Of a stretch of DNA of 64,000 nt, positions 1-64,000 are shown piece by piece. Positions within the stretch are counted from its first letter, which is position 1. Every line of letters begins with the position of its first letter. The notes under the pieces were generated by a model. It searched no databases. It was given only the letters and a program-made list of their open reading frames with translations, and was not told where the DNA came from. Origin of the DNA: Vibrio palustris (GTDB taxonomy: Bacteria; Pseudomonadota; Gammaproteobacteria; Enterobacterales; Vibrionaceae). Location: assembly GCF_024346995.1 (NCBI RefSeq), contig NZ_AP024887.1, positions 1,612,001-1,676,000 of the forward strand. Direction: 5' to 3'. Both the position numbers and the translations under genes were made by a program.

Positions 1-613
1 TACATCATTTTGAATAACGATTAACAACTCAACGATTTCGGTTAGATATTGTCACAAAACACTCGAAGGTTTTATGTTTCAAAACATTTCACGGTCGACA
101 AATGATGAGCAAGTAATGACACAAAAAACAATAAAACAACACCCAAATAAGAGATCACTCACACCTTAGTAATGAAAACAAAAAAAATCCATATCAAATA
201 CAAGGGTTTTGATTGGTCAATAGTTTTACTGAAGAGCATAAGGTGGTTGTGATATGCTCATGATAGTTAAGCCTTGCAAGCATACTCAGTAAACATTCTT
301 TAGTAAACATTGTGTACTTGTGTTTTAAATAGTGAACTAAATGAAGAGGATGTTTTTCAATTTGCTATGCTTAGGGCTTAGCCGGCGCAGTGCTAGGAAA
401 AAGCGCCATCTTTTAGCACTGCTTAAAAGACAGTTGCGGTTTCTCGTTGTCTACTAAAAAGCTGAAGTCGATAAGCAAGCTCGCACTTTAAGTGGCTATC
501 ATGCCCAAACTAAGCATGCTTAAACACACTGTGATTATTTCTTTTCAAACGACAAAGCTGTTGAATAGATAGGTATACCGCGTCTATACACATTAAAGAT
601 AAGAGTTATTATC
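1..613. other. Gene-free region upstream of nhaB
   Basis: No convincing coding sequence on either strand. It is AT-rich and probably holds the nhaB control region and, if the usual Vibrio order applies, the start region of a leftward fadR gene lying just outside the window (inference). It contains a 10-bp direct repeat (AGTAAACATT at 288-297 and 302-311) and a strongly structured segment around 371-457, annotated separately. I could not pick a promoter with confidence. Confidence 0.6.
371..457 (+). promoter_or_regulatory. Structured RNA candidate upstream of nhaB
   Basis: Seen in sequence: GGC-TTA-GCC at 375-383; GGCGC at 384-388 pairing with GCGCC at 403-407; and CAGTGCTA at 388-395 pairing perfectly with TAGCACTG at 414-421. 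The last two helices interleave, so they are either alternative hairpins or a pseudoknot. A further hairpin (AGACAG / TTGTCT) follows at about 428-452. The block starts about 240 nt before the nhaB start codon. By analogy with cation-responsive leaders of sodium/proton antiporter genes it could be a riboswitch or RNA thermometer. It could also be a separate small RNA. The ligand is unknown and the fold has not been tested. Confidence 0.4.
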
Positions 614-2203
614 ATGCCAACCACTTTAGGACAAGCGTTTATCAAGAATTTTCTTGGCAAAGCTCCCGACTGGTACAAACTTGCCATTGTCGCGTTTCTC
701 ATTATTAATCCTTTCGTCTTTTTCCTCGTTAGTCCCTTTGCTGCAGGTTGGCTCCTCGTTGTGGAGTTTATTTTCACCCTTGCTATGGCGCTAAAGTGTT
801 ACCCACTACAACCAGGTGGTCTATTAGCGATTGAAGCGATTATTATCGGGATGACCAGTCCTGAACAAGTTAAACACGAACTCGTTAATAACATTGAGGT
901 ATTGCTACTGCTGATTTTCATGGTCGCGGGCATCTACTTCATGAAACAACTATTGCTGTTTATATTTACGAAAATTCTCTTAACCATTCGCTCAAAAGTA
1001 GCGCTATCAGTCGCATTTTGTGTCGCTGCAGCCCTACTGTCTGCATTCTTAGACGCGCTGACCGTGATTGCAGTGATTATTAGTGTCGCGGTGGGTTTTT
1101 ATTCGATTTATCACAAGGTGGCGTCTGGACAAAGTTTTCATTCCAATCATGACCATACCAAAGACGAACACTTAAGTGAGTTAACTCGAGACGATTTAGA
1201 ACAATATCGTGGGTTTTTACGCTCTCTACTTATGCATGCCGGAATCGGTACTGCGCTTGGTGGCGTAACGACGATGGTTGGTGAACCACAGAACCTAATC
1301 ATTGCAGATAAAGCAGGTTGGCTATTTGGTGAGTTTATTTTGCGTATGGCACCTGTCACCGTTCCCGTGTTTATTGCCGGTATTATCACCTGCATTCTGG
1401 TAGAAAAATTCAAAGCGTTTGGCTACGGCTCCCCACTTCCAGCCAATGTTCGTCAAATCCTTGTCGATTTTAACCAGCAAGAACGTGAGAATCGTACCAA
1501 ACAAGATGTGGCTAAATTGTGGATTCAAGGCGCTATTGCGGTTTGGTTAATTCTTGGGTTAGCGTTGCACTTAGCCGCAGTCGGGTTAATTGGCCTATCA
1601 GTCATCATTATGGCAACTGCATTTACTGGTGTTATCGAAGAGCACTCACTGGGTAAAGCGTTCGAAGAAGCGATGCCGTTTACTGCTTTACTGGCCGTTT
1701 TTTTCTCGGTTGTCGCCGTTATCATTGATCAGCACTTGTTTACGCCAATCATTGATTGGGTATTGCACATTGAAGATAACGGTACACAGTTAGCGCTATT
1801 CTATGTCGCGAATGGTCTTCTTTCTATGGTATCTGATAATGTATTCGTCGGTACTGTTTACATCAATGAAGTTAAAGCAGCACTGATGCATGGCATTATC
1901 AATACAGACCAATTCGCAATGCTAGCTGTCGCTATCAACACAGGGACGAACTTACCATCCGTCGCGACACCGAATGGGCAAGCCGCCTTCCTGTTCTTGT
2001 TAACATCGGCTTTAGCCCCATTAATTCGTTTATCCTATGGACGTATGGTATGGATGGCATTGCCTTATACGCTTGTTTTAGCATTAGTCGGATTATGTGG
2101 TATCGTCTTTTTCCTTGACCCGATGACCCATTACTTTTACGACATGGGCTGGATCTCACATCACTCTGAAGTTTTGACCAGTCAATCAGGGACAAGTCAT
2201 TAA
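614..2203 (+). CDS. nhaB: Na+/H+ antiporter NhaB
   Basis: Inner-membrane sodium/proton antiporter of the NhaB family, which exports Na+ in exchange for protons and helps salt and pH homeostasis. At 529 aa it has the family's full length. It shows about a dozen hydrophobic segments, the conserved SAFLDALTV stretch near residue 143 and [14 protein letters not shown] near 224, both characteristic of NhaB. A His/Asp-rich loop ([10 protein letters not shown]) lies between membrane segments near residue 178. The ATG start is preceded by a purine-rich AAGAG. dsbB follows after a hairpin terminator, so the two genes are probably separate units. A structured segment upstream may regulate it. Confidence 0.97.
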
Positions 2204-2238
2204 AAGTTGCCTACTATAGGGAACTCATTCAGTATAAG

Positions 2239-2264
2239 AAGCTCTGATATGTCAGAGCTTTTTT
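2239..2264 (+). terminator. Rho-independent terminator of nhaB
   Basis: Perfect inverted repeat AAGCTCTGA / TCAGAGCTT with a 4-nt loop followed by a T run. It lies 36 nt after the nhaB stop codon. Confidence 0.85.
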
Positions 2265-2287
2265 GTTTGTCGTAAGGAATATAAACC

Positions 2288-2809
2288 GTGACCATTTTTT
2301 CCTTTTTGAATAACATTTCTCGGCAACGTCTGCCTTGGATACTTTTATTGTTATTTGTGGTGTTTTTTGAAGCCTGTGCGCTGTTCTTTCAGCACGTACT
2401 CGGGTTAGGCCCTTGTGTGATGTGTATCTATGAGCGTATCGCCATGCTAGGTATTGGTGGGGGCGCGATTATTGGTGCTTTGGCACCTAACCATCCTCTG
2501 TTCCGTTGGGTAGGTTTACTGGTATGGGGGGCATGTGCGCTTAAGGGAATCATGTTAGCGCTAGAGCATGTAAAAATACAATTCGACCCATCTCCTTTCA
2601 CGACCTGTGATATGTTCGTAACCCTACCAGATTGGCTACCCCTCAATCATTGGATGCCTTGGATGTTTAAAGTCTATGGCGATTGTGGTGACATTGTCTG
2701 GCAGTTTTTATCTCTCTCTATGCCCCAATGGTTAGTGATTATTTTTGCGGGTAATTTAGTGGCATTTGCTCTCGTAACCCTTTCTCAAGGCGTTAAGCAA
2801 TCTCACTAA
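2288..2809 (+). CDS. dsbB: Disulfide bond formation protein DsbB
   Basis: Inner-membrane quinone reductase that reoxidises periplasmic DsbA and so drives disulfide formation. It is 173 aa with four predicted membrane helices. Both essential cysteine pairs are visible: the CVMC motif near residues 43-46 in the first periplasmic loop, and the pair in the second loop (CDM near 104 and CGD near 132). The GTG start is chosen because AAGGAAT sits about 8 nt upstream. The nhaB-dsbB order is conserved in Vibrio. A bidirectional terminator separates it from convergent ftsK. Confidence 0.97.
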   Translation: MTIFSFLNNISRQRLPWILLLLFVVFFEACALFFQHVLGLGPCVMCIYERIAMLGIGGGAIIGALAPNHPLFRWVGLLVWGACALKGIMLALEHVKIQFDPSPFTTCDMFVTLPDWLPLNHWMPWMFKVYGDCGDIVWQFLSLSMPQWLVIIFAGNLVAFALVTLSQGVKQSH

Positions 2810-2843
2810 TCTTATTAAGCATTGATACAAAACATTGATACAA

Positions 2844-2875
2844 AAATAGCGTACCAATAGGTACGCTATTTTTTT
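2844..2875. terminator. Bidirectional terminator between dsbB and ftsK
   Basis: Perfect 12-bp inverted repeat AAATAGCGTACC / GGTACGCTATTT with a 4-nt loop, A run on the left and T run on the right. It can serve dsbB on the plus strand and ftsK on the minus strand. Confidence 0.9.
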
Positions 2876-2908
2876 ATGACACGTGATGTTATGACGTGAA
2901 TCTATGCA

Positions 2909-5803
2909 TTATTCACGTGGTGGCGCAGGCGCTAACACTTCACGGTTACCGTTATGTCCAGGAGCGCTGACAATACCTTGGGCTTGTAATTGCTCAATAA
3001 TCCGAGCTGCGCGGTTATAACCAATTTTAAAGCGACGTTGCACGCCAGAGACAGAGCCTCGACGGCTTTGCACAACATGTTCCACCACCTGATCAAAAAG
3101 TGGATCCGTTTCTTCGTCCGTGTCACTTTTCTCACCCGGTAGCATCGCTTCTGGACCTTGGTCACCAGATGTAATTTCTTCAATATAATTTGGCTTACCG
3201 CGTGCTTTCCAGTTATTTACAACCGCATGCACATCTTCATCGGATGCGAAAGCACCATGCACACGCACGGCGTGACTCGAGCCTGCTGGCAAGTAAAGCA
3301 TGTCTCCCATACCGAGCAATGATTCTGCTCCGCCTTGATCCAAGATAGTTCGTGAATCGGTTTTTGTTGATACTGTAAAGGCAACACGAGCTGGAATGTT
3401 GGCTTTAATCAGGCCAGTAATCACATCAACAGATGGGCGCTGCGTAGCCAAGATTAAGTGAATGCCAGCTGCACGTGCTTTTTGAGCAAGACGCGCAATT
3501 AGCTCTTCCACTTTCTTACCCACCACCATCATTAAATCAGCAAACTCATCAACAACCACGACGATAAACGGTAACTTCTCTAGTAGTGGTGCTTCTGCAT
3601 CCATACTGTCACCGGGTTGCCATAAAGGATCATGAATTGGGTGACCCGCATCAGCGGCCATTTTTAGTTTCTGGTTAAAGCCCTTAACATTACGTACGCC
3701 CAAGGCAGACATCAATTTATAACGGCGTTCCATTTCCCCCACACACCAACGCAACGCATTTGAAGCATCTTTCATGTCGGTCACAACTTCAGACAATAAG
3801 TGAGGAATGCCTTCATAAATCGATAGCTCAAGCATTTTCGGGTCAATCATGATAAAGCGTATATCTTCTGGGGTCGCCTTATATAACATACTCAGAATCA
3901 TTACATTGACACCGACTGATTTACCAGAACCTGTCGTACCTGCAACAAGTACGTGAGGCATTTTCGCTAAATCCGCAATCACAGCGTCACCAGCAATATC
4001 CTGTCCGAGCACAACAGCCGTCGGTGATTTAGACTCTTGGAACTCATCACTACTAATGACATCCGAAAGATACACAGTCTGACGCGTAATATTAGGCAGC
4101 TCTAGACCAACATAAGGTTTACCCGGAATCACTTCAACGACTCGCACCGCCATTGCTGACAATGAACGGGCTAAATCCGTGGCCAAATTCGAAATACGAC
4201 TGACTTTCACGCCAGGCGCTAAGTCTAATTCAAAGCGAGTAATGACAGGTCCAGGGAAAATATCGACGACTTTAGCTTTGATTTTATAATCTGCTAATTT
4301 CGATTCGACTAAACGCGCAATGTCTTCCAACGCATCTCTATCGATAAAGTTATCACGCTTTTCAGGATGATAAAGCAGATCGAAGGTCGGCATTGGTTCT
4401 TCAGGTACGGGCAGTTTTTCTTCTTGGTTGACCAAAAATGGGTTTTGTTTGCCGGCCATATTGGCTTGCGCATCTGACACTAAACTTTGGAATGCTTGTA
4501 CATCGTCATCCACACTTTCACCAGCTTGCGACTCATCATCTTCATAATCGTCAACGTCAGGTTCTGCGTTATTTAGAGTTTCGGCGTACGTCGTGACTGG
4601 TTCAGGTTCAGGCTCCGGTTCAGCGGCGACCTCAAACGAGACATCCGATAGTTCCTCTTCAACAGCATCGAAGTTAGAAATCGATGGCTGAGGCTCATCA
4701 TCAGTGGATGAAACATCGATTAACTCTTCCTGTGGACGCCAATACGGCTCATCAAATGTCTCAGCGGCGTAATCATTATGATTACGAGCATCTTCATCTA
4801 ACGATTCAATCGTGGCATCTAATTGATGACTCCGTGAAATGCCTTCTTCTGTCGCATCATCTTCATACTCATTATAGCTCGGCTCCGGAGCACGATACTG
4901 CTGCGCCTGCGGCATATGAATATTAAAACGGCGTTCTACTGGCTCTTCTACCGGCTCAGACACATAATACTCAGGTTCAGGTTCAGATTCAGGCGGTGCT
5001 GAAAATAAAGGATCCCCCTGATCTTCTGAGCGTTTCTCTGGAGCGGTAACCACTTCTTCTGCTTTTGCGCCAGAGTCTACAGAGACATTGTTTGTCGCCA
5101 TCTCTTCATCAGCAATAAATGGCGTATTAAGATCAGGCGTCACTAATTCGTCTTTCTCTTTACGAATACGACTCAACAGCCAATGGAAAGCACGAATACT
5201 CGACTCCCCTAACCCTTCAACAATACGTAGCCAAGAAATCCCCGTCAGAAGCGTAAAACCAGCCCCCCATAGAAATAACATCGCCAAAGTGGTTCCTAAA
5301 ACATTAAGCGTGGGAAGCGATAAACTGGTAATAACATCACCGATGACACCACCAGACGAGAAATACCAGAGATCATCAAAGTTGATATCAGCCAGAGCAC
5401 AGCTGGTCAGGATTAATACCACCACCCCCAACAAACGTGTTCCCCATAAGGTAAAGTCGATTTCTTCATCAGATGAACGTTTACGCAATACCACCCAAGC
5501 ACCCAAAGTGCATAAAAAAGGGATGGTATACGCCAACGAGCCAAATATGAAAAATAGCGTATCCGCCACCCAAGCCCCTAGTAGACCACCTGCATTGTGG
5601 ATATCAGAACCCCATGCAGTCTGCGACCAAGAGGGATCGGCTGGATTAAAGGTAAATAGGGACACAGCCAACAACACCGAAGCCAATACGGCTAAGATGA
5701 GGCCACATTCTTTTAATCGTTCGACACCATTCAAGCGAAAAATCGGCGAGTCATCGCCTGTTTTGATTATGGTTGCCACTTTATTCTTGTGTTCTCTGAA
5801 CAT
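2909..5803 (-). CDS. ftsK: DNA translocase FtsK
   Basis: Septum-anchored DNA pump that clears the chromosome terminus and activates XerCD dimer resolution at dif. Start at MFREHKNK gives 964 aa; the reading frame extends 38 codons further upstream, but the chosen start matches the N-terminus I recall for Vibrio FtsK. Four membrane helices occupy roughly residues 30-190, followed by an acidic, proline- and glutamate-rich linker (about 230-480). The RecA-like motor has Walker [11 protein letters not shown] and Walker [12 protein letters not shown]-terminal gamma winged-helix domain ([19 protein letters not shown]) reads KOPS. lrp lies upstream on the same strand, as in other Vibrio and in E. 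coli. Confidence 0.97.
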
Positions 5804-5871
5804 ACACCAACTTGATATGACTTTTGCCAATATAGGAAATACTATACTTACATGATAGACGTGAAAACAGT

Positions 5872-5894
5872 CCGAGCGGCACAAGGCCGCTCGG
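5872..5894 (-). terminator. Hairpin downstream of lrp
   Basis: Nine-bp GC-rich stem CCGAGCGGC / GCCGCTCGG with a 5-nt loop, between lrp and ftsK. The T tract on the minus strand is short and interrupted (ACTGTTTT), so termination may be partial. Confidence 0.55.
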
Positions 5895-5986
5895 TTTGTT
5901 GCAAGATTTAACCACAATCACGTCAAAAACCCAATTAGGTAAAGTCAGAATGTGGCAAGAAGTGACAATATTTAACAAAACTCTGA

Positions 5987-6481
5987 TTACCGAGTTTTGA
6001 TCACCAAATGATTGGTTTGTTTTACTTCTTCCATTACAACATAGGTACGCGTGTCGTTAACACCAGGTAAACGCAGTAGCGTATCGCCAAGCAACTTACG
6101 ATAAGCACTCATATCCGACACACGCGTTTTTAATAGGTAATCAAAATCACCAGAGACTAAATGACACTCTTGAATATCATCTAATTTTTGTACTGCTGTA
6201 TTAAATTGTTCGAATACATCAGGAGCACCGCGATTTAAAGTGATTTCAACAAATACCAACAAAGACGCGTCAAGGTACTGCGGATTCAACAACGCAGTAT
6301 ATCCTGTGATGTATCCTTGACGCTCTAACCGACGAACACGTTCCAAACACGGAGTTGGGGAAAGCCCAACACGCTTAGATAGTTCAACGTTAGAAATACG
6401 GCCATCTTTCTGTAACTCATTGAGTATATTACGATCAATACGATCTAAATCCTTTGACGGCTTTTTATAGTTGTCTACCAT
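5987..6481 (-). CDS. lrp: Leucine-responsive regulatory protein Lrp
   Basis: Global transcription regulator of the Lrp/AsnC family that controls amino-acid metabolism in response to leucine. At 164 aa it is the standard length, with an N-terminal helix-turn-helix (about 12-60, ISNVELSKRVGLSPTPCLERVRRLE) and a C-terminal RAM ligand-binding domain with the GDFDYLLK stretch. A good AGGTGG ribosome site precedes the ATG. It is divergent from ald, so the 160-bp spacer probably carries shared control. Lrp-dependent control of ald is an inference from position and from what is known in other bacteria. Confidence 0.97.
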   Translation of the reverse strand: MVDNYKKPSKDLDRIDRNILNELQKDGRISNVELSKRVGLSPTPCLERVRRLERQGYITGYTALLNPQYLDASLLVFVEITLNRGAPDVFEQFNTAVQKLDDIQECHLVSGDFDYLLKTRVSDMSAYRKLLGDTLLRLPGVNDTRTYVVMEEVKQTNHLVIKTR

Positions 6482-6641
6482 TTTTTATTCCACCTTTTTA
6501 CTTCCTTGCAAATATATGTGTTATACATTACTCATATTTAGCATTAAATATAAACAACCAGCAACTATACTAGTGTTAAATTCGTTATATTCCCTCACTA
6601 CCAACATTATCATTAACATCCTAGCTTAGCGAGGTACTTAA

Positions 6642-7757
6642 ATGATCATTGGCGTCCCCAAAGAAATCAAAAACCATGAATACCGTGTTGGCTTAACGCC
6701 AGCAAGTGCCAAAGAGTTAATCACCCATGGGCATCAAGTTGTCCTTGAAACCAACGCGGGTTTCGGTATTGGCATTTCAGACCGTGACTACATCGCTGCA
6801 GGCGCTTCCATTCTTCCTACTGCCAAGGAGGTTTTCGCACAAGCAGATATGATCATCAAGGTTAAAGAACCTCTCGAAAAAGAGCGCCGCATGTTAAGGA
6901 AGGGGCAAATATTATTTACTTATTTACACCTAGCTCCAGATTTTCCACAAACTGAAGCACTTATCAAGAGCAAAGCTATCTGCATTGCGTACGAGACTGT
7001 AACAGATTATATGGGTCGACTGCCACTATTAGCACCAATGTCAGAGGTTGCAGGCCGAATGTCCGTACAAGCAGGCGCACATATACTGGAAAAATCACAA
7101 GGTGGGCAAGGAATCTTACTTGGAGGGGTACCCGGCGTGCCTCCTGCAAACGTACTAATATTAGGCGGTGGCGTCGTGGGTTCTAGCGCCGCCCGTATCG
7201 CGATAGGAATGCGAGCAAACGTCACTTTAATCGATAGTAATATTGAGGTGCTACGTCGGCTCGATCAAGAGTTTACTGGCAAAGTGCAATTGCTCTTTGC
7301 CACACAAGAAACGATAGAACAACAGCTTTGCCAAGCCGACTTAGTGATTGGCGCGGTATTAATCCCAGGAGCCCAAGCACCTAAATTAGTGACCAAAGAA
7401 CACTTGTCTATTATGAAACCACGTACGGTATTAGTCGATGTTGCGATTGATCAAGGTGGCTGCTTTGCAACGTCACACTCCACAACCCACGATGCGCCCA
7501 CCTTTATTGAACAAGATATTATTCATTATTGCGTTGCAAACATGCCAGGCGCTGTCGCCAGAACAGCTACGATGGCACTAAACAATGCCACGCTACCTTA
7601 TATCATTAAGATTGCTAACCTAGGCTACAAACAAGCCTTACTTGAAGATAAAGGACTCATGCAAGGGTTAAATATATGCGAAGGTCATGTCACTTGCCAG
7701 CACGTCGCCGACAGCTTTGGTTTGCCTTACGTCGACGCAAAAAGCTTGTTTAGCTAA
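6642..7757 (+). CDS. ald: Alanine dehydrogenase
   Basis: NAD-dependent L-alanine dehydrogenase (alanine + NAD+ + water to pyruvate + ammonia + NADH), cytoplasmic. It has 371 aa with the family N-terminus MIIGVPKEIKNHEYRVGLTP, including substrate-binding Arg15. Lys at about 74 lies in IIKVKEPL and His at about 96 in LHLAPD. The Rossmann dinucleotide-binding loop LGGGVVGSSAA is near 173-183. NMPGAVARTAT, close to the C-terminus, is also diagnostic. It is divergent from lrp, the usual Vibrio arrangement. The stop codon is followed by an imperfect hairpin and T run. Confidence 0.96.
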   Translation: MIIGVPKEIKNHEYRVGLTPASAKELITHGHQVVLETNAGFGIGISDRDYIAAGASILPTAKEVFAQADMIIKVKEPLEKERRMLRKGQILFTYLHLAPDFPQTEALIKSKAICIAYETVTDYMGRLPLLAPMSEVAGRMSVQAGAHILEKSQGGQGILLGGVPGVPPANVLILGGGVVGSSAARIAIGMRANVTLIDSNIEVLRRLDQEFTGKVQLLFATQETIEQQLCQADLVIGAVLIPGAQAPKLVTKEHLSIMKPRTVLVDVAIDQGGCFATSHSTTHDAPTFIEQDIIHYCVANMPGAVARTATMALNNATLPYIIKIANLGYKQALLEDKGLMQGLNICEGHVTCQHVADSFGLPYVDAKSLFS

Positions 7758-7774
7758 TCAGCGTAGAGGGGATA

Positions 7775-7819
7775 TCAGTGCTAGTAACGCAGACTTTAGC
7801 GAGCTAGTACTGAGTTTTT
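7775..7819 (+). terminator. Probable terminator of ald
   Basis: Imperfect inverted repeat (TCAGTGCTAG / CTAGTACTGA, one G-U pair) with a 19-nt loop followed by GTTTTT, 18 nt after the ald stop. The long loop makes it weaker than the other terminators here. Confidence 0.5.
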
Positions 7820-8167
7820 GGCTAAGACGATATTTTAAAACAATTGCTCACGTTCAGCATTCGACAATATACGCTCGTTACTTTAGCTTTATGAACGTAT
7901 CCATGCTTCCCTCTGACCGATGCAACATCTGCCTATAACTTGAAAAGTTATGCCTTGTTATGTCCCGATTTCAACGTCTAAACAAGGATTTGTGACAAGT
8001 AACCTTAAAGTTTTTCATCTTTCTATGGAAAAAATACCAAGTTTCACCCAAACTCAACATTCATTGGCATATAATCACTGTCAAATAGGCGTTCCAAAAA
8101 GATAAACTTGTCAACGTAGTGCTTGGTAAGGATAGATAGTGTATCCTTAGTTCGTTAGCCGCTTAAA
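7820..8167. other. Intergenic region before the 262-aa protein gene
   Basis: No gene seen. It presumably holds the promoter of the downstream gene. A 7-bp hairpin (AAGGATA at 8128-8134 with TATCCTT at 8142-8148) sits 20 nt before the start codon. Confidence 0.4.
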
Positions 8168-8956
8168 ATGAATGAAGACTTGGATTTTATGAATATTGGT
8201 TTAATTATCGGTCTTGTTGCTATTTTACTGGTATTGGTTCTGGGGTATAACATTATGCTCCAATACAAAGTTCGCTTGGAATCGACCAAAAAGCAAGAAG
8301 CATCAAAATACATTGCAATTATCGATGCAACAGAAGATCTGATTGGTAACGCGCATCACTTGCCGTTCAGCAAAGAGTTATTGGTATGTTTGAACGTGCG
8401 CATTCTTGATGCATTAGAAGCCATGCATGAGCTTGATCCTAAAGACAAAAACACGCAACAGCGTGTTGAAAACATGCGCAGTCAAATCGAAAACTTGAAA
8501 ACAAACCATCCTGGTGGTGAAAGTACGCCCTTTAAAGTACCAAGCAGTGATAAACAAGCACTGGTGATGTTAAAGCTGACGAAGCGCTTGCGCGATACGG
8601 TGCGTAGTGAACACAATAAAGGTCGACTGGATACTCAGACTTTTGTGGCTGAAAACGCGCGTCTAGAAAGTATTCAAGTTCGTATCAATATAGAAAATGT
8701 GATTAAACGTGCGAATGATTCAGTTGTTCGTGGACAGCCTGGTACTGCCATGCAGCTACTGCGTAAGGGCTTGGATGTTTTAAGTTCAAAAAATGACAGT
8801 TACTCGACTCAAGCACGAGAAAAACTACAGCAGATGTTTAACGAGCTCGAACAAAGTCGCCAATCGAAACACGAGGCAGACTTAACCCAGCACGTCGAGT
8901 CGAATGAACATGATAGTGATATGGAAGCCCTCTTCGGTGAGAAGAAAAAATGGTAA
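8168..8956 (+). CDS. Unrecognised membrane-anchored coiled-coil protein
   Basis: I do not recognise a characterised family; similar proteins at this locus in Vibrio are, as far as I recall, unnamed. It has 262 aa. One hydrophobic N-terminal segment (about residues 8-27, IGLIIGLVAILLVLVLGYNI) would anchor it in the inner membrane. The rest is highly charged and predicted helical, with a coiled-coil feel (residues 60-110 and 170-245) and an acidic C-terminal patch before a basic KKKW end. A second ATG at 8192, just before the membrane segment, could be the true start. It is monocistronic, with a strong terminator behind it. Confidence 0.85.
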   Translation: MNEDLDFMNIGLIIGLVAILLVLVLGYNIMLQYKVRLESTKKQEASKYIAIIDATEDLIGNAHHLPFSKELLVCLNVRILDALEAMHELDPKDKNTQQRVENMRSQIENLKTNHPGGESTPFKVPSSDKQALVMLKLTKRLRDTVRSEHNKGRLDTQTFVAENARLESIQVRINIENVIKRANDSVVRGQPGTAMQLLRKGLDVLSSKNDSYSTQAREKLQQMFNELEQSRQSKHEADLTQHVESNEHDSDMEALFGEKKKW

Positions 8957-8984
8957 ACTACTCACTAAATACCACTATTTGAAT

Positions 8985-9014
8985 AAAAGGGTCGTGAAAA
9001 CGGCCCTTTTTGAT
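8985..9014 (+). terminator. Terminator after the 262-aa protein gene
   Basis: Ten-bp stem AAAAGGGTCG / CGGCCCTTTT (one T-G pair) with a 6-nt loop and T run. It overlaps the upstream extension of the miaE frame and so argues for a downstream miaE start. Confidence 0.8.
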
Positions 9015-9036
9015 GTACACCCTGATGAATTTTATG

Positions 9037-9810
9037 ATGAAGCAAGACACGATCAATGAATTACTATCCCCTATCCAGCACTTTCTATCTTGTCCTACGC
9101 CTCAAGCTTGGCTAGATGAAGCGTGTAAACCCAAGAACCTACGCCTGCTGCTGCTTGATCATCTGATGTGCGAACTGAAAGCGGGACAATCTGCTATGTA
9201 TCTCATTCGTAAGTATGCGGTTGATCAAGACAGCCAACATTCGTTATTAGAATGGTTTAAGCCTTATGAAGACTTCGTATATCGTGGTATTGGTTCATTA
9301 GAGACATTGAAAGATAAAAGCCAAATCTCTAAGCGTATCTTCGCAAAATCAAACTCACCTTATAGCCAAGAGCTCATTGATAAAATGGTTCTACTGATTA
9401 AAGAAGAGCTACACCATTTTTATCAAGTGCTAGAAATCATGACGGTTCGAGATATATCCTACGAATCGATTCCAGCTAGCCGTTACGCAAAAGGTATGCT
9501 TTCACATATGAGAACTTATGAGCCAGAGGCGCTCATTGATAAGTTAATTATCGGTGCTTATATCGAAGCGCGTTCCTGCGAACGCTTTGCACGTTTAGCG
9601 CCATTACTTGATAATGACTTAGCGCGCTTTTACGGCTCATTGCTGCGCTCTGAAGCGCGACACTACCAAGATTATCTCGCACTTGCTAAGCAAATTGCCG
9701 GTACCAATATCAATGACCGTATTGCCTATATAGGCCGGGTCGAAGCAGATTTAATCCAAACGCCTGATGACGAATTGCGCTTCCATAGCGGCACGCCAAG
9801 TTGGGAGTAA
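9037..9810 (+). CDS. miaE: tRNA-(ms2io6A)-hydroxylase MiaE
   Basis: Non-haem diiron monooxygenase that hydroxylates ms2i6A37 of tRNAs reading codons beginning with U. Ferritin-like ligands are visible: Glu in CELKAGQSAM, EELHH (ExxH) mid-protein, EARSCERF, and SEARHYQDY (ExxH) near the C-terminus. Starting at MKQDTINELL gives 257 aa. ATGs at 9025 and 9034 are equally possible because none has a clear ribosome site; the longer frame runs into the preceding terminator. It converges on pyrF across a bidirectional terminator. Confidence 0.93.
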   Translation: MKQDTINELLSPIQHFLSCPTPQAWLDEACKPKNLRLLLLDHLMCELKAGQSAMYLIRKYAVDQDSQHSLLEWFKPYEDFVYRGIGSLETLKDKSQISKRIFAKSNSPYSQELIDKMVLLIKEELHHFYQVLEIMTVRDISYESIPASRYAKGMLSHMRTYEPEALIDKLIIGAYIEARSCERFARLAPLLDNDLARFYGSLLRSEARHYQDYLALAKQIAGTNINDRIAYIGRVEADLIQTPDDELRFHSGTPSWE

Positions 9811-9840
9811 TTCCGACGACACCTGTTTTACCGTAAACAT

Positions 9841-9868
9841 AAAAAGGTCAGCTAACGCTGACCTTTTT
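9841..9868. terminator. Bidirectional terminator between miaE and pyrF
   Basis: Perfect 12-bp repeat AAAAAGGTCAGC / GCTGACCTTTTT with a TAAC loop. It works for both converging genes. Confidence 0.92.
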
Positions 9869-9902
9869 ATGTTTCATTCATCATTAATATTATCGAATAA
9901 GA

Positions 9903-10595
9903 TTACAAACCAGCGTTAATACTCGCAAGCACTGCGCTAGGATCAACCGCTTGTGTAATTGGACGACCAATCACAAGATAATCCGACCCCGCTTCAATGG
10001 CTTGGTTAGGTGTCATAATACGTCGCTGGTCACCTGCTGCTGAACCTTCAGGACGAATCCCTGGCGTAACTAGCTTAAACGATTGCCCAAGCTCAGAATT
10101 GAGCATAGGCGCTTCTTGTGCTGAACATACCACGCCATCAAGGCCAGCATTTTGAGTCAGTGTCGCTAAGCGTTTCACCTGTGCCGCGGGATCAACGTTA
10201 ATACCAATCGCATTTAGATCACTTTGCTCCATACTCGTTAGAACAGTGACGCCAATGAGCATTGGGCGATCCTTTCCATAGGACTCAAGAATCTCTCTTG
10301 AAGCTGTCATCATACGCTCTCCGCCACTCGCATGAACATTCACCATCCATACACCTAACTCGGCCGCCGCTCGAACTGCTTTAGAACACGTATTAGGAAT
10401 ATCATGAAATTTCAGATCCAAAAAAACAGAAAAGCCACGTTGATGTAACGCCGTGACAAACTGAGGGCCGAATAAGGTGAACATTTCTTTGCCAACTTTT
10501 AGACGGCAGCTATTAGGGTCAATCTTATCGACAAACGCCATAGCATCAGCTTGTTGTTCATAATCCAATGCAACAATGACTTTTGAATCGTTCAT
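9903..10595 (-). CDS. pyrF: Orotidine 5'-phosphate decarboxylase
   Basis: Last step of UMP synthesis: decarboxylates OMP to UMP. It is 230 aa, the normal size for the proteobacterial enzyme. The catalytic DxKxxD signature is [11 protein letters not shown] at about residues 59-69. The phosphate-binding region VTPGIRPEG and a C-terminal GRPI motif are present. A strong AAGGAG ribosome site lies 5 nt before the ATG. It follows lapB on the same strand, the classical lapA-lapB-pyrF order also found in E. coli, but a hairpin lies between lapB and pyrF. Confidence 0.97.
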
Positions 10596-10619
10596 TTATA
10601 CTCCTTTTTTATACAAACA

Positions 10620-10641
10620 AAATGCAGCTCTCAGGCTGCAT
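10620..10641 (-). terminator. Hairpin between lapB and pyrF
   Basis: Perfect 8-bp stem AATGCAGC / GCTGCATT with a 6-nt loop, followed on the minus strand by TTGTTTGT. It looks like a weak terminator or attenuator, so pyrF may be partly read through from lapB. Confidence 0.5.
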
Positions 10642-10689
10642 TATTTATTTTTTATACAATTGCCCCAAAAAACAACACGGTACAATTAT

Positions 10690-11859
10690 TTACTCTCCGT
10701 CTAAACCACGAATCGGTTTAATGGTGCCCCAACTTTTACAAGATGGGCAATGCCAATATAGTGAGTGTGTTGCAAAACCACATTGCTTACAGCGATAATG
10801 GGGTTTTGCTTTAAGTTGCTCACCCACCAATTTTTGCAATGTCAGCAAACTTGACTTGGCTCTTCCCTCTTCGGCTTCTGCAATGTGATAGTCAATCAGA
10901 CGATAGAAGCCCTTCATCGTGGGGTTTACAACTAATTGGCGTGTGAGTAGCTCTTGTGCAGACGCAGTACCGTCGTGCTTAGCGACCATCTGAGCCAACA
11001 TCAATTCCGCGGACACACCTGCTTTATTGGCGATACATGCTCGTAAGAATTGCACTAACTCATGCTCTTGCCCAAGGTGATGATAACAATCAGCAATAAT
11101 AGGCAATACTTCACCAACAAAATAGATATCTTGCTCTAAAACCTTACTCATATACTCAGCTGTACGCTGGTACTCTTCATACTCAAGATGAAGTTTACCC
11201 AATGACATCGTCGCACGGACACAATTCGGATCAACCTGTAAAGCGCGTTTGAAAAATTGAATTGCTTTGTCATGATGCCCATCAGACTTCTCTTGCATCG
11301 CGATTTCACACCAAAAATGCGCAATACTGCGTTTCATTTTGGTTCGGCCTGCTTTCACGAGGGCTTGCGCGCAGTCAATCGCTTTATGCCATTCTCGTGT
11401 TTGTTGATAGATAGCCGTTAACTGCTGTAATGCAGACTCTCGGTGTTCTGGCTCATCGACTAACTGTTCAAAAATACGCTCTGCACGATCTAAAAAACCC
11501 GATACCATATAGTCTTTAGCGAGTTGTTGCAGCGCGATATTTTTTTGCTCAATCGTCAATCCGGTACGGGAGATTAAGTTTTGGTGAATGCGAATAGCGC
11601 GATCAACCTCGCCACGAGAACGAAACAAATTACCGAGCGCAAGATGAGTATCGACCGTATCGTTATCCACCTGAAGCAATTCGATGAAATGATCAACCGC
11701 TTTGTCTGATTGATCAGACAATAGAAGGTTCAACCCCGTTACATATTGACGAGATATTTGATGTGATTGTTTCTGTTTGTCTTGCTGAGCACTGCGGTGC
11801 CCCATATACCAACCATATGCGGCTGCAATTGGTAATAACAAGAACAGTATTTCTAACAT
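10690..11859 (-). CDS. lapB: LPS assembly protein LapB (YciM)
   Basis: Inner-membrane-anchored adaptor that regulates LPS synthesis by promoting FtsH-mediated degradation of LpxC. It has 389 aa. The single N-terminal membrane segment (residues 1-18) is followed by TPR repeats through about residue 330. A C-terminal rubredoxin-like zinc knuckle has CKQC near 357-360 and CPSC near 371-374. Residues RSAQQDKQ follow the membrane helix. lapA is 25 bp upstream on the same strand, so the two form an operon. Confidence 0.96.
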   Translation of the reverse strand: MLEILFLLLPIAAAYGWYMGHRSAQQDKQKQSHQISRQYVTGLNLLLSDQSDKAVDHFIELLQVDNDTVDTHLALGNLFRSRGEVDRAIRIHQNLISRTGLTIEQKNIALQQLAKDYMVSGFLDRAERIFEQLVDEPEHRESALQQLTAIYQQTREWHKAIDCAQALVKAGRTKMKRSIAHFWCEIAMQEKSDGHHDKAIQFFKRALQVDPNCVRATMSLGKLHLEYEEYQRTAEYMSKVLEQDIYFVGEVLPIIADCYHHLGQEHELVQFLRACIANKAGVSAELMLAQMVAKHDGTASAQELLTRQLVVNPTMKGFYRLIDYHIAEAEEGRAKSSLLTLQKLVGEQLKAKPHYRCKQCGFATHSLYWHCPSCKSWGTIKPIRGLDGE

Positions 11860-11884
11860 TAAAAAACAGCCTTATACGATTAAA

Positions 11885-12160
11885 TCAGTTTTCATTAGAA
11901 ACATCGTTGTTGGCCGTATGTTTTTTGAGTTGCTTATTCAGTTTGCGTATAGTCACTTTAGATTTGAAATGAAAAGCAAGACAAATCCCCCACGCCAATA
12001 AAAAACCCACAATAAAAACGCTGCCAAGTAACGTAGAAAGGTGAAACTGTCCTTGTGCCAACAAGTAATTGAATGTGACCACTGCTTGGTTTTGTGCACC
12101 TATTGCTAGAGCAACTAGGAATAAAACCAGAATCAATAAACCTTTTATAATTTTCATCAT
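11885..12160 (-). CDS. lapA: LPS assembly protein LapA (YciS)
   Basis: Small inner-membrane partner of LapB, 91 aa. It has two hydrophobic helices (about 5-22 and 40-64) and a basic C-terminal tail (KSKVTIRKLNKQLKKH) facing the cytoplasm. It contains the GAQNQAVVTFNYLLAQGQF stretch typical of the LapA/DUF1049 family. Tandem ATGs at 12160 and 12157 make the exact start uncertain by one codon. It forms an operon with lapB and lies downstream of ihfB, separated by a terminator. Confidence 0.93.
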   Translation of the reverse strand: MMKIIKGLLILVLFLVALAIGAQNQAVVTFNYLLAQGQFHLSTLLGSVFIVGFLLAWGICLAFHFKSKVTIRKLNKQLKKHTANNDVSNEN

Positions 12161-12246
12161 GTATCACCAGTCCAAGAATCTGCTTCCCCTGATTATGCAG
12201 GAAAATGCGCTTGCAAACCACGCTTAATGTACATTCATTCTATAAA

Positions 12247-12279
12247 AAAGCGGCACGCTTAATGGCATGCCGCTTTATA
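12247..12279 (-). terminator. Terminator of ihfB
   Basis: Stem AAGCGGCA / TGCCGCTT followed on the minus strand by a T6 run, 17 nt past the ihfB stop. Confidence 0.85.
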
Positions 12280-12295
12280 GAAATAAGATGTGTTA

Positions 12296-12580
12296 TCAGA
12301 GACTTTCGTTCACACGCTCACGCAACTCTTTCCCTGGCTTAAAATGGGGAACGTACTTTCCTTCCAATTCCACTTTTTCGCCAGTTTTCGGATTACGTCC
12401 GACACGAGGCTCACGATAATGCAAAGAGAAACTACCGAAACCACGAATTTCGATGCGTTCTCCACCTTCCAACGTAGATGCCATATGTTCAAGAATGTCT
12501 TTCACCGCATCTTCAATTTCTTTGGCTGATAGATGTGTTTTTTCAGCACAAAGTCTTTCGATCAATTCAGACTTAGTCAT
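12296..12580 (-). CDS. ihfB: Integration host factor beta subunit
   Basis: DNA-bending architectural protein that forms a heterodimer with IhfA. It has 94 aa from the ATG at 12580, which is preceded by GAGGGAAACT, a good ribosome site. The frame is open for 41 more codons upstream, but those do not resemble IhfB. It begins [10 protein letters not shown]. The beta-arm motif is [24 protein letters not shown], containing the conserved intercalating proline. It lies directly downstream of rpsA, as in most gammaproteobacteria, with a strong terminator between the two. Confidence 0.97.
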
Positions 12581-12773
12581 AGTTTCCCTCATTGAGTTAT
12601 TCAAACTCATTATAGTCAGTAATACCAATTCCAACAAACACTTGATAACAAATGTCGATAAAGCTGCCGTTCCGTTAATCAATCTTTGATCCAGTTTACA
12701 CAACCACTACAAAAACGTGTGTAAAAAACATGCAAATATGTCGTTATAATAGGAATTAATACTAGATTGTAGA

Positions 12774-12806
12774 CAAAAAAAGGGAGCCTACACGGCTCCC
12801 CCTTTC
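12774..12806 (-). terminator. Terminator of rpsA
   Basis: GGGAGCC / GGCTCCC stem with a 5-nt loop and a T7 run on the minus strand, just after the rpsA stop. Confidence 0.92.
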
Positions 12807-12817
12807 ACAAAAGTCGA

Positions 12818-14494
12818 TTACTCGCTTTTTGCTGCTTTGAAAGCATCAGCCATAGCGTTACCGAAACCAGCAGTATCATCCTGCTTAGTGTTCAATGTAG
12901 CCATTGCTTCTTGCTCGTCAGCTTCGTCTTTAGCTTTGATAGACAGGTTAACGACGCGGTTTTTACGGTCTACACCAGTAAATTTCGCTTCGATGCTGTC
13001 ACCAACGTTAAGGATCGTGCTTGCATCTTCAATGCGCTCGCGAGACAGTTCAGATACACGGATGTAACCTTCAACGCCTTCAGCAAGTTCAATGTTAGCA
13101 CCTTTAGCGTCAACAGCAGTAATTGTACCGTTAACTAGAGTGCCTTTCTTGTTGTCAGCAACGTAAGCATTGAATGGGTCATTTTCCATTTGCTTAACGC
13201 CTAGAGAAATGCGCTCACGATCTGCATCTACAGCTAGAACAACTGCAGAGATTTCGTCGCCTTTCTTGTATTCACGTACTGCTTCTTCGCCTGGAGCATT
13301 CCAAGAGATGTCAGATAGGTGAACTAGACCGTCGATGCCGCCTTCAAGACCGATGAAGATACCAAAGTCAGTGATAGATTTGATCTTACCAGTAACTTTG
13401 TCACCTTTAGCTTGAGTTTCTGCAAACTCTTGCCAAGGGTTAGCTTTACACTGTTTCAGACCTAGAGAGATACGACGACGTTCTTCGTCGATATCAAGAA
13501 CCATAACCTCAACTTCGTCGCCAACATTAACAACTTTAGATGGGTGGATGTTCTTGTTAGTCCAATCCATTTCTGAAACGTGAACAAGACCTTCAACGCC
13601 TTCTTCAATTTCAACGAAACAACCGTAATCAGTAAGGTTAGTAACGCGACCAGTTAGTTTGTGACCTTCTGGGTAACGAGCTGCGATAGCTACCCATGGA
13701 TCTTCACCAAGCTGCTTAAGACCTAGTGATACGCGAGTGCGCTCACGGTCGAACTTAAGAACTTTAACATTGATTTCGTCACCAACATTAACGATCTCAG
13801 ATGGATGCTTAACGCGTTTCCAAGCCATATCAGTGATATGTAGAAGACCGTCAACACCACCAAGGTCCACGAATGCACCGTAGTCTGTAAGGTTCTTAAC
13901 GATACCTTTAACTTCAGTACCTTCTTGAAGCGTTTCAAGAAGCTGTTCACGTTCAACACTGTTTTCAGATTCGATAACAGCACGACGTGAAACAACAACG
14001 TTGTTACGTTTCTGGTCAAGCTTGATTACTTTGAACTCTAGCTCTTTGTTTTCTAGGTGAGTTGTGTCACGAATAGGACGAACATCAACAAGAGAACCAG
14101 GTAGGAATGCACGGATACCGTTAAGTTCAACAGTGAAACCGCCTTTCACTTTACCGTTGATGATACCAACAACAGTTTCAGCTTCTTCGTAAGCTTTCTC
14201 AAGAACGATCCAAGCTTCGTGACGTTTTGCTTTCTCACGAGAAAGTTGAGTTTCACCGAAACCATCTTCCACAGCGTCTAGAGCAACATCTACTTCAGAA
14301 CCAACTTCAACTTCAAGTTCGCCAGCAGCGTTTTTGAATTGTTCAGCAGGGATAGTAGATTCAGATTTTAGACCTGCATCAACAAGTACATAGCCGTTTT
14401 CGATAGCAACAACAGTACCTTTAACGATAGTACCTTGTTGGAATTCTGTTTCGTTTAGAAACTCTTCAAAGAGTTGAGCAAAAGATTCAGTCAT
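12818..14494 (-). CDS. rpsA: 30S ribosomal protein S1
   Basis: RNA-binding ribosomal protein needed to bind and unfold mRNA during initiation. It has 558 aa, as expected, with six S1/OB repeats. The four well-conserved repeats carry [50 protein letters not shown] and the last [16 protein letters not shown]. It begins [15 protein letters not shown]. Codon use is strongly biased towards highly expressed codons compared with its neighbours. The cmk-rpsA-ihfB order is classical. The 115-nt gap to cmk probably contains an rpsA promoter and the leader used for S1 autoregulation (known in E. coli, not shown here). Confidence 0.98.
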
Positions 14495-14609
14495 TTATAT
14501 AATCTTCAATTTGAGTAAACGTCCACGGGTATCCTACCTCATGGGGTTATTAAATTCGCCGGTCATCATCCTTGCAACCAACGCTCTATCTGCCCTGATA
14601 CTACTTAGT

Positions 14610-15287
14610 TCAAGACAGCTTAGATTCTATATATTGTAATGCTTGTTCAACCACTTCTTCAATAGATAAACTTGTTGAATCAAGCAATAAAGCATCATCA
14701 GCTGGCTTCAATGGCGCCACGGCGCGATTACGATCTCTATCGTCTCGCTGCTGAATTTCGCTTAAAAGGGCGTCAAATCTAACATCTAACCCTTTCAGTT
14801 GCAACTGCTTATAACGACGGCGTGCACGCTCGTCCGCACTCGCATCGAGGAATATTTTCACTTCAGCTTTCGGAAAAACCACCGTACCCATATCACGACC
14901 ATCAGCCACTAGCCCCACACCATCTGCAAACGCACGCTGACGACGCAGTAGCGCTTCTCGAACACGTGGTAATGCCGCCACTTTTGATGCGGCCATGCCC
15001 GTTTCTTCCTTGCGTAAATCACCCGAGACATCTTCGCCTTCTAGGATAACTTTCACAAGCTCACCCTCTGCAATAAACTGTACATCTAAGTGAGTCGCAA
15101 GAGGAACCAGTGCTTCTTCAGAGTCTGTATCCACACCATGATGAATCGCCGCTAGCGCCAACACTCGATAAATGGCGCCTGAATCGAGCAGATGAAAACC
15201 GAGTTTTTTAGCCAGTAACATACAAAGTGTGCCTTTACCGGCTCCACTGGGTCCATCTACGGTGACGACAGGGGTTTGCGAAGACAT
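14610..15287 (-). CDS. cmk: Cytidylate kinase
   Basis: Phosphorylates CMP and dCMP with ATP. It has 225 aa. Walker [11 protein letters not shown] is at about residues 14-23. The CMP-binding insert carries the [13 protein letters not shown] motif around 127-139, and the LID region has [11 protein letters not shown]. It lies upstream of rpsA on the same strand, the conserved pairing. No terminator is visible between cmk and rpsA, so partial co-transcription is likely. Confidence 0.97.
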
Positions 15288-15420
15288 GTATTAACTCCAA
15301 TATTATGAAAATTGCGCAGAAAGAATGCACCATGCGCTGATGGCGAGAAATTATAATAACAAACCTATGATTACGCCAGTTTTGCGGCAAAATTCATAAC
15401 CTCTTTCTTATGAACATAAC

Positions 15421-15453
15421 AAGAGGACTCAAGCCGTATGCTTGAGTCCTCTT
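15421..15453 (-). terminator. Hairpin downstream of the comEA-like gene
   Basis: Perfect 13-bp inverted repeat AAGAGGACTCAAG / CTTGAGTCCTCTT with a 7-nt loop, 15 nt past the stop. The T tract is poor, but the stem is long. Confidence 0.65.
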
Positions 15454-15467
15454 GTAATCCACTTCCA

Positions 15468-15764
15468 TTACTTCACGCGTAAGCGTTGCGCGTTTTTTGC
15501 TATGGTCGCAGTACCGATCCCTTTAACTTTACTGAGTTCATCTTGACTCTCAAATGGCCCATTTTTATCACGATACATCACGATGGCATTCGCTTTAGAC
15601 AGGCCAACCCCACTTAATAATGTCGCTAACTCTTCTGCAGACGCCGTATTAACGTTGACAGTGACTTGAATTTCATCACCAGTCTGTGGTGAGTCAGCCA
15701 TTGCTGGCGACCCAGCAATCGAAAACACAAAGAGAAGAGTATAAAAAAATATCCGGACGTTCAT
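15468..15764 (-). CDS. ComEA-like helix-hairpin-helix DNA-binding protein
   Basis: 98-aa exported protein. The N-terminal signal peptide (about residues 1-23, ending SPAMA-DS) is followed by a single ComEA-type helix-hairpin-helix domain (VNVNTASAEELATLLSGVG and KGIGTATIAKNAQ). In Vibrio cholerae the periplasmic ComEA protein binds incoming DNA during natural transformation, and a gene of this kind sits between cmk and ppiD. That functional link is inferred from family and location. It is a separate unit with hairpins on both sides. Confidence 0.88.
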   Translation of the reverse strand: MNVRIFFYTLLFVFSIAGSPAMADSPQTGDEIQVTVNVNTASAEELATLLSGVGLSKANAIVMYRDKNGPFESQDELSKVKGIGTATIAKNAQRLRVK

Positions 15765-15842
15765 ATTAGTGCTCCTATGTATGGTTTAGCCTTTTCAGCA
15801 TACAAGTTCTTTATCACTAATCAGTCTTCCATAAATAAAACT

Positions 15843-15870
15843 ACGACGGACTCTAAAAGAGTCCGCCGTA
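15843..15870 (-). terminator. Terminator of ppiD
   Basis: Eleven-bp stem ACGGCGGACTC / GAGTCCGTCGT with a 5-nt loop, followed by AGTTTTATTT on the minus strand. Confidence 0.88.
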
Positions 15871-15901
15871 TCATGCTTTTGATTCTCACATCGCTTGGGG
15901 A

Positions 15902-17755
15902 TTACTTCACATAATACTCAATATCAGTATTAGCACGAAGTACAGACAACAACCCTTGAACGTCTTGCTTAACCATTAAACGCGGCATCTGCTGCTTAAG
16001 CTGAGTAATCAGTTTGGCATTCGATTTCGTCGCAATGCTATCTAACGCAATCACAACAGTATTTCCATCACTATCCTGACCACGGTCATAGCTTGCTTTA
16101 CCATCTTTAGGTTTAGTCATAGCAAACACTGTACGTGCCATATCTGAGTTACGATCAACCGTTTGTTGCTTGCTAAAAGACAATCCATTGGCTTTCAATA
16201 CCGATTTATCGCCTTTATCTAACGCGGTAATGATTGTATCCGCCAATGTGTTCGCTTTATCTTCCGCTTTCATTGTGGTTAACGTTTTTACGACTTTGCT
16301 TTTTACATCAGCAAGTGGCAATAACTTCTCTGGGCGAGTCTGTTCAATACGCACAACAGCGACATCTTCAGGCCCGAGTTGAATAACTTTCGAATTCAAG
16401 CCTTGGTCTTTAACATCACTGCTATCTAATGCTTTTTGCACGTCTTGATTTTGCAATAATTCAGGACCCTGACCATTCATACCGATGAAACCGGTTGTTT
16501 TGTACTTAGCACCAATAGCCTTTGCAGAAGCATCTAATGAATCCGGCGATTCAAACGCCACTTTTTCTAGCTTATCTTGCAGTTTATAGAATTGATCAAC
16601 CGCTTTTTGATCTTTTAAATCTGCGATGATTTTGGCTTTAACATCGCTAAATGGTTTCGCTTTTGGCGCTTTAACGGCATCCAGCTTGATGATGTGATAA
16701 CCAAACGATGATTTAACTACACCAGAAATATCACCCACTTTCTTCAATGCAAATGCAGCGTCTTCAAATTTTGGATCCATCGTTTTACGTTCAATCCATC
16801 CAAGTTCGCCGCCTTGCTTAGCACTACCCACATCTTGCGATTCTTTTTTCGCGATAGTCGCAAATTTCGCACCATTATTGAGTTCTTTAAGAATCGCTTG
16901 TGCTTTTTTCTCATCGCCTTTAATCAAGATATGACTAACACTACGCTGTTCAGGCGTAGAATACTGCGCTTTATGATCATCGTAATATTGTTGCGCAGCT
17001 TTATCAGATATAGAGATGTTGGCTTTCAGCTCTTTTGCTGATAACTCTAAATACGAGATTTTTTCTTGTTCAGGGCGCGTGAATGCTTGCGAATGTTCTT
17101 GATAATATTGCTGGATTTCTTTATCCGTCAATGACACTTTTTTTGCAAAATCAGCAGTATCTAACGTAATCGTGCGAATAGCACGCGTTTGACCGATTAA
17201 TCCCGCTTGTTGTTTTACTTCACTCGGCAAGGTAAATTCACTCGATTGAATCGCTTGCATCAACTGGTTACGCAATAAGTCTTGGCGTAAGTATTCGGCA
17301 AAAGTGTCGGGAGTGAAATGTGAACGCTGTAGTGCAGCTTGGTACAAGCTCTTATCGAATTGACCATCTTTCTGGAACGCTGGAATTTGTAACAACTGTT
17401 GACGAACTTGCTTATCGCTTACACGCAAGCCTAAATCTTTAGCGTGCTGTTCAATCAATTGGTCATTAATCATGCGGTCGAGAACCGATTTACGGAAGGA
17501 AGCCACATAAGATGGATCTCCTAACAAATTAGAGAAGTAGTCGCCCATTTGAGACTGCATACGATTGCGCTCATTTTGGTAAGCTTGTTCAAACTTAGCA
17601 CGACTAATGGTGGTATCACCTACTTTTGCTGCTGCATTGTTGTTGCCACCTACAAGATAGCTTCCAATCCCTGCAAACACAAAAGATAGAATGATGAGCC
17701 CTAAAATAACTTTGATCGCGATGCTATTAGCGCCCTCGCGTAATCGATCCATCAT
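15902..17755 (-). CDS. ppiD: Periplasmic folding chaperone PpiD
   Basis: Inner-membrane-anchored periplasmic chaperone associated with the Sec translocon. It has 617 aa. The N-terminal anchor (about residues 15-36) is followed by a SurA-N-like chaperone region with the SRAKFEQAYQNERNR segment. A parvulin domain lies around residues 268-356 (SVSHILIKGDEKKAQAILKEL through FGYHIIKL), and a second helical region forms the C-terminal half. In E. coli the parvulin domain is inactive; activity here cannot be judged. Tandem ATG codons leave the start uncertain by one residue. It lies downstream of hupB, as in E. coli. Confidence 0.96.
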   Translation of the reverse strand: MMDRLREGANSIAIKVILGLIILSFVFAGIGSYLVGGNNNAAAKVGDTTISRAKFEQAYQNERNRMQSQMGDYFSNLLGDPSYVASFRKSVLDRMINDQLIEQHAKDLGLRVSDKQVRQQLLQIPAFQKDGQFDKSLYQAALQRSHFTPDTFAEYLRQDLLRNQLMQAIQSSEFTLPSEVKQQAGLIGQTRAIRTITLDTADFAKKVSLTDKEIQQYYQEHSQAFTRPEQEKISYLELSAKELKANISISDKAAQQYYDDHKAQYSTPEQRSVSHILIKGDEKKAQAILKELNNGAKFATIAKKESQDVGSAKQGGELGWIERKTMDPKFEDAAFALKKVGDISGVVKSSFGYHIIKLDAVKAPKAKPFSDVKAKIIADLKDQKAVDQFYKLQDKLEKVAFESPDSLDASAKAIGAKYKTTGFIGMNGQGPELLQNQDVQKALDSSDVKDQGLNSKVIQLGPEDVAVVRIEQTRPEKLLPLADVKSKVVKTLTTMKAEDKANTLADTIITALDKGDKSVLKANGLSFSKQQTVDRNSDMARTVFAMTKPKDGKASYDRGQDSDGNTVVIALDSIATKSNAKLITQLKQQMPRLMVKQDVQGLLSVLRANTDIEYYVK

Positions 17756-17830
17756 AGTGTTATTGCTCTCCGGATAAGTAATTAAGATACGTCGTTCAAC
17801 ATTAATAGCGCGATAGTATCAGAAAAAGAA

Positions 17831-17853
17831 ATGCGCATCAGTAAGATGCGCAT
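17831..17853 (-). terminator. Terminator of hupB
   Basis: ATGCGCATC / GATGCGCAT stem with a 5-nt loop, followed on the minus strand by TTCTTTTTC. Confidence 0.85.
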
Positions 17854-17899
17854 AATTAAAAAAGGTTCGAACTGAAACCGATTAACAACTTAGCGACGA

Positions 17900-18175
17900 T
17901 TACTCGTTACAGGCGTCTTTTAATGCTTTGCCTGCTTTAAATGCTGGCACTTTTGCTTCTGCGATTTGAATTTCTTCACCCGTTTTCGGGTTACGACCAG
18001 TACGTGCAGCGCGGGTACGTACTTGGAAAGTACCAAAGCCCACTAAGGCAACAGGATCGTCAGATTGTAGTGATTCTGATACTGCTTCAATAAATGCATC
18101 CAGTGCACGCCCTGCTGACGCTTTAGATAGTTCAGCATTCGCTGCGATTTGTTCTACTAATTGTGTTTTATTCAC
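17900..18175 (-). CDS. hupB: DNA-binding protein HU-beta
   Basis: Nucleoid-associated architectural protein, 91 aa. The GTG start at 18175 is preferred over the 25-codon upstream extension because AAAGGGGAT lies just upstream and the product then begins (V/M)[10 protein letters not shown], as in other HU-beta proteins. The beta-arm motif is [14 protein letters not shown] with the conserved Asn-Pro. It sits between lon and ppiD, the conserved gammaproteobacterial order, with its own terminator. Confidence 0.97.
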
Positions 18176-18297
18176 TGTATATCCCCTTTGGCGACCAAAA
18201 CTGTATATGGTGCCGATTTGTTCCATTAATATTCCAAAACTCCAGCTCAAGCCTTGTTATAACAGGGCTAACGCTACACAGAGCTACGTTAGCGTCC

Positions 18298-18323
18298 AAA
18301 AAAAACGCTGACAAGCGTTTTTT
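18298..18323 (-). terminator. Terminator of lon
   Basis: AAAAAACGCT / AGCGTTTTTT stem with a 4-nt loop and an extended T run on the minus strand. Confidence 0.9.
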
Positions 18324-18363
18324 CGACTTATCAGCGTAATCTTTTACTTATTTTTGCTACGTA

Positions 18364-20718
18364 TCACTCTTTTTCAGGCGCAAAATCGATACCGGTTGGA
18401 TCTTCAACCAATGCCACCTTCAGAACTTCATCAATCCATTGCACTGGACGCACGTCCAAATCCGCAATGATATTGTCAGGAATATCTTCTAGGTCGCGCT
18501 TATTCTCTTTCGGAATGAGTACCGTTTTAATACCACCACGATGAGCGGCAAGTAATTTTTCTTTCAAGCCACCGATAGGTAACACTTCACCACGTAAAGT
18601 AATTTCACCTGTCATCGCAACATCTGCTTTTACCGGGTTACCCGTTAAGCTAGACACCAATGCAGTACACATACCAATACCAGCACTTGGGCCGTCTTTT
18701 GGTGTGGCACCTTCAGGCACGTGTACGTGAATATCGCGTTTTTCGTAGAAATCAGCGTTAATACCTAAGGTTTCAGCACGCGAACGTACTACGGTTAATG
18801 CCGCTTGAATCGACTCTTGCATTACATCGCCAAGCGAGCCAGTTTGAGTCATTTTCCCTTTACCTGGCATAGATTGCGCTTCGATAGTCAGCAGATCACC
18901 ACCAACTTCTGTCCACGCTAATCCAACGACTTGACCGACTCGATTATTTTCATCTGCCTTACCGTAGTCACAACGCTGTACACCAAGGAAGTCTTTCAAA
19001 TTATCCATGGACACCGTTACATGCTTTTCTTCTTTATTAAGAAGAATACGCTTAACAGCTTTACGACAAATCTTAGAGATTTCGCGCTCAAGGCTACGTA
19101 CACCCGCTTCGCGTGTGTAGTAACGAATAACACCGATAATTGCGGAGTCCTCAATCGTTATCTCTTTTTCTTTCAAGCCATTACGCTCAATCTGCTTAGT
19201 GACTAAGTGACGCTTAGCAATATTCAATTTTTCATCTTCGGTATAACCCGATAGACGAATAACTTCCATACGGTCTAACAAAGGACCAGGAATATTCATT
19301 GAATTTGATGTAGCAACAAACATCACATCAGACAAATCGTAATCCACTTCTAGATAGTGGTCATTAAACGAGTTGTTTTGCTCAGGATCCAACACTTCCA
19401 GTAAGGCTGATGACGGATCGCCGCGCATATCCGCTGCCATCTTGTCAATTTCATCCAACAAGAATAGTGGATTTTTCACTCCAACCTTAGCCATTTTCTG
19501 GATAAGTTTGCCTGGCAATGAACCAATATAAGTACGACGGTGACCACGGATCTCCGCTTCATCACGCACGCCGCCAAGCGCCATGCGGACGTATTTACGT
19601 CCTGTCGCGCTAGCAATCGATTGTCCCAACGATGTTTTACCAACACCAGGAGGACCGACCAAGCATAGAATAGGACCTTTAAGCTTATTGACACGGTTTT
19701 GTACCGCAAGATATTCAACAATACGCTCTTTGACACGCTCTAGACCGTAATGGTCGGCGTTGAGTACATCTTCCGCTTTAGCAAGGTCACGCTTCACTTT
19801 TGAACGCTTGGTCCATGGAATGCTCACCATCCAATCAATGTAGCTGCGTACAACAGTCGCTTCTGCAGACATTGGTGACATCATTTTTAGCTTTTGCAGC
19901 TCTTGCTCAGTCTTTTCACGCGCTTCTTTCGGCATTTTAGACTGTTCAATTTTTTGCTGTAGCGCTTCAAACTCGTCAGGTGCATCATCCATCTCACCGA
20001 GTTCTTTTTGAATGGCTTTCATTTGCTCATTCAAGTAATACTCACGCTGAGATTTTTCCATCTGCTTTTTCACCCGGCCACGGATGCGTTTTTCAACTTG
20101 TAGCAGATCGATTTCAGATTCCATTTGTCCCATCAAAAATTCTAAACGTTCAGTAACGTCTAAAATTTCCAATACCTTCTGTTTCTCGTCTAACTTGAGT
20201 GGCATATGAGCAGCGATTGTATCCGCGAGGCGAGCCGCTTCTTCAATACCATTCAGTGACGTCAACACTTCAGGTGGGATTTTTTTATTTAATTTGATGA
20301 AGCCTTCAAATTGATCGATCGCACTGCGAACAATCACTTCTTGTTCTTTTTCATCCAGTTCGGGAGTCGCTAGGAATTGTGCGTCAGCAGAAAAATATTC
20401 ACCTTCGATGAAGTTTTCAATTTTTGCTCGCTGCTGACCTTCTACTAGCACTTTTACGGTCCCATCTGGCAACTTAAGGAGTTGTAGAATGGTGGCGACC
20501 GTTCCTACTTCAAATAGATCCGAAATAGTAGGCTCGTCAGTCTCCGCCTGCTTTTGTGCGACAAGGAGAACTTGCTTATTGTTATCCATTGCTGCATCTA
20601 GACATTGAATCGATTTTTCACGACCAACAAACAATGGGATAACCATATGTGGATAGACCACCACATCGCGCAGAGGTAGTACGGGGATCTCAACACGCTC
20701 GGAACGTTCCAAGTTCAT
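18364..20718 (-). CDS. lon: ATP-dependent protease Lon
   Basis: Cytoplasmic AAA+ serine protease that degrades misfolded and regulatory proteins. It has 784 aa, identical in length to the E. coli enzyme. The N-terminal LON domain (about 10-205) is followed by a coiled coil. The AAA+ module has Walker A GPPGVGKT at 355-362 and Walker [10 protein letters not shown] ending near 426. The protease domain has Ser678 (KDGPSAG) and Lys721 (GGLKEK) as the Ser-Lys dyad. It sits between clpX and hupB, as expected, with a sigma-32-like promoter immediately upstream. Confidence 0.99.
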
Positions 20719-20752
20719 ATTTTTCTCTCTTCCGCTTAATTCATATGGAAGT

Positions 20753-20779
20753 ATATGGGGGTTAACTGACTGGAATCAA
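20753..20779 (-). promoter_or_regulatory. Sigma-32-type heat-shock promoter of lon
   Basis: On the minus strand TTGATT (20774-20779) and CCCCATAT (20753-20760) are separated by 13 bp. The consensus for RpoH promoters is CTTGAA, 13-15 bp, CCCCATNT. The position 35 bp before the lon start codon and lon's known heat-shock control in E. coli support the call. Confidence 0.7.
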
Positions 20780-20789
20780 TGATGGAATA

Positions 20790-20822
20790 TAAAAAAAGGA
20801 GGTATTTCTACCTCCTTTTTTC
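20790..20822 (-). terminator. Terminator of clpX
   Basis: AAAAAGGAGGTA / TACCTCCTTTTTTT stem-loop directly after clpX. It insulates lon from clpX transcription. Confidence 0.92.
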
Positions 20823-20835
20823 TTATTTTTCGATG

Positions 20836-22116
20836 CTACTCTGCTCCAGCCGCTTGGCTGTCATTGGTTGAGTAAATCATCAAGGGTTCAGACTCACCAT
20901 TAATTACGGATTCATCAATAACCACTTTACTTACATCTTTCATAGATGGAAGCTCATACATGGTTTCTAGCAGCACTTCTTCTAAAATAGAGCGCAAGCC
21001 ACGAGCACCGGTTTTCCGCTTCATACCCTGAGCCGCAATCGCGCGCAGTGCATCTTCGCGGAACTCTAGTTCCGTGTCTTCTAATTCAAATAAAGCACCA
21101 TACTGTTTGGTCAGTGCATTTTTCGGCTGGCTCAAGATTTGAATTAATGCATCTTCATCGAGCTCTGTCAACGTAGCGGTAACTGGCAGACGACCAATAA
21201 ATTCAGGGATCAAACCGTACTTCACTAAATCTTCAGGTTCCACTTGGGTGAAGAGCTGGCCAACGCTTTGACTTTCATCTTTTGAACGAACTTCAGCACC
21301 AAACCCAATTCCAGAGCCTTTAGCAACACGTTGTTCAACCACTTTATCTAGACCGGAGAACGCTCCGCCACAAATAAAGAGAATCTTAGACGTATCAACT
21401 TGTAAAAATTCTTGTTGAGGATGCTTGCGGCCACCTTGTGGTGGTATAGATGCAACCGTACCTTCAACCAATTTCAATAACGCTTGCTGAACACCTTCAC
21501 CAGACACATCGCGTGTAATCGATGGGTTTTCTGCTTTGCGTGAAATTTTATCGATTTCATCAATGTAAACAATACCGCGTTCTGCTTTTGCTACATCGTA
21601 ATCGCATTTTTGTAGTAGTTTTTGGATGATGTTTTCAACATCTTCACCCACATATCCAGCTTCGGTCAATGTGGTTGCATCTGCCATAGTAAAAGGCACA
21701 TCCAAAAAGCGTGCTAACGTTTCAGCTAGCAAAGTTTTACCACTCCCTGTGGGACCAATCAGCAAGATATTACTCTTACCTAGCTCAACGCCTTCACTTG
21801 TTGTGTCGCCGTTGCGTAAGCGCTTGTAGTGGTTATATACCGCTACAGATAACACTTTCTTAGCCTGATCTTGGCCAATCACATAATCATCAAGATTCTC
21901 ACGAATTTCACGTGGCGTAGGTAACGCTGACGATTCTTTCTTAGGTAATACATCTTTAACTTCTTCACGGATGATGTCGTTACATAAATCAACGCATTCA
22001 TCACAGACGTAAACCGAAGGACCTGCGATTAGCTTGCGAACTTCGTGTTGGCTTTTGCCACAGAAAGAGCAGTACAGCAGCTTACTACTACTACTCTCTT
22101 TGCTTTTGTCTGTCAT
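20836..22116 (-). CDS. clpX: ATP-dependent Clp protease ATP-binding subunit ClpX
   Basis: AAA+ unfoldase that feeds substrates to ClpP. It has 426 aa. The N-terminal zinc-binding domain has Cys16, Cys19, Cys38 and Cys41. Walker A GPTGSGKT is at 121-128 and Walker [10 protein letters not shown] at 182-190. The IGF loop that docks onto ClpP is at residues 270-272. A sensor-2 region [14 protein letters not shown] is near the C-terminus. clpP lies 118 bp upstream on the same strand, the usual clpP-clpX-lon series. Confidence 0.99.
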
Positions 22117-22234
22117 TCGCTAACCTCTTAGCCTGTATATATTTAAGACTGAGTGTATATCAAATTTCATCAAATTGCGTGAGCAATTTACAGAAGTGAT
22201 ACACAACCGATATTCAGCTTCAACTCGATGTATA

Positions 22235-22861
22235 TTAGCTATTGCGGTGTGTTAACACTGCATCCACTAGACCGTATTCGACAGATGCTTCTGCTGACAT
22301 AAAGTTATCACGATCAGTATCGCGTTCAATGACGTCTAGCGGTTGACCTGTATGTTCTGATAATAAACGGTTGAGTTTCTGTTTAATAGACAGAATTTCT
22401 TGCGCATGAATTTGGATATCAGACGCTTGGCCTTGGAAACCACCGAGTGGTTGGTGAATCATCACACGTGAGTTAGGTAACGCAAAACGTTTGCCCTTCT
22501 CACCACCAGCTAGGAGGAATGCCCCCATAGATGCTGCTTGACCCATACATACCGTGCTCACGTTTGGCTTAATAAACTGCATAGTATCGTAGATAGACAT
22601 CCCTGCTGTCACGCTACCGCCTGGTGAGTTGATATATAGGAAAATATCTTTATCAGGGTTTTCAGATTCTAAGAAAAGCAGTTGCGCCACAACCAAATTC
22701 GCCATCTGGTCTTCGACTTGTCCCGTCAGGAAGATAACACGCTCTTTCAACAAACGAGAAAAGATATCGTAAGAACGTTCGCCTCGGGAGGTCTGCTCTA
22801 CTACCATTGGCACTAGTGCGTCAATGATTGGAGACATTGCATTATTTTCTTGGTTGCTCAT
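22235..22861 (-). CDS. clpP: ATP-dependent Clp protease proteolytic subunit ClpP
   Basis: Barrel-forming serine protease that works with ClpX or ClpA. It has 208 aa, including a short propeptide. The catalytic triad is Ser111 (GQAASMGAF), His136 (VMIHQPLGG) and Asp185 ([10 protein letters not shown]), in the same numbering as E. coli. It lies downstream of tig with a 106-bp gap and upstream of clpX. Confidence 0.99.
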
Positions 22862-22967
22862 AGTCTTATATCCCTAAAATAAATGGCCCGAATGACAAGT
22901 ATCATACGGACCATTGTTAGCAGAAGAGTCAACATAACGTCAACCCTTCCGCGTTATAGTTTGCTTA

Positions 22968-24275
22968 TTAAGCAGCAGTTTGTTGAGAATTCATAAGCTC
23001 GTTAAAGCTAACTTCTTTCTCAGAAACTTTTGCGTCAGCAATGATCGCATCGATAGCTTGCTCTTCAAGAGCAAGGTTACGCATATTTTCCATCATTTTT
23101 TCATCTTGCTCGTAGTAAGCAATTACTTCTGAAGGGTCTTCATATGCGGTCGCCATGTCTTCGATAAGTGCTTTCACTTTCTCTTCGTCAGCTTTCAGCT
23201 CTTTCGCGTTAATGACTTCACCTAATAATAGACCAACTACAACACGACGTTTTGCTTGTTCTTCAAATAGTTCACGTGGAAGCTGATCAGCAGCTTCAGT
23301 GTTACCACCGAAACGTTGTGCTGCTTGTTGGCGTAGAGTGCCAATTTCTTGATCAATCAAGCTTGCTGGAACATCAATGTCGTTTTCTTGAACAAGTCCT
23401 TCAATTGCTTGCTCTTTGATGTTCGCTTTAATAGCTTGCTTCAGTTCGCGTTCCATGTTTTTACGAACTTCAGCTTTAAGCCCTTCAACACCACCTTCTT
23501 GAACGCCAAATTTAGCAACAAATTCATCGGTCATTTCTGGAAGTTCACGTGCTTCTACTTTTTGGATAGTCACAGCAAATTTCGCGGCTTTACCTTTCAA
23601 GTTTTCAGCGTGGTAATCTTCTGGGAAGTTCACATCGATTTCAAATTCCATACCTTTAGTTTTGCCAGCAATGCCGTCTTCAAAACCAGGAATCATGCGA
23701 CCTTCGCCCATTTCTAGCGGGAAGGCTTCTGCTTTACCACCTTCGAACTCTTCACCGTCGATAGAGCCAACGAAGTCGATAGTTACGCGCTTGCCTTCTT
23801 CTGCAGGCTCGTCAACTTCTGTCCACTCTGCTTGCTGCTTACGTAGCGTTTCTAGCATTTCAGCAACGTCTGCATCACCAACTTGAGCCGTTGGCTTTTC
23901 AACAGCGATGTTTTCTAGACCTTTCAATTCAACTTCAGGGTATACTTCGAAAGTCGCTGTAAACACAACATCTTGACCTGCAGTTACGTCTGTTGGGGCG
24001 AATGTTGGAGCACCGGCTGGATTGATTTTCTCTTGCACGATCGCTTCAATGAAGTGACGTTGCATTACTTCACCAAGTACATCTTGACGTACTGATTGAC
24101 CATACATTTGATCAACCATTTTCAAAGGCACTTTGCCTTTACGGAAACCATCGAAACGACGGTTTTTCGCAATATTGCGTAGTTCAGCGGTTACTGCATT
24201 TTCAACAGTAGCAGCAGGAACAGTAATAGTAAGGCGGCGCTGTAGGCCTTCTAGAGTTTCAACAGTAACTTGCAT
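22968..24275 (-). CDS. tig: Trigger factor
   Basis: Ribosome-associated chaperone with peptidyl-prolyl isomerase activity that meets nascent chains at the exit tunnel. It has 435 aa. The N-terminal ribosome-binding domain has the GFRKGKVP signature at about residues 43-50. The FKBP-like PPIase domain spans about 150-245 ([18 protein letters not shown]), followed by the C-terminal helical chaperone cradle. It is first of the tig-clpP-clpX-lon series, and its 5' leader holds a short perfect hairpin. Confidence 0.98.
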
Positions 24276-24748
24276 TATTTTTAAACCTCAAAGCTTGCTC
24301 AAAATCTTGAGCATCATGAGCCAAATGATATTTGGCTGCATCCATGTGTTGTGTTCAAGTGAACACTTTCAAAATCGAGTTTAGACATTCTGCCTGTGGG
24401 CACAATATCGAACTAATTAGCGATATCTTTACGATGGATTATCGAAAGGTATCTCCGATTAGTCTCAGGATATACATATATAGACACGTCATTCTAACGA
24501 GCAGATCGAAGCCTGTCGAGCATCCGCCTAACCTGAGTGGCGTTAAGTCCTAAAAACTCTATCAAGTGCTAAAAAAAACAGCACCACACGACACCAGTGA
24601 ATAATGAAATGGGGAAGAAAAAGGATCTTTTCAAGGGAAAAGACCAATTTTTTTCATTAAAGCGATAAAAAAAGCCTATCGCTACACCATTTGAGTGTTA
24701 ATTAAGGAGAATGTTCAACTGCAACAGATAAAATGTGTTTAATCACAC
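24276..24748. other. Gene-free region between tig and selO
   Basis: Contains the tig leader and promoter region and the sequence downstream of selO. An 8-bp perfect hairpin (AGCCAAAT / ATTTGGCT) lies at 24319-24337, in the minus-strand leader about 45 nt from the tig start. A short inverted repeat AGCGAT / ATCGCT with an intervening T run at about 24661-24683 could end selO transcription. Short frames on the plus strand have no ribosome site or family resemblance. Confidence 0.5.
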
Positions 24749-26218
24749 TTAAGATGAACAACTCACTTCTAACTCTTTGCCCCACTGCGGTGGCAACGAA
24801 GCGTACTCTTCATAACCTGAATGCTCTTCAAAAGGATGCGCTAAGAGATACGCTAATGTTTCCACATCAGAATAATCGCCTTGCTCAGCCTTTTCTATCG
24901 CGATATGTGCCAAATAGTTGCGCAGGATATATTTAGGATTTTTAGTGCGCATGAATTCGCAACGCCTTTGTAACTCGTCATCAGACGTGGTACCGCCATC
25001 GTCTTGCGCACAGCGCACTAAATAACGCTCAACCCAATTTTTTGCCTGTTCGCGATCAATGACTAAGTCGAGTATCGGCTGTACACCCTCGATGTCAATA
25101 CACGAGAGCTGGCGTAAAAAGCGTGTATAATCAGTATGATTTGCCGCCATCAACTGAAACAAGTCATCAAATAACTGGCTATCTTGTTCGTGGCTGTGTT
25201 TCAGCCCTAACTTACTTCTCATCACCACACTGTAGCGTCGTTGCATGGTTTTTTCATATGTTGAGAGAATACGCTCTAATTCAGAATGCTCAATCAAAGG
25301 AGAAAGCGCACGAGCAAGCGCAGTCAAGTTCCATAACCCTATCGAAGGCTGCTGGTCAAACCGATAACGACCTTGGTAATCTGAATGGTTACAGATAAAC
25401 CCCGGCTCGTAATCTTCCATGAAGGCAAATGGGCCATAATCAAAGGTATCACCTAATATTGACATATTATCGGTATTCATCACGCCATGAGCAAACCCCA
25501 CCGCTTGCCAATCGGCTATCATGTGAGCCGTACGCTCGACAATATGAGTAAACATTTGCGCATAGGGTGCCTCTGCGCCGCGACATTGAGGATAGTACCA
25601 GTCAATGACGGTATCCGCTAACAGCGCAAGTTCTGTCATTTGATTGGTGTAAAAAAAATGCTCAAAGTGACCGAAACGAATATGAGTTTGTGCAACTCGA
25701 GCTAACATCGCGCCGGTTTCCATGGTTTCACGTCTAACTGGAGTATCGCTCCCGACCAGAGCTAATGCACGCGTCGTTGCGATGCCTAAACCTGCCATCG
25801 CTTCGCTACATAAATACTCACGAATGGACGAACGCAGCACAGCACGGCCATCCCCCATTCGGGAATAAGGTGTCAACCCTGCGCCTTTTAAATGCAGATC
25901 ATAGTATTGACCGTGTAATGTCCGCAATTCACCATAAAGTAACCCACGCCCATCCCCCAAATCTGGGTTATACATGCCAAATTGATGACCCGCGTATTTC
26001 ATGGCGAGTGGCACGCACACATCAGGAACCTCTTGTCCGGAAAACGTGCTCAGCAATTCCTGATTTGGCTCAGGAGGTAAGCCAAATTCTGCCGCTAAGT
26101 CTTCATTCCAAATCACCCAATGCGGTGTGGTTAAAGGCTGCGGTTGTACCAAGGTATAAAAAGCGCTTGGTAATTCACTAAATCGTGTAGTGACTTCGAC
26201 TCGATTCCAAATTGACAT
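24749..26218 (-). CDS. selO: Protein adenylyltransferase SelO (YdiU)
   Basis: Pseudokinase-fold enzyme that transfers AMP from ATP to Ser, Thr or Tyr of proteins, linked to oxidative stress in E. coli. It has 489 aa from the ATG at 26218, which has GGAAA 7 nt upstream; an ATG four codons earlier is possible. Family signatures are [38 protein letters not shown] and the catalytic-loop stretch [19 protein letters not shown]. The protein ends Cys-Ser-Ser, with Cys at the antepenultimate position occupied by selenocysteine in animal SelO. It appears monocistronic. Confidence 0.96.
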
Positions 26219-26407
26219 AGACGTTTCCATTATTTGTGAGCAAAAACCCTAGCAAATACCTGAGTGATTGACTAGGTTTTCTCTTTTTAACACCTAGCAG
26301 CAAAGTTTGTACAGCGTGTGACTCTTTATGTGATGACACTATAACGCTTGAATTACATACACAACATGGTCAATATGAAAGCATTATGGTTATAAAGGAC
26401 AATTTAA

Positions 26408-27943
26408 ATGAGAACGCCTAATACACGCTTAACCTTGCGCGTCATTGACAAGAAAGACTATCCACAACTTGCCGAATTGATGAACCTCGTATTTCCAGAT
26501 GTCGGTGGAGCTTGGCCGCGTATGACGATTCTCGATTTGATCCATCAATATCCTGACGGGCAAATCTGCATTGAAGATGATGGCCAGCTGGTTGGCGCGG
26601 CGCTGACTATCAAAGTCGATTATAGCCGTATGTCGCTACCCCATGTCTATACCGATATCGTCAACGAACACAATGTGATTCAGCACCAACGTAATGGCGA
26701 TGCGTTGTACGGCTTAGATGTATTTGTGCACCCGGACTACCGCGGCTTACGTTTAGGCCGACGTTTATATGAAGCTCGCAAAGAAATTTGCCGGAGTGAC
26801 AATCTTAAAGCGATTTTGGCCGGTGGACGAATTCCCAAATATAAAGATTATGCTGATCAATATTCCGTGCTTGAATACATAGAAAAGGTCAATCGTAAAG
26901 AAATCCATGACCATATTTTGTCCTTCCAGCTCGCCAATGAGTTTGATGTAAAACGCGTTATGCGTCATTACTTGCCAGAAGACAGTAGCTCACGTGGCTA
27001 CGCGACATTATTAGAATGGGATAATATTTTCTATGAAGAAGATGTGACCTCTATCCATGATGCGGATAAAACTCTCATTCGTATTAGTATCGTGCAATGG
27101 CAAATGCGCGCAGTGAATGATGTCAAAGATTTGATGGAACAAGCTGAGTTCTTTGTGCGTTCATCTTGTAGTTATAAAGCGGATTTTGCATTATTTCCGG
27201 AATTTTTCAACGCGCCACTCATGGGGCTTAAAGATGGACAACGCCCTGTTGAAGCCATTCGCTTTCTCGCCTCATTTAGTGAACAAATCAAACTGCGCTT
27301 TAGCGAGCTTGCAGTGAGCTACAACATCAACATTATTGCTGGTAGCATGCCCGTCGAAGAAGATGGCGAATTGTATAATGTTTCTTATTTACTGCATCGC
27401 GACGGCTCAATTGATGAACAGAAAAAAATCCACATTACCCCCCACGAACAGCGTGACTGGGTCATCACTGGTGGTCACCAAGTGCAAGTGTTTAATACCG
27501 ATGCAGGACGTGTTGGCATTCTTATCTGTTACGACTCTGAGTTTCCAGAGCTTGCTCGCATGATGGCCGAAGAAGACGTGCAAATTTTGTTTGTTCCATT
27601 CTGGACAGACACCAAAAATGGCTATCAGCGTGTGCGATTATGCTCGCAAGCCCGAGCCATTGAGAACGAATGCTATGTGGCAATAGGCGGTAGTGTCGGC
27701 AACTTACCGCGCGTTGATAATGTGGATATTCAATACGCACAATCTGCGGTCTTTTCGCCATCGGATATCTACTTTCCACACGATGCGACCATCGCAGAAG
27801 CGAGCCCAAATACCGAGATGATTATTTTTGCAGATGTCGATTTAGACAAGCTTAAACAGCTCAATACTGAAGGTTCTGTGACAAACTTGCGTCATCGCCG
27901 CTTAGATCTTTACGGTAACTTCACGTCACCAAGCACTAAATAG
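26408..27943 (+). CDS. GNAT acetyltransferase fused to carbon-nitrogen hydrolase
   Basis: Two-domain protein of 511 aa. Residues about 5-215 form a GNAT fold (acetyl-CoA loop in RGLRLGRRLYEARKE). Residues about 225-505 form a nitrilase-superfamily amidase with the Glu-Lys-Cys triad in FPEFFNAP, QKKIHITPHE and ILICYDSEFPE. The fusion is a known architecture in gammaproteobacteria, but I know of no assigned substrate. The likely chemistry is acetyl transfer coupled to hydrolysis of a C-N bond, perhaps in metabolite repair. It is monocistronic on the plus strand, ahead of convergent grxB. Confidence 0.9.
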   Translation: MRTPNTRLTLRVIDKKDYPQLAELMNLVFPDVGGAWPRMTILDLIHQYPDGQICIEDDGQLVGAALTIKVDYSRMSLPHVYTDIVNEHNVIQHQRNGDALYGLDVFVHPDYRGLRLGRRLYEARKEICRSDNLKAILAGGRIPKYKDYADQYSVLEYIEKVNRKEIHDHILSFQLANEFDVKRVMRHYLPEDSSSRGYATLLEWDNIFYEEDVTSIHDADKTLIRISIVQWQMRAVNDVKDLMEQAEFFVRSSCSYKADFALFPEFFNAPLMGLKDGQRPVEAIRFLASFSEQIKLRFSELAVSYNINIIAGSMPVEEDGELYNVSYLLHRDGSIDEQKKIHITPHEQRDWVITGGHQVQVFNTDAGRVGILICYDSEFPELARMMAEEDVQILFVPFWTDTKNGYQRVRLCSQARAIENECYVAIGGSVGNLPRVDNVDIQYAQSAVFSPSDIYFPHDATIAEASPNTEMIIFADVDLDKLKQLNTEGSVTNLRHRRLDLYGNFTSPSTK

Positions 27944-27989
27944 CAAGCAAATAGATAGCGCTTCTCACTGCGCAAAGAGCGGACGATAA

Positions 27990-28030
27990 AAAGCCCGCGC
28001 CAACATCTTCAAGATGCGGGCAGCGGGCTA
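27990..28030. terminator. Terminator between the GNAT-nitrilase gene and grxB
   Basis: Branched hairpin: outer stem AAGCCCGC / GCGGGCT with an inner stem built on CATCTT / AAGATG. T5 follows on the minus strand, so it suits grxB best. Confidence 0.7.
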
Positions 28031-28050
28031 ATTCACTCGGCAAATAAGCT

Positions 28051-28689
28051 TTAGTCTAACATCAGCACACTCACACCAGTCGATGCGGAGCGATCACGTA
28101 ACCATTGCATTACATTTCTAGGCCATTCAATACTCGGTTCACATACCCAGCCACGTAATAATGAGAACATTATCGCCTCATCAATTAACGTTGGCATCCC
28201 CTTGGGTGAAAACAGAATCGGTTCAGCGTGTTGCAGCAAGTCAGAAACTTGAACAGCTATCTCTGCAGTATTGTCTTTTAGCGCAATAAAATTTAGTTCA
28301 TCCGTTTCTTTTTTATCCTGCCATGCTTGTCGACTTGCAACCGTCAAAAACTCACCAAGACCTAACTCATGCCAACGTGGATAACCGATTTTTTGTAATA
28401 AAGGAAAGGCCTTAGATTGCCAATGACTCACTTCCTCAGAAGGAGCGACTTGCGGCGTATTGGGTAAACGTAGCTGCAAAAAGTAATCAATAATATCCAT
28501 ACTTTCGTCCATCGCAGTGCCATCTTCTTTGACTAAAATAGGCACCGCTTTTTTCCCGACCAGCTGTGTGGGTGTTGCAACGTCATCATAAGCTAGCACA
28601 ATTTGTTCAAATGGAATCTTTAACATTCCGGCAACAAAGCTCACCCGTGCGCAAAATGGGCAATGTTCATACACATATAGTTTCAACAT
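28051..28689 (-). CDS. grxB: Glutaredoxin 2
   Basis: GST-like two-domain glutaredoxin that reduces disulfides with glutathione. It has 212 aa. The active-site CPFC lies at residues 9-12 in the N-terminal thioredoxin fold, cis-Pro is in KAVPIL, and the C-terminal part is all-helical, as in E. coli GrxB. It stands alone, converging on the GNAT-nitrilase gene. Confidence 0.93.
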   Translation of the reverse strand: MLKLYVYEHCPFCARVSFVAGMLKIPFEQIVLAYDDVATPTQLVGKKAVPILVKEDGTAMDESMDIIDYFLQLRLPNTPQVAPSEEVSHWQSKAFPLLQKIGYPRWHELGLGEFLTVASRQAWQDKKETDELNFIALKDNTAEIAVQVSDLLQHAEPILFSPKGMPTLIDEAIMFSLLRGWVCEPSIEWPRNVMQWLRDRSASTGVSVLMLD

Positions 28690-28861
28690 AATCGCTTTTC
28701 TAACCCCATATTTTCAATAAGTTATCTCTATTCACTATAACGATATGCTGTAAATAGATCTAGATGCCTTATAGTGCTCCTTTGTTTATACCTTGCACTT
28801 GCTTAGTGCATAACAAATCATTACTGTACGCGTAGAACAGACTTTATAAGGATAATAATGT

Positions 28862-29479
28862 ATGAATACCGCCATGCTGGGAGTTTTTATTCCCACCTTT
28901 TTCTTTGTCTCAATTACACCAGGGATGTGCATGACACTTGCGCTGACTTTAGGCATGAGTATCGGCTATAAACGCACACTTTGGATGATGTTAGGAGAGG
29001 TGTTTGGTGTGGCTCTTGTCGCCGTTGCGGCTGTCGTTGGGATTGCGGCTGTTATGCTCAACTACCCTATCGTCTTTACTGTGTGCAAAGCTATCGGTGC
29101 GGCTTACCTCGCCTATCTCGGTTTACAAATGTGGTTAGCCAAAGGCAAACTCGCCATTAGTTTTGAGCAACAAACCGTTGAAGGTTCCGATTGGGAGCTT
29201 GTGGTACAAGGCTTTGTGACAGCGATTGCCAACCCAAAAGGTTGGGCATTTATGATTTCTTTACTTCCCCCTTTTATTGACAACTCAGCCAGTATTGCTC
29301 CGCAATTAGTCTATCTAGTCTCGATTATTATGGTTTCGGAATTCGTATGTATGTCCTTATACGCCACAGGTGGTAAAGGCTTGCGCCGCGCACTAAACAA
29401 ACCACAAAACATTCGTTTGCTCAACCGCATTGCTGGAACGTTAATGCTCGGTGTCGCCCTTTGGTTATTATTGAGCTAA
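28862..29479 (+). CDS. LysE/RhtB family amino-acid exporter
   Basis: 205-aa inner-membrane protein with about six hydrophobic helices. It carries the family's N-terminal SITPGMCMTLALTLGMSIGYK region and the internal TAIANPKGWAFMISLLPPF motif. This family exports amino acids or derivatives such as homoserine; the substrate cannot be told from sequence. ATAAGG lies about 8 nt before the ATG. It is convergent with the GH43 gene across a bidirectional terminator. Confidence 0.92.
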   Translation: MNTAMLGVFIPTFFFVSITPGMCMTLALTLGMSIGYKRTLWMMLGEVFGVALVAVAAVVGIAAVMLNYPIVFTVCKAIGAAYLAYLGLQMWLAKGKLAISFEQQTVEGSDWELVVQGFVTAIANPKGWAFMISLLPPFIDNSASIAPQLVYLVSIIMVSEFVCMSLYATGGKGLRRALNKPQNIRLLNRIAGTLMLGVALWLLLS

Positions 29480-29510
29480 TAACCATAATAAACACATCCA
29501 CTCAACGCAA

Positions 29511-29535
29511 AAATGCCCCTTCTTGAGGGGCATTT
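29511..29535. terminator. Bidirectional terminator between the LysE-type and GH43 genes
   Basis: Ten-bp stem AAATGCCCCT / AGGGGCATTT with a 5-nt loop. A-rich and T-rich flanks on either side allow use in both directions. Confidence 0.88.
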
Positions 29536-29564
29536 TGTCTTTTTACAGTTAACCTTTCGTGAGG

Positions 29565-30500
29565 TTATTCTGCATCACCAAATTGAGGAAAACCGTTTTC
29601 CCAAGTGATGTGCTTCATACGAGTATGGCGGTTTGGATCCCATAATGGATCGCCTTCAATCTCGGTATACTCTCGAGCATGATACACCAAGACGTCATCA
29701 CCATTTTCATCTTTTGTGAAACAGCTATGTCCTGGGCCAAACACTTTTGCAGGTGTGTTCGTGGTAAAAACTGGCTCTTGAGATTTCGTCCAGTTTTTGG
29801 CATCGAGTAAGTCGCTGTCTTCGTCTGCCCACAACATGCCCATGCAATAGTTTTCATCCGTTGCACTCGCTGAGTATGTTAACCACACTTTGCCATGGCT
29901 ATTGAGCACATACGGCCCTTCATTGACCATAAACCCTCGCGTCTCCCACTCTAACTCCGGAATCGTTAGCAAGGTTCCTGGCAGTTTCAACTCTGTTGGA
30001 GACAGCATTTCGGCTATATACAAGTTTGAGTTACCTGCAATGCTTGGGTCTTTCTGTGCCCAAATATAATAATCGGTACCTTGATGGCTAAATACTGTCG
30101 CATCAAGACAAAACGCATCAATACCAGAATTAATTTGACCGCAAAAGGTCCACTCAGGCGTCATAGGATCAGAGTTTAGATTTTCAATCGCATACATACG
30201 GTGCTGGAATAAATCGTGTTTAATTTCACGACTCGGAGCCGCCGCAAAATACACCATCCAACGTCCTTTCACAAAGTGAATCTCTGGCGCCCAAATAAGC
30301 TCTGAGTACGGACCTTCGTCGGGTTTCTGCCATGCTGTAATGATCGCGTCTGGCTCAGCAAGTCCTGCTAATGTTTTTGCGCGGCGCAACTCAATTCGAT
30401 CGTAAGCTGGCACTGAAGCCGTAAAATAATAATACCCGTCAGTATGTAAGTAAGCTTGAGGATCAGCGCGTTGCGTGATAATGGGATTCTCAAATTTCAT
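29565..30500 (-). CDS. Glycoside hydrolase family 43 protein
   Basis: 311-aa five-bladed beta-propeller hydrolase. Likely catalytic residues are Asp13 (RADPQAY, general base), Asp in CLDATVF (pKa modulator) and Glu in VNEGPYVL (general acid). No signal peptide is visible, so it acts in the cytoplasm on imported short oligosaccharides. Family 43 covers beta-xylosidases and alpha-L-arabinofuranosidases; an arabinofuranosidase is my preferred guess, with low certainty. The GPH symporter gene is 18 bp upstream on the same strand, giving a two-gene uptake and cleavage operon. Confidence 0.9.
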   Translation of the reverse strand: MKFENPIITQRADPQAYLHTDGYYYFTASVPAYDRIELRRAKTLAGLAEPDAIITAWQKPDEGPYSELIWAPEIHFVKGRWMVYFAAAPSREIKHDLFQHRMYAIENLNSDPMTPEWTFCGQINSGIDAFCLDATVFSHQGTDYYIWAQKDPSIAGNSNLYIAEMLSPTELKLPGTLLTIPELEWETRGFMVNEGPYVLNSHGKVWLTYSASATDENYCMGMLWADEDSDLLDAKNWTKSQEPVFTTNTPAKVFGPGHSCFTKDENGDDVLVYHAREYTEIEGDPLWDPNRHTRMKHITWENGFPQFGDAE

Positions 30501-30518
30501 CGAATATCCTTGTCTATT

Positions 30519-31910
30519 TTATTTTAATACTGCGTTAGTAGGCTCTGGTGTTGCATCACCCGCGATGACGTCATCGGCATCTTCAGGCATGTTCACCATC
30601 ATTTTTTGATAATAGCTGTCTGTCACTTTGTATTTAAACATTAACAGACCCATGATGCAGTGGAACACCCCAGGGATCACAGTTAGCATCAGTGCGATAC
30701 CTGTCAGCGTATCCGCTGTTTGTTCTTGATTTGGTACGTAGTTGAAATAAGTCAGCAACCAACCCACGATGGCACCAGCAATCCCCATACCAAATTTTTG
30801 CGCAAAAGAAATACCACCGAACGATAATCCTGACACACGTTCGTGATTTTTATATTGGCCGTAGTCGACAGCTTCTGCAATCGCTGACCAAAAGACGGGA
30901 GCGTGTAAATCAACCACAAAAGAAATTAAGAAGTAAAAGACAAATGCGAGAGCCACATCGTCACGTCCTACCAAGAAGTACATCAAGGCACTCAGTACTA
31001 AGACCGCCACTTGAGAGTAACGAAATAATTTGATTTTACAGAAACGCTTAGTAATCCATGTTGAGGCAATCATAGCAAGAATTGCAGCGGTCACACCGGT
31101 TGCTAGAAATGAAGAAATCATCCCAGCATCACCGCCTAAATAATATTTCGCATAGTAAGCGCCCACAGAGCCACGAATAACGTAACCGACTGTTCCTGTG
31201 ATACAAACCGAGAACAAAATCAACCACTGATCATTTTTTACCAATAATGTGGCTTGTTGTAATAGCGTTTTCGTTTCTACTTCATGCGCCACACGTTCTT
31301 TCGTCGTAAAGAAACAGAACAAGAATAATAATGTGCCCATCAAGCCCATTAGACCCATCGCGTATTTGTAGCCTTCTTGCATGCCGTCACCTGAAGCCGC
31401 CGCCAGCTGAGGTACAATGATGGTCACAAGAAATGCAGCAATTTTGGCGAAGAATAAACGGTAACCGTTTGCAGATAGACGTTCTTTCGGATCATTAGTT
31501 AATACACTGATCAAAGATATGTAGGGTATCGTTACAGCGGTAAACATGACCGTCACTAAAATGTACGTCGCGTAGGCATAAACCAATTTCGCGTTATAAT
31601 CAACGTCTGGTGTACTGAAGGCTAAGAATACGGAAATACCAAACGGTACTGACAAGAACAACATGTAAGGGCGGTAGCGTCCCCAACGCGTGTTTACTTT
31701 ATCGGTAATCATACCCATAACTGGGTCTGTCACTGCATCAATCAAACGAACCACAATAAATAGCATGGCTAAGTCTTCTGACTTAATACCGAAGACATCG
31801 GTGTAGAAAAAAGTAATGATTAGCATCATTGATGATATGACGACATTTACCGCCATATCACCAGAGCCAAATCCTACCTTCTCCAGAACGGATAATTTAT
31901 AATTTTTCAT
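30519..31910 (-). CDS. GPH-family sugar:cation symporter
   Basis: 463-aa inner-membrane transporter of the glycoside-pentoside-hexuronide family (MelB/XynB-like), with 12 hydrophobic segments. It begins with YKLSVLEKVGFGSGDMAVN, a typical GPH N-terminus. The cytoplasmic loop DPVMGMITDKVNTRWGRYRPY has the family's D-RWGRYRP signature. It probably imports pentose oligosaccharides for the GH43 enzyme encoded just downstream. No regulator gene is adjacent. Confidence 0.95.
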   Translation of the reverse strand: MKNYKLSVLEKVGFGSGDMAVNVVISSMMLIITFFYTDVFGIKSEDLAMLFIVVRLIDAVTDPVMGMITDKVNTRWGRYRPYMLFLSVPFGISVFLAFSTPDVDYNAKLVYAYATYILVTVMFTAVTIPYISLISVLTNDPKERLSANGYRLFFAKIAAFLVTIIVPQLAAASGDGMQEGYKYAMGLMGLMGTLLFLFCFFTTKERVAHEVETKTLLQQATLLVKNDQWLILFSVCITGTVGYVIRGSVGAYYAKYYLGGDAGMISSFLATGVTAAILAMIASTWITKRFCKIKLFRYSQVAVLVLSALMYFLVGRDDVALAFVFYFLISFVVDLHAPVFWSAIAEAVDYGQYKNHERVSGLSFGGISFAQKFGMGIAGAIVGWLLTYFNYVPNQEQTADTLTGIALMLTVIPGVFHCIMGLLMFKYKVTDSYYQKMMVNMPEDADDVIAGDATPEPTNAVLK

Positions 31911-32576
31911 AGGAGACCTCTTATTTCCATCAACATTATGGTTATGGCGGTCTTTTTAACCTGTTACAGATTGTATGACTGTTAAATAATTCTAAGTAGC
32001 AAAACTACAGCTATTTTATCCATACTTTCAGCCAATATAGTTGAGAGTTTCATCACAAAACCTCTGGCAGAAATAAAACAAACCCTTTCTTATCCAGTCT
32101 TGTTTAATTATTACCCCTAGTATGTATTTTGATAATTATTAATTTTTAACCGTGAAATAAATACTATTTAACCCCTCAACTCATAAAAAACAAAAATCAA
32201 TTAAAATCATATACTTAAAATAAATTTATGCTTATTAGTCCCTTTTTTATTGATATGAATCAAATTTTTAATTTACGATTTTAAATTAAAAGCATCAAAA
32301 AAACTGTATATAAATAGCTGATATAAACCATAAAAAACACAGCGCCCCATAGATATAAATGCTCATAAGTCAATCTGCATATTGATAGCAAAATGATCAT
32401 GGTCACAGTATTTTAAGTTATCTGGATAAATTTCACACAATACGGTGAAGACTTGTCTTTTATTCCATCACTTAAAATATCTGTGCGATTTATATTTTGG
32501 ATTTCTGGAAAAAACGCTGGCAAACTGTGTGGTCTTATCAGTATCGATAATGGCTCATTAGAGAGGACAAAGAGAC
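31911..32576. other. Long AT-rich gene-free spacer
   Basis: 666 bp with no convincing gene on either strand, visibly richer in A and T than the surroundings. It separates the leftward sugar operon from the rightward DUF442 gene, so it should contain both promoters. One candidate CRP site, AATGA-N6-TCACA (8 of 10 consensus positions), lies at 32392-32407. Confidence 0.5.
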
Positions 32577-32975
32577 ATGACAATTAGGATTGTACCGCTA
32601 ACCGAAGCGTTATCGGTTGCCGGGCAAATAGAGCCCAGCGACTTAACATCCATTGCTGATTCAGGGTTTAAGACGCTCATCTGCAACCGTCCAGATGGCG
32701 AAGGAGAAGAACAGCCATTGAATAAAGAGCTAGCGATACTAGCCAAGCAGTTAGGTATGACTTTTATCGAACAGCCTGTCACTTCTGGCGCGATCACTAA
32801 AGCAGATATCGCTCAGTTTGCAGATATATTACACACAGCACAAACACCGATATTAGCGTTTTGTCGCACCGGAACACGTTGTTCAACATTATGGGTTGAG
32901 GCAAGTAACGATTTGGGAAGCAGAGCAGCACGCAGAGACACCGCCACGTCTTTAGGGTTTTCCATTCCGTCTTAA
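32577..32975 (+). CDS. DUF442 / TIGR01244 family phosphatase-like protein
   Basis: 132-aa cytoplasmic protein of the beta-lactamase-hydrolase-like (Blh, DUF442) family, which has a tyrosine-phosphatase-type fold. The loop FCRTGTRCSTLW at about 106-117 has the Cys-X5-Arg arrangement expected of a catalytic P-loop. The N-terminal VAGQIEPSDLTSIADSGFK and CNRPDGEGEEQP segments are also typical. Relatives are fused to or beside sulfide-handling enzymes, but no such gene is adjacent here. AGAGAGGAC lies upstream of the ATG. Confidence 0.88.
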   Translation: MTIRIVPLTEALSVAGQIEPSDLTSIADSGFKTLICNRPDGEGEEQPLNKELAILAKQLGMTFIEQPVTSGAITKADIAQFADILHTAQTPILAFCRTGTRCSTLWVEASNDLGSRAARRDTATSLGFSIPS

Positions 32976-33042
32976 CAGCGCGATGAGAAAGATCGGGGCT
33001 AAGATAAATACACTAGCCCCATAACCACAAACTGTTGGGTCG

Positions 33043-33210
33043 TTATTCGCCAACAGTTGCTGCGGTAACATCCGCGGCTGCATTTTCTTGTTCCATTTTG
33101 GCACGTTCTGCTTTAGAGATATAACGTGGCTTATTACTGCGGTGTAGCTTTGCATTGTGCTTTTTTAAACGCTTCTTGAGCGCTTCATTTATTTGTTTCT
33201 TACGATTCAT
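33043..33210 (-). CDS. DUF2986 family small basic protein
   Basis: 55-aa lysine- and arginine-rich protein read from ATG 33210 to TAA 33043. It begins MNRKKQINEALKKRLKKHNA and contains KLHRSNKPRYISKAERAK, matching a short family (DUF2986) that I recall from Vibrio and Shewanella; its function is unknown. The strongly basic first 45 residues suggest RNA or ribosome binding (inference). No obvious strong ribosome site beyond GAATTGAACC. Confidence 0.75.
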   Translation of the reverse strand: MNRKKQINEALKKRLKKHNAKLHRSNKPRYISKAERAKMEQENAAADVTAATVGE

Positions 33211-33260
33211 GGTTCAATTCAATCCAAGTTGATGGCTGCAGAATATAGCACACTTCAGCG

Positions 33261-33950
33261 TTAATTAATGACAGTATTTTCAAGATCAATACCTAAGATC
33301 CAATTAGGATCGGGGCAGTTAGCTAAATAAAATTGCGCATCGTTAGGGTCCACAACACCTGTGTAATCATTCGTTTTACCTTGCATATCACGCACAATCT
33401 GAAAGTGGAGATGGGGTGGCCAGCCGCCATTCTCATTCGGCTCACCAATAGTTGCAAACTGCTCTCCTTGAACAATGACCTGCCCAGCTGCAAGCGTATC
33501 TAATGAAGTAGCGGCTAAGTGCCCGTATAAAGTATGGAAAACCACACCTTCCAGTTCATGGCGTAACACGACAGTCGGCCCATAAGACCCCTCCGTTGGA
33601 TCATTACCAAACCCAAGCACTACCCCATCTACTGGCGCATAAACGGGATGGCCAGCCAGAATACCCAAATCGATACCAATATGTAAGGTACGCGCCTCTT
33701 CACCGACAAAATTAGCCGTATCTTGATAAATCAAACGCTCTTCTGCATACCGCCCTACTTCTACGGTCGCCCCCAATTGCGCTGCTTGGCGTTTAATTTC
33801 TAATTCATAATTATGCCCTGCTCTGACTTTATCCCAAATATCACTCTGCGGAGAAAGATCGACAATAAGTGGACGACCAAATTGCAGCTCGCTTGGGATC
33901 ACAGGGTGATACTGGTGTCGTTTAATTATCGCTTCAAAATTTGACTTCAT
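33261..33950 (-). CDS. M23 family metallopeptidase
   Basis: 229-aa protein with a LytM/M23 domain from about residue 85. Zinc ligands are visible in LHIGIDLGI (His...Asp), TLYGHLA and PPHLHFQIV (HxH). No signal peptide or membrane segment is evident, which is unusual for a peptidoglycan endopeptidase; a cytoplasmic or unconventional role is possible. The start overlaps the end of the upstream MFS gene by 4 nt (ATGA), so the two are translationally coupled. Confidence 0.88.
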   Translation of the reverse strand: MKSNFEAIIKRHQYHPVIPSELQFGRPLIVDLSPQSDIWDKVRAGHNYELEIKRQAAQLGATVEVGRYAEERLIYQDTANFVGEEARTLHIGIDLGILAGHPVYAPVDGVVLGFGNDPTEGSYGPTVVLRHELEGVVFHTLYGHLAATSLDTLAAGQVIVQGEQFATIGEPNENGGWPPHLHFQIVRDMQGKTNDYTGVVDPNDAQFYLANCPDPNWILGIDLENTVIN

Positions 33951-35185
33951 ACCTTGGCCTCTTTCAATACGTTGCTTGGTGAGCGAGGGATTAACATTAA
34001 TGCCGCTGCATAACCAAATGCCGCAACTAGAGTCGGCAGTTTAATATCAATATTGACCATGATCGCGGTTAAATACCCAGTTAATGTCCATGCTAGGCCA
34101 ACCATAGCGCTGGATAACGCCATTGCCCAGCCTTGGTCTTGGTCACTCGCCCGATCAGACAATGCGGTGATATATAAAGGAAATGCCAGCGCTACCATAG
34201 TCGCAGTCAAGACCATAACAATGGCATTCGTCACTAAGCTTGGTGTCCAAGCTAATAATACCATCCCCGCACCAGCAGCCGTTAAGACCAGTTTTAAAGC
34301 TCGTGTTAGCGGCAGCCATGACAATACCAAGCGTGGTAGCGACACCAATGACACCATCATCACAATCCCAACCGCCATCATATAATATTGATATTGACTA
34401 CTTTCCACCGACAAATGAAATATTTGTGGGAAAATAAATGAAATATTCTGAAAGTACAGACTCCAGCTAAATTGACATAAAAACACAATCAACAAACATT
34501 TCAATAAGCCTGCATGGCTACGAGCAAGAGGCGCAGCAAGAGAAAATGGATTTTCTTCCGGTACCGTTATTTGTTTTGGACACGTCACCAAGAGTAATAA
34601 TGCGCCACACACCACAGCAATCAATAAACACGCATAAAAAGGACCAGTTGGACCATATGAGGCCAACAATTTACTCCCTAACGCTGGACCAAACGACATA
34701 GCTGCAGTCATGACCACTGCCACTAAACTCATGAGCGTAGCTTTATTTTTACCATGACTATTATCGGCTAAAATCGCTTGTGCAATCGGCTGACTCGCTG
34801 AACCAATGCTATTGATCATATTGCCGGCAAACAGCAATATCACTGAGCCAGCGACGATCGCGTATACCGGTAACGCAAATCCTAAAGCCGCGACACCTAA
34901 GCACCCGAGCATAACCATTTTTCGGTTAAAGCGATCGGCAAAGCGAGCGATAAATGGCGTAAAGAACATAGAAAGAAAAGGAGCGGCAGACATCACCGTA
35001 CCAAATAGCTCACGGCGGTCTTTTAGCGACATGGCTTTGGCAATCGCCATAGAATGTTCATTGGTCAAAAATAAACTCACGTAAGCAGGAATGGTAATAA
35101 AAAATCCGGCTGAGCCTAAAAAAATAATAAGGTATAACACGCACAACGTCGTCTTAGATACGCTCGGTAAAGTCTGAGTATTCAT
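33947..35185 (-). CDS. MFS transporter
   Basis: 412-aa major facilitator superfamily protein with 12 hydrophobic segments. The loop between helices 2 and 3 reads ARFADRFNRKMVM, a form of the MFS motif A. It resembles sugar-efflux or drug-efflux type carriers, and the substrate is unknown. Overlap with the M23 peptidase gene suggests a joint function, for example handling of a cell-wall fragment or peptide (speculative). Confidence 0.9.
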   Translation of the reverse strand: MNTQTLPSVSKTTLCVLYLIIFLGSAGFFITIPAYVSLFLTNEHSMAIAKAMSLKDRRELFGTVMSAAPFLSMFFTPFIARFADRFNRKMVMLGCLGVAALGFALPVYAIVAGSVILLFAGNMINSIGSASQPIAQAILADNSHGKNKATLMSLVAVVMTAAMSFGPALGSKLLASYGPTGPFYACLLIAVVCGALLLLVTCPKQITVPEENPFSLAAPLARSHAGLLKCLLIVFLCQFSWSLYFQNISFIFPQIFHLSVESSQYQYYMMAVGIVMMVSLVSLPRLVLSWLPLTRALKLVLTAAGAGMVLLAWTPSLVTNAIVMVLTATMVALAFPLYITALSDRASDQDQGWAMALSSAMVGLAWTLTGYLTAIMVNIDIKLPTLVAAFGYAAALMLIPRSPSNVLKEAKV

Positions 35186-35603
35186 ACTGCTCTCCCAAAA
35201 ATGTTCCGCGCATTTTACTCACCTATACCCAACAACGCCATCACTAATCAGCGTTGCTCAAAACAAGCTAAAGATACCGTTGTAGTTCGTAAACTATCAC
35301 ACGGTGGAATAGTTGAATTTACTCATATAATCACTTAATATCACATAATTAAACCCACTGCACTATTGTGCTCAACGATAACAATGAGGCTCTTATTATG
35401 ATGTGGAATACCAAAATCAACCCACATTACTTTGGCGTTAACGCTCGCTCAAGCAAGACATCTATCGCGCTGCGATAATCTTAGCCTGAGCGAATAACAC
35501 ATTGTACAGACTGCTAGTCGAATGCCTTTCTCTCTAGCTCTAAGAATTATTGTCAGCAATGTTGACAAGGCGTTTTTATGCCTAAAATTCTTGAGTATTC
35601 ACT
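35186..35603. other. Spacer between the divergent MFS and ABC-F genes
   Basis: 418 bp without a full-size gene. It must contain the promoters of both flanking genes. A 26-codon frame at 35398-35478 is annotated separately. Nothing else was recognised. Confidence 0.45.
35398..35478 (+). CDS. Possible 26-aa leader peptide upstream of ABC-F
   Basis: Short frame MMWNTKINPHYFGVNA... ending TAA at 35476, with GAGG about 8 nt before the ATG. Several antibiotic-responsive ABC-F genes are controlled by ribosome stalling on short leader ORFs, which makes this worth noting. There is no direct evidence that it is translated. Confidence 0.25.
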   Translation: MMWNTKINPHYFGVNARSSKTSIALR

Positions 35604-37400
35604 ATGACAACCTACTTAACAATCCAAAACCTTTCTATTGCACTTGATACCCATTTGCTGCTAAACAACGCGTCTTTTGCTGTGAGTAAAAACGACAAAA
35701 TTGGTATCATTGGCCATAATGGTTGCGGAAAAAGCACCCTATTACACGTTTTAAACCACCAATTAGAAGCGTCATCGGGAACGATTCATCAATCCAAACA
35801 TTGTGTCATTGCCAGTGTCGCCCAACATTTTCCCGACAATTCACTTGAGCTTAACGCGTTAACGTTATTACAAAACCAACTGCCGCCAGAAGACTATTGG
35901 CAAGCCGAGTGTTTATGCCAAGATCTTGAATTGAGTGCGCATACACAATCACTTAAAATCCGCGAATTAAGTGGGGGTCAGCAAATGCGCCTACTACTTG
36001 GATTAGCTTTGATTAAACAACCAGATTTGTTGTTATTAGATGAACCCAGTAATCACCTCGATCTCCCATCACTCCTCTGGTTAGAACGCTTTTTAGCTCG
36101 CTGGAAAGGCGCATTTGTTTTGGTGTCTCATGATGCCACTTTGCTAGATAACGTCACCTCAAGCAGTTGGATTCTTCGGGATCAATCCCTGCATTGCTTT
36201 GATTTGCCGTGTACACAAGCCAGACAAGCATTAGCGGAGCAAGACCTCGCCGATCAACAGCGTTTTCGTTGTGAACAAAAAGAAATCGATCGTTTAGATG
36301 CTAGTGCTAAACGGCTCGCTAACTGGGGAAAAGTCTATGATAACGAAGATCTGGCTCGTAAGGCTAAAACCATGCAAGCACGTAAAGAAAAGCTCCAAAC
36401 ACAGCAAACCATAGTGTCACAAGGAAGTACTTGGCGCTTGCAGCTACACGGGCAAGCACTACAAGCCAACCGTATACTTGAAATCAGTGAGCTCTCGCTA
36501 TATTTGCCTGAGTCTCGCACTCCTTTGCTTTACCTCAAACATAAGCTGATAAAAAGTGGGGAAAATATTGCTATCATTGGTCACAATGGCTGCGGCAAAT
36601 CAACGCTGCTTCAAGCACTATTTACCCATTACACTGAGCAAAATCCTTCAGCTGCAATAATGCGAGATGAAAGTCGCAATAGCGCTACCATCATCGGTGA
36701 TATTAAGTGGCATGGGTTGTGTCAACTTGGGTATTATGACCAAGATCTTGAGCAAATCAGCACAAAATCGACCATCAAAGATGCCTTAATTCCCTTCGCC
36801 AACCTCAATGACGATCAACGAAAACAAGCATTAATTAGTGCTGGCTTTGCGTTCGAGCGCCACCAGCAGCACGTTGCCTCTCTTAGTGGCGGAGAAAGAG
36901 CACGATTACTCTTTTTAGGATTGAGCCTTGCTCAACATCACTTAGTATTACTTGATGAGCCAACTAATCACCTCGACTTAGAAGGAAAAGAGCAACTTAT
37001 CGATACTTTAAACACCAATATAGGCGCAGCTTTAGTGGTGAGCCACGATCGTGATTTATTACAAAAAACATGTGGTCGATTTTGGCTTATTGACCATGGC
37101 CAGATAATTGAATTTGACGAGTTTGAAAAAGCACTGCCCTATTTACACCATGATCACAAGGTGCAAGAAAACCACGTCCATCCGCCTTCGTCCCAAATAT
37201 GTATACAAAGCCAAAGAAGCAATGTAGCGAACGATTATTACACGCAATCACAACAATCTCATGATGATCTGGAACGATTGATCGAATTAGAAGAGAAACT
37301 CACGCAAGACCGTCAACGTAAACCCAAGCACCAAAAGCCGAAGTTACAACAACAATGGCAAACCGAAATTGATCTACTCAATCTCAAACTGTCACTGTAA
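35604..37400 (+). CDS. ABC-F family ATPase
   Basis: 598-aa soluble protein with two ABC domains and no membrane segments. Both Walker A motifs read GHNGCGKSTLL (about 38-48 and 325-335). Signatures are LSGGQQMRL and LSGGERARL, and Walker B sequences are LLLLDEPSNHLDLPS and LVLLDEPTNHLDLEG. A charged linker (about 200-250) and a C-terminal coiled coil rich in Lys and Gln complete the Uup/EttA-like plan. ABC-F proteins act on the ribosome E site, either as translation factors or in antibiotic protection; which applies here is unknown. Confidence 0.95.
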   Translation: MTTYLTIQNLSIALDTHLLLNNASFAVSKNDKIGIIGHNGCGKSTLLHVLNHQLEASSGTIHQSKHCVIASVAQHFPDNSLELNALTLLQNQLPPEDYWQAECLCQDLELSAHTQSLKIRELSGGQQMRLLLGLALIKQPDLLLLDEPSNHLDLPSLLWLERFLARWKGAFVLVSHDATLLDNVTSSSWILRDQSLHCFDLPCTQARQALAEQDLADQQRFRCEQKEIDRLDASAKRLANWGKVYDNEDLARKAKTMQARKEKLQTQQTIVSQGSTWRLQLHGQALQANRILEISELSLYLPESRTPLLYLKHKLIKSGENIAIIGHNGCGKSTLLQALFTHYTEQNPSAAIMRDESRNSATIIGDIKWHGLCQLGYYDQDLEQISTKSTIKDALIPFANLNDDQRKQALISAGFAFERHQQHVASLSGGERARLLFLGLSLAQHHLVLLDEPTNHLDLEGKEQLIDTLNTNIGAALVVSHDRDLLQKTCGRFWLIDHGQIIEFDEFEKALPYLHHDHKVQENHVHPPSSQICIQSQRSNVANDYYTQSQQSHDDLERLIELEEKLTQDRQRKPKHQKPKLQQQWQTEIDLLNLKLSL

Positions 37401-37407
37401 ACGTTGC

Positions 37408-37434
37408 AAAGCCCAACCTCGGTTGGGCTTTATT
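37408..37434 (+). terminator. Terminator of the ABC-F gene
   Basis: AAAGCCCAACC / GGTTGGGCTTT, 11-bp stem with a 2-nt gap (so a somewhat shorter effective stem) and TATT following, 7 nt after the stop. Confidence 0.8.
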
Positions 37435-37524
37435 ATGCAACTTAAAATGAGCATGTTAGGGTTAATAGTAATGACGCTTATATGCATATTGATATAGGCA
37501 CTCTCACCGAAAAAAGGCATTACT

Positions 37525-38196
37525 ATGAAAAAACATGCTCTAATTATTGGCGCATCACAAGGAATTGGTTTTGGTCTTAGCAATATTTTGGCCGATCGTG
37601 ATTGGAATGTAACAGGAACCTATCGCTCAACGACAGAACAGGATCCTAATCCTGCGATTACTTGGCTAAAATTGGATATAAACGATACCGATCAATATCG
37701 TGCATTCTGCGAACAACTACAAAGCCAGCAATATGACGCTATTATTATCAATGCGGGCATCCACGGTCCTCATTGTACGTTTGTCGATAATGCCTCTGAT
37801 GAAGACTTATTTGAGCTTTATAAAACCAATACTATTTCGCCTATGCGACTTGCCTCCAAGTTACTCCCTTATGTTAAACCTGACACAGGAGTATTAGGAT
37901 TTACTAGCTCACTGATGGGTAGCTTAAATGAGAATACCGAAGCGGCAATGCCAATTTATTCTTCTAGTAAAAGCGCATTAAATATGCTGATTCGCTCACT
38001 ACGCCCTAATGCAACAGAGCATGGAATAACACTGTTGTCTTTGCATCCAGGGTGGGTCAGCACTCGTATGGGTGGAGAAGTAGCACCAGTCTCAGTTGAC
38101 GCAAGTTCCATAGGCCTTGCCAAGGTAATTGAAAATGCCCAAGGCAAACAAGGTCACCACTTTCTTGATTTCCAAGGTAAGTCTCTCTCTTGGTAA
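37525..38196 (+). CDS. Short-chain dehydrogenase/reductase (C-factor-like)
   Basis: 223-aa Rossmann-fold oxidoreductase. The NAD(P)-binding GASQGIGFG is at about 9-17. Asn-Ala-Gly (IINAGIHG) lies near 75, and the catalytic Ser/YxxxK appears as TSSLMGS with YSSSKSALN. It resembles the CsgA-like subgroup of SDRs, whose substrates are mostly unknown. It is a single gene, with AAGGCATT upstream of the ATG. Confidence 0.9.
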   Translation: MKKHALIIGASQGIGFGLSNILADRDWNVTGTYRSTTEQDPNPAITWLKLDINDTDQYRAFCEQLQSQQYDAIIINAGIHGPHCTFVDNASDEDLFELYKTNTISPMRLASKLLPYVKPDTGVLGFTSSLMGSLNENTEAAMPIYSSSKSALNMLIRSLRPNATEHGITLLSLHPGWVSTRMGGEVAPVSVDASSIGLAKVIENAQGKQGHHFLDFQGKSLSW

Positions 38197-38269
38197 GCTC
38201 GCTTGATCAATGGGGCGTATGTCAATCTGTTTTCTGCAGGTAGCACGCCCCTGACCACTTCACTCAATG

Positions 38270-38812
38270 TTAATCGACATCATTAATTTTGGCCGTTAAA
38301 ACATGGTCTTCCCACTGCCCGGCTATTTTTAAATAGCGCTTCGCATAGCCTTCTCGCTCAAAACCTAATTTTTGTAGGACTCGCTCACTCGCACAATTAT
38401 TGGGCATATAATTAGACATAATGCGATGTAGGCCAACTTGCTCAAACATATACTGACTCGTCGCATGCACGATTTCGGTCATATACCCTTGATTGAGATG
38501 TTGGTGGTCCAGCGAATACCCCATTAAGCAGGCTTGAAAAGCACCACGGATAACCCCCGTAAAGTTACAGACGCCAATCACTTGCCGCGAGTTGTTTTTA
38601 TGAAAAGCCACAAAGCGATATTCTTCCCCGAGCTCAAACGCTAATACGTTTTTCTCTGTCACCTGTTGCCAAAATTCTCTCGTATAATAGTCCGGATTTC
38701 TTAGTGGTTCCCACGGGGCTAGGTGTGTTTGATTACGTTGATAATAGTTCAATAGCGCATCGGCATATTGGGGGCGCAATATATCAATCCGAGTATGTGT
38801 GGTCTCTAACAT
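38270..38812 (-). CDS. GNAT acetyltransferase, RimJ/RimL type
   Basis: 180-aa acetyltransferase of the family that acetylates ribosomal-protein N-termini. Visible features are the N-terminal LRPQYADALLNYYQRNQTHLAPWEP, the QVIGVCNFTGVIRGAF strand region, GYMTEIV near the acetyl-CoA site, and NNCASERVLQKLGFEREGYAK. It resembles RimJ/RimL, but the actual substrate cannot be assigned. It lies just downstream of the tRNA-Arg terminator on the same strand. Confidence 0.9.
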   Translation of the reverse strand: MLETTHTRIDILRPQYADALLNYYQRNQTHLAPWEPLRNPDYYTREFWQQVTEKNVLAFELGEEYRFVAFHKNNSRQVIGVCNFTGVIRGAFQACLMGYSLDHQHLNQGYMTEIVHATSQYMFEQVGLHRIMSNYMPNNCASERVLQKLGFEREGYAKRYLKIAGQWEDHVLTAKINDVD

Positions 38813-38860
38813 TATTCCTTCCTTGTGAATACTAAATACTCAACAACTTCCTATAAACGC

Positions 38861-38898
38861 AAAAAAGCCAGTATCTTATACAGATACTGGCTTTTTTT
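38861..38898 (-). terminator. Terminator of the tRNA-Arg gene
   Basis: Long perfect inverted repeat (AAAAAAGCCAGTATCT / AGATACTGGCTTTTTT) with a 5-nt loop and a T run on the minus strand, 5 nt after the CCA end. Confidence 0.95.
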
Positions 38899-38902
38899 AA
38901 AA

Positions 38903-39213
38903 TGGTACTCCGTACAGGATTCGAACCTGTGACCACCCGCTTCATCACACTATAACTTTCGCTACCACCATATAGGCTTTGTGCGCTGGACTATCCCTTT
39001 ACCTTAGCTTTGCAGCTTTAGGTAGACGCCGTCTAGTCTCTACACCTTCTTAGCTTTTGCTAAGCTTGGCTCGGGATTGCCAACAATACTGTAAGGTTTC
39101 CCCGAATTTGACGTCTTACATTCATAAAGTTTCCTCTATGAAGCCCAATTTTTGAAATTTACATTTCTGCCAAATTAGAAGGCGGGTGCTCTATCCAACT
39201 GAGCTAACGGAGC
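38903..39213 (-). tRNA. argU: tRNA-Arg(UCU), split by a group I intron
   Basis: The 5' exon is 39213-39177 (37 nt) and the 3' exon 38942-38903 (40 nt). Joined, they form a 77-nt tRNA: acceptor GCTCCGT / ACGGAGT (first pair G-U), D stem GCTC / GAGC, anticodon stem CCCGC / GCGGG, loop CTTCTAA with anticodon TCT (positions 34-36), T arm ACAGG-TTCGAAT-CCTGT, discriminator A and encoded CCA. It reads AGA, and AGG by wobble. The split lies between anticodon base 36 and A37. In E. coli the equivalent gene (argU) is also beside folD. Whether it is the only copy cannot be seen from this window. Confidence 0.93.
38943..39176 (-). ncRNA. Self-splicing group I intron (IC3-like), 234 nt
   Basis: All core helices can be traced (minus-strand order, plus coordinates). 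The guide UUUGGCAG (39174-39167) pairs with exon CUUCU (P1, U-G at the splice site, one internal U-C mismatch) and with exon AAG (P10). P2 GAAAU/AUUUC spans 39167-39154. A 9-bp hairpin with GAAA loop spans 39142-39121. P3 GACGUC (39115-39110) pairs with GGCGUC (39030-39025). P4 UUCGGG (39106-39101) pairs with CCCGAG (39075-39070). P6a CUUAGC pairs with GCUAAG (39064-39049). P7 GACUA (39038-39034) pairs with UAGUC (38993-38989). P8 UACCU pairs with AGGUA (39024-39000). P9 CGCAC (38985-38981) pairs with GUGUG (38950-38946). The terminal G is 38943. There is no ORF. The layout parallels the cyanobacterial tRNA-Leu intron. Splicing needs only guanosine and Mg2+ in relatives. Confidence 0.92.
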
Positions 39214-39352
39214 ATTGAATTATCAATATTTCAAAGCACTCTCAATTCGATAATTAAGAATATTTTGATAATAACCACTGCTTGTTATAGCAACACTTTT
39301 ACACTGTTTATTTCGCGATTGACTGAATTAAACGATGCGCTACAGGGAGAGG

Positions 39353-39380
39353 ATTATACGAGTTAGTGAGTGTAAATCAA
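39353..39380 (-). promoter_or_regulatory. Sigma-70 promoter of the tRNA-Arg gene
   Basis: Minus strand: TTGATT (39375-39380), 16-bp spacer, TATAAT (39353-39358), then the GC-rich CCTCTCCC discriminator typical of stringently controlled stable-RNA promoters. It predicts a 5' leader of roughly 130 nt before the tRNA, to be removed by processing. Confidence 0.75.
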
Positions 39381-39542
39381 TGAATTTATCGATGAAAACC
39401 GTTCAGGTGCCTAAAAAGTTATCACCAAGGAATTAATTGCTCAAAAACCCTTCTTAGCAAACGTTTGCTTGTGGATGTTAATGTCGTAATCTGCGACAAT
39501 AGCGGCAAAAATTTTCACGTATAATAAGTGTTAAGGAAAGTC

Positions 39543-40400
39543 ATGACTGCCGTAAAAATAGATGGAAAGCATATATCTCAAACTGTGCGCTCTGAAGTAG
39601 CTGAACGTGTGCAAGCACGCCTCGAGAAAGGTTTGCGCGCCCCAGGACTTGCTGTAGTCCTTGTCGGTGAAGATCCAGCATCACATGTGTATGTCGGCAG
39701 CAAACGTCGCGCTTGTGAAGAAGTTGGATTTATCTCAAAATCCTACGATTTGCCCATGACAACGACAGAAAATGACATCATCGCATTAGTTGACCAACTC
39801 AACCAAGATCCAGAAATCGATGGTATTTTAGTGCAGTTACCTCTACCAGATGGCATTGACTCAACCAAAATTTTAGAGCGCATTACGCCCGAGAAAGACG
39901 TAGATGGCTTTCATCCTTACAATGTGGGCCGTTTATGCCAGCGTATACCGAAACTACGCTCATGCACACCCAAGGGCATCATCACGCTTCTTGAGCGTTA
40001 TGACATTTCCTTGATGGGTAAACATGCCGTGATTGTTGGTGCCTCGAATATCGTTGGCCGCCCGATGACATTAGAATTACTACTGGCTGGGTGTACCACC
40101 ACGACTTGTCACCGGTTCACTGAGGATCTCGCTTATCACGTTAAACAAGCCGACATTCTGGTTGTCGCAGTTGGTAAACCCAACTTTATTCCTGGTGAAT
40201 GGGTAAAAGATGGAGCCGTAGTGGTCGATGTTGGCATCAACCGTCTTGAAACCGGTAAACTCATTGGCGATGTGGAATTTAGTGCCGCTCAAGAACGTGC
40301 CAGTTTTATTACTCCAGTGCCTGGTGGTGTTGGTCCAATGACAGTAGCAAGCCTGATTGAAAACACACTGATTGCTTGTGAAACCAATGAAAACCACTAA
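39543..40400 (+). CDS. folD: Bifunctional methylene-THF dehydrogenase/cyclohydrolase FolD
   Basis: Interconverts 5,10-methylene-THF, methenyl-THF and 10-formyl-THF with NADP, feeding purine and fMet synthesis. It has 285 aa from the ATG at 39543, with AAGGAAAG upstream; five extra upstream codons are unlikely. Motifs are [14 protein letters not shown] with the active-site Lys, [21 protein letters not shown], the NADP loop [11 protein letters not shown], and [13 protein letters not shown] near the C-terminus. It is divergent from the tRNA-Arg gene. Confidence 0.98.
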
Positions 40401-40420
40401 TTAGTGATAACAGCCAATAA

Positions 40421-40449
40421 AAAAGCAGCACTCATGCTGCTTTTTTTTG
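40421..40449 (+). terminator. Terminator of folD
   Basis: AAAAAGCAGC / GCTG(C)TTTTTT hairpin with a 6-nt loop and long T run, about 20 nt past the folD stop. Confidence 0.88.
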
Positions 40450-40483
40450 CTATGAATAATTGTTGTTCGTTGCCCAACTCACG

Positions 40484-40514
40484 ATAGCCAATAGCCAATA
40501 GCCAATAGCCAATA
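40484..40514. repeat. Tandem heptamer repeat (ATAGCCA, about 4.4 copies)
   Basis: Four perfect head-to-tail copies of ATAGCCA (40484-40511) plus a partial ATA, ending directly at the stop codon of the transglycosylase gene. It lies between two converging genes. A 7-bp unit in a spacer cannot shift a reading frame but could vary in copy number between strains. Confidence 0.9.
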
Positions 40515-41486
40515 TTAGAACACAATCGCATCAGCCAAGTGTGATACTGCTAACGCAAAATAATATGAACGATTCCATTTCATCAATACGTTATAGTTGT
40601 TATATACCAAGTAGACTCGGCCTTGTGCATCATCTGGCACAATCAGCCATGCTTTAATATCATTGTTCAACTTAGGGAGTGCACGGCCATCGTAACGAGT
40701 AATACCCAGTTTACTCCATTCGGATAGATATTTTCCTTGCGACGCACTACGCCCACCAAGGCTGACATCAAATCCTTTCGGCAATTTGACTTGGCGTCCC
40801 CAAGTACGATGCTCTTTCCAACCAGACTGACTTAAGTAGTTCGCCGTGGAAGCAAAGACATCGGCTTTCGACTCCCAAATATCTTTTTTTCCATCACCGT
40901 CACCATCAGCAGCGAACGACAAAAAAGAGCTAGGCATAAATTGACATTGCCCCATGGCTCCTGCCCATGAACCTTTCATATGACTGGCATCAATATGACC
41001 TTGCTGAAGAATGGTTAACGCTGCCATGGTTTGCTTACGGAAAAACGCTTCTCGGCGCCCATCATAAGCCATGGTCGATAATGCATCGATGACATTATAA
41101 CCGCCCGTAAAGGTACCAAAATTACTCTCCACTCCCCATAGTGCAATAATAAAGCGTGGTTGTACGCCATACTTCGCCCCAATAGTTTGCAACTGAGGAT
41201 AGTATTTTTTATACAAAGCTTTGGCTTTTTCTACTTTCCATTTTGGCACTGCGCGAGGAATATACTCATCCAGCGTCAGTTTTTTCTCTGGTTGATTACG
41301 ATCCGCAACCACGGCTCGTGGACGATACTTCACATCATTGAATGCTTCTTTCAGAATCTGCTCTGAAATGCCTTCCTGACGTGCTTCCTGCTTTAAGCCT
41401 TCAACATATTTGTCAAAGCTGACATCCGCAGCGAGGACTGGCGACGCAAGCGTCACCCCTAAAATGACCGAAAGTAACTTTCTCAA
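40515..41486 (-). CDS. Lytic murein transglycosylase, MltB family
   Basis: Periplasmic enzyme that cleaves peptidoglycan with formation of 1,6-anhydro-muramic acid. A TTG start at 41486 is chosen because AAGGAGGAG lies 4 nt upstream; it gives 323 aa with a signal peptide RKLLSVILGVTLASPVLA. An ATG six codons earlier would include the ribosome site. The SLT_2 domain has catalytic Glu in IALWGVESNFG, plus GSWAGAMGQCQFMPSSF and a DGDGDGKKDIW stretch. No lipobox Cys is present, so it is soluble. ycgL is upstream on the same strand. Confidence 0.93.
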   Translation of the reverse strand: MRKLLSVILGVTLASPVLAADVSFDKYVEGLKQEARQEGISEQILKEAFNDVKYRPRAVVADRNQPEKKLTLDEYIPRAVPKWKVEKAKALYKKYYPQLQTIGAKYGVQPRFIIALWGVESNFGTFTGGYNVIDALSTMAYDGRREAFFRKQTMAALTILQQGHIDASHMKGSWAGAMGQCQFMPSSFLSFAADGDGDGKKDIWESKADVFASTANYLSQSGWKEHRTWGRQVKLPKGFDVSLGGRSASQGKYLSEWSKLGITRYDGRALPKLNNDIKAWLIVPDDAQGRVYLVYNNYNVLMKWNRSYYFALAVSHLADAIVF

Positions 41487-41519
41487 GATCTCCTCCTTGA
41501 GCATATAGCCTATAATGAC

Positions 41520-41810
41520 TTAATCGTGCGATGTATCATCTAAGCGAGATTTCTGTTTTTTGTATGTCTCTAATAAATTTTCTGGTGGTGGTGGCAATTG
41601 TAAAAAGAAGCCTTTTTCAAGCATAGACTCTTTTACATGATCAATATCGACAGTCGCAAGTGTACGATCTTTGAGATTGATGAGCATGACAAATACAGGT
41701 TTACCAAACATATCTAATAAGGTGTCAGGTACCTGTGAGAAATCATCGCGTTTGGGTAAGTATAAATACGTCCCTTCTTTTTTAGCACTTTTATATATAG
41801 AACAAAGCAT
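41520..41810 (-). CDS. ycgL: YcgL domain-containing protein
   Basis: 96-aa protein of the YcgL (DUF709) family, beginning [20 protein letters not shown] and containing [14 protein letters not shown], both typical of the family. The structure of a relative is known, but the molecular role is not settled. It is divergent from minC, as in E. coli and Vibrio, and probably co-transcribed with the transglycosylase gene 33 bp downstream. Confidence 0.95.
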
Positions 41811-42012
41811 GACAGGCCTTTAAGTATAAAAAACGCGGGATTTATCGCATTTTTATCTAGGTAACAGTAAGTTTCCATAAAATTGACAGCAAATCGTTCA
41901 AAAGGTTGTAAGATAACTTGCTGTAGTTAGCCATGAAATATAACATGACACCCCTAGTCTCAGGCAACGTCCTTTCACATTAAGCCATGAGTTTATCGAG
42001 GTCAAAGTAACA

Positions 42013-42678
42013 ATGTCCAATATACCTGACCTAAAAGGCAGTAGTTTTACTTTGTCAGTATTGCACCTTTCTGACAATCAGATCGCAAATTGCGTCGATT
42101 TTTTGAAACAGAAGGTGGATCAGGCTCCTGCATTTTTTGCTGGAGCCCCTGTGGTCATCAATATTGAGAAAGTCGGTGGGGATCTTGACTTCCCTACTCT
42201 CAAACAAGGCATTTCTGATGCCGGGTTTATTCCCGTGGGTGTCACTGGATGTTCAAACAAACGGATTCAAAACCTTGCACGTGAGGCTGGGTTTGCCGTG
42301 ATGACCACCAGTAACTCACCGAAAAATGTCCCATCGGCACCTCGCGCCCCAACAAAAGTGGTCGAAACTCCGATCCGCTCAGGGCAGCAAGTGTACGCTA
42401 AAGACAGTGACTTAGTCATACTTAATCATGTTAGCCCAGGAGCAGAAGTGATTGCTGACGGGTCTATCCACATTTATGGTACGCTGCGTGGCCGAGCCAT
42501 TGCGGGTGCTAGTGGACAAAAAAAAGCACGAATCATATGTCAAGATTTACAAGCTGAACTAGTTTCAATCGCTGGTAACTATTGGCTCAGTGACCAAATT
42601 GAAAATGAGTTTTGGCAACAACGAGTGGTCCTCAAAATGCATGAAGATTCACTATACTTTGAATTGCTGACTCTATAA
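42013..42678 (+). CDS. minC: Septum site-determining protein MinC
   Basis: FtsZ assembly inhibitor that blocks polar division. It has 221 aa. The N-terminal FtsZ-inhibiting domain (about 1-105) is followed by a short Pro/Ala linker. The C-terminal beta-helix ([45 protein letters not shown]) binds MinD. First gene of minCDE, with 21 bp to minD. Confidence 0.98.
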
Positions 42679-42699
42679 GTTTGAAAGGAAAAAAAGAAA

Positions 42700-43512
42700 A
42701 TGGCACGCATTATTGTCGTAACGTCAGGAAAAGGCGGTGTTGGTAAGACCACATCTAGCGCAGCAATTGCTTCCGGCTTAGCCCTAAAGGGCAAAAAAAC
42801 CGCGGTCATCGATTTTGATGTTGGCTTACGTAATCTTGATCTCATCATGGGCTGTGAGCGCCGTGTTGTATACGATTTCGTGAATGTCATCAACGGTGAA
42901 TCAACATTAAACCAAGCTCTTATTAAAGATAAGCGCAATGAAAACTTATTCATTCTTCCGGCGTCTCAAACACGCGATAAAGAAGCGTTAACTGTCGATG
43001 GTGTGCAACGTATTCTTGATGAATTGACGGCCATGGAGTTCGACTTTATCGTTTGTGATTCTCCTGCAGGCATTGAACAAGGCGCGTTGATGGCTCTTTA
43101 TTTTGCGGATGAAGCGATTGTGACAACCAATCCTGAAGTCTCATCAGTACGCGATTCTGACCGTATTCTGGGTATCCTTGATTCAAGATCACGCCGAGCA
43201 GAACAAGGGTTAGAGCCTGTTAAACAACACCTATTGTTAACACGTTATAATCCTTCTCGTGTCACGCAAGGTGAGATGCTCAGCGTGCAAGATGTTGAAG
43301 ACATTCTGCACATTCCACTGCTTGGGGTGATTCCAGAAAGCCAAGCCGTACTGAATGCATCAAATAAAGGCACACCTGTCATTTTTGACGAACAATCAGA
43401 TGCAGGCCAAGCTTACGATGATACCGTAAGCCGCTTACTTGGAGAAGAAATCGAATTTCGCTTTCTCACCGAGCCTAAGAAAGGAATTTTTAAACGACTG
43501 TTTGGGGGCTAA
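42700..43512 (+). CDS. minD: Septum site-determining ATPase MinD
   Basis: Membrane-associated ParA-type ATPase that recruits MinC and oscillates with MinE. It has 270 aa. The deviant Walker A GKGGVGKT is at 10-17 (signature Lys11), with VIDFDVGLRNLD and FDFIVCDSPAGIE as further motifs. The C-terminal amphipathic membrane-targeting helix ends KKGIFKRLFGG. AAGGAAAAA lies upstream of the ATG, and minE follows after 6 bp. Confidence 0.99.
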   Translation: MARIIVVTSGKGGVGKTTSSAAIASGLALKGKKTAVIDFDVGLRNLDLIMGCERRVVYDFVNVINGESTLNQALIKDKRNENLFILPASQTRDKEALTVDGVQRILDELTAMEFDFIVCDSPAGIEQGALMALYFADEAIVTTNPEVSSVRDSDRILGILDSRSRRAEQGLEPVKQHLLLTRYNPSRVTQGEMLSVQDVEDILHIPLLGVIPESQAVLNASNKGTPVIFDEQSDAGQAYDDTVSRLLGEEIEFRFLTEPKKGIFKRLFGG

Positions 43513-43518
43513 TGACAC

Positions 43519-43782
43519 ATGTCACTACTTGAATTTTTCCGTCCAACGAAAAAAACGACGGCAAGTTTAGCCAAAGAGCGCTTGCAGATCATTGTTGCAG
43601 AACGTCGTCATGCTGATGAACCAGCACCGACTTATTTGCCACAAATGAAAGAAGACATCCTGCAAGTCATCGCTAAATATGTCGTCATCGACCCCAATAT
43701 GGTCGATTTAACTTTCGAGCAAAAAGGCGATGACATTTCAGTTCTAGAATTGAATGTAAAATTACCTGAAGAAGAAAAGTAA
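43519..43782 (+). CDS. minE: Cell division topological specificity factor MinE
   Basis: Stimulates MinD ATPase and sets the division site at mid-cell. It has 87 aa. The N-terminal membrane-contact segment is [23 protein letters not shown], with anti-MinCD helix residues [14 protein letters not shown]. The C-terminal topological domain ends [13 protein letters not shown]. Last gene of the min operon, followed by a bidirectional terminator. Confidence 0.98.
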
Positions 43783-43800
43783 GCGCTAGTTAAAAACAAT

Positions 43801-43828
43801 AAAACCAGTCATGATTGACTGGTTTTTT
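43801..43828. terminator. Bidirectional terminator between minE and the M3 peptidase gene
   Basis: AAAACCAGTC / GACTGGTTTT, 10-bp stem with a 6-nt loop and a T run on the right. Confidence 0.9.
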
Positions 43829-43943
43829 ATTATTTACCATTTGTAACTGTGCTCAGACATGAATTATACACATGTGCTGCCAAGCCCTGACTCTACAAGC
43901 AGTAATGAAAACGTTTATGGCCACCTAGGTTAGCCAATCGTCA

Positions 43944-45791
43944 TTAACAATGGTAATGCTCAGCGATGTATGCTTCAAACTGATCGCACATGGTGTCATT
44001 CGCGACACGATTGGATGCCAGCTCTTTTGCGCCATCGACAACATAGATTGTAGCATTGAGTGGCGCAACAGGTGCTTGAGTGCGCGACATGAGCGATTCG
44101 ATTTTTTCCTGCTGCTGTTGCCATGCCTGTTCAACCGACAAATTACAGATATCCGCCAGATATTTTGCATTAAAGCCCTCACCCGTTAACGATTGGATCG
44201 TCTCATTATGAGAGAGATAATTCCCCTGCTTCCAATAGTGCTCAGCCAACAATGGACCAATTTTCGGGTTGTCAGTCAAATAACCAAATTTTTCAAGAAA
44301 ATAGGCGCGCGTCTGGTAGACGGCCATATGGGCAAGCAAATAACCATGATACGCACAGGCAGACTCATCCGATAATAAATGCGGTACAGACAACAATGGT
44401 CGAGGGCTGCACTCTAAACCCAAAATGCGTTTCTCGCTTTCACGCGCTAACTCTGTGATGGCTTGAGGCGTCAATTCATCCTCATCAAGCTGGTATAACG
44501 CGCGTTCAAAATAAGGCACCACCATAATGCTACGCTCACCGTAAGCTTTAAACGGTTGACGGGCGGTAATCATGGCCTTAATGACATCATCAGGAACCGC
44601 TCGACCTTGAGCATCTAATGCATAAGTCTTTAACCAATCGGCATCCGTGAGTAAGCTATCGCAGAACATGGATTGCGTTTCTGCATAGGCCATCGATGTT
44701 GGTGCAAACTCTTGTGAGAAACACGGCGCATTCATTTTCACATTCGAAAAATGGGCGGCATGACCCCCTTCGTGGAATAACGTATTGATACCGTCGTAAC
44801 CACTACCTATTTGGTCAGGCTTTGCATTACTGGTGAAGTTAACTTTCGCAGCAACCCAGTCACTTTTATCATAGAACGACGGGATTGGCCCATGGCAGAA
44901 CCCATTAGGATACTTACCCTTGCGATCTAACAAATCGAGCGTTAACTCAGCGCCTGAATAATCAATATTCAAACGGCCAAACGACTCAACCCAACGTCGT
45001 AGCGATTGCGAGAACGGCACATACGGGTCCAAGTCGCGCATTACATCGCCAGCAAAAGAGAATGTAAAGTTATGCCCATAAAGCGCCGCATCTCCCTTCT
45101 CATCAGCTAACGCCTTTAAACTTTGTAAGTTGGTTTCTCGTGTCCGAGATTCAAAATCATCAAGAATCGTAAAAAGCTCATCTGATGACATTTTTTCGCC
45201 TTTCTTCACCGAATAGTCAAAGAAATTGGCATATCCTAACGTACGAGCGAACCGATTACGTAACTTCACTAACTCAATAAAACCGTTGTGGAGTAACCAC
45301 TGTTCAAGATCCAGCAAAGCTTGATGGGCACTTTGACGTACTGCTTCATTATCATTGGTTCGTACTGTTGCCCCCAAAGACACTAAAGAAGCCTCAACGC
45401 TGTTGCCTTGTGCATCTTGATAAGTCATGACATGTTGCTGTTTTTTCTCAAACAAGTCGGCTTCGAAACGGATTAATTCATCTTTTAATTCTTGAGCTTG
45501 CTGTGATTCCAATGCATGAGATTCGAACATTGCCAACCAGCCTTGCAAACCGATACGCGTTTGTTCGCGCTCTTGCTCATCGGCAATGGTATCAACTGCA
45601 GCGAGCTGCTCTTTGACAGCGGTAATTTGTGTCCCTTGACTGAGAAACTTGGTCCACTCCATCTGTGCTTGCGCGGCACCCTGATGGTCGTCACTGAGTC
45701 CCATGTAGGTGTCCCAGAAGAAATCTTCTTTGACACGATGAATGCCTAAATAACGATGATTGAGGTCATTTAAATAATCTGTAGCAGTCAT
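43944..45791 (-). CDS. M3 family metallopeptidase (oligopeptidase-like)
   Basis: 615-aa, mostly helical zinc peptidase of the M3 (thimet oligopeptidase / PepF) clan. The catalytic HEGGHAAHF lies at about residue 340, with the downstream Glu ligand in SMAYAETQSMF. No signal peptide, so it is cytoplasmic and likely trims short peptides. It is shorter than E. coli OpdA or Dcp and not clearly either of them. It is monocistronic, separated from rnd by a terminator. Confidence 0.9.
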   Translation of the reverse strand: MTATDYLNDLNHRYLGIHRVKEDFFWDTYMGLSDDHQGAAQAQMEWTKFLSQGTQITAVKEQLAAVDTIADEQEREQTRIGLQGWLAMFESHALESQQAQELKDELIRFEADLFEKKQQHVMTYQDAQGNSVEASLVSLGATVRTNDNEAVRQSAHQALLDLEQWLLHNGFIELVKLRNRFARTLGYANFFDYSVKKGEKMSSDELFTILDDFESRTRETNLQSLKALADEKGDAALYGHNFTFSFAGDVMRDLDPYVPFSQSLRRWVESFGRLNIDYSGAELTLDLLDRKGKYPNGFCHGPIPSFYDKSDWVAAKVNFTSNAKPDQIGSGYDGINTLFHEGGHAAHFSNVKMNAPCFSQEFAPTSMAYAETQSMFCDSLLTDADWLKTYALDAQGRAVPDDVIKAMITARQPFKAYGERSIMVVPYFERALYQLDEDELTPQAITELARESEKRILGLECSPRPLLSVPHLLSDESACAYHGYLLAHMAVYQTRAYFLEKFGYLTDNPKIGPLLAEHYWKQGNYLSHNETIQSLTGEGFNAKYLADICNLSVEQAWQQQQEKIESLMSRTQAPVAPLNATIYVVDGAKELASNRVANDTMCDQFEAYIAEHYHC

Positions 45792-45834
45792 AGGTATCCT
45801 TTATCTTAAAGTCCATCTTTTACTCACAATAGAA

Positions 45835-45868
45835 AAAACCCTACCATATAAAGATAAAGTAGGGTTTT
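45835..45868 (-). terminator. Terminator of rnd
   Basis: AAAACCCTAC / GTAGGGTTTT stem with a 14-nt loop, with extra T residues following on the minus strand. Confidence 0.85.
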
Positions 45869-45874
45869 GTAATA

Positions 45875-46993
45875 TTATCCGAGTTTTTTCATTAGGCGCG
45901 TACCAACCACTTGGCGTCGCCACCCTTGCATAACATCAGGTGTTTTTTCGGGATCTTGATTGCCTTTCCAAACCCAACTTAATAATTGATTAAGTTGCTT
46001 TTTCGACGCGACAAACTCTGGGGCTAAGCCTTGACTTTGCGCCGCGCCTTTTACGGTATCTTTCAATTCTTTAAACAGCTGCTTATAACTAGGGTAATCC
46101 ATCAGTGTTTCAATTGGCTCTGGGTACTCGTCTTCGCTTAGTTGCATGGCTTCTTTAACCATTAACGCAATTTTATTGCCATGACGACGCACAGCATGAA
46201 CATCTATACCGGCTTCTTCCATGGCTTTCGCTGTCGTCAATCTTGAGCGAGCTATCGTCAATAGATCATTTTCACGAATCACAAAGTTTAACGCTAAATC
46301 ACGCTTAACCGCTTCATGAAAACGCCACGTCGCGAGCGGCTTTAAAATCGCCAGCTCTGCCGGATTGAGTTGCCACGCTCCTTTAATATTTAAGTAAGCA
46401 AGGTCTGCATCTTGAGGGCGAGTGCGTTTTTCACATTGTAATTCTGATTCCGCTAATGCGGCATCCCACCAGCCTGCCGTTTGTACTTTCTCTAACAGCT
46501 GTTGATAAATCGGCATCAAGTAAAACACATCAGCCGCCGCGTAAGTTAATTGACGTTCCGTCAGAGGACGGGCCAGCCAGTTGGTGCGCGATTCACTCTT
46601 ATCAAGTTCAACCCCGAGTAATTCATTAGATAGTGCGGCAAAGCCCGTCGATAAACCATAGCCTAAAAACGCGGCCATAATTTGGCTATCCACCATCGGC
46701 GTAGGGACACATTGAAATTGATTAAAAAAGACTTCAATATCTTCGCCACAGGCATGCAATACTTTTAGCACTGCCGTATCTTTCATTAAATGCACGAATG
46801 GCGTCATATCATCGATCTCTAGCGGATCAATTAATGACAAGCTTTCACCATCGTACATTTGAATCAATCCCAATTGTGGGTAGTAAGTACGAGTTCTTAC
46901 AAACTCTGTATCCAACATGACGACATCCGTTTCACGAGCCGCTAAACACACACGTTCCAGTTCGCTAAAGGTATTAATAATTCGGTAGTTCAC
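45875..46993 (-). CDS. rnd: Ribonuclease D
   Basis: 3'-5' exoribonuclease that trims tRNA 3' ends. It has 372 aa. The DEDD exonuclease domain has Asp and Glu in VMLDTEFVRT (near 28), LKVLHACGEDIEVF with Asp, and TYAAADVFYL with the last Asp and Tyr. The HRDC domain lies near 210-290. It follows fadD on the same strand, as in E. coli. The upstream start codon is supported by family length rather than a strong ribosome site. Confidence 0.96.
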   Translation of the reverse strand: MNYRIINTFSELERVCLAARETDVVMLDTEFVRTRTYYPQLGLIQMYDGESLSLIDPLEIDDMTPFVHLMKDTAVLKVLHACGEDIEVFFNQFQCVPTPMVDSQIMAAFLGYGLSTGFAALSNELLGVELDKSESRTNWLARPLTERQLTYAAADVFYLMPIYQQLLEKVQTAGWWDAALAESELQCEKRTRPQDADLAYLNIKGAWQLNPAELAILKPLATWRFHEAVKRDLALNFVIRENDLLTIARSRLTTAKAMEEAGIDVHAVRRHGNKIALMVKEAMQLSEDEYPEPIETLMDYPSYKQLFKELKDTVKGAAQSQGLAPEFVASKKQLNQLLSWVWKGNQDPEKTPDVMQGWRRQVVGTRLMKKLG

Positions 46994-47033
46994 TCAAGGC
47001 TCACTTTGTTGAAATGGGTTCTGGCAACGAAAT

Positions 47034-47058
47034 AATGCCGACAGATTATGTCGGCATT
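47034..47058 (-). terminator. Terminator of fadD
   Basis: AATGCCGACA / TGTCGGCATT, perfect 10-bp stem with a 5-nt loop, followed by ATTTCG on the minus strand. Confidence 0.75.
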
Positions 47059-47093
47059 GTAACATTATTTCATGATATGTCTTGGCATCCTCG

Positions 47094-48779
47094 TTATGAG
47101 GTAGGCTTTTGCTGCTCGTTTTCTTCACGTAATTCGCGGCGCAGAATTTTACCGACATTAGATTTGGGTAATTCTTGGCGAAATTCGATATTTTTAGGCA
47201 CTTTGTAGCCTGTCAAATATTGACGGCAATGGGCGATCAATTCTTTACTGGTCAAAGAGGTGTCATTAGCGACGACATACACTTTCACCGCTTCGCCAGT
47301 TAACTCTGAAGGTTCACCAATCGCGGCAACTTCCTGTACTTTTTCATGTAACGCCACCACGTCTTCAATTTCGTTCGGATAGACATTAAATCCAGAGACT
47401 AAAATCATATCTTTTTTACGATCAACGATATAAATCATCCCCATTTCATCAATACGGACAATATCCCCGGTAGCCAACCAACCATCATCACTGAGAACTT
47501 CCGCCGTTGCGTCAGAATTGTTCCAATAACTCTTCATGACCTGAGGACCTTTTACTTGCAATTCACCCACTTGATCCATTGGTAAGACTTGCCCTTCATC
47601 ATCGATGATACGCACATCAGTCGAAGGAACAGGCAACCCTATTGCTCCAGAGTAGTCTTTAAGATCATAAGGATTACCAGCCACCAGCGGTGAGCACTCA
47701 GTTAGGCCATAACCTTCTAATAAATGAATACCGGTAATGGCTTTCCATTTTTCAGCGACGGCCCGCTGTACAGCCATTCCACCACCAACAGAAAGCCTTA
47801 AATGACTAAAATCAAGTTGTTTAAAGTGCTTATTATTCACTAAAGCATTAAATAATGTATTAACGCCCGTGATTGCCGTGACATCGTAACTTCCCAGTTC
47901 TTTTACAAAGCCGGGAATATCACGCGGGTTAGTAATTAATAAATTCGTCCCGCCCATCTCAGCAAAGAGTAAGCAGTTCACTGACAGTGCAAAAACGTGA
48001 TAAAGCGGCAACGCAGTGACTACAAGCTCATCCCCTTCTGATAAGACCGGTCCATAAGCGCCTTTAGCTTGCAGCACGTTCGCGACCATATTGCGATGGG
48101 TCAATATTGCCCCTTTGGCTGCGCCCGTCGTACCACCCGTATATTGTAAGAAAGCCACATCGCTGCCACTCAGCTGTGGGCGTTCATACGTATGCTGGCT
48201 TCCCAACTTTAGTGCGCGTTTCATCGACACTGCCATTGGCAAATGATAGTCAGGAACCTTACGTTTGAGGTGTTTCACCACTAAGTCGACAATGATTCCT
48301 TTGACACACGGCAACATTTGCCCAAGCGACGTGATAATAACGTGCTTAATCGGTGTGTTCTTGATGACTTTTTCTAAAGTGTGTGCAAAGTTGGTGACAA
48401 TAACAATGGTTTCTGTTTGCGCGTCTTTAATTTGATGCTCTAACTCTCGCGGCTTATATAATGGGTTAACATTAACCGCAACCATTCCCGCGCGTAAAAT
48501 ACCAAACAGTGCCACAGGGTACTGCAAAAGATTAGGCATCATTAACGCAACCCGTGACCCCGGCTGTAAACCGAGATCATGTTGCAAGTACGCGGCAAAA
48601 GCACGGCTGCGTTGCTCTAATTCTCGATACGAAAGTGTCGCGCCCATGTTAATAAACGCGGTTTTATCAGCGTAGCGCTCAACCGCGTTTTCAAACATAT
48701 CCATTAACGTTGGATATTGATCCGGATCGATAGTTTCAGGCACATCGTCGGGATAACGTGAAAGCCAAGGTTTATTCAA
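47094..48779 (-). CDS. fadD: Long-chain fatty acid-CoA ligase
   Basis: Activates long-chain fatty acids with ATP and CoA during uptake. It has 561 aa, matching E. coli FadD. The P-loop is [12 protein letters not shown] at about 213-224. [20 protein letters not shown] and the FACS signature region [21 protein letters not shown] are present, with C-terminal Lys in [15 protein letters not shown]. It begins [15 protein letters not shown]. rnd lies downstream and an alpha/beta hydrolase gene upstream. Confidence 0.97.
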
Positions 48780-48845
48780 AGTAATACTCCTCGTTCTTGG
48801 CTGTATAACTGTCGTTATTATAGTAGAAAACCTACAGCCAGATAA

Positions 48846-48864
48846 TGTCAGCTCTACGCTGACA
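48846..48864 (-). terminator. Terminator of the alpha/beta hydrolase gene
   Basis: TGTCAGC / GCTGACA stem with a 5-nt loop and TTAT following on the minus strand; moderate strength. Confidence 0.6.
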
Positions 48865-48875
48865 CGCGTTAATTT

Positions 48876-49721
48876 TTAATCAATGTATTCCAACATTGTC
48901 TGTGCAACATTCTCAGGCTGCTCGAGATGACAATGATGTCCACCAACTATCGTTAAGATAGTACACTGTTTCGATAAATGCACCGCTGCGGTTTGGGGTA
49001 AATCAGTATAACCATCACGGCCTAGGATGAGACAATGCGGGCAACGGATTCCCTGTATAAACGCGCTCGCTTGTTCAGCGGGCATTCGGTATGCCGATTG
49101 CGTTTGCAATTGGCGATCATGTCGCCAAAACCAACGCCCATCTCGCTCCACGAGCCCACGCTCAACCACAGGTTGAATCAACTCCGGGCCTAATCTATTG
49201 ACTTGTGCACGATGACGAAGCGCTGCCGCGAAGCTTGCATAGCCGCGCGTAACCTGCGAACGCACCTGCTCACGACTAATAATCCCCTCGCGCAGACGTT
49301 GCACCGCCCTATCAGATTGTTCGGCTAACGGCGCAGCACCTTCAATTTGCAGCAATCCAGTTACTTGTTCTGGAAACGTTGAACTATAGCAAGCTGCAAT
49401 CAATGCACCAAGTGAATGCCCCACTAAAATGCACTTCTGTGGAAAAAAAGAGGTAATTAGCTGATAAATATCATCTATATAATCATGAAATGGATAATAG
49501 TAGCCTGTGCCTTTATGAGTCGAAAGCCCATGTCCAGCTAAATCAAGTGCGCAAAAATGTCTCTCTGGCGCTCTCTTGGCACACGATTTTAAGACCGACG
49601 CAAAACTTGCGGCGTTATCTAGCCAACCATGCAACAAAATGATCGATGGCAACGAAGAAGGCGTGCCGATTTCTAGCGCACTTAACGTCACGTTAGAGAG
49701 ATCATATTGTGTTTCTCGCAC
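48876..49721 (-). CDS. Alpha/beta hydrolase
   Basis: 281-aa cytoplasmic hydrolase. The oxyanion region is LLHGWLDNAASF at about 29-40. The nucleophile elbow GHSLG (LVGHSLGALIA) is near residue 100, Asp lies in LILGRDGYTDL, and the terminal His is in VGGHHCHLEQP, completing a Ser-Asp-His triad. The substrate is unknown. It sits between slp and fadD, an arrangement seen in Vibrio; the start abuts the slp stop with a 1-bp gap, suggesting coupled translation. Confidence 0.92.
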   Translation of the reverse strand: MRETQYDLSNVTLSALEIGTPSSLPSIILLHGWLDNAASFASVLKSCAKRAPERHFCALDLAGHGLSTHKGTGYYYPFHDYIDDIYQLITSFFPQKCILVGHSLGALIAACYSSTFPEQVTGLLQIEGAAPLAEQSDRAVQRLREGIISREQVRSQVTRGYASFAAALRHRAQVNRLGPELIQPVVERGLVERDGRWFWRHDRQLQTQSAYRMPAEQASAFIQGIRCPHCLILGRDGYTDLPQTAAVHLSKQCTILTIVGGHHCHLEQPENVAQTMLEYID

Positions 49722-49722
49722 G

Positions 49723-50289
49723 TTATTCCACCGTCTTTATAATCTGACCGTTGCTTGGCCTCATATAGGGGCACATCCAACCTCGGCATGTCGACATCAA
49801 AGGCGCAATACCGTCAATCAATACTCTTTGCTTTATGGTCCACAAGTGTACTCCTTGGGCATGAATCACAGGGACAGATTGTGAGTGTTCACCCACCCTT
49901 ATCGACTCAGTTCCCTTACTGGTTCCCAGCACCGTGAGTAAACGTCCTTTGTGGTACGCTATCGGATCTAAAAATTGATTAACATACACCACAAAACGCC
50001 CTTGTGGCTCATGACTAATATCAGGACGCCCACCTCGTTCGATAGGAAGCGACACCAATACTAAGCGCGTCTGCGTAGCTTGGTTATCAATACTTGCAAT
50101 GACGCCGCCCAAACGTGCCGTGGCAACGTCTGTTGACGGTCCTTTTGATAACGTAACCAGACTTGTATAATCGGTCACCACATCAACTGAAGCGGGGCTT
50201 CGTAATTCATTGGGCATTTGAGCACACCCTGTGATTATCAAGCAGATCAAGAAGGTCAATACACCAGTCGCGGAACGCATAGTCTTCAT
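49723..50289 (-). CDS. Slp family outer-membrane lipoprotein
   Basis: 188-aa lipoprotein. The signal peptide ends in the lipobox LIITGC with Cys22 as the lipidated residue. The body matches the Slp/YeaY family (SLVTLSKGPSTDVATARLGGVIASI, PQGRFVVYVNQFLDP, YHKGRLLTVLG). Slp is induced by starvation or acid in E. coli; its biochemical role is not known. It is part of the leftward tsaB-side group and touches the alpha/beta hydrolase gene. Confidence 0.93.
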   Translation of the reverse strand: MKTMRSATGVLTFLICLIITGCAQMPNELRSPASVDVVTDYTSLVTLSKGPSTDVATARLGGVIASIDNQATQTRLVLVSLPIERGGRPDISHEPQGRFVVYVNQFLDPIAYHKGRLLTVLGTSKGTESIRVGEHSQSVPVIHAQGVHLWTIKQRVLIDGIAPLMSTCRGWMCPYMRPSNGQIIKTVE

Positions 50290-50309
50290 AGGGATTTCCT
50301 TATCCTTAA

Positions 50310-50609
50310 TTAAATATATACATCCACACCAAGCAGTTGAGCCAACTCGTCTCTCTTGGCCTGATGCATAACATCCATGTACTCTTCCATTGCTTTGCGC
50401 CCGCGTCCTTTCGGTAAATCATATTGTAAAGTCGCACCACGTAAATCCGACTCGCTCATATGGCGAATCGACTGCGAGACGGCATTCGCGACTTTCGACG
50501 TTTGTGCGGTCGAGTCTTGCTGATGAGATTGACCAACCTCATTTTTTTTACTTCTCGATGTTCGATTCGGGCCCGGTATAGACGGGGGTAAACCGTTAAT
50601 TGTTACCAT
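50310..50609 (-). CDS. Unrecognised 99-aa protein
   Basis: No characterised family recognised. The N-terminal half (residues 1-50) is polar and probably disordered, rich in Ser, Gln, Asn and Pro. The C-terminal half is helical and charged (GRGRKAMEEYMDVMHQAKRDELAQLLGVDVYI). A similar gene lies between tsaB and slp in Vibrio, as far as I recall. A TAAAGGATATGT leader gives a plausible ribosome site for the ATG. A hairpin separates it from tsaB. Confidence 0.75.
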   Translation of the reverse strand: MVTINGLPPSIPGPNRTSRSKKNEVGQSHQQDSTAQTSKVANAVSQSIRHMSESDLRGATLQYDLPKGRGRKAMEEYMDVMHQAKRDELAQLLGVDVYI

Positions 50610-50625
50610 ACATATCCTTTATCGA

Positions 50626-50651
50626 ACTGGGTAAAAACGTCTTTACCCAGT
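50626..50651 (-). terminator. Hairpin downstream of tsaB
   Basis: ACTGGGTAAA / TTTACCCAGT perfect 10-bp stem, 6-nt loop. No long T run follows, so this may be a partial terminator. Confidence 0.6.
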
Positions 50652-50664
50652 CTGCATATCAAGA

Positions 50665-51366
50665 TTAAGCTCGTCCTGGTAGTTTCTTCCAAGTCACGGT
50701 ATCACGCAGATACACTGGGCTCGATTCTTCCACCGCCACTGTATGACCTTGCTCTAAAGCAAACTTAGCAAGAAACACCATATCTTGCGCTTCTGGATAC
50801 AAAATAGTTGATGATTCGCACGTTATATTCAGTTGGTCAAAATCATCACTATAAGCAGCCCAACCGGTTCCAACTTGTGTCCAGGTAATCCCATCATTGG
50901 CTAAGCTTTGCGTCAATGCACTTGGCGCAACAACACACTCCTGCCCAACAACTTGCCAATTGCCATCATCTTGGCGCTGATATTGCGCCCAGTAGACCTC
51001 ACTCATGCGAGCATCGATTGCCGCCGCCACGTGAGTGGATCCTGTATGACGGTAGGCATTTTGAGCCATCGCGGCCAACGTGGAGATACCAATCATTGGC
51101 AGGTCTGCACCTAACGCTAATCCTTGAGCAATACCAATACCGATACGTACACCAGTAAAACTACCCGGTCCACGACCATAAGCCAGAGCATCAAGCTCTT
51201 GCAGTGATACGCCCGCTTCTTTTAGCACTTCATCCACCATCGGGAGGATTTTTTTCGTATGATCACGAGGAGCAATAGCACTACGCGTGTAGACAGTATT
51301 GCCCATCATTAAGGCAACAGAACACATTTCTGTTGAAGTATCGATGGCAAGGATTTTTGCGCTCAT
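50665..51366 (-). CDS. tsaB: tRNA threonylcarbamoyladenosine biosynthesis protein TsaB
   Basis: Scaffold partner of TsaD (with TsaE) in making t6A37 of ANN-decoding tRNAs. It has 233 aa with an ASKHA-fold N-terminus ([16 protein letters not shown]), [21 protein letters not shown] at about 66-86, and [12 protein letters not shown] near 117. The metal-binding His residues of TsaD are absent, as expected of TsaB. yoaA is 8 bp upstream on the same strand, so the two are co-transcribed. Confidence 0.96.
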
Positions 51367-51374
51367 TGAATTCT

Positions 51375-53303
51375 CTAATTTATTTCTGTTTTAGGTAGTG
51401 TTTGAAGAAAGTCGCTGACCACCTGCAAATTCCTTGTACGTGGAATAGGAGGTAAACTCGCTAAAAACGTGCCGCCATAATCACGTGTTACCAATCGGTT
51501 ATCACAAATGATCAGCGCACCTTGATCTTTCTTATCACGAATCAGTCGTCCGACACCTTGTTTTAAGGTTATCACCGCTTCAGGTAATTGTACCTGACTA
51601 AAGGGATCACCACCGCGTAAACGGCAATCTTCGATGCGCGCTTTAAGCAATGGATCATCAGGTGCCGTAAACGGTAGCTTATCAATGATAACACAGCTTA
51701 AGGCATCGCCTCTAACATCAATCCCTTCCCAGAATGCGCCCGTGGCCACTAATAGCGCATTGCCGAGATCCATAAACTCAGCCAACGTTTTCTGTTTCGT
51801 TGTTTCTCCTTGCAATAACACCGGAAGCGACAGTTGCTCTCGAAACAACTCACCTAACTCGCGCATCATGCTGTGCGAAGTGCATAAAAAGAAACAACGG
51901 CCACCATTAGCTTCAATAATTGGCGCTAACATTGCCACCAGCTTTTTGGCTATGCCCGCGCTATTCGGCTCTGGTAAATAACGTGGCACACATAACTTTG
52001 CTTGATTGTGATAATCAAAGGGGCTTGCTAATGAAAATTGCGCTTGCGGTTTAAGGCCTAGGCGATGCGTAAAATGAGAAAAGTCATCCTTTACCGCCAA
52101 CGTCGCAGACGTAAACACCCAAGCACCTGGGTGCATGTTCATTTGCTCTTGAAATTTATCAGCGACCGTTAACGGTGTAATGTGCAAAATAAAATGACGA
52201 GGCGTAGTATCAAACCAATATGAATATCCGGTAATGGAAACGTCACAAACGCGATCTAAACGGCCTTTAATTAAAGTGGCACGTTCAAACGCGGCATCCA
52301 ATAATTGGCTGCGGCCTAAGGCAAGCTTTAATACTTCAAGCGCAAAGTCTAACCCTTCTTTTAATCGCTCGACACCACGTAAAACCGTTGGAGAGGCAAT
52401 CGCCTCACGCCAATTGCCTCGATAACCGGTATCCCCTAACGCTAAGCGTAAATCCATCGCACTTTGTTGCAATTTTTCTGCAATTTTTTGTAACTGACGC
52501 ATGTCTTTTGCTTCAGTACGATAACCAATTTCAATGTCTTTCGCGAGTTCCTGTACCTGGCGGCTAGACAGTGACTGACCAAAGTATTGACTAGCGATAT
52601 CAGGCAACTGATGAGCTTCATCAAAAATAAACACTTCAGCTTCAGGAATTAATTCACCAAATCCTGTCTCTTTAATGGCTAAATCAGCTAAGAATAAATG
52701 ATGATTGACCACAACTACATCGGCATCCATTGCGTTACGACGTGCTTTAGACACAAAGCAATCGTCATAACTTGGGCATTCTTTACCAAGGCAATTTTCA
52801 TTGGTTGATGTGATGGTCGGAATGATCATGCTATCTTCAGGAAGCGACTCACACTCCCCCAGATCGCCGCTTTTCGTTTCAGATGACCATTGACGAACTT
52901 TGACCAATTGGCTCAATAGTGTAGGGTCGGCATAGTTGGTGTGACTCTCTATCATTTGGCGGCTCAAACGATCCAGACATAAGTAGTTCGAGCGCCCTTT
53001 TAATAATGCGACCTTACCAAAAAAGCCTAGCGCGCGGATCATCAACGGTAGATCACGGTGGAACAGCTGTTCTTGCAGGTTTTTTGAACCCGTACTGATG
53101 ATGGTTTTTTTACCACTCAATAGTGCAGGGACGAGATAAGCAAAGGTTTTCCCCGTTCCAGTCCCTGCCTCCACAACCAGTTGGCCGTCATTGCGGATAG
53201 CATCGGCGACCGATTGCGCCATATCAATTTGTGCCTGACGAGGCTGAAATCCAGGGATAGCTTGGCCTAACGCCCCCTGTTGAGAAAAGGTTTTTGCGAT
53301 CAT
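51375..53303 (-). CDS. yoaA: DinG-family ATP-dependent DNA helicase YoaA
   Basis: XPD/DinG-type 5'-3' helicase, 642 aa. Walker [13 protein letters not shown] is at about 45-56. Iron-sulfur cysteines are in the region YLCLDRL and [13 protein letters not shown] (about 111-184). The DEAH box is [10 protein letters not shown]. Motif VI is [16 protein letters not shown], and motif V-type [14 protein letters not shown] is also present. In E. coli YoaA works with the HolC clamp-loader subunit in repair. It lies upstream of tsaB, the conserved pair. Confidence 0.96.
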
Positions 53304-53431
53304 TCCATATCAAAAAAACAATGAAGGTGGCCTTAATTATGTCAGCTTTCTGCGATCGGCGCGACTCTAATTACTCCGCCAGCAACGACGTATTAAACAG
53401 ACACAGCCACCTAAGTCATATCAAAAGACAA

Positions 53432-53638
53432 TTAACGGCTTAAGTACCGTTGCAGCCAAGGTGACGCCGAAAAAACCGTTTCTTCGGGCGTGAGTTCACT
53501 CAACGATCGCACCGCCTCTGACGGTGACATTTTACTTTCCCAGCAGCGTTCAATCAGTTGGTTATCAAGCATATCATCGCCTATCAATGCGCGAACACGT
53601 TCGCAATACAGTTTGTGGGCTAAAAAGTCTCTATCCAT
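53432..53638 (-). CDS. Small unrecognised protein upstream of yoaA
   Basis: 68-aa protein starting at ATG 53638, with TTGAGGAT about 8 nt upstream; the frame is open further upstream, but the extension has no ribosome site. It is acidic and predicted helical (MDRDFLAHKLYCERVRAL, MSPSEAVRSLSELTPEE, SASPWLQRYLSR). I do not recognise the family. It is transcribed in the same direction as yoaA but 128 bp away. Confidence 0.65.
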   Translation of the reverse strand: MDRDFLAHKLYCERVRALIGDDMLDNQLIERCWESKMSPSEAVRSLSELTPEETVFSASPWLQRYLSR

Positions 53639-53868
53639 CGTGTTATCCTCAAGTTGATTAATTCTAGGCCAATTATTGGTTGCCATTGTCATCATCCTTG
53701 CAACAACATCGAACGCTGTAACCGGATACACGCCAATGAAGGGGTATAAAGGTTGCAACTCACTTTATTATGAATTAATTATAGTCGCTCTCTCTAAAAA
53801 GCAATAAGTACTGCGCTTGTTTCAGAGTAGGTTTATACAATAAAAATTATTATGGAAGTCATCGATTG

Positions 53869-54702
53869 ATGGAAAAGAAAACGCTGCTAACACACTGCTG
53901 CGATAAGCCTGGTCTTATCGCTAAAATCACGAACATTTGTTACAAACACCAACTCAACATTACGTATAACAGTGAGTTCGTCGACAACACGACGGGCCAG
54001 TTTTTTATGCGTACTGAGCTAGAAGGATACTTTAATGACACTACTTTACTCGCCGATTTAAAGCAGGCTCTCCCTGAAGGAGCAAAATATCAACTCGCCA
54101 GCGCACAACGTAAACGTGTGGTGATTCTTGTCACTAAAGAATCACACTGCTTGGGCGATATTTTGATGAAGAATTTCGATGGTAGTTTAGATGTAGACAT
54201 TGCAGCCGTTGTTGGTAATTACGATCACCTACAAGCCCTCACCGAGCGTTTTGGCATTCCGTTCCATTGTGTTTCTCACGACGACTTAACACGTGCTCAA
54301 CATGACACCCAAATGCTCGAAGTGATTGAACAATACCAGCCCGACTACCTAGTGCTAGCGAAATACATGCGCATTCTAAGTCCAGATTTTGTCGAGCACT
54401 TTCCGTACCGAATCATTAATATTCATCATAGTTTCTTGCCTGCGTTTATTGGCGCAAAGCCTTACCACCAAGCCTATGAGCGCGGTGTGAAAATCATCGG
54501 TGCGACGGCACATTTTGTCACGAGTAATCTCGATGAGGGGCCAATTATCAAACAAGATGTCATTCCTGTTGATCACACTTCAAACGCGAAAGATATGGCA
54601 CAAGCAGGCCGAGATGTTGAAAAAAATGTTTTGAGCCGAGCCTTAAGTAAAGTCCTCAGCGATCGAGTTTTTGTGCAAGGTAACAAAACCATTATTTTAT
54701 AA
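53869..54702 (+). CDS. purU: Formyltetrahydrofolate deformylase
   Basis: Hydrolyses 10-formyl-THF to THF and formate, supplying formate to PurT and balancing one-carbon pools. It has 277 aa from the ATG at 53869. The N-terminal ACT domain (about 5-80, LLTHCCDKPGLIAKI) senses methionine/glycine in E. coli. The C-terminal formyl-transferase-like domain has catalytic Asn-His-Asp residues in INIHHSFLPAFIGAKPY and DEGPIIKQD. It is linked functionally to folD at 39.5 kb. Confidence 0.97.
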   Translation: MEKKTLLTHCCDKPGLIAKITNICYKHQLNITYNSEFVDNTTGQFFMRTELEGYFNDTTLLADLKQALPEGAKYQLASAQRKRVVILVTKESHCLGDILMKNFDGSLDVDIAAVVGNYDHLQALTERFGIPFHCVSHDDLTRAQHDTQMLEVIEQYQPDYLVLAKYMRILSPDFVEHFPYRIINIHHSFLPAFIGAKPYHQAYERGVKIIGATAHFVTSNLDEGPIIKQDVIPVDHTSNAKDMAQAGRDVEKNVLSRALSKVLSDRVFVQGNKTIIL

Positions 54703-54958
54703 CCATGTCACTCTGGCTATGCCGATTCTAGTTGTATGGCGCTGCAATTAGGATATATAGCCAGAGCCTATTGACCTTTTCTCCACTCCTCACTCGTCAC
54801 AAGCTTTATTATCTCATTGTCAAAACTCATAATTTACTCATACACTAACCTCATACCGCATGCGTAATGATTGTTTGCTCATGGGTAATCACGTAGGATT
54901 ACGCCTATTATTATGCATTGAATATAAAGTTAACGTCAGCGCTAGACTTGGAGAGACA

Positions 54959-56812
54959 ATGAAAACACTGTTTGGTTATTTAGGCAAACTCATCAAAGGC
55001 TTATGGAAAACCATTACCTTTCTGAGAGTGGCCTTATTAAATGTCCTATTTATCATACTCGTGGTGGCGATTTGGTTTGGTATTAGCAATGCAACCAAAA
55101 CAACTCCGCCAGAGCAAAGCCAACCGTCGGCACTCGTGCTCAACCTTAATGGCCCTATTGTCGAAAAAGCGAGTTACCTTACCCCTCTTGATTCATTCAA
55201 AGGCTCGGCACTTGGCGACGATATGCCCAAAGAAAATGTATTATTTGATATCGTACACACCATTCGCCACGCCAAAACCGATCCGGCGATTACCGGACTA
55301 GTGTTATCTCTGGGCGATATGCCAAGTACAAGTTTGACTAAATTACGTTATATCGCCAAAGCGATTAACGAATTTAAATCTTCTGGTAAGCCAGTCTTCG
55401 CCACCGGGGACTTCTATAGTCAAAGCCAATATTACCTAGCCAGTTATGCCGATAAAGTGTACCTCTCGCCAGAAGGCTCCGTATTACTCAAAGGCTATAG
55501 TGCTTACGGGCTTTACATGAAAGACTTCCTCGAAAAAATGAATGTTAATGCTCATATTTTTCGTGTCGGTACATACAAATCGGCCGTAGAGCCTTTCATG
55601 AGAAACAACATGTCTCCAGCGGCACGTGAAGCGGCCACACGCTGGTTAGGTCAATTGTGGGGGGCTTATACCGACGATGTTGCGACCAACCGTCATATTG
55701 ATGTCAAAGTATTGCGTCCAAATATGGAAACGTTCTTAAAAGAATTCAGGCAGTCCAAAGGTAGCTTAGCCGATTTATCTTTACGTCTCGGTTTGGTTGA
55801 TAAGCTCACTAGCCGTCATCAAGTCCGTCGTCTACTTGCCAATAAATTTGGCAGTAACGGAGCCGATAGCTACCAATCCATTAGCTACTATCAATACAAA
55901 GACTCTTTACCCACAGAGCAACCTAAAGCCAATAGTGATATTGCGGTCATTGTGGCCAGTGGCGAAATTAAAGATGGCAAAGAATCCAACGGCGTAGTCG
56001 GTGGCGATACACTCGCAGCGCAATTGCGAGATGCACGCAATGACCCACACGTGAAAGCGGTCGTATTACGTGTTGATAGCCCAGGAGGAAGCGCATTTGC
56101 TTCAGAAGTGGTACGTGAAGAACTCACCACTCTGAAAGCCGCAGGTAAGCCGGTCGTGGTCTCCATGTCAAGTTTAGCCGCGTCCGGTGGCTATTGGATT
56201 TCAATGGCCGCTGACAAAATCATCGCGCAACCAACAACATTAACGGGCTCTATTGGCATATTTAGTGTCATACCCACATTTGAAAAAGGCTTATCCAAAC
56301 TCGGCATTGCAACTGATGGTGTCGGCACAACGCCGTTTTCAGGTGAAGGCGTGACATCGGGTCTTAGTGACGGCGCTAAACAAGCCATGCAATTAGCGAT
56401 TGATCATGGTTATCAGCGCTTCATTTCTCTGGTTGGTAAATATCGTAATATGTCGACCAAACAGGTCGACGAGATTGCACAAGGTCATGTTTGGACCGGG
56501 CAAGACGCGGTGAAAAACGGCTTAGTTGACCAACTGGGTGATTTTGACGATGCGGTGGATGCGGCAGCTAAAATGGCCAAACTTAAGCATTACAACTTAC
56601 AATGGATGGAAGAGCCATTGACACCAGCCCAGCAGTTACTTAAAGGCTTAATGAGCGAAGCGCATGCCAGCCTAGGGCTCAATATCTCTAGCTTAATCCC
56701 AGAAGCATTGCAGCCAGCAGCTCAGCAATTAAGCACCAGTGCTTCTTTGCTCAGTAAGTTTAACGATCCCAAAGGTGAGTATGCTTACTGCTTACCTTGC
56801 CAAGTCAAATAA
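54959..56812 (+). CDS. sppA: Signal peptide peptidase SppA, 67-kDa type
   Basis: Inner-membrane serine protease (protease IV) that degrades cleaved signal peptides. The ATG at 54959 is preceded by GGAGAGACA, giving 617 aa; the frame extends 33 codons upstream without that site. The N-terminal membrane helix is about residues 24-42, with two tandem S49 domains. The Ser-Lys dyad is Lys207 (RVGTYKSAVEPF) and Ser409 (SLAASGGYW), equal or nearly equal to E. coli numbering. The end, YCLPCQVK, contains two cysteines. A terminator separates it from ansA. Confidence 0.97.
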   Translation: MKTLFGYLGKLIKGLWKTITFLRVALLNVLFIILVVAIWFGISNATKTTPPEQSQPSALVLNLNGPIVEKASYLTPLDSFKGSALGDDMPKENVLFDIVHTIRHAKTDPAITGLVLSLGDMPSTSLTKLRYIAKAINEFKSSGKPVFATGDFYSQSQYYLASYADKVYLSPEGSVLLKGYSAYGLYMKDFLEKMNVNAHIFRVGTYKSAVEPFMRNNMSPAAREAATRWLGQLWGAYTDDVATNRHIDVKVLRPNMETFLKEFRQSKGSLADLSLRLGLVDKLTSRHQVRRLLANKFGSNGADSYQSISYYQYKDSLPTEQPKANSDIAVIVASGEIKDGKESNGVVGGDTLAAQLRDARNDPHVKAVVLRVDSPGGSAFASEVVREELTTLKAAGKPVVVSMSSLAASGGYWISMAADKIIAQPTTLTGSIGIFSVIPTFEKGLSKLGIATDGVGTTPFSGEGVTSGLSDGAKQAMQLAIDHGYQRFISLVGKYRNMSTKQVDEIAQGHVWTGQDAVKNGLVDQLGDFDDAVDAAAKMAKLKHYNLQWMEEPLTPAQQLLKGLMSEAHASLGLNISSLIPEALQPAAQQLSTSASLLSKFNDPKGEYAYCLPCQVK

Positions 56813-56846
56813 ACAGGCGAAATATTTCGACTCATTTCATTATTCA

Positions 56847-56874
56847 CAGGCGCTGGTTTAAGCGCCTGTATTTA
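56847..56874 (+). terminator. Terminator of sppA
   Basis: CAGGCGCT / AGCGCCTG stem with a 6-nt loop, followed by TATTTATT. Confidence 0.8.
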
Positions 56875-56935
56875 TTCTTAGATTTTTCATTATAATTCAC
56901 CTCTCTCACTTTTATTACACGAGTAATGTTTAGCT

Positions 56936-57949
56936 ATGGCCAGAAAACATATCTATATCGCTTATACAGGCGGCACCATCGGCATGACCAAATCGGACCA
57001 CGGCTATGTGCCAGTCGCTGGCTACATGGAAAAACAACTGGCAAATATGCCAGAATTCCATCGCGAAGAAATGCCAAAATATACAATCAAAGAGTATGAC
57101 CCGCTCATCGACTCCTCTGACATGACACCGTTAGACTGGCAAAAAATCGCTGATGATATTCGTGACAATTACGCACACTATGACGGCTTTGTGATTTTAC
57201 ACGGTACCGATACTATGGCGTACACCGCCTCTGCATTATCGTTCATGCTCGAAAATCTCGGTAAACCGGTCATCGTGACTGGCTCACAAATTCCGTTGGC
57301 TGAGTTACGCTCAGACGGCCAAGCCAATTTACTCAACGCGCTACATATCGCCGCACGCTTCCCGATTAATGAAGTCACATTATTTTTTAATAACCAATTG
57401 ATGCGCGGTAATCGTAGTACCAAATCTCATGCTGATGGTTTCAATGCGTTTACTTCGCCTAATATGCCAGTGCTATTGGAAGCCGGTATTAACATTCAAG
57501 TCGGTAACCACAGTGCTATTGATGTTCGGCCGGAAGGAGAGTTTCGGGTTCATAATATTACTCCCCAGCCTATTGGAGTTATCACTATGTATCCGGGGAT
57601 CTCTTATGAAGTCATTCGTAACACGTTGATGCAACCAGTAAATGCCATGATTCTGCTGACTTTTGGTGTAGGGAATGCTCCGCAAAATCCAGAATTACTC
57701 GCTCAGTTACAAGATGCATCTGAACGTGGCGTCATTGTAGTCAACCTCACCCAATGTTTGGCAGGTAAAGTCAATATGGAAGGCTACGCAACCGGCAGTG
57801 CGCTCAATGACGCTGGCGTGATTAGTGGTTTTGATATGACGCCAGAGGCTGCACTGGCTAAATTGCATTACTTACTGAGCCAAGACCTCACTTATGAACA
57901 AGTGAAACAGAAAATGCAGCAAGTATTACGTGGTGAAATGTCCTTATAA
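56936..57949 (+). CDS. ansA: Type I (cytoplasmic) asparaginase
   Basis: Hydrolyses asparagine to aspartate and ammonia. It has 337 aa. The first catalytic Thr lies in YTGGTIGM (about 10-17) and the second in VILHGTDTMAYTASAL (Thr-Asp pair near 91). Lys in RSTKSHADGFNAF, together with the lack of a signal peptide, fits the cytoplasmic type I enzyme. The order sppA-ansA is conserved in enterobacteria and Vibrio. Confidence 0.97.
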   Translation: MARKHIYIAYTGGTIGMTKSDHGYVPVAGYMEKQLANMPEFHREEMPKYTIKEYDPLIDSSDMTPLDWQKIADDIRDNYAHYDGFVILHGTDTMAYTASALSFMLENLGKPVIVTGSQIPLAELRSDGQANLLNALHIAARFPINEVTLFFNNQLMRGNRSTKSHADGFNAFTSPNMPVLLEAGINIQVGNHSAIDVRPEGEFRVHNITPQPIGVITMYPGISYEVIRNTLMQPVNAMILLTFGVGNAPQNPELLAQLQDASERGVIVVNLTQCLAGKVNMEGYATGSALNDAGVISGFDMTPEAALAKLHYLLSQDLTYEQVKQKMQQVLRGEMSL

Positions 57950-57960
57950 GACTATATTTC

Positions 57961-57991
57961 ATGCCGTTCTGACTTAAGTAAAGAACGGCAT
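57961..57991. terminator. Terminator between ansA and yeaC
   Basis: Perfect 10-bp stem ATGCCGTTCT / AGAACGGCAT with an 11-nt loop between the converging genes. T runs on both sides are weak. Confidence 0.65.
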
Positions 57992-58014
57992 TCTCGCTAA
58001 TTTTAGACCTATTC

Positions 58015-58302
58015 TTATGACTCTTTGCTTAAATTTACGCGTATAATCTGGTCATCTTCATCTTGAAACTGTTGTTGTAATTCACGTTTTGATTTAAACA
58101 CCATCTCCCCTTGAGTATCAATCGTCATATGATCGGCGTCGACATTATGCTTAGCTTGATACATCATGACCGCTTGTATCGAAGAGTCACGTTGCTGCTG
58201 TGTCAACGCGGTACCATCCGGCCACTTACCGGTTTCGACGGCACTACGTAAACGTTGATAGATGTCTGGAGTAATAGCATTAATGAGTTGTTGTTTATCC
58301 AT
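58015..58302 (-). CDS. yeaC: YeaC family protein (DUF1315)
   Basis: 95-aa cytoplasmic protein of the DUF1315 family (LINAITPDIYQRLRSAVETGKWPDG, TQQQRDSSIQAVMMYQAKH). Function unknown. Located next to ansA and msrB, as in E. coli and Vibrio. It is acidic at the C-terminus (DEDDQIIRVNL). Confidence 0.93.
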   Translation of the reverse strand: MDKQQLINAITPDIYQRLRSAVETGKWPDGTALTQQQRDSSIQAVMMYQAKHNVDADHMTIDTQGEMVFKSKRELQQQFQDEDDQIIRVNLSKES

Positions 58303-58427
58303 AACGAATTCTCGTAGTTAATGAATGAGTCTTATCGCTCAAGTCTACAGCATGACAACATAACTTTCTGGCATATTCAGTCAAGACCAGCTAAAACAAT
58401 AAGTGTTATGGATCACAAGTGAGCCCT

Positions 58428-59252
58428 ATGAATATCATGAAATTGACCTATATTACTCTGATCACTGTGTTGCTCAGTGGGTGTTTTGAGAACCGCAACA
58501 ATACCAGCCAGTTGTGTGATGATAACCCAAATCTAAGGTGTGAACGTCTTAATATTAATGATGGCCAATGTCGCATTACAAGAACCGACCTTATATGGCA
58601 ACGTTATAGCGTGCTAAAAGATGCCTCAGTCGATAACCTTATTAAGGAATACCACACGCTGGCTGCGTATCAAAAGTGCTTGAATTTAGCATCACAAATT
58701 CGCGCTATCGATCAAACAAAGCTAAAAGAAAAACGTTTTATTGCTCTACGCAATTCTACCGAGGATGAAGAAATATTAGTTGAGCGCATTCGTCAACTTA
58801 AGGATCCAGAGGCGCTGTATTTTCTATGGAGTCAGACTGGCGATAAGAAAGCTCAGCGACAATTCTTACAAATGGAAGGCAGTGCTAAATTGAATACACC
58901 CAAGATGCAATATGCACTGGCGACGTTCTATACCTCTCGTGATCCTGAAAAAACCATTCAACTACTTAATCATGCATTAGAACTGTATACCGATGACGAC
59001 GATCTTAACTTGGACATTATCAAATCATTAGCCAGTAACTATCAGCTATTAGATCGCAAGCCGCAGGCCTATATTTGGGCTATCGTGGCCAAACAATATG
59101 GTGTCAACATCGCATCGGCACAAGAACTGCAGTTATTGTATGGGTTTACCAAGCAGCAATATAAAACCTATGATGAGATCACCAATAAAATCATTGTGGC
59201 CCTCAAAGAAGGCAATTATAAAGCCAACTTGGTTCCCGATTTACTCAAATAA
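58428..59252 (+). CDS. DUF2989 family lipoprotein
   Basis: 274-aa predicted lipoprotein. The signal peptide ends in the lipobox LLSGC (ITVLLSGCFEN), and the mature part has two early Cys pairs (LCDDNPNLRCERLN, GQCRITRTD) and a C-terminal helical repeat region that looks TPR-like. It resembles the Vibrio DUF2989 family, whose function is unknown. A GTG three codons earlier is an alternative start; neither has a strong ribosome site. Confidence 0.88.
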   Translation: MNIMKLTYITLITVLLSGCFENRNNTSQLCDDNPNLRCERLNINDGQCRITRTDLIWQRYSVLKDASVDNLIKEYHTLAAYQKCLNLASQIRAIDQTKLKEKRFIALRNSTEDEEILVERIRQLKDPEALYFLWSQTGDKKAQRQFLQMEGSAKLNTPKMQYALATFYTSRDPEKTIQLLNHALELYTDDDDLNLDIIKSLASNYQLLDRKPQAYIWAIVAKQYGVNIASAQELQLLYGFTKQQYKTYDEITNKIIVALKEGNYKANLVPDLLK

Positions 59253-59278
59253 TTAACCAGCGTAAGTTAACATTGACT

Positions 59279-59317
59279 ATGACGATGGAATGGTCACCCG
59301 TTCCATCGTCATATTTT
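59279..59317. terminator. Bidirectional terminator between the DUF2989 gene and msrB
   Basis: Perfect 12-bp stem ATGACGATGGAA / TTCCATCGTCAT with a 10-nt loop, followed by ATTTTTATT. Confidence 0.9.
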
Positions 59318-59730
59318 TATTGCGTATGTTCGTTGTTAAAAACTAACGACACCGAATTCACACAATAACGTTCACCTGTCGTATCCGGCCCATCAGGGAA
59401 TACGTGCCCCAAATGACTGTCACATTCCGCGCAGCGAATCTCGATTCGCTCCATACCATGACTGGTATCTTTGATATAGCGCACGGCTTCCGACGCTATC
59501 GGTGCATCAAAACTTGGCCAACCACAGCCGGAATCGTATTTATTACTCGATACAAACAGAGGTGATTGACAACAAGTGCAATGATAGATCCCAGACTTCT
59601 TATTATGTAGCAATGTCCCTGAATATGGACGCTCAGTTCCCTGCTCCCGACACACTCTAAACTCTTCTTCCGTCAGTTTATCGCGCCAGTAGTCATTTGA
59701 TTTAATGTTTTTTTTGTCATCCATATTCAC
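59317..59730 (-). CDS. msrB: Peptide-methionine (R)-S-oxide reductase MsrB
   Basis: Repairs methionine-R-sulfoxide in proteins using thioredoxin. It has 137 aa. Structural zinc cysteines are Cys51/Cys54 and Cys100/Cys103, and catalytic Cys123 is in [16 protein letters not shown] carries the conserved Trp. It is divergent from gapA, as in E. coli. Confidence 0.97.
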
Positions 59731-61056
<1,326 letters not shown>

Positions 61057-61076
61057 TGTAAGCTTTTTGCTAGAAT

Positions 61077-61107
61077 AAAAAAGGTGGCCTAGTGCCACCT
61101 TTTTTTA
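61077..61107 (+). terminator. Terminator of gapA
   Basis: AAAAAGGTGGC / GCCACCTTTTTTT hairpin with a 5-nt loop and T7 run. Confidence 0.93.
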
Positions 61108-61192
61108 TTCCTACTTTTTGTGCACAATGTAGCTTATCTTTGTGTGGGTTGTTCATGCGACCAATAATTATATCAACGTAAGGGTTAGACCT

Positions 61193-62083
61193 ATGAATTT
61201 ATATACGGCTCCCATTGATTACTCTCTGACTAAAAGTATTGAATTTATTTACGTCGGTGAATCTAGAGCTATTCGTGTTCGTCACCCTAAAGCCAGTGGT
61301 GTTATCTCATTACATGGTGCTCACGTGCTGTCTTATCAGCCGACTGGTGAAGAAGATTTACTCTGGCTCAGTGACAACAGTCAGTTTGATGGTAAAGCCG
61401 CGATCCGTGGTGGTATCCCTGTATGTTTTCCATGGTTTGCAAAAGCAGCGTCCCCCTCTCATGGTTTTGCTCGAACCAGTGAATGGCAGCTACATGCTTA
61501 TCAGATCACGCAGGAAAATGCTTTAATTACTTTGCAATTAAAAGATGACCAAGGCACAGATGCAACGTGGCCACACCCATTCAAAGCAAGGCTTCTGTTT
61601 GAAGTAGGCGAAGAACTCAACGTTACGCTTGAAGTGATGAATATCGGCGGTCACCCTTGGACATTTACTGGCGCCCTGCACACCTACTTAAATATTGGTG
61701 ATATAGACACATTAAGTGTCACCGGCTTAGGTAAAACATTCATCGATAAATTGGATGAAAATGCCCCACAGGCTGAACCAGAAACATTAAGCGTAACCTC
61801 AGCTATTGATCGTATCTATACCGAGCCAAAAGAGGAAATTGTGGTACATGACCCGACTCTAGGTCGTGACATTATCATCAAAAACTCAGGGCACAACAGT
61901 GCGGTTGTCTGGAACCCATGGCAAGAAGGTGCGCAAAGCATGGCTGACATGCAAGACGATGGCTATCAGCACATGTTATGTGTTGAGTCAGTATGGTATG
62001 CGCCGACGATAGAAGAAGGAAAAACCGTACAACCGGCAAAAACCTACCAATTATCGACCAATATCTCTAGCCGTCCACGCTAA
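61193..62083 (+). CDS. yeaD: D-hexose-6-phosphate mutarotase (YeaD)
   Basis: Aldose-1-epimerase-like enzyme that interconverts anomers of glucose-6-phosphate and related hexose phosphates. It has 296 aa from the ATG at 61193. Signature residues are SLHGAHVLSYQP, GGIPVCFPWF and HGFARTSEW (catalytic His). Glu lies near the C-terminus in MLCVESVWY. It follows gapA, as in E. coli. Confidence 0.94.
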   Translation: MNLYTAPIDYSLTKSIEFIYVGESRAIRVRHPKASGVISLHGAHVLSYQPTGEEDLLWLSDNSQFDGKAAIRGGIPVCFPWFAKAASPSHGFARTSEWQLHAYQITQENALITLQLKDDQGTDATWPHPFKARLLFEVGEELNVTLEVMNIGGHPWTFTGALHTYLNIGDIDTLSVTGLGKTFIDKLDENAPQAEPETLSVTSAIDRIYTEPKEEIVVHDPTLGRDIIIKNSGHNSAVVWNPWQEGAQSMADMQDDGYQHMLCVESVWYAPTIEEGKTVQPAKTYQLSTNISSRPR

Positions 62084-62108
62084 ACGCTAATTACTTAATA
62101 ATTTCCAA

Positions 62109-62137
62109 CCAAGAGCGCCCCATCGCTCTTGGTATTT
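62109..62137 (+). terminator. Terminator of yeaD
   Basis: CCAAGAGCG / CGCTCTTGG stem with a 6-nt loop, followed by TATTT. Confidence 0.8.
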
Positions 62138-62188
62138 AGACAGCAGATCGTTACACTACCGCCATTCATTAAACACTTGAGATTATGT

Positions 62189-63007
62189 ATGGCTTATCAA
62201 TGCCCTTTATGTCACACGCCGCTAACACACCAAGTACGCTCCTACGTATGTGATAATCAACATCAGTTTGATATCGCAAAAGAAGGCTACGTAAATCTAA
62301 TGCCTGTTCAACATAAGCGCTCTAAAGATCCCGGTGACAACAAAGCCATGACTCAAGCAAGGCGGCGTTTTCTCAATGGCAGTCATTATGATGCGATGCG
62401 TGATCGCGTCGCCACACTATGTACAGAGCACTTAGCAGGCACATGCAATCAAGTCTTAGATTTAGGTTGTGGGGAAGGCTACTACACCACACATATCGCC
62501 AATACCTTACAGTCTCGTGATAACAATGCGACGATCTACGGATTAGATATTTCTAAAGTCGCAATACGTTACGCGGCAAAACGTTACCATCATTGCCACT
62601 TTAGCGTTGCCTCGAGTCAGCGTTTACCTTTTTCTGAGCACAGTTTAGATGCCGTCGTGCGCATTTATGCTCCCAGTAACCCGAAAGAAATCTTACGCTG
62701 TATTCGTCCTGGTGGTTTTTTACTGACAGTCACCCCCGCTGCCCGACATCTATTTGAATATAAAGAATGTATTTACGATACTGTTAAACTGCACGATGAA
62801 ACCCCCGAGTCACTGGATGGATTTACGCTAGAGCACAGTGAAAAGGTCAATTACACCATGGCGCTACCAGGTAGCGATGCCTTCGATTTATTACAAATGA
62901 CTCCGTTTTATTGGCATGCCAATGACAATTTTCGTGATTCATTGTCTCAGGCAACGATTTTCCCATGTGAAGCGGATTTTATGGTTCACCTGTATCGTAA
63001 ATCCTAA
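62189..63007 (+). CDS. rlmA: 23S rRNA (guanine-N1) methyltransferase RlmA
   Basis: SAM-dependent methyltransferase that modifies G745 of 23S rRNA in E. coli. It has 272 aa starting at ATG 62189. The N-terminal zinc finger is CPLCHTPL...CDNQHQFD (Cys5, Cys8, Cys21, His25). The SAM motif I is VLDLGCGEGYYTTHI near 91-105, followed by IYGLDISKVAI. The RSKDPGDNKAMTQARRRFL stretch is typical of the family. Confidence 0.96.
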   Translation: MAYQCPLCHTPLTHQVRSYVCDNQHQFDIAKEGYVNLMPVQHKRSKDPGDNKAMTQARRRFLNGSHYDAMRDRVATLCTEHLAGTCNQVLDLGCGEGYYTTHIANTLQSRDNNATIYGLDISKVAIRYAAKRYHHCHFSVASSQRLPFSEHSLDAVVRIYAPSNPKEILRCIRPGGFLLTVTPAARHLFEYKECIYDTVKLHDETPESLDGFTLEHSEKVNYTMALPGSDAFDLLQMTPFYWHANDNFRDSLSQATIFPCEADFMVHLYRKS

Positions 63008-63270
63008 CAGGTCGATTTATATCACATTTTGATATTTTTTTTCTTTATCAGTCAGCCTTTAACGTCGGTCTATTGGCACAAACACTGCTTAAAATTATGC
63101 GTTACACCTCATTATTTAACTCATTTATTAACACAATAGCGAATAATGTTTGTAAAAATAAAGTTAGGCACAGTGTTTGCTAAGGTTATTATGCTTGGTT
63201 AATGTAAATTCTGCGCAAGTTTTCTGTTGCGCAGCCGATAGCATTACTAAGAATGACTTAGGAGAAAAGT
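63008..63270 (+). other. Leader and control region of the 128-aa protein gene
   Basis: No gene. An 8-bp perfect hairpin CTGCGCAA / TTGCGCAG with an 8-nt loop at 63211-63234 sits 37 nt before the downstream start codon and may affect translation or transcription. Confidence 0.45.
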
Positions 63271-63657
63271 ATGAACCCAGTAGGAACAGGCTCTGCGCAC
63301 CTGAACTCCACCCAAACGGTGAAAACTCATACAGCGACACATTCAGAGCCCAAGAAAGTCGAGGTAGATCCGAACTTTTCACTCGTTGAGCACGATAAAA
63401 CTTCAGATACCGTGTCACTGTCTAAACAGGGGCAAGCGTTAATGAAAACGTTGGAGCACATCGATGAGACAGGAACGTTATCGCTACCTAAAGAAAAAAG
63501 CCTGAGTGATAAAGTAGAATCCTTTACTTATGGTGCATTGGGATTGGATAGGCCTGACGAAATCAATGAAAAAGCAGAAGAAGATAGCTCATATTCTGCT
63601 GGAAAATATTTGAAGGCAGCAGCAACAATCGGTGGCATTTTATTAGCTGTGGTTTAG
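63271..63657 (+). CDS. Unrecognised 128-aa protein with C-terminal hydrophobic end
   Basis: No family recognised. The N-terminal 45 residues are polar and probably disordered (Thr, His and Ser rich). The middle is acidic and helical (SLSKQGQALMKTLEHIDETG, DKVESFTYGALGLDRPDEINEKAEE). The last 14 residues (AAATIGGILLAVV) are hydrophobic and could be a tail anchor. TAGGAGAAAAGT gives a strong ribosome site. It is a single gene with its own terminator. Confidence 0.82.
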   Translation: MNPVGTGSAHLNSTQTVKTHTATHSEPKKVEVDPNFSLVEHDKTSDTVSLSKQGQALMKTLEHIDETGTLSLPKEKSLSDKVESFTYGALGLDRPDEINEKAEEDSSYSAGKYLKAAATIGGILLAVV

Positions 63658-63686
63658 CTCTGCACCATCTTAATCATTCTTGCGCT

Positions 63687-63715
63687 AAAAGGCACTTTCA
63701 GTGCCTTTTTTCTTT
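63687..63715 (+). terminator. Terminator of the 128-aa protein gene
   Basis: AAAAGGCACT / AGTGCCTTTT with a 3-nt loop and T-rich tail, 30 nt past the stop. Confidence 0.9.
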
Positions 63716-63922
63716 TCCACCATCGCTTCTTTGGGGCTGCCCTTGTGAATAAATAAAGTATAACTACGGCAATTATTTCAGTCTGTACTAAACTTTATAT
63801 CTATAAATCGTAGAAAAGTGATTAATTGTTATTGTCTATATTACTCATAGATCATCGAAATGAATTTATATGGTGATAACACCACCTCCAACATAAACCA
63901 TTAATATACTCGGAGCATGTTA

Positions 63923-64000
63923 ATGAAGTATGTATGCTGTATTCTTGCTAGTTGGTTAGTTTTAACACCGTTTGCAACCGCTGAGGTAATCACCGCAGCT
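63923..64000 (+). CDS. Start of an exported protein (truncated by the window end)
   Basis: Open frame MKYVCCILASWLVLTPFATA-EVITAA, running off the window. The first 20 residues form a clear Sec signal peptide with an ATA cleavage site. CGGAG about 7 nt upstream supports the ATG at 63923 over one at 63917. The mature protein cannot be identified from six residues. Confidence 0.7.
   Translation, partial: MKYVCCILASWLVLTPFATAEVITAA

Follow-up and report, generated by a model that had tools for sequence, protein, structure and literature searches.

A tRNA-Arg(UCU) gene (argU) of Vibrio palustris, located at positions 38903 to 39213 on the minus strand of the 64,000-nt stretch of DNA analyzed here (the window), is interrupted behind its anticodon by a 234-nt group I intron (Rfam family RF00028). 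In relatives, such introns are found in complete argU copies carried by integrative elements that break the resident argU. We consider it probable that the window gene likewise arrived as a substitute tRNA carried by an integrative element, that it outlasted both this element and the resident gene, and that the intron self-splices. A vehicle for the intron becomes visible in these elements, which break a tRNA gene and deliver an intron-bearing copy, and the notion that an intron may shield a gene against a site-specific recombinase becomes testable.

A group I intron in the anticodon loop

The gene comprises the following features.

39177 to 39213, minus strand: 5' exon of tRNA-Arg(UCU), 37 nt, ending with the last anticodon base (ARAGORN, introns allowed)
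38943 to 39176, minus strand: group I intron, 234 nt, last base G (RF00028, ARAGORN, kept pairs, and precursor fold)
38977 to 39164, minus strand: RF00028 match (catalytic core), 66.3 bits, E value 1.3e-14
38903 to 38942, minus strand: 3' exon with encoded CCA, 40 nt (ARAGORN, introns allowed)

The original prediction had placed a 234-nt group I intron between exons of 37 and 40 nt, and ARAGORN agrees with it. Run without introns, the program calls no tRNA in the whole window; with introns allowed, it reports tRNA-Arg(tct) with a 234-nt intron at 37/38. The joined exons, run alone as the prediction had proposed, give tRNA-Arg(tct) of 77 nt and fold into a clean cloverleaf with CCA and a UCU anticodon. 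The proposed covariance-model search likewise bore the prediction out: the RF00028 match lies above the curated cutoff of 50 bits, spans model positions 1 to 253 (the full model), is the sole match at gathering score within the window, and is the only one reported genome-wide. The sequence supports both the assignment as a group I intron of tRNA-Arg(UCU) and the boundaries first predicted, and we take the intron to be IC3-like.

The precursor RNA has a predicted fold of -99.7 kcal/mol (z score, -4.4), and 0 of 100 shuffled sequences were equally stable. In this fold, CU/AAUUU (slash, splice site) is paired with AAAUUGG, which places a U·G pair on the splice site; UUGGGC at the guide position is kept in all nine aligned introns. 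Judged by eye, the AA of the 3' exon could displace the AA of the intron on the guide, providing an option for P10. Across nine related introns, 21 of the 62 predicted pairs show at least one sequence in which both sides have changed and the pair is kept, a count made on a nested consensus, which by its nature leaves the P3/P7 pseudoknot aside. No open reading frame (ORF) of at least 80 aa that could encode a homing endonuclease is present in the intron, whose 234 nt could hold no more than 77 codons plus a stop.

Group I introns of bacterial tRNA genes are known from Leu-UAA, fMet, Ile-CAU, and Arg-CCU. Like these, the window intron is small, lies in the anticodon loop, has U·G at the 5' site and a terminal G, and matches RF00028. 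Unlike them, it is hosted by tRNA-Arg(UCU), and in relatives the host is the substitute of a mobile element and not a resident gene. The expectation that such an intron would be new or little described in a gammaproteobacterium held in its second half but not in its first, since putative group I introns in tRNA-Arg-TCT have been reported for Thiomargarita Bud S10 and BOGUAY Beggiatoa, also gammaproteobacteria (PMC4853749). The excerpted text of that account describes no integrative element or substitute and leaves the introns without a class. Arg(UCU) introns of gammaproteobacteria are thus already known, while intron-bearing substitute tRNAs of integrative elements were not found in print in the open-licence literature, most subscription papers being outside the scope of the search.

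The window gene as apparent sole source of the AGA-reading tRNA

The V. palustris genome (3.74 Mb in two contigs, scored 100% complete) gave 110 hits to RF00005, every one of which coincides with an ARAGORN gene on the fetched stretches (111 genes in total). None of these 111 ARAGORN genes is tct, and a loop pattern search for UCU pointed to seven extra places, at which ARAGORN called no tRNA. Another intact tRNA-Arg(UCU) gene, named in the original prediction as part of a case against it, was thus looked for genome-wide without being found. Splicing of the window intron should for this reason be essential. AGA accounts for 37 of 16,982 codons and is present in 24 of the 45 window ORFs of at least 150 aa, a count that omits the ORF at 5088 to 5855 as overlapping. 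It is highly improbable that the window gene is dead or poorly spliced and that some other tRNA decodes AGA: besides the failure to find another UCU gene in the genome, the one tRNA-Arg(CCU) gene should decode AGG only, the cloverleaf is clean, and the core pairs are kept. A plain tRNA scan can overlook such a probably essential gene.

Elements that cut tRNA genes and carry a substitute

Three forms of element were found in relatives, in which argU is cut in the T-loop, argU is cut in the D-stem, or tRNA-Ile(CAU) is cut in the T-loop. A cut argU together with an intron-bearing substitute is present in G011, G163, G111, and G083 (T-loop form; G and L numbers are our handles for genomes and loci), in G009, G018, G340, and G108 (D-stem form), and, in other families of the order, in G628 and G442 and, decayed, in G433 and G522. 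The complete substitute argU is located just inside the left end of the element. In the four T-loop genomes, of which G011, G163, and G111 belong to Vibrio, the resident argU ends at GGTTC, the foreign DNA starts with TTAT, a complete intron-bearing argU follows 88 to 140 bp beyond the cut, and the lost 3' part of argU is found ~15 to 31 kb farther along, preceded by the left-end sequence in inverted orientation. The D-stem form is cut between GAGCAC and NACTAACCCC (G009, G018, and G340), and its substitutes contain a different intron, which is located behind U34 and is 51 to 52% identical to that of the window. The third form, found in four genomes, has an intron-bearing tRNA-Ile(CAU) 126 to 127 bp on; we presume the Ile(CAU) identity by comparison with known tRNA sequence, ARAGORN calling these genes Met(cat) or Gln(ctg).

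Two loci outside Vibrio have unusual arrangements. The intron of L136 (G442) is 67% identical to that of the window, versus 52 to 54% to the other class, and is located behind U34, the splice site that the other class uses, with its 3' end partly duplicated; this looks like a site switch. L137 (G433) has three successive argU genes: first a cut copy in decay, then one that bears the intron and is cut in its T-loop, and last an intact one that lacks the intron.

The elements end in inverted repeats, TTATATTAGGTTAAT and ATTAACCTAATATAA in G011 and a left end of the ACTAACCCC type with GGGGTTAGTT at the right in G018, and the lost 3' part of argU was found at the far end of all six elements that were followed. 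Next to the left end, the 6 bp belong to the target (AGGTTC in four of four T-loop elements). At the right end, the adjacent 6 bp differ between elements (AGGTTC, GGGTTC, GAGTTC, and GGGATC) and may derive from a former donor site. An element that breaks a tRNA gene without restoring it would need a substitute.

Tyrosine recombinases are contained in the elements. Behind each of the four T-loop substitutes lie genes for a recombinase of 473 to 481 aa and a protein of 1,114 to 1,126 aa, and three of the four have, in addition, a small gene encoded on the same strand; PF00589 is matched by the recombinases of G111 and G083. When compared with the Gamma-Mobile-Trio models, the D-stem element of G009 scored 44.9 versus 40 for GmtX, 443.3 versus 600 for a GmtZ-like protein, and 294.5 versus 340 for a GmtY-like protein. 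In the T-loop elements of G111 and G083, GmtY scored 32.1 and 42.8 bits versus 340, the other four proteins giving no hit, and the alignment of the large T-loop proteins to the GmtZ-like proteins extends over just 148 columns (hhalign, 74.5%). Among ten cargo proteins of G111 and G163, PADLOC found PD-Lambda-1 in G111; type I restriction, AbiZ-like, and Septu-like proteins in G163; and RecD-like helicases in both.

An ordinary plus a large tyrosine recombinase, a 6-bp footprint, and inverted-repeat ends are features shared with the Gamma-Mobile-Trio islands (NCBIfam names) and with the SE, Tn554, and GInt elements (PMC10214605). Unlike all of these, the elements described here target a tRNA gene and carry a substitute tRNA; the available text of PMC10214605 never mentions tRNA. 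SEs are described there as having a target-derived left and a varying right 6 bp and as leaving no empty site. Tycheposons (PMC10872708) are also tyrosine recombinase elements bordered by a tRNA gene, but their description, as far as excerpted, has no occurrence of "group I intron" and no cut tRNA gene. In IStrons (PMC4227781), a group I intron is likewise partnered with DNA mobility, but intron and transposon are there fused as one unit, as the excerpt presents them, whereas here the intron lies inside a tRNA gene that is carried as cargo.

Traces of a resident argU at the window locus

Around the intron-bearing gene, the window contains the following features.

38861 to 38893, minus strand: terminator-like hairpin GCCAGTATCT-loop-AGATACTGGC plus T run, of the type that follows the substitutes carried by elements in G011, G163, and G111
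39214 to 39338, minus strand: 125-bp stretch in the apparent place of the start of the resident argU, of which at most two bases (GC) are left (compared with intact loci)
39339 to 39368, minus strand: promoter stretch of the lost resident argU, with TATAAT at 39358 to 39353
39528 to 40400, plus strand: folD, the argU neighbor (NF008058, 513.8 bits; cutoff, 355)

folD was matched at 31 of 31 Vibrio argU loci tested, two of them intron-bearing; at 29 intron-less Vibrio loci, argU is immediately downstream of the promoter stretch. The old promoter stretch of the window shares 24 to 27 of its 30 bases, in ungapped comparison, with the stretch preceding argU in 14 of the 29 intron-less relatives, while the 30 bases that directly precede the intron gene average just 8.2 matches to the relatives' promoters. 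A consensus promoter scan of the stretch gave 1 promoter-like site versus 2.2 expected by chance and is uninformative alone. At most two bases of the resident argU follow the promoter stretch, and the intron gene starts 125 bp on. Behind it, the hairpin pattern (loop of 3 to 20) was found, among 224 sequences, only at the window's own locus and at the loci of G011, G163, and G111, although a consensus terminator scan did not flag the hairpin; the acetyltransferase gene that follows (38270 to 38812) stands behind argU in no relative tested. The window intron is 79 to 82% identical to the introns of G011, G163, G111, and G083.

The folD neighbor, the old promoter stretch, the missing resident gene, the element-type terminator, and the intron identity lead us to read the window copy as element derived, and the gene is most likely a substitute that outlived its element. 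Counting against such an origin, the window retains no element, and no element end was recognized there: T-loop ends are absent at up to two mismatches, the only argU halves present are the gene's own, and no recombinase is evident by eye in the list of neighboring ORFs. A search of the V. palustris genome for the large recombinase-like protein, run without a positive control, gave no match. The exons are also similar to argU at its native place in G022 (97% over bases 1 to 39 and 93% over bases 272 to 311), and the window gene could therefore have arrived through simple recombination with another Vibrio. The window has ten short stretches that match the D-stem end over 11 bases with two mismatches; these were taken as chance. 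G182 possibly holds a second substitute left after element loss.

The course of events that we propose would begin with an element recombining into the resident argU and breaking it. The element would itself supply a full-length argU, positioned just within its left end, with the intron riding in that substitute. In the window, the element and the resident argU would afterwards have been lost and the substitute retained. To yield a tRNA, an intron in the anticodon loop would have to self-splice, and the gene is presumably spliced in the cell.

How often substitutes carry the intron

Searching 227 Vibrio genomes with RF00028 gave 17 matches in 13 genomes, 13 of them in tRNA genes (12 genomes); RF00028 scans covering more than 40 genomes were run with stricter filters. 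Three end patterns that are blind to introns, run over the same 227 genomes, found 4, 3, and 4 cut genes, and 10 of these 11 have an intron-bearing substitute. The lone exception, G295, has the same sequence as L186 of Vibrio owensii. G108, G628, and G442 were found via their introns and stand outside this count. The remaining three Vibrio tRNA introns are those of the window, G226, and G272. In G226 and G272, the intron is located in an argU at its native place, the exons resembling those of substitutes, which suggests conversion of the resident gene. When G226 is compared with the intron-less G032, 1 kb upstream is 86% identical, the 60 bp downstream 70%, and 600 bp downstream 65%.

The T-loop pattern, run over named Proteobacteria genomes, found 21 cut argU genes, 18 of which have a tRNA-Arg(UCU) substitute within 900 bp. 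Only 4 of the 18 substitutes contain an intron (Enterovibrio norvegicus, Vibrio renipiscarius, Shewanella sp. strain SG41-4, and Alishewanella aestuarii) and 14 do not; the intron is therefore not required by the layout. Two of the 21 loci also belong to the Vibrio count (L177 = G111 and L186 = G295). L172 and L176 have no substitute in the DNA examined (409 bp only in L176), and in L184 an intact tRNA-Arg(UCU) lies 1.8 kb further on. A recombinase of the studied kind was detected by tblastn in 13 of the 21 loci and was unmatched in L173, L176, L178, L180, L181, L184, L189, and L192, some of which are short. The T-loop-cut argU genes (L172 to L192) are spread over alpha-, beta-, and gammaproteobacteria, their substitutes being mostly intron-less; Duganella (L182) and Polaromonas (L184) have another type of tRNA-Arg there.

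The cassette is not tied to one element. G083 and G163 have introns that are 96% identical and identical exons, while their recombinases are 32% identical and the element ends differ. Among the recombinases compared, the nearest to that of G083 (63%) belongs to V. owensii, whose substitute is intron-less. Judged from these identities, the cassette moves between elements, one cassette being present in two element types. A phage or plasmid vehicle was also considered and rejected: the T-loop pattern found 0 stretches in viral_contigs, blastn with the intron gave 6 plasmid and 12 phage records, none above 80% coverage, and no Escherichia coli match, and the G111 recombinase had no match among plasmids at 1e-20.

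These distributions bear on whether the intron could be an ancient, vertically inherited inhabitant of argU in this lineage, independent of mobile elements. The native-place introns of G226 and G272 would fit such a history, as would the 25 of 25 class-level loci tested in which no cut copy lies upstream of the intron-bearing tRNA, although that test was ungapped and can miss copies, as it did the cut Ile gene of G167, which was found by end pattern. We nevertheless regard vertical inheritance as quite unlikely, because tRNA introns occur in only 12 of the 227 Vibrio genomes, 10 of the 13 are in substitutes beside a cut gene, the window argU is displaced from the old promoter stretch, and the same cassette is present in unlike elements. 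Entry by way of an element remains our preferred reading, with the intron acting mainly as a passenger whose spread may be due to elements and to the conversion of resident genes.

Instead of a passenger, the intron might, in the three Vibrio settings, be kept since it splits the recombinase target within the substitute, so that the element's own or a rival recombinase is blocked at the DNA while RNA splicing restores the tRNA; Vibrio elements would then have arrived at such a mask in each of the three settings separately. An unmasked substitute, often nearly identical to the target, would be cut by either recombinase, and 10 of the 11 Vibrio substitutes found by end patterns, in three settings, do carry the intron. 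By our count, the intron is separated from the 6-bp crossover by 7 bp in D-stem elements and by 14 bp in T-loop elements, and the end repeats of SEs span 13 to 19 bp in the excerpted account (PMC10214605). Compared over at most 57 bases each, argU substitutes with an intron mismatch the cut target at 12, 2, 4, 8, 3, and 1 positions and intron-less ones at 6, 13, 12, 9, 20, 10, 39, 6, 13, 14, 13, 10, 14, and 6 (P = 0.008), a test that is blind to kinship, the intron-bearing cases all being gammaproteobacterial. One Ile(CAU) substitute equals its target over 56 nt, but the other three of the four differ at 15, 6, and 12 of 56 positions, the 15 and 12 being inflated by a one-base length difference. 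The 14 intron-less substitutes of the Proteobacteria survey speak against masking, as does G433, in which the intron-bearing argU was itself cut and the next copy has no intron. As a general rule, masking is weakened by these cases; for Vibrio, we hold it to be possible but doubtful, and the passenger reading is retained.

Other tRNA introns

One RF00028 survey gave 70 matches, and the results rest on the 30 with loci. L067, L073, L130, L132 to L134, L140, L158, L165, L169, and L171 have no tRNA call and were dropped, and L141 was also left out; L132 to L134 (G272) and L067 (G208) are RF00028 matches for which ARAGORN called no tRNA. By eye, L144, L146, L149, and L152 (G866, G1017, G806, and G924) contain group I introns in tRNA-Thr(UGU), although ARAGORN names these genes Asp, His, His, and Ser, respectively. 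L155 (G699) reads as an intron-bearing tRNA-Lys(CUU). In G079, which also has an intron in argU (L074), a tRNA-Leu intron (L065) seemingly lies, by eye, at an unusual site between positions 32 and 33.
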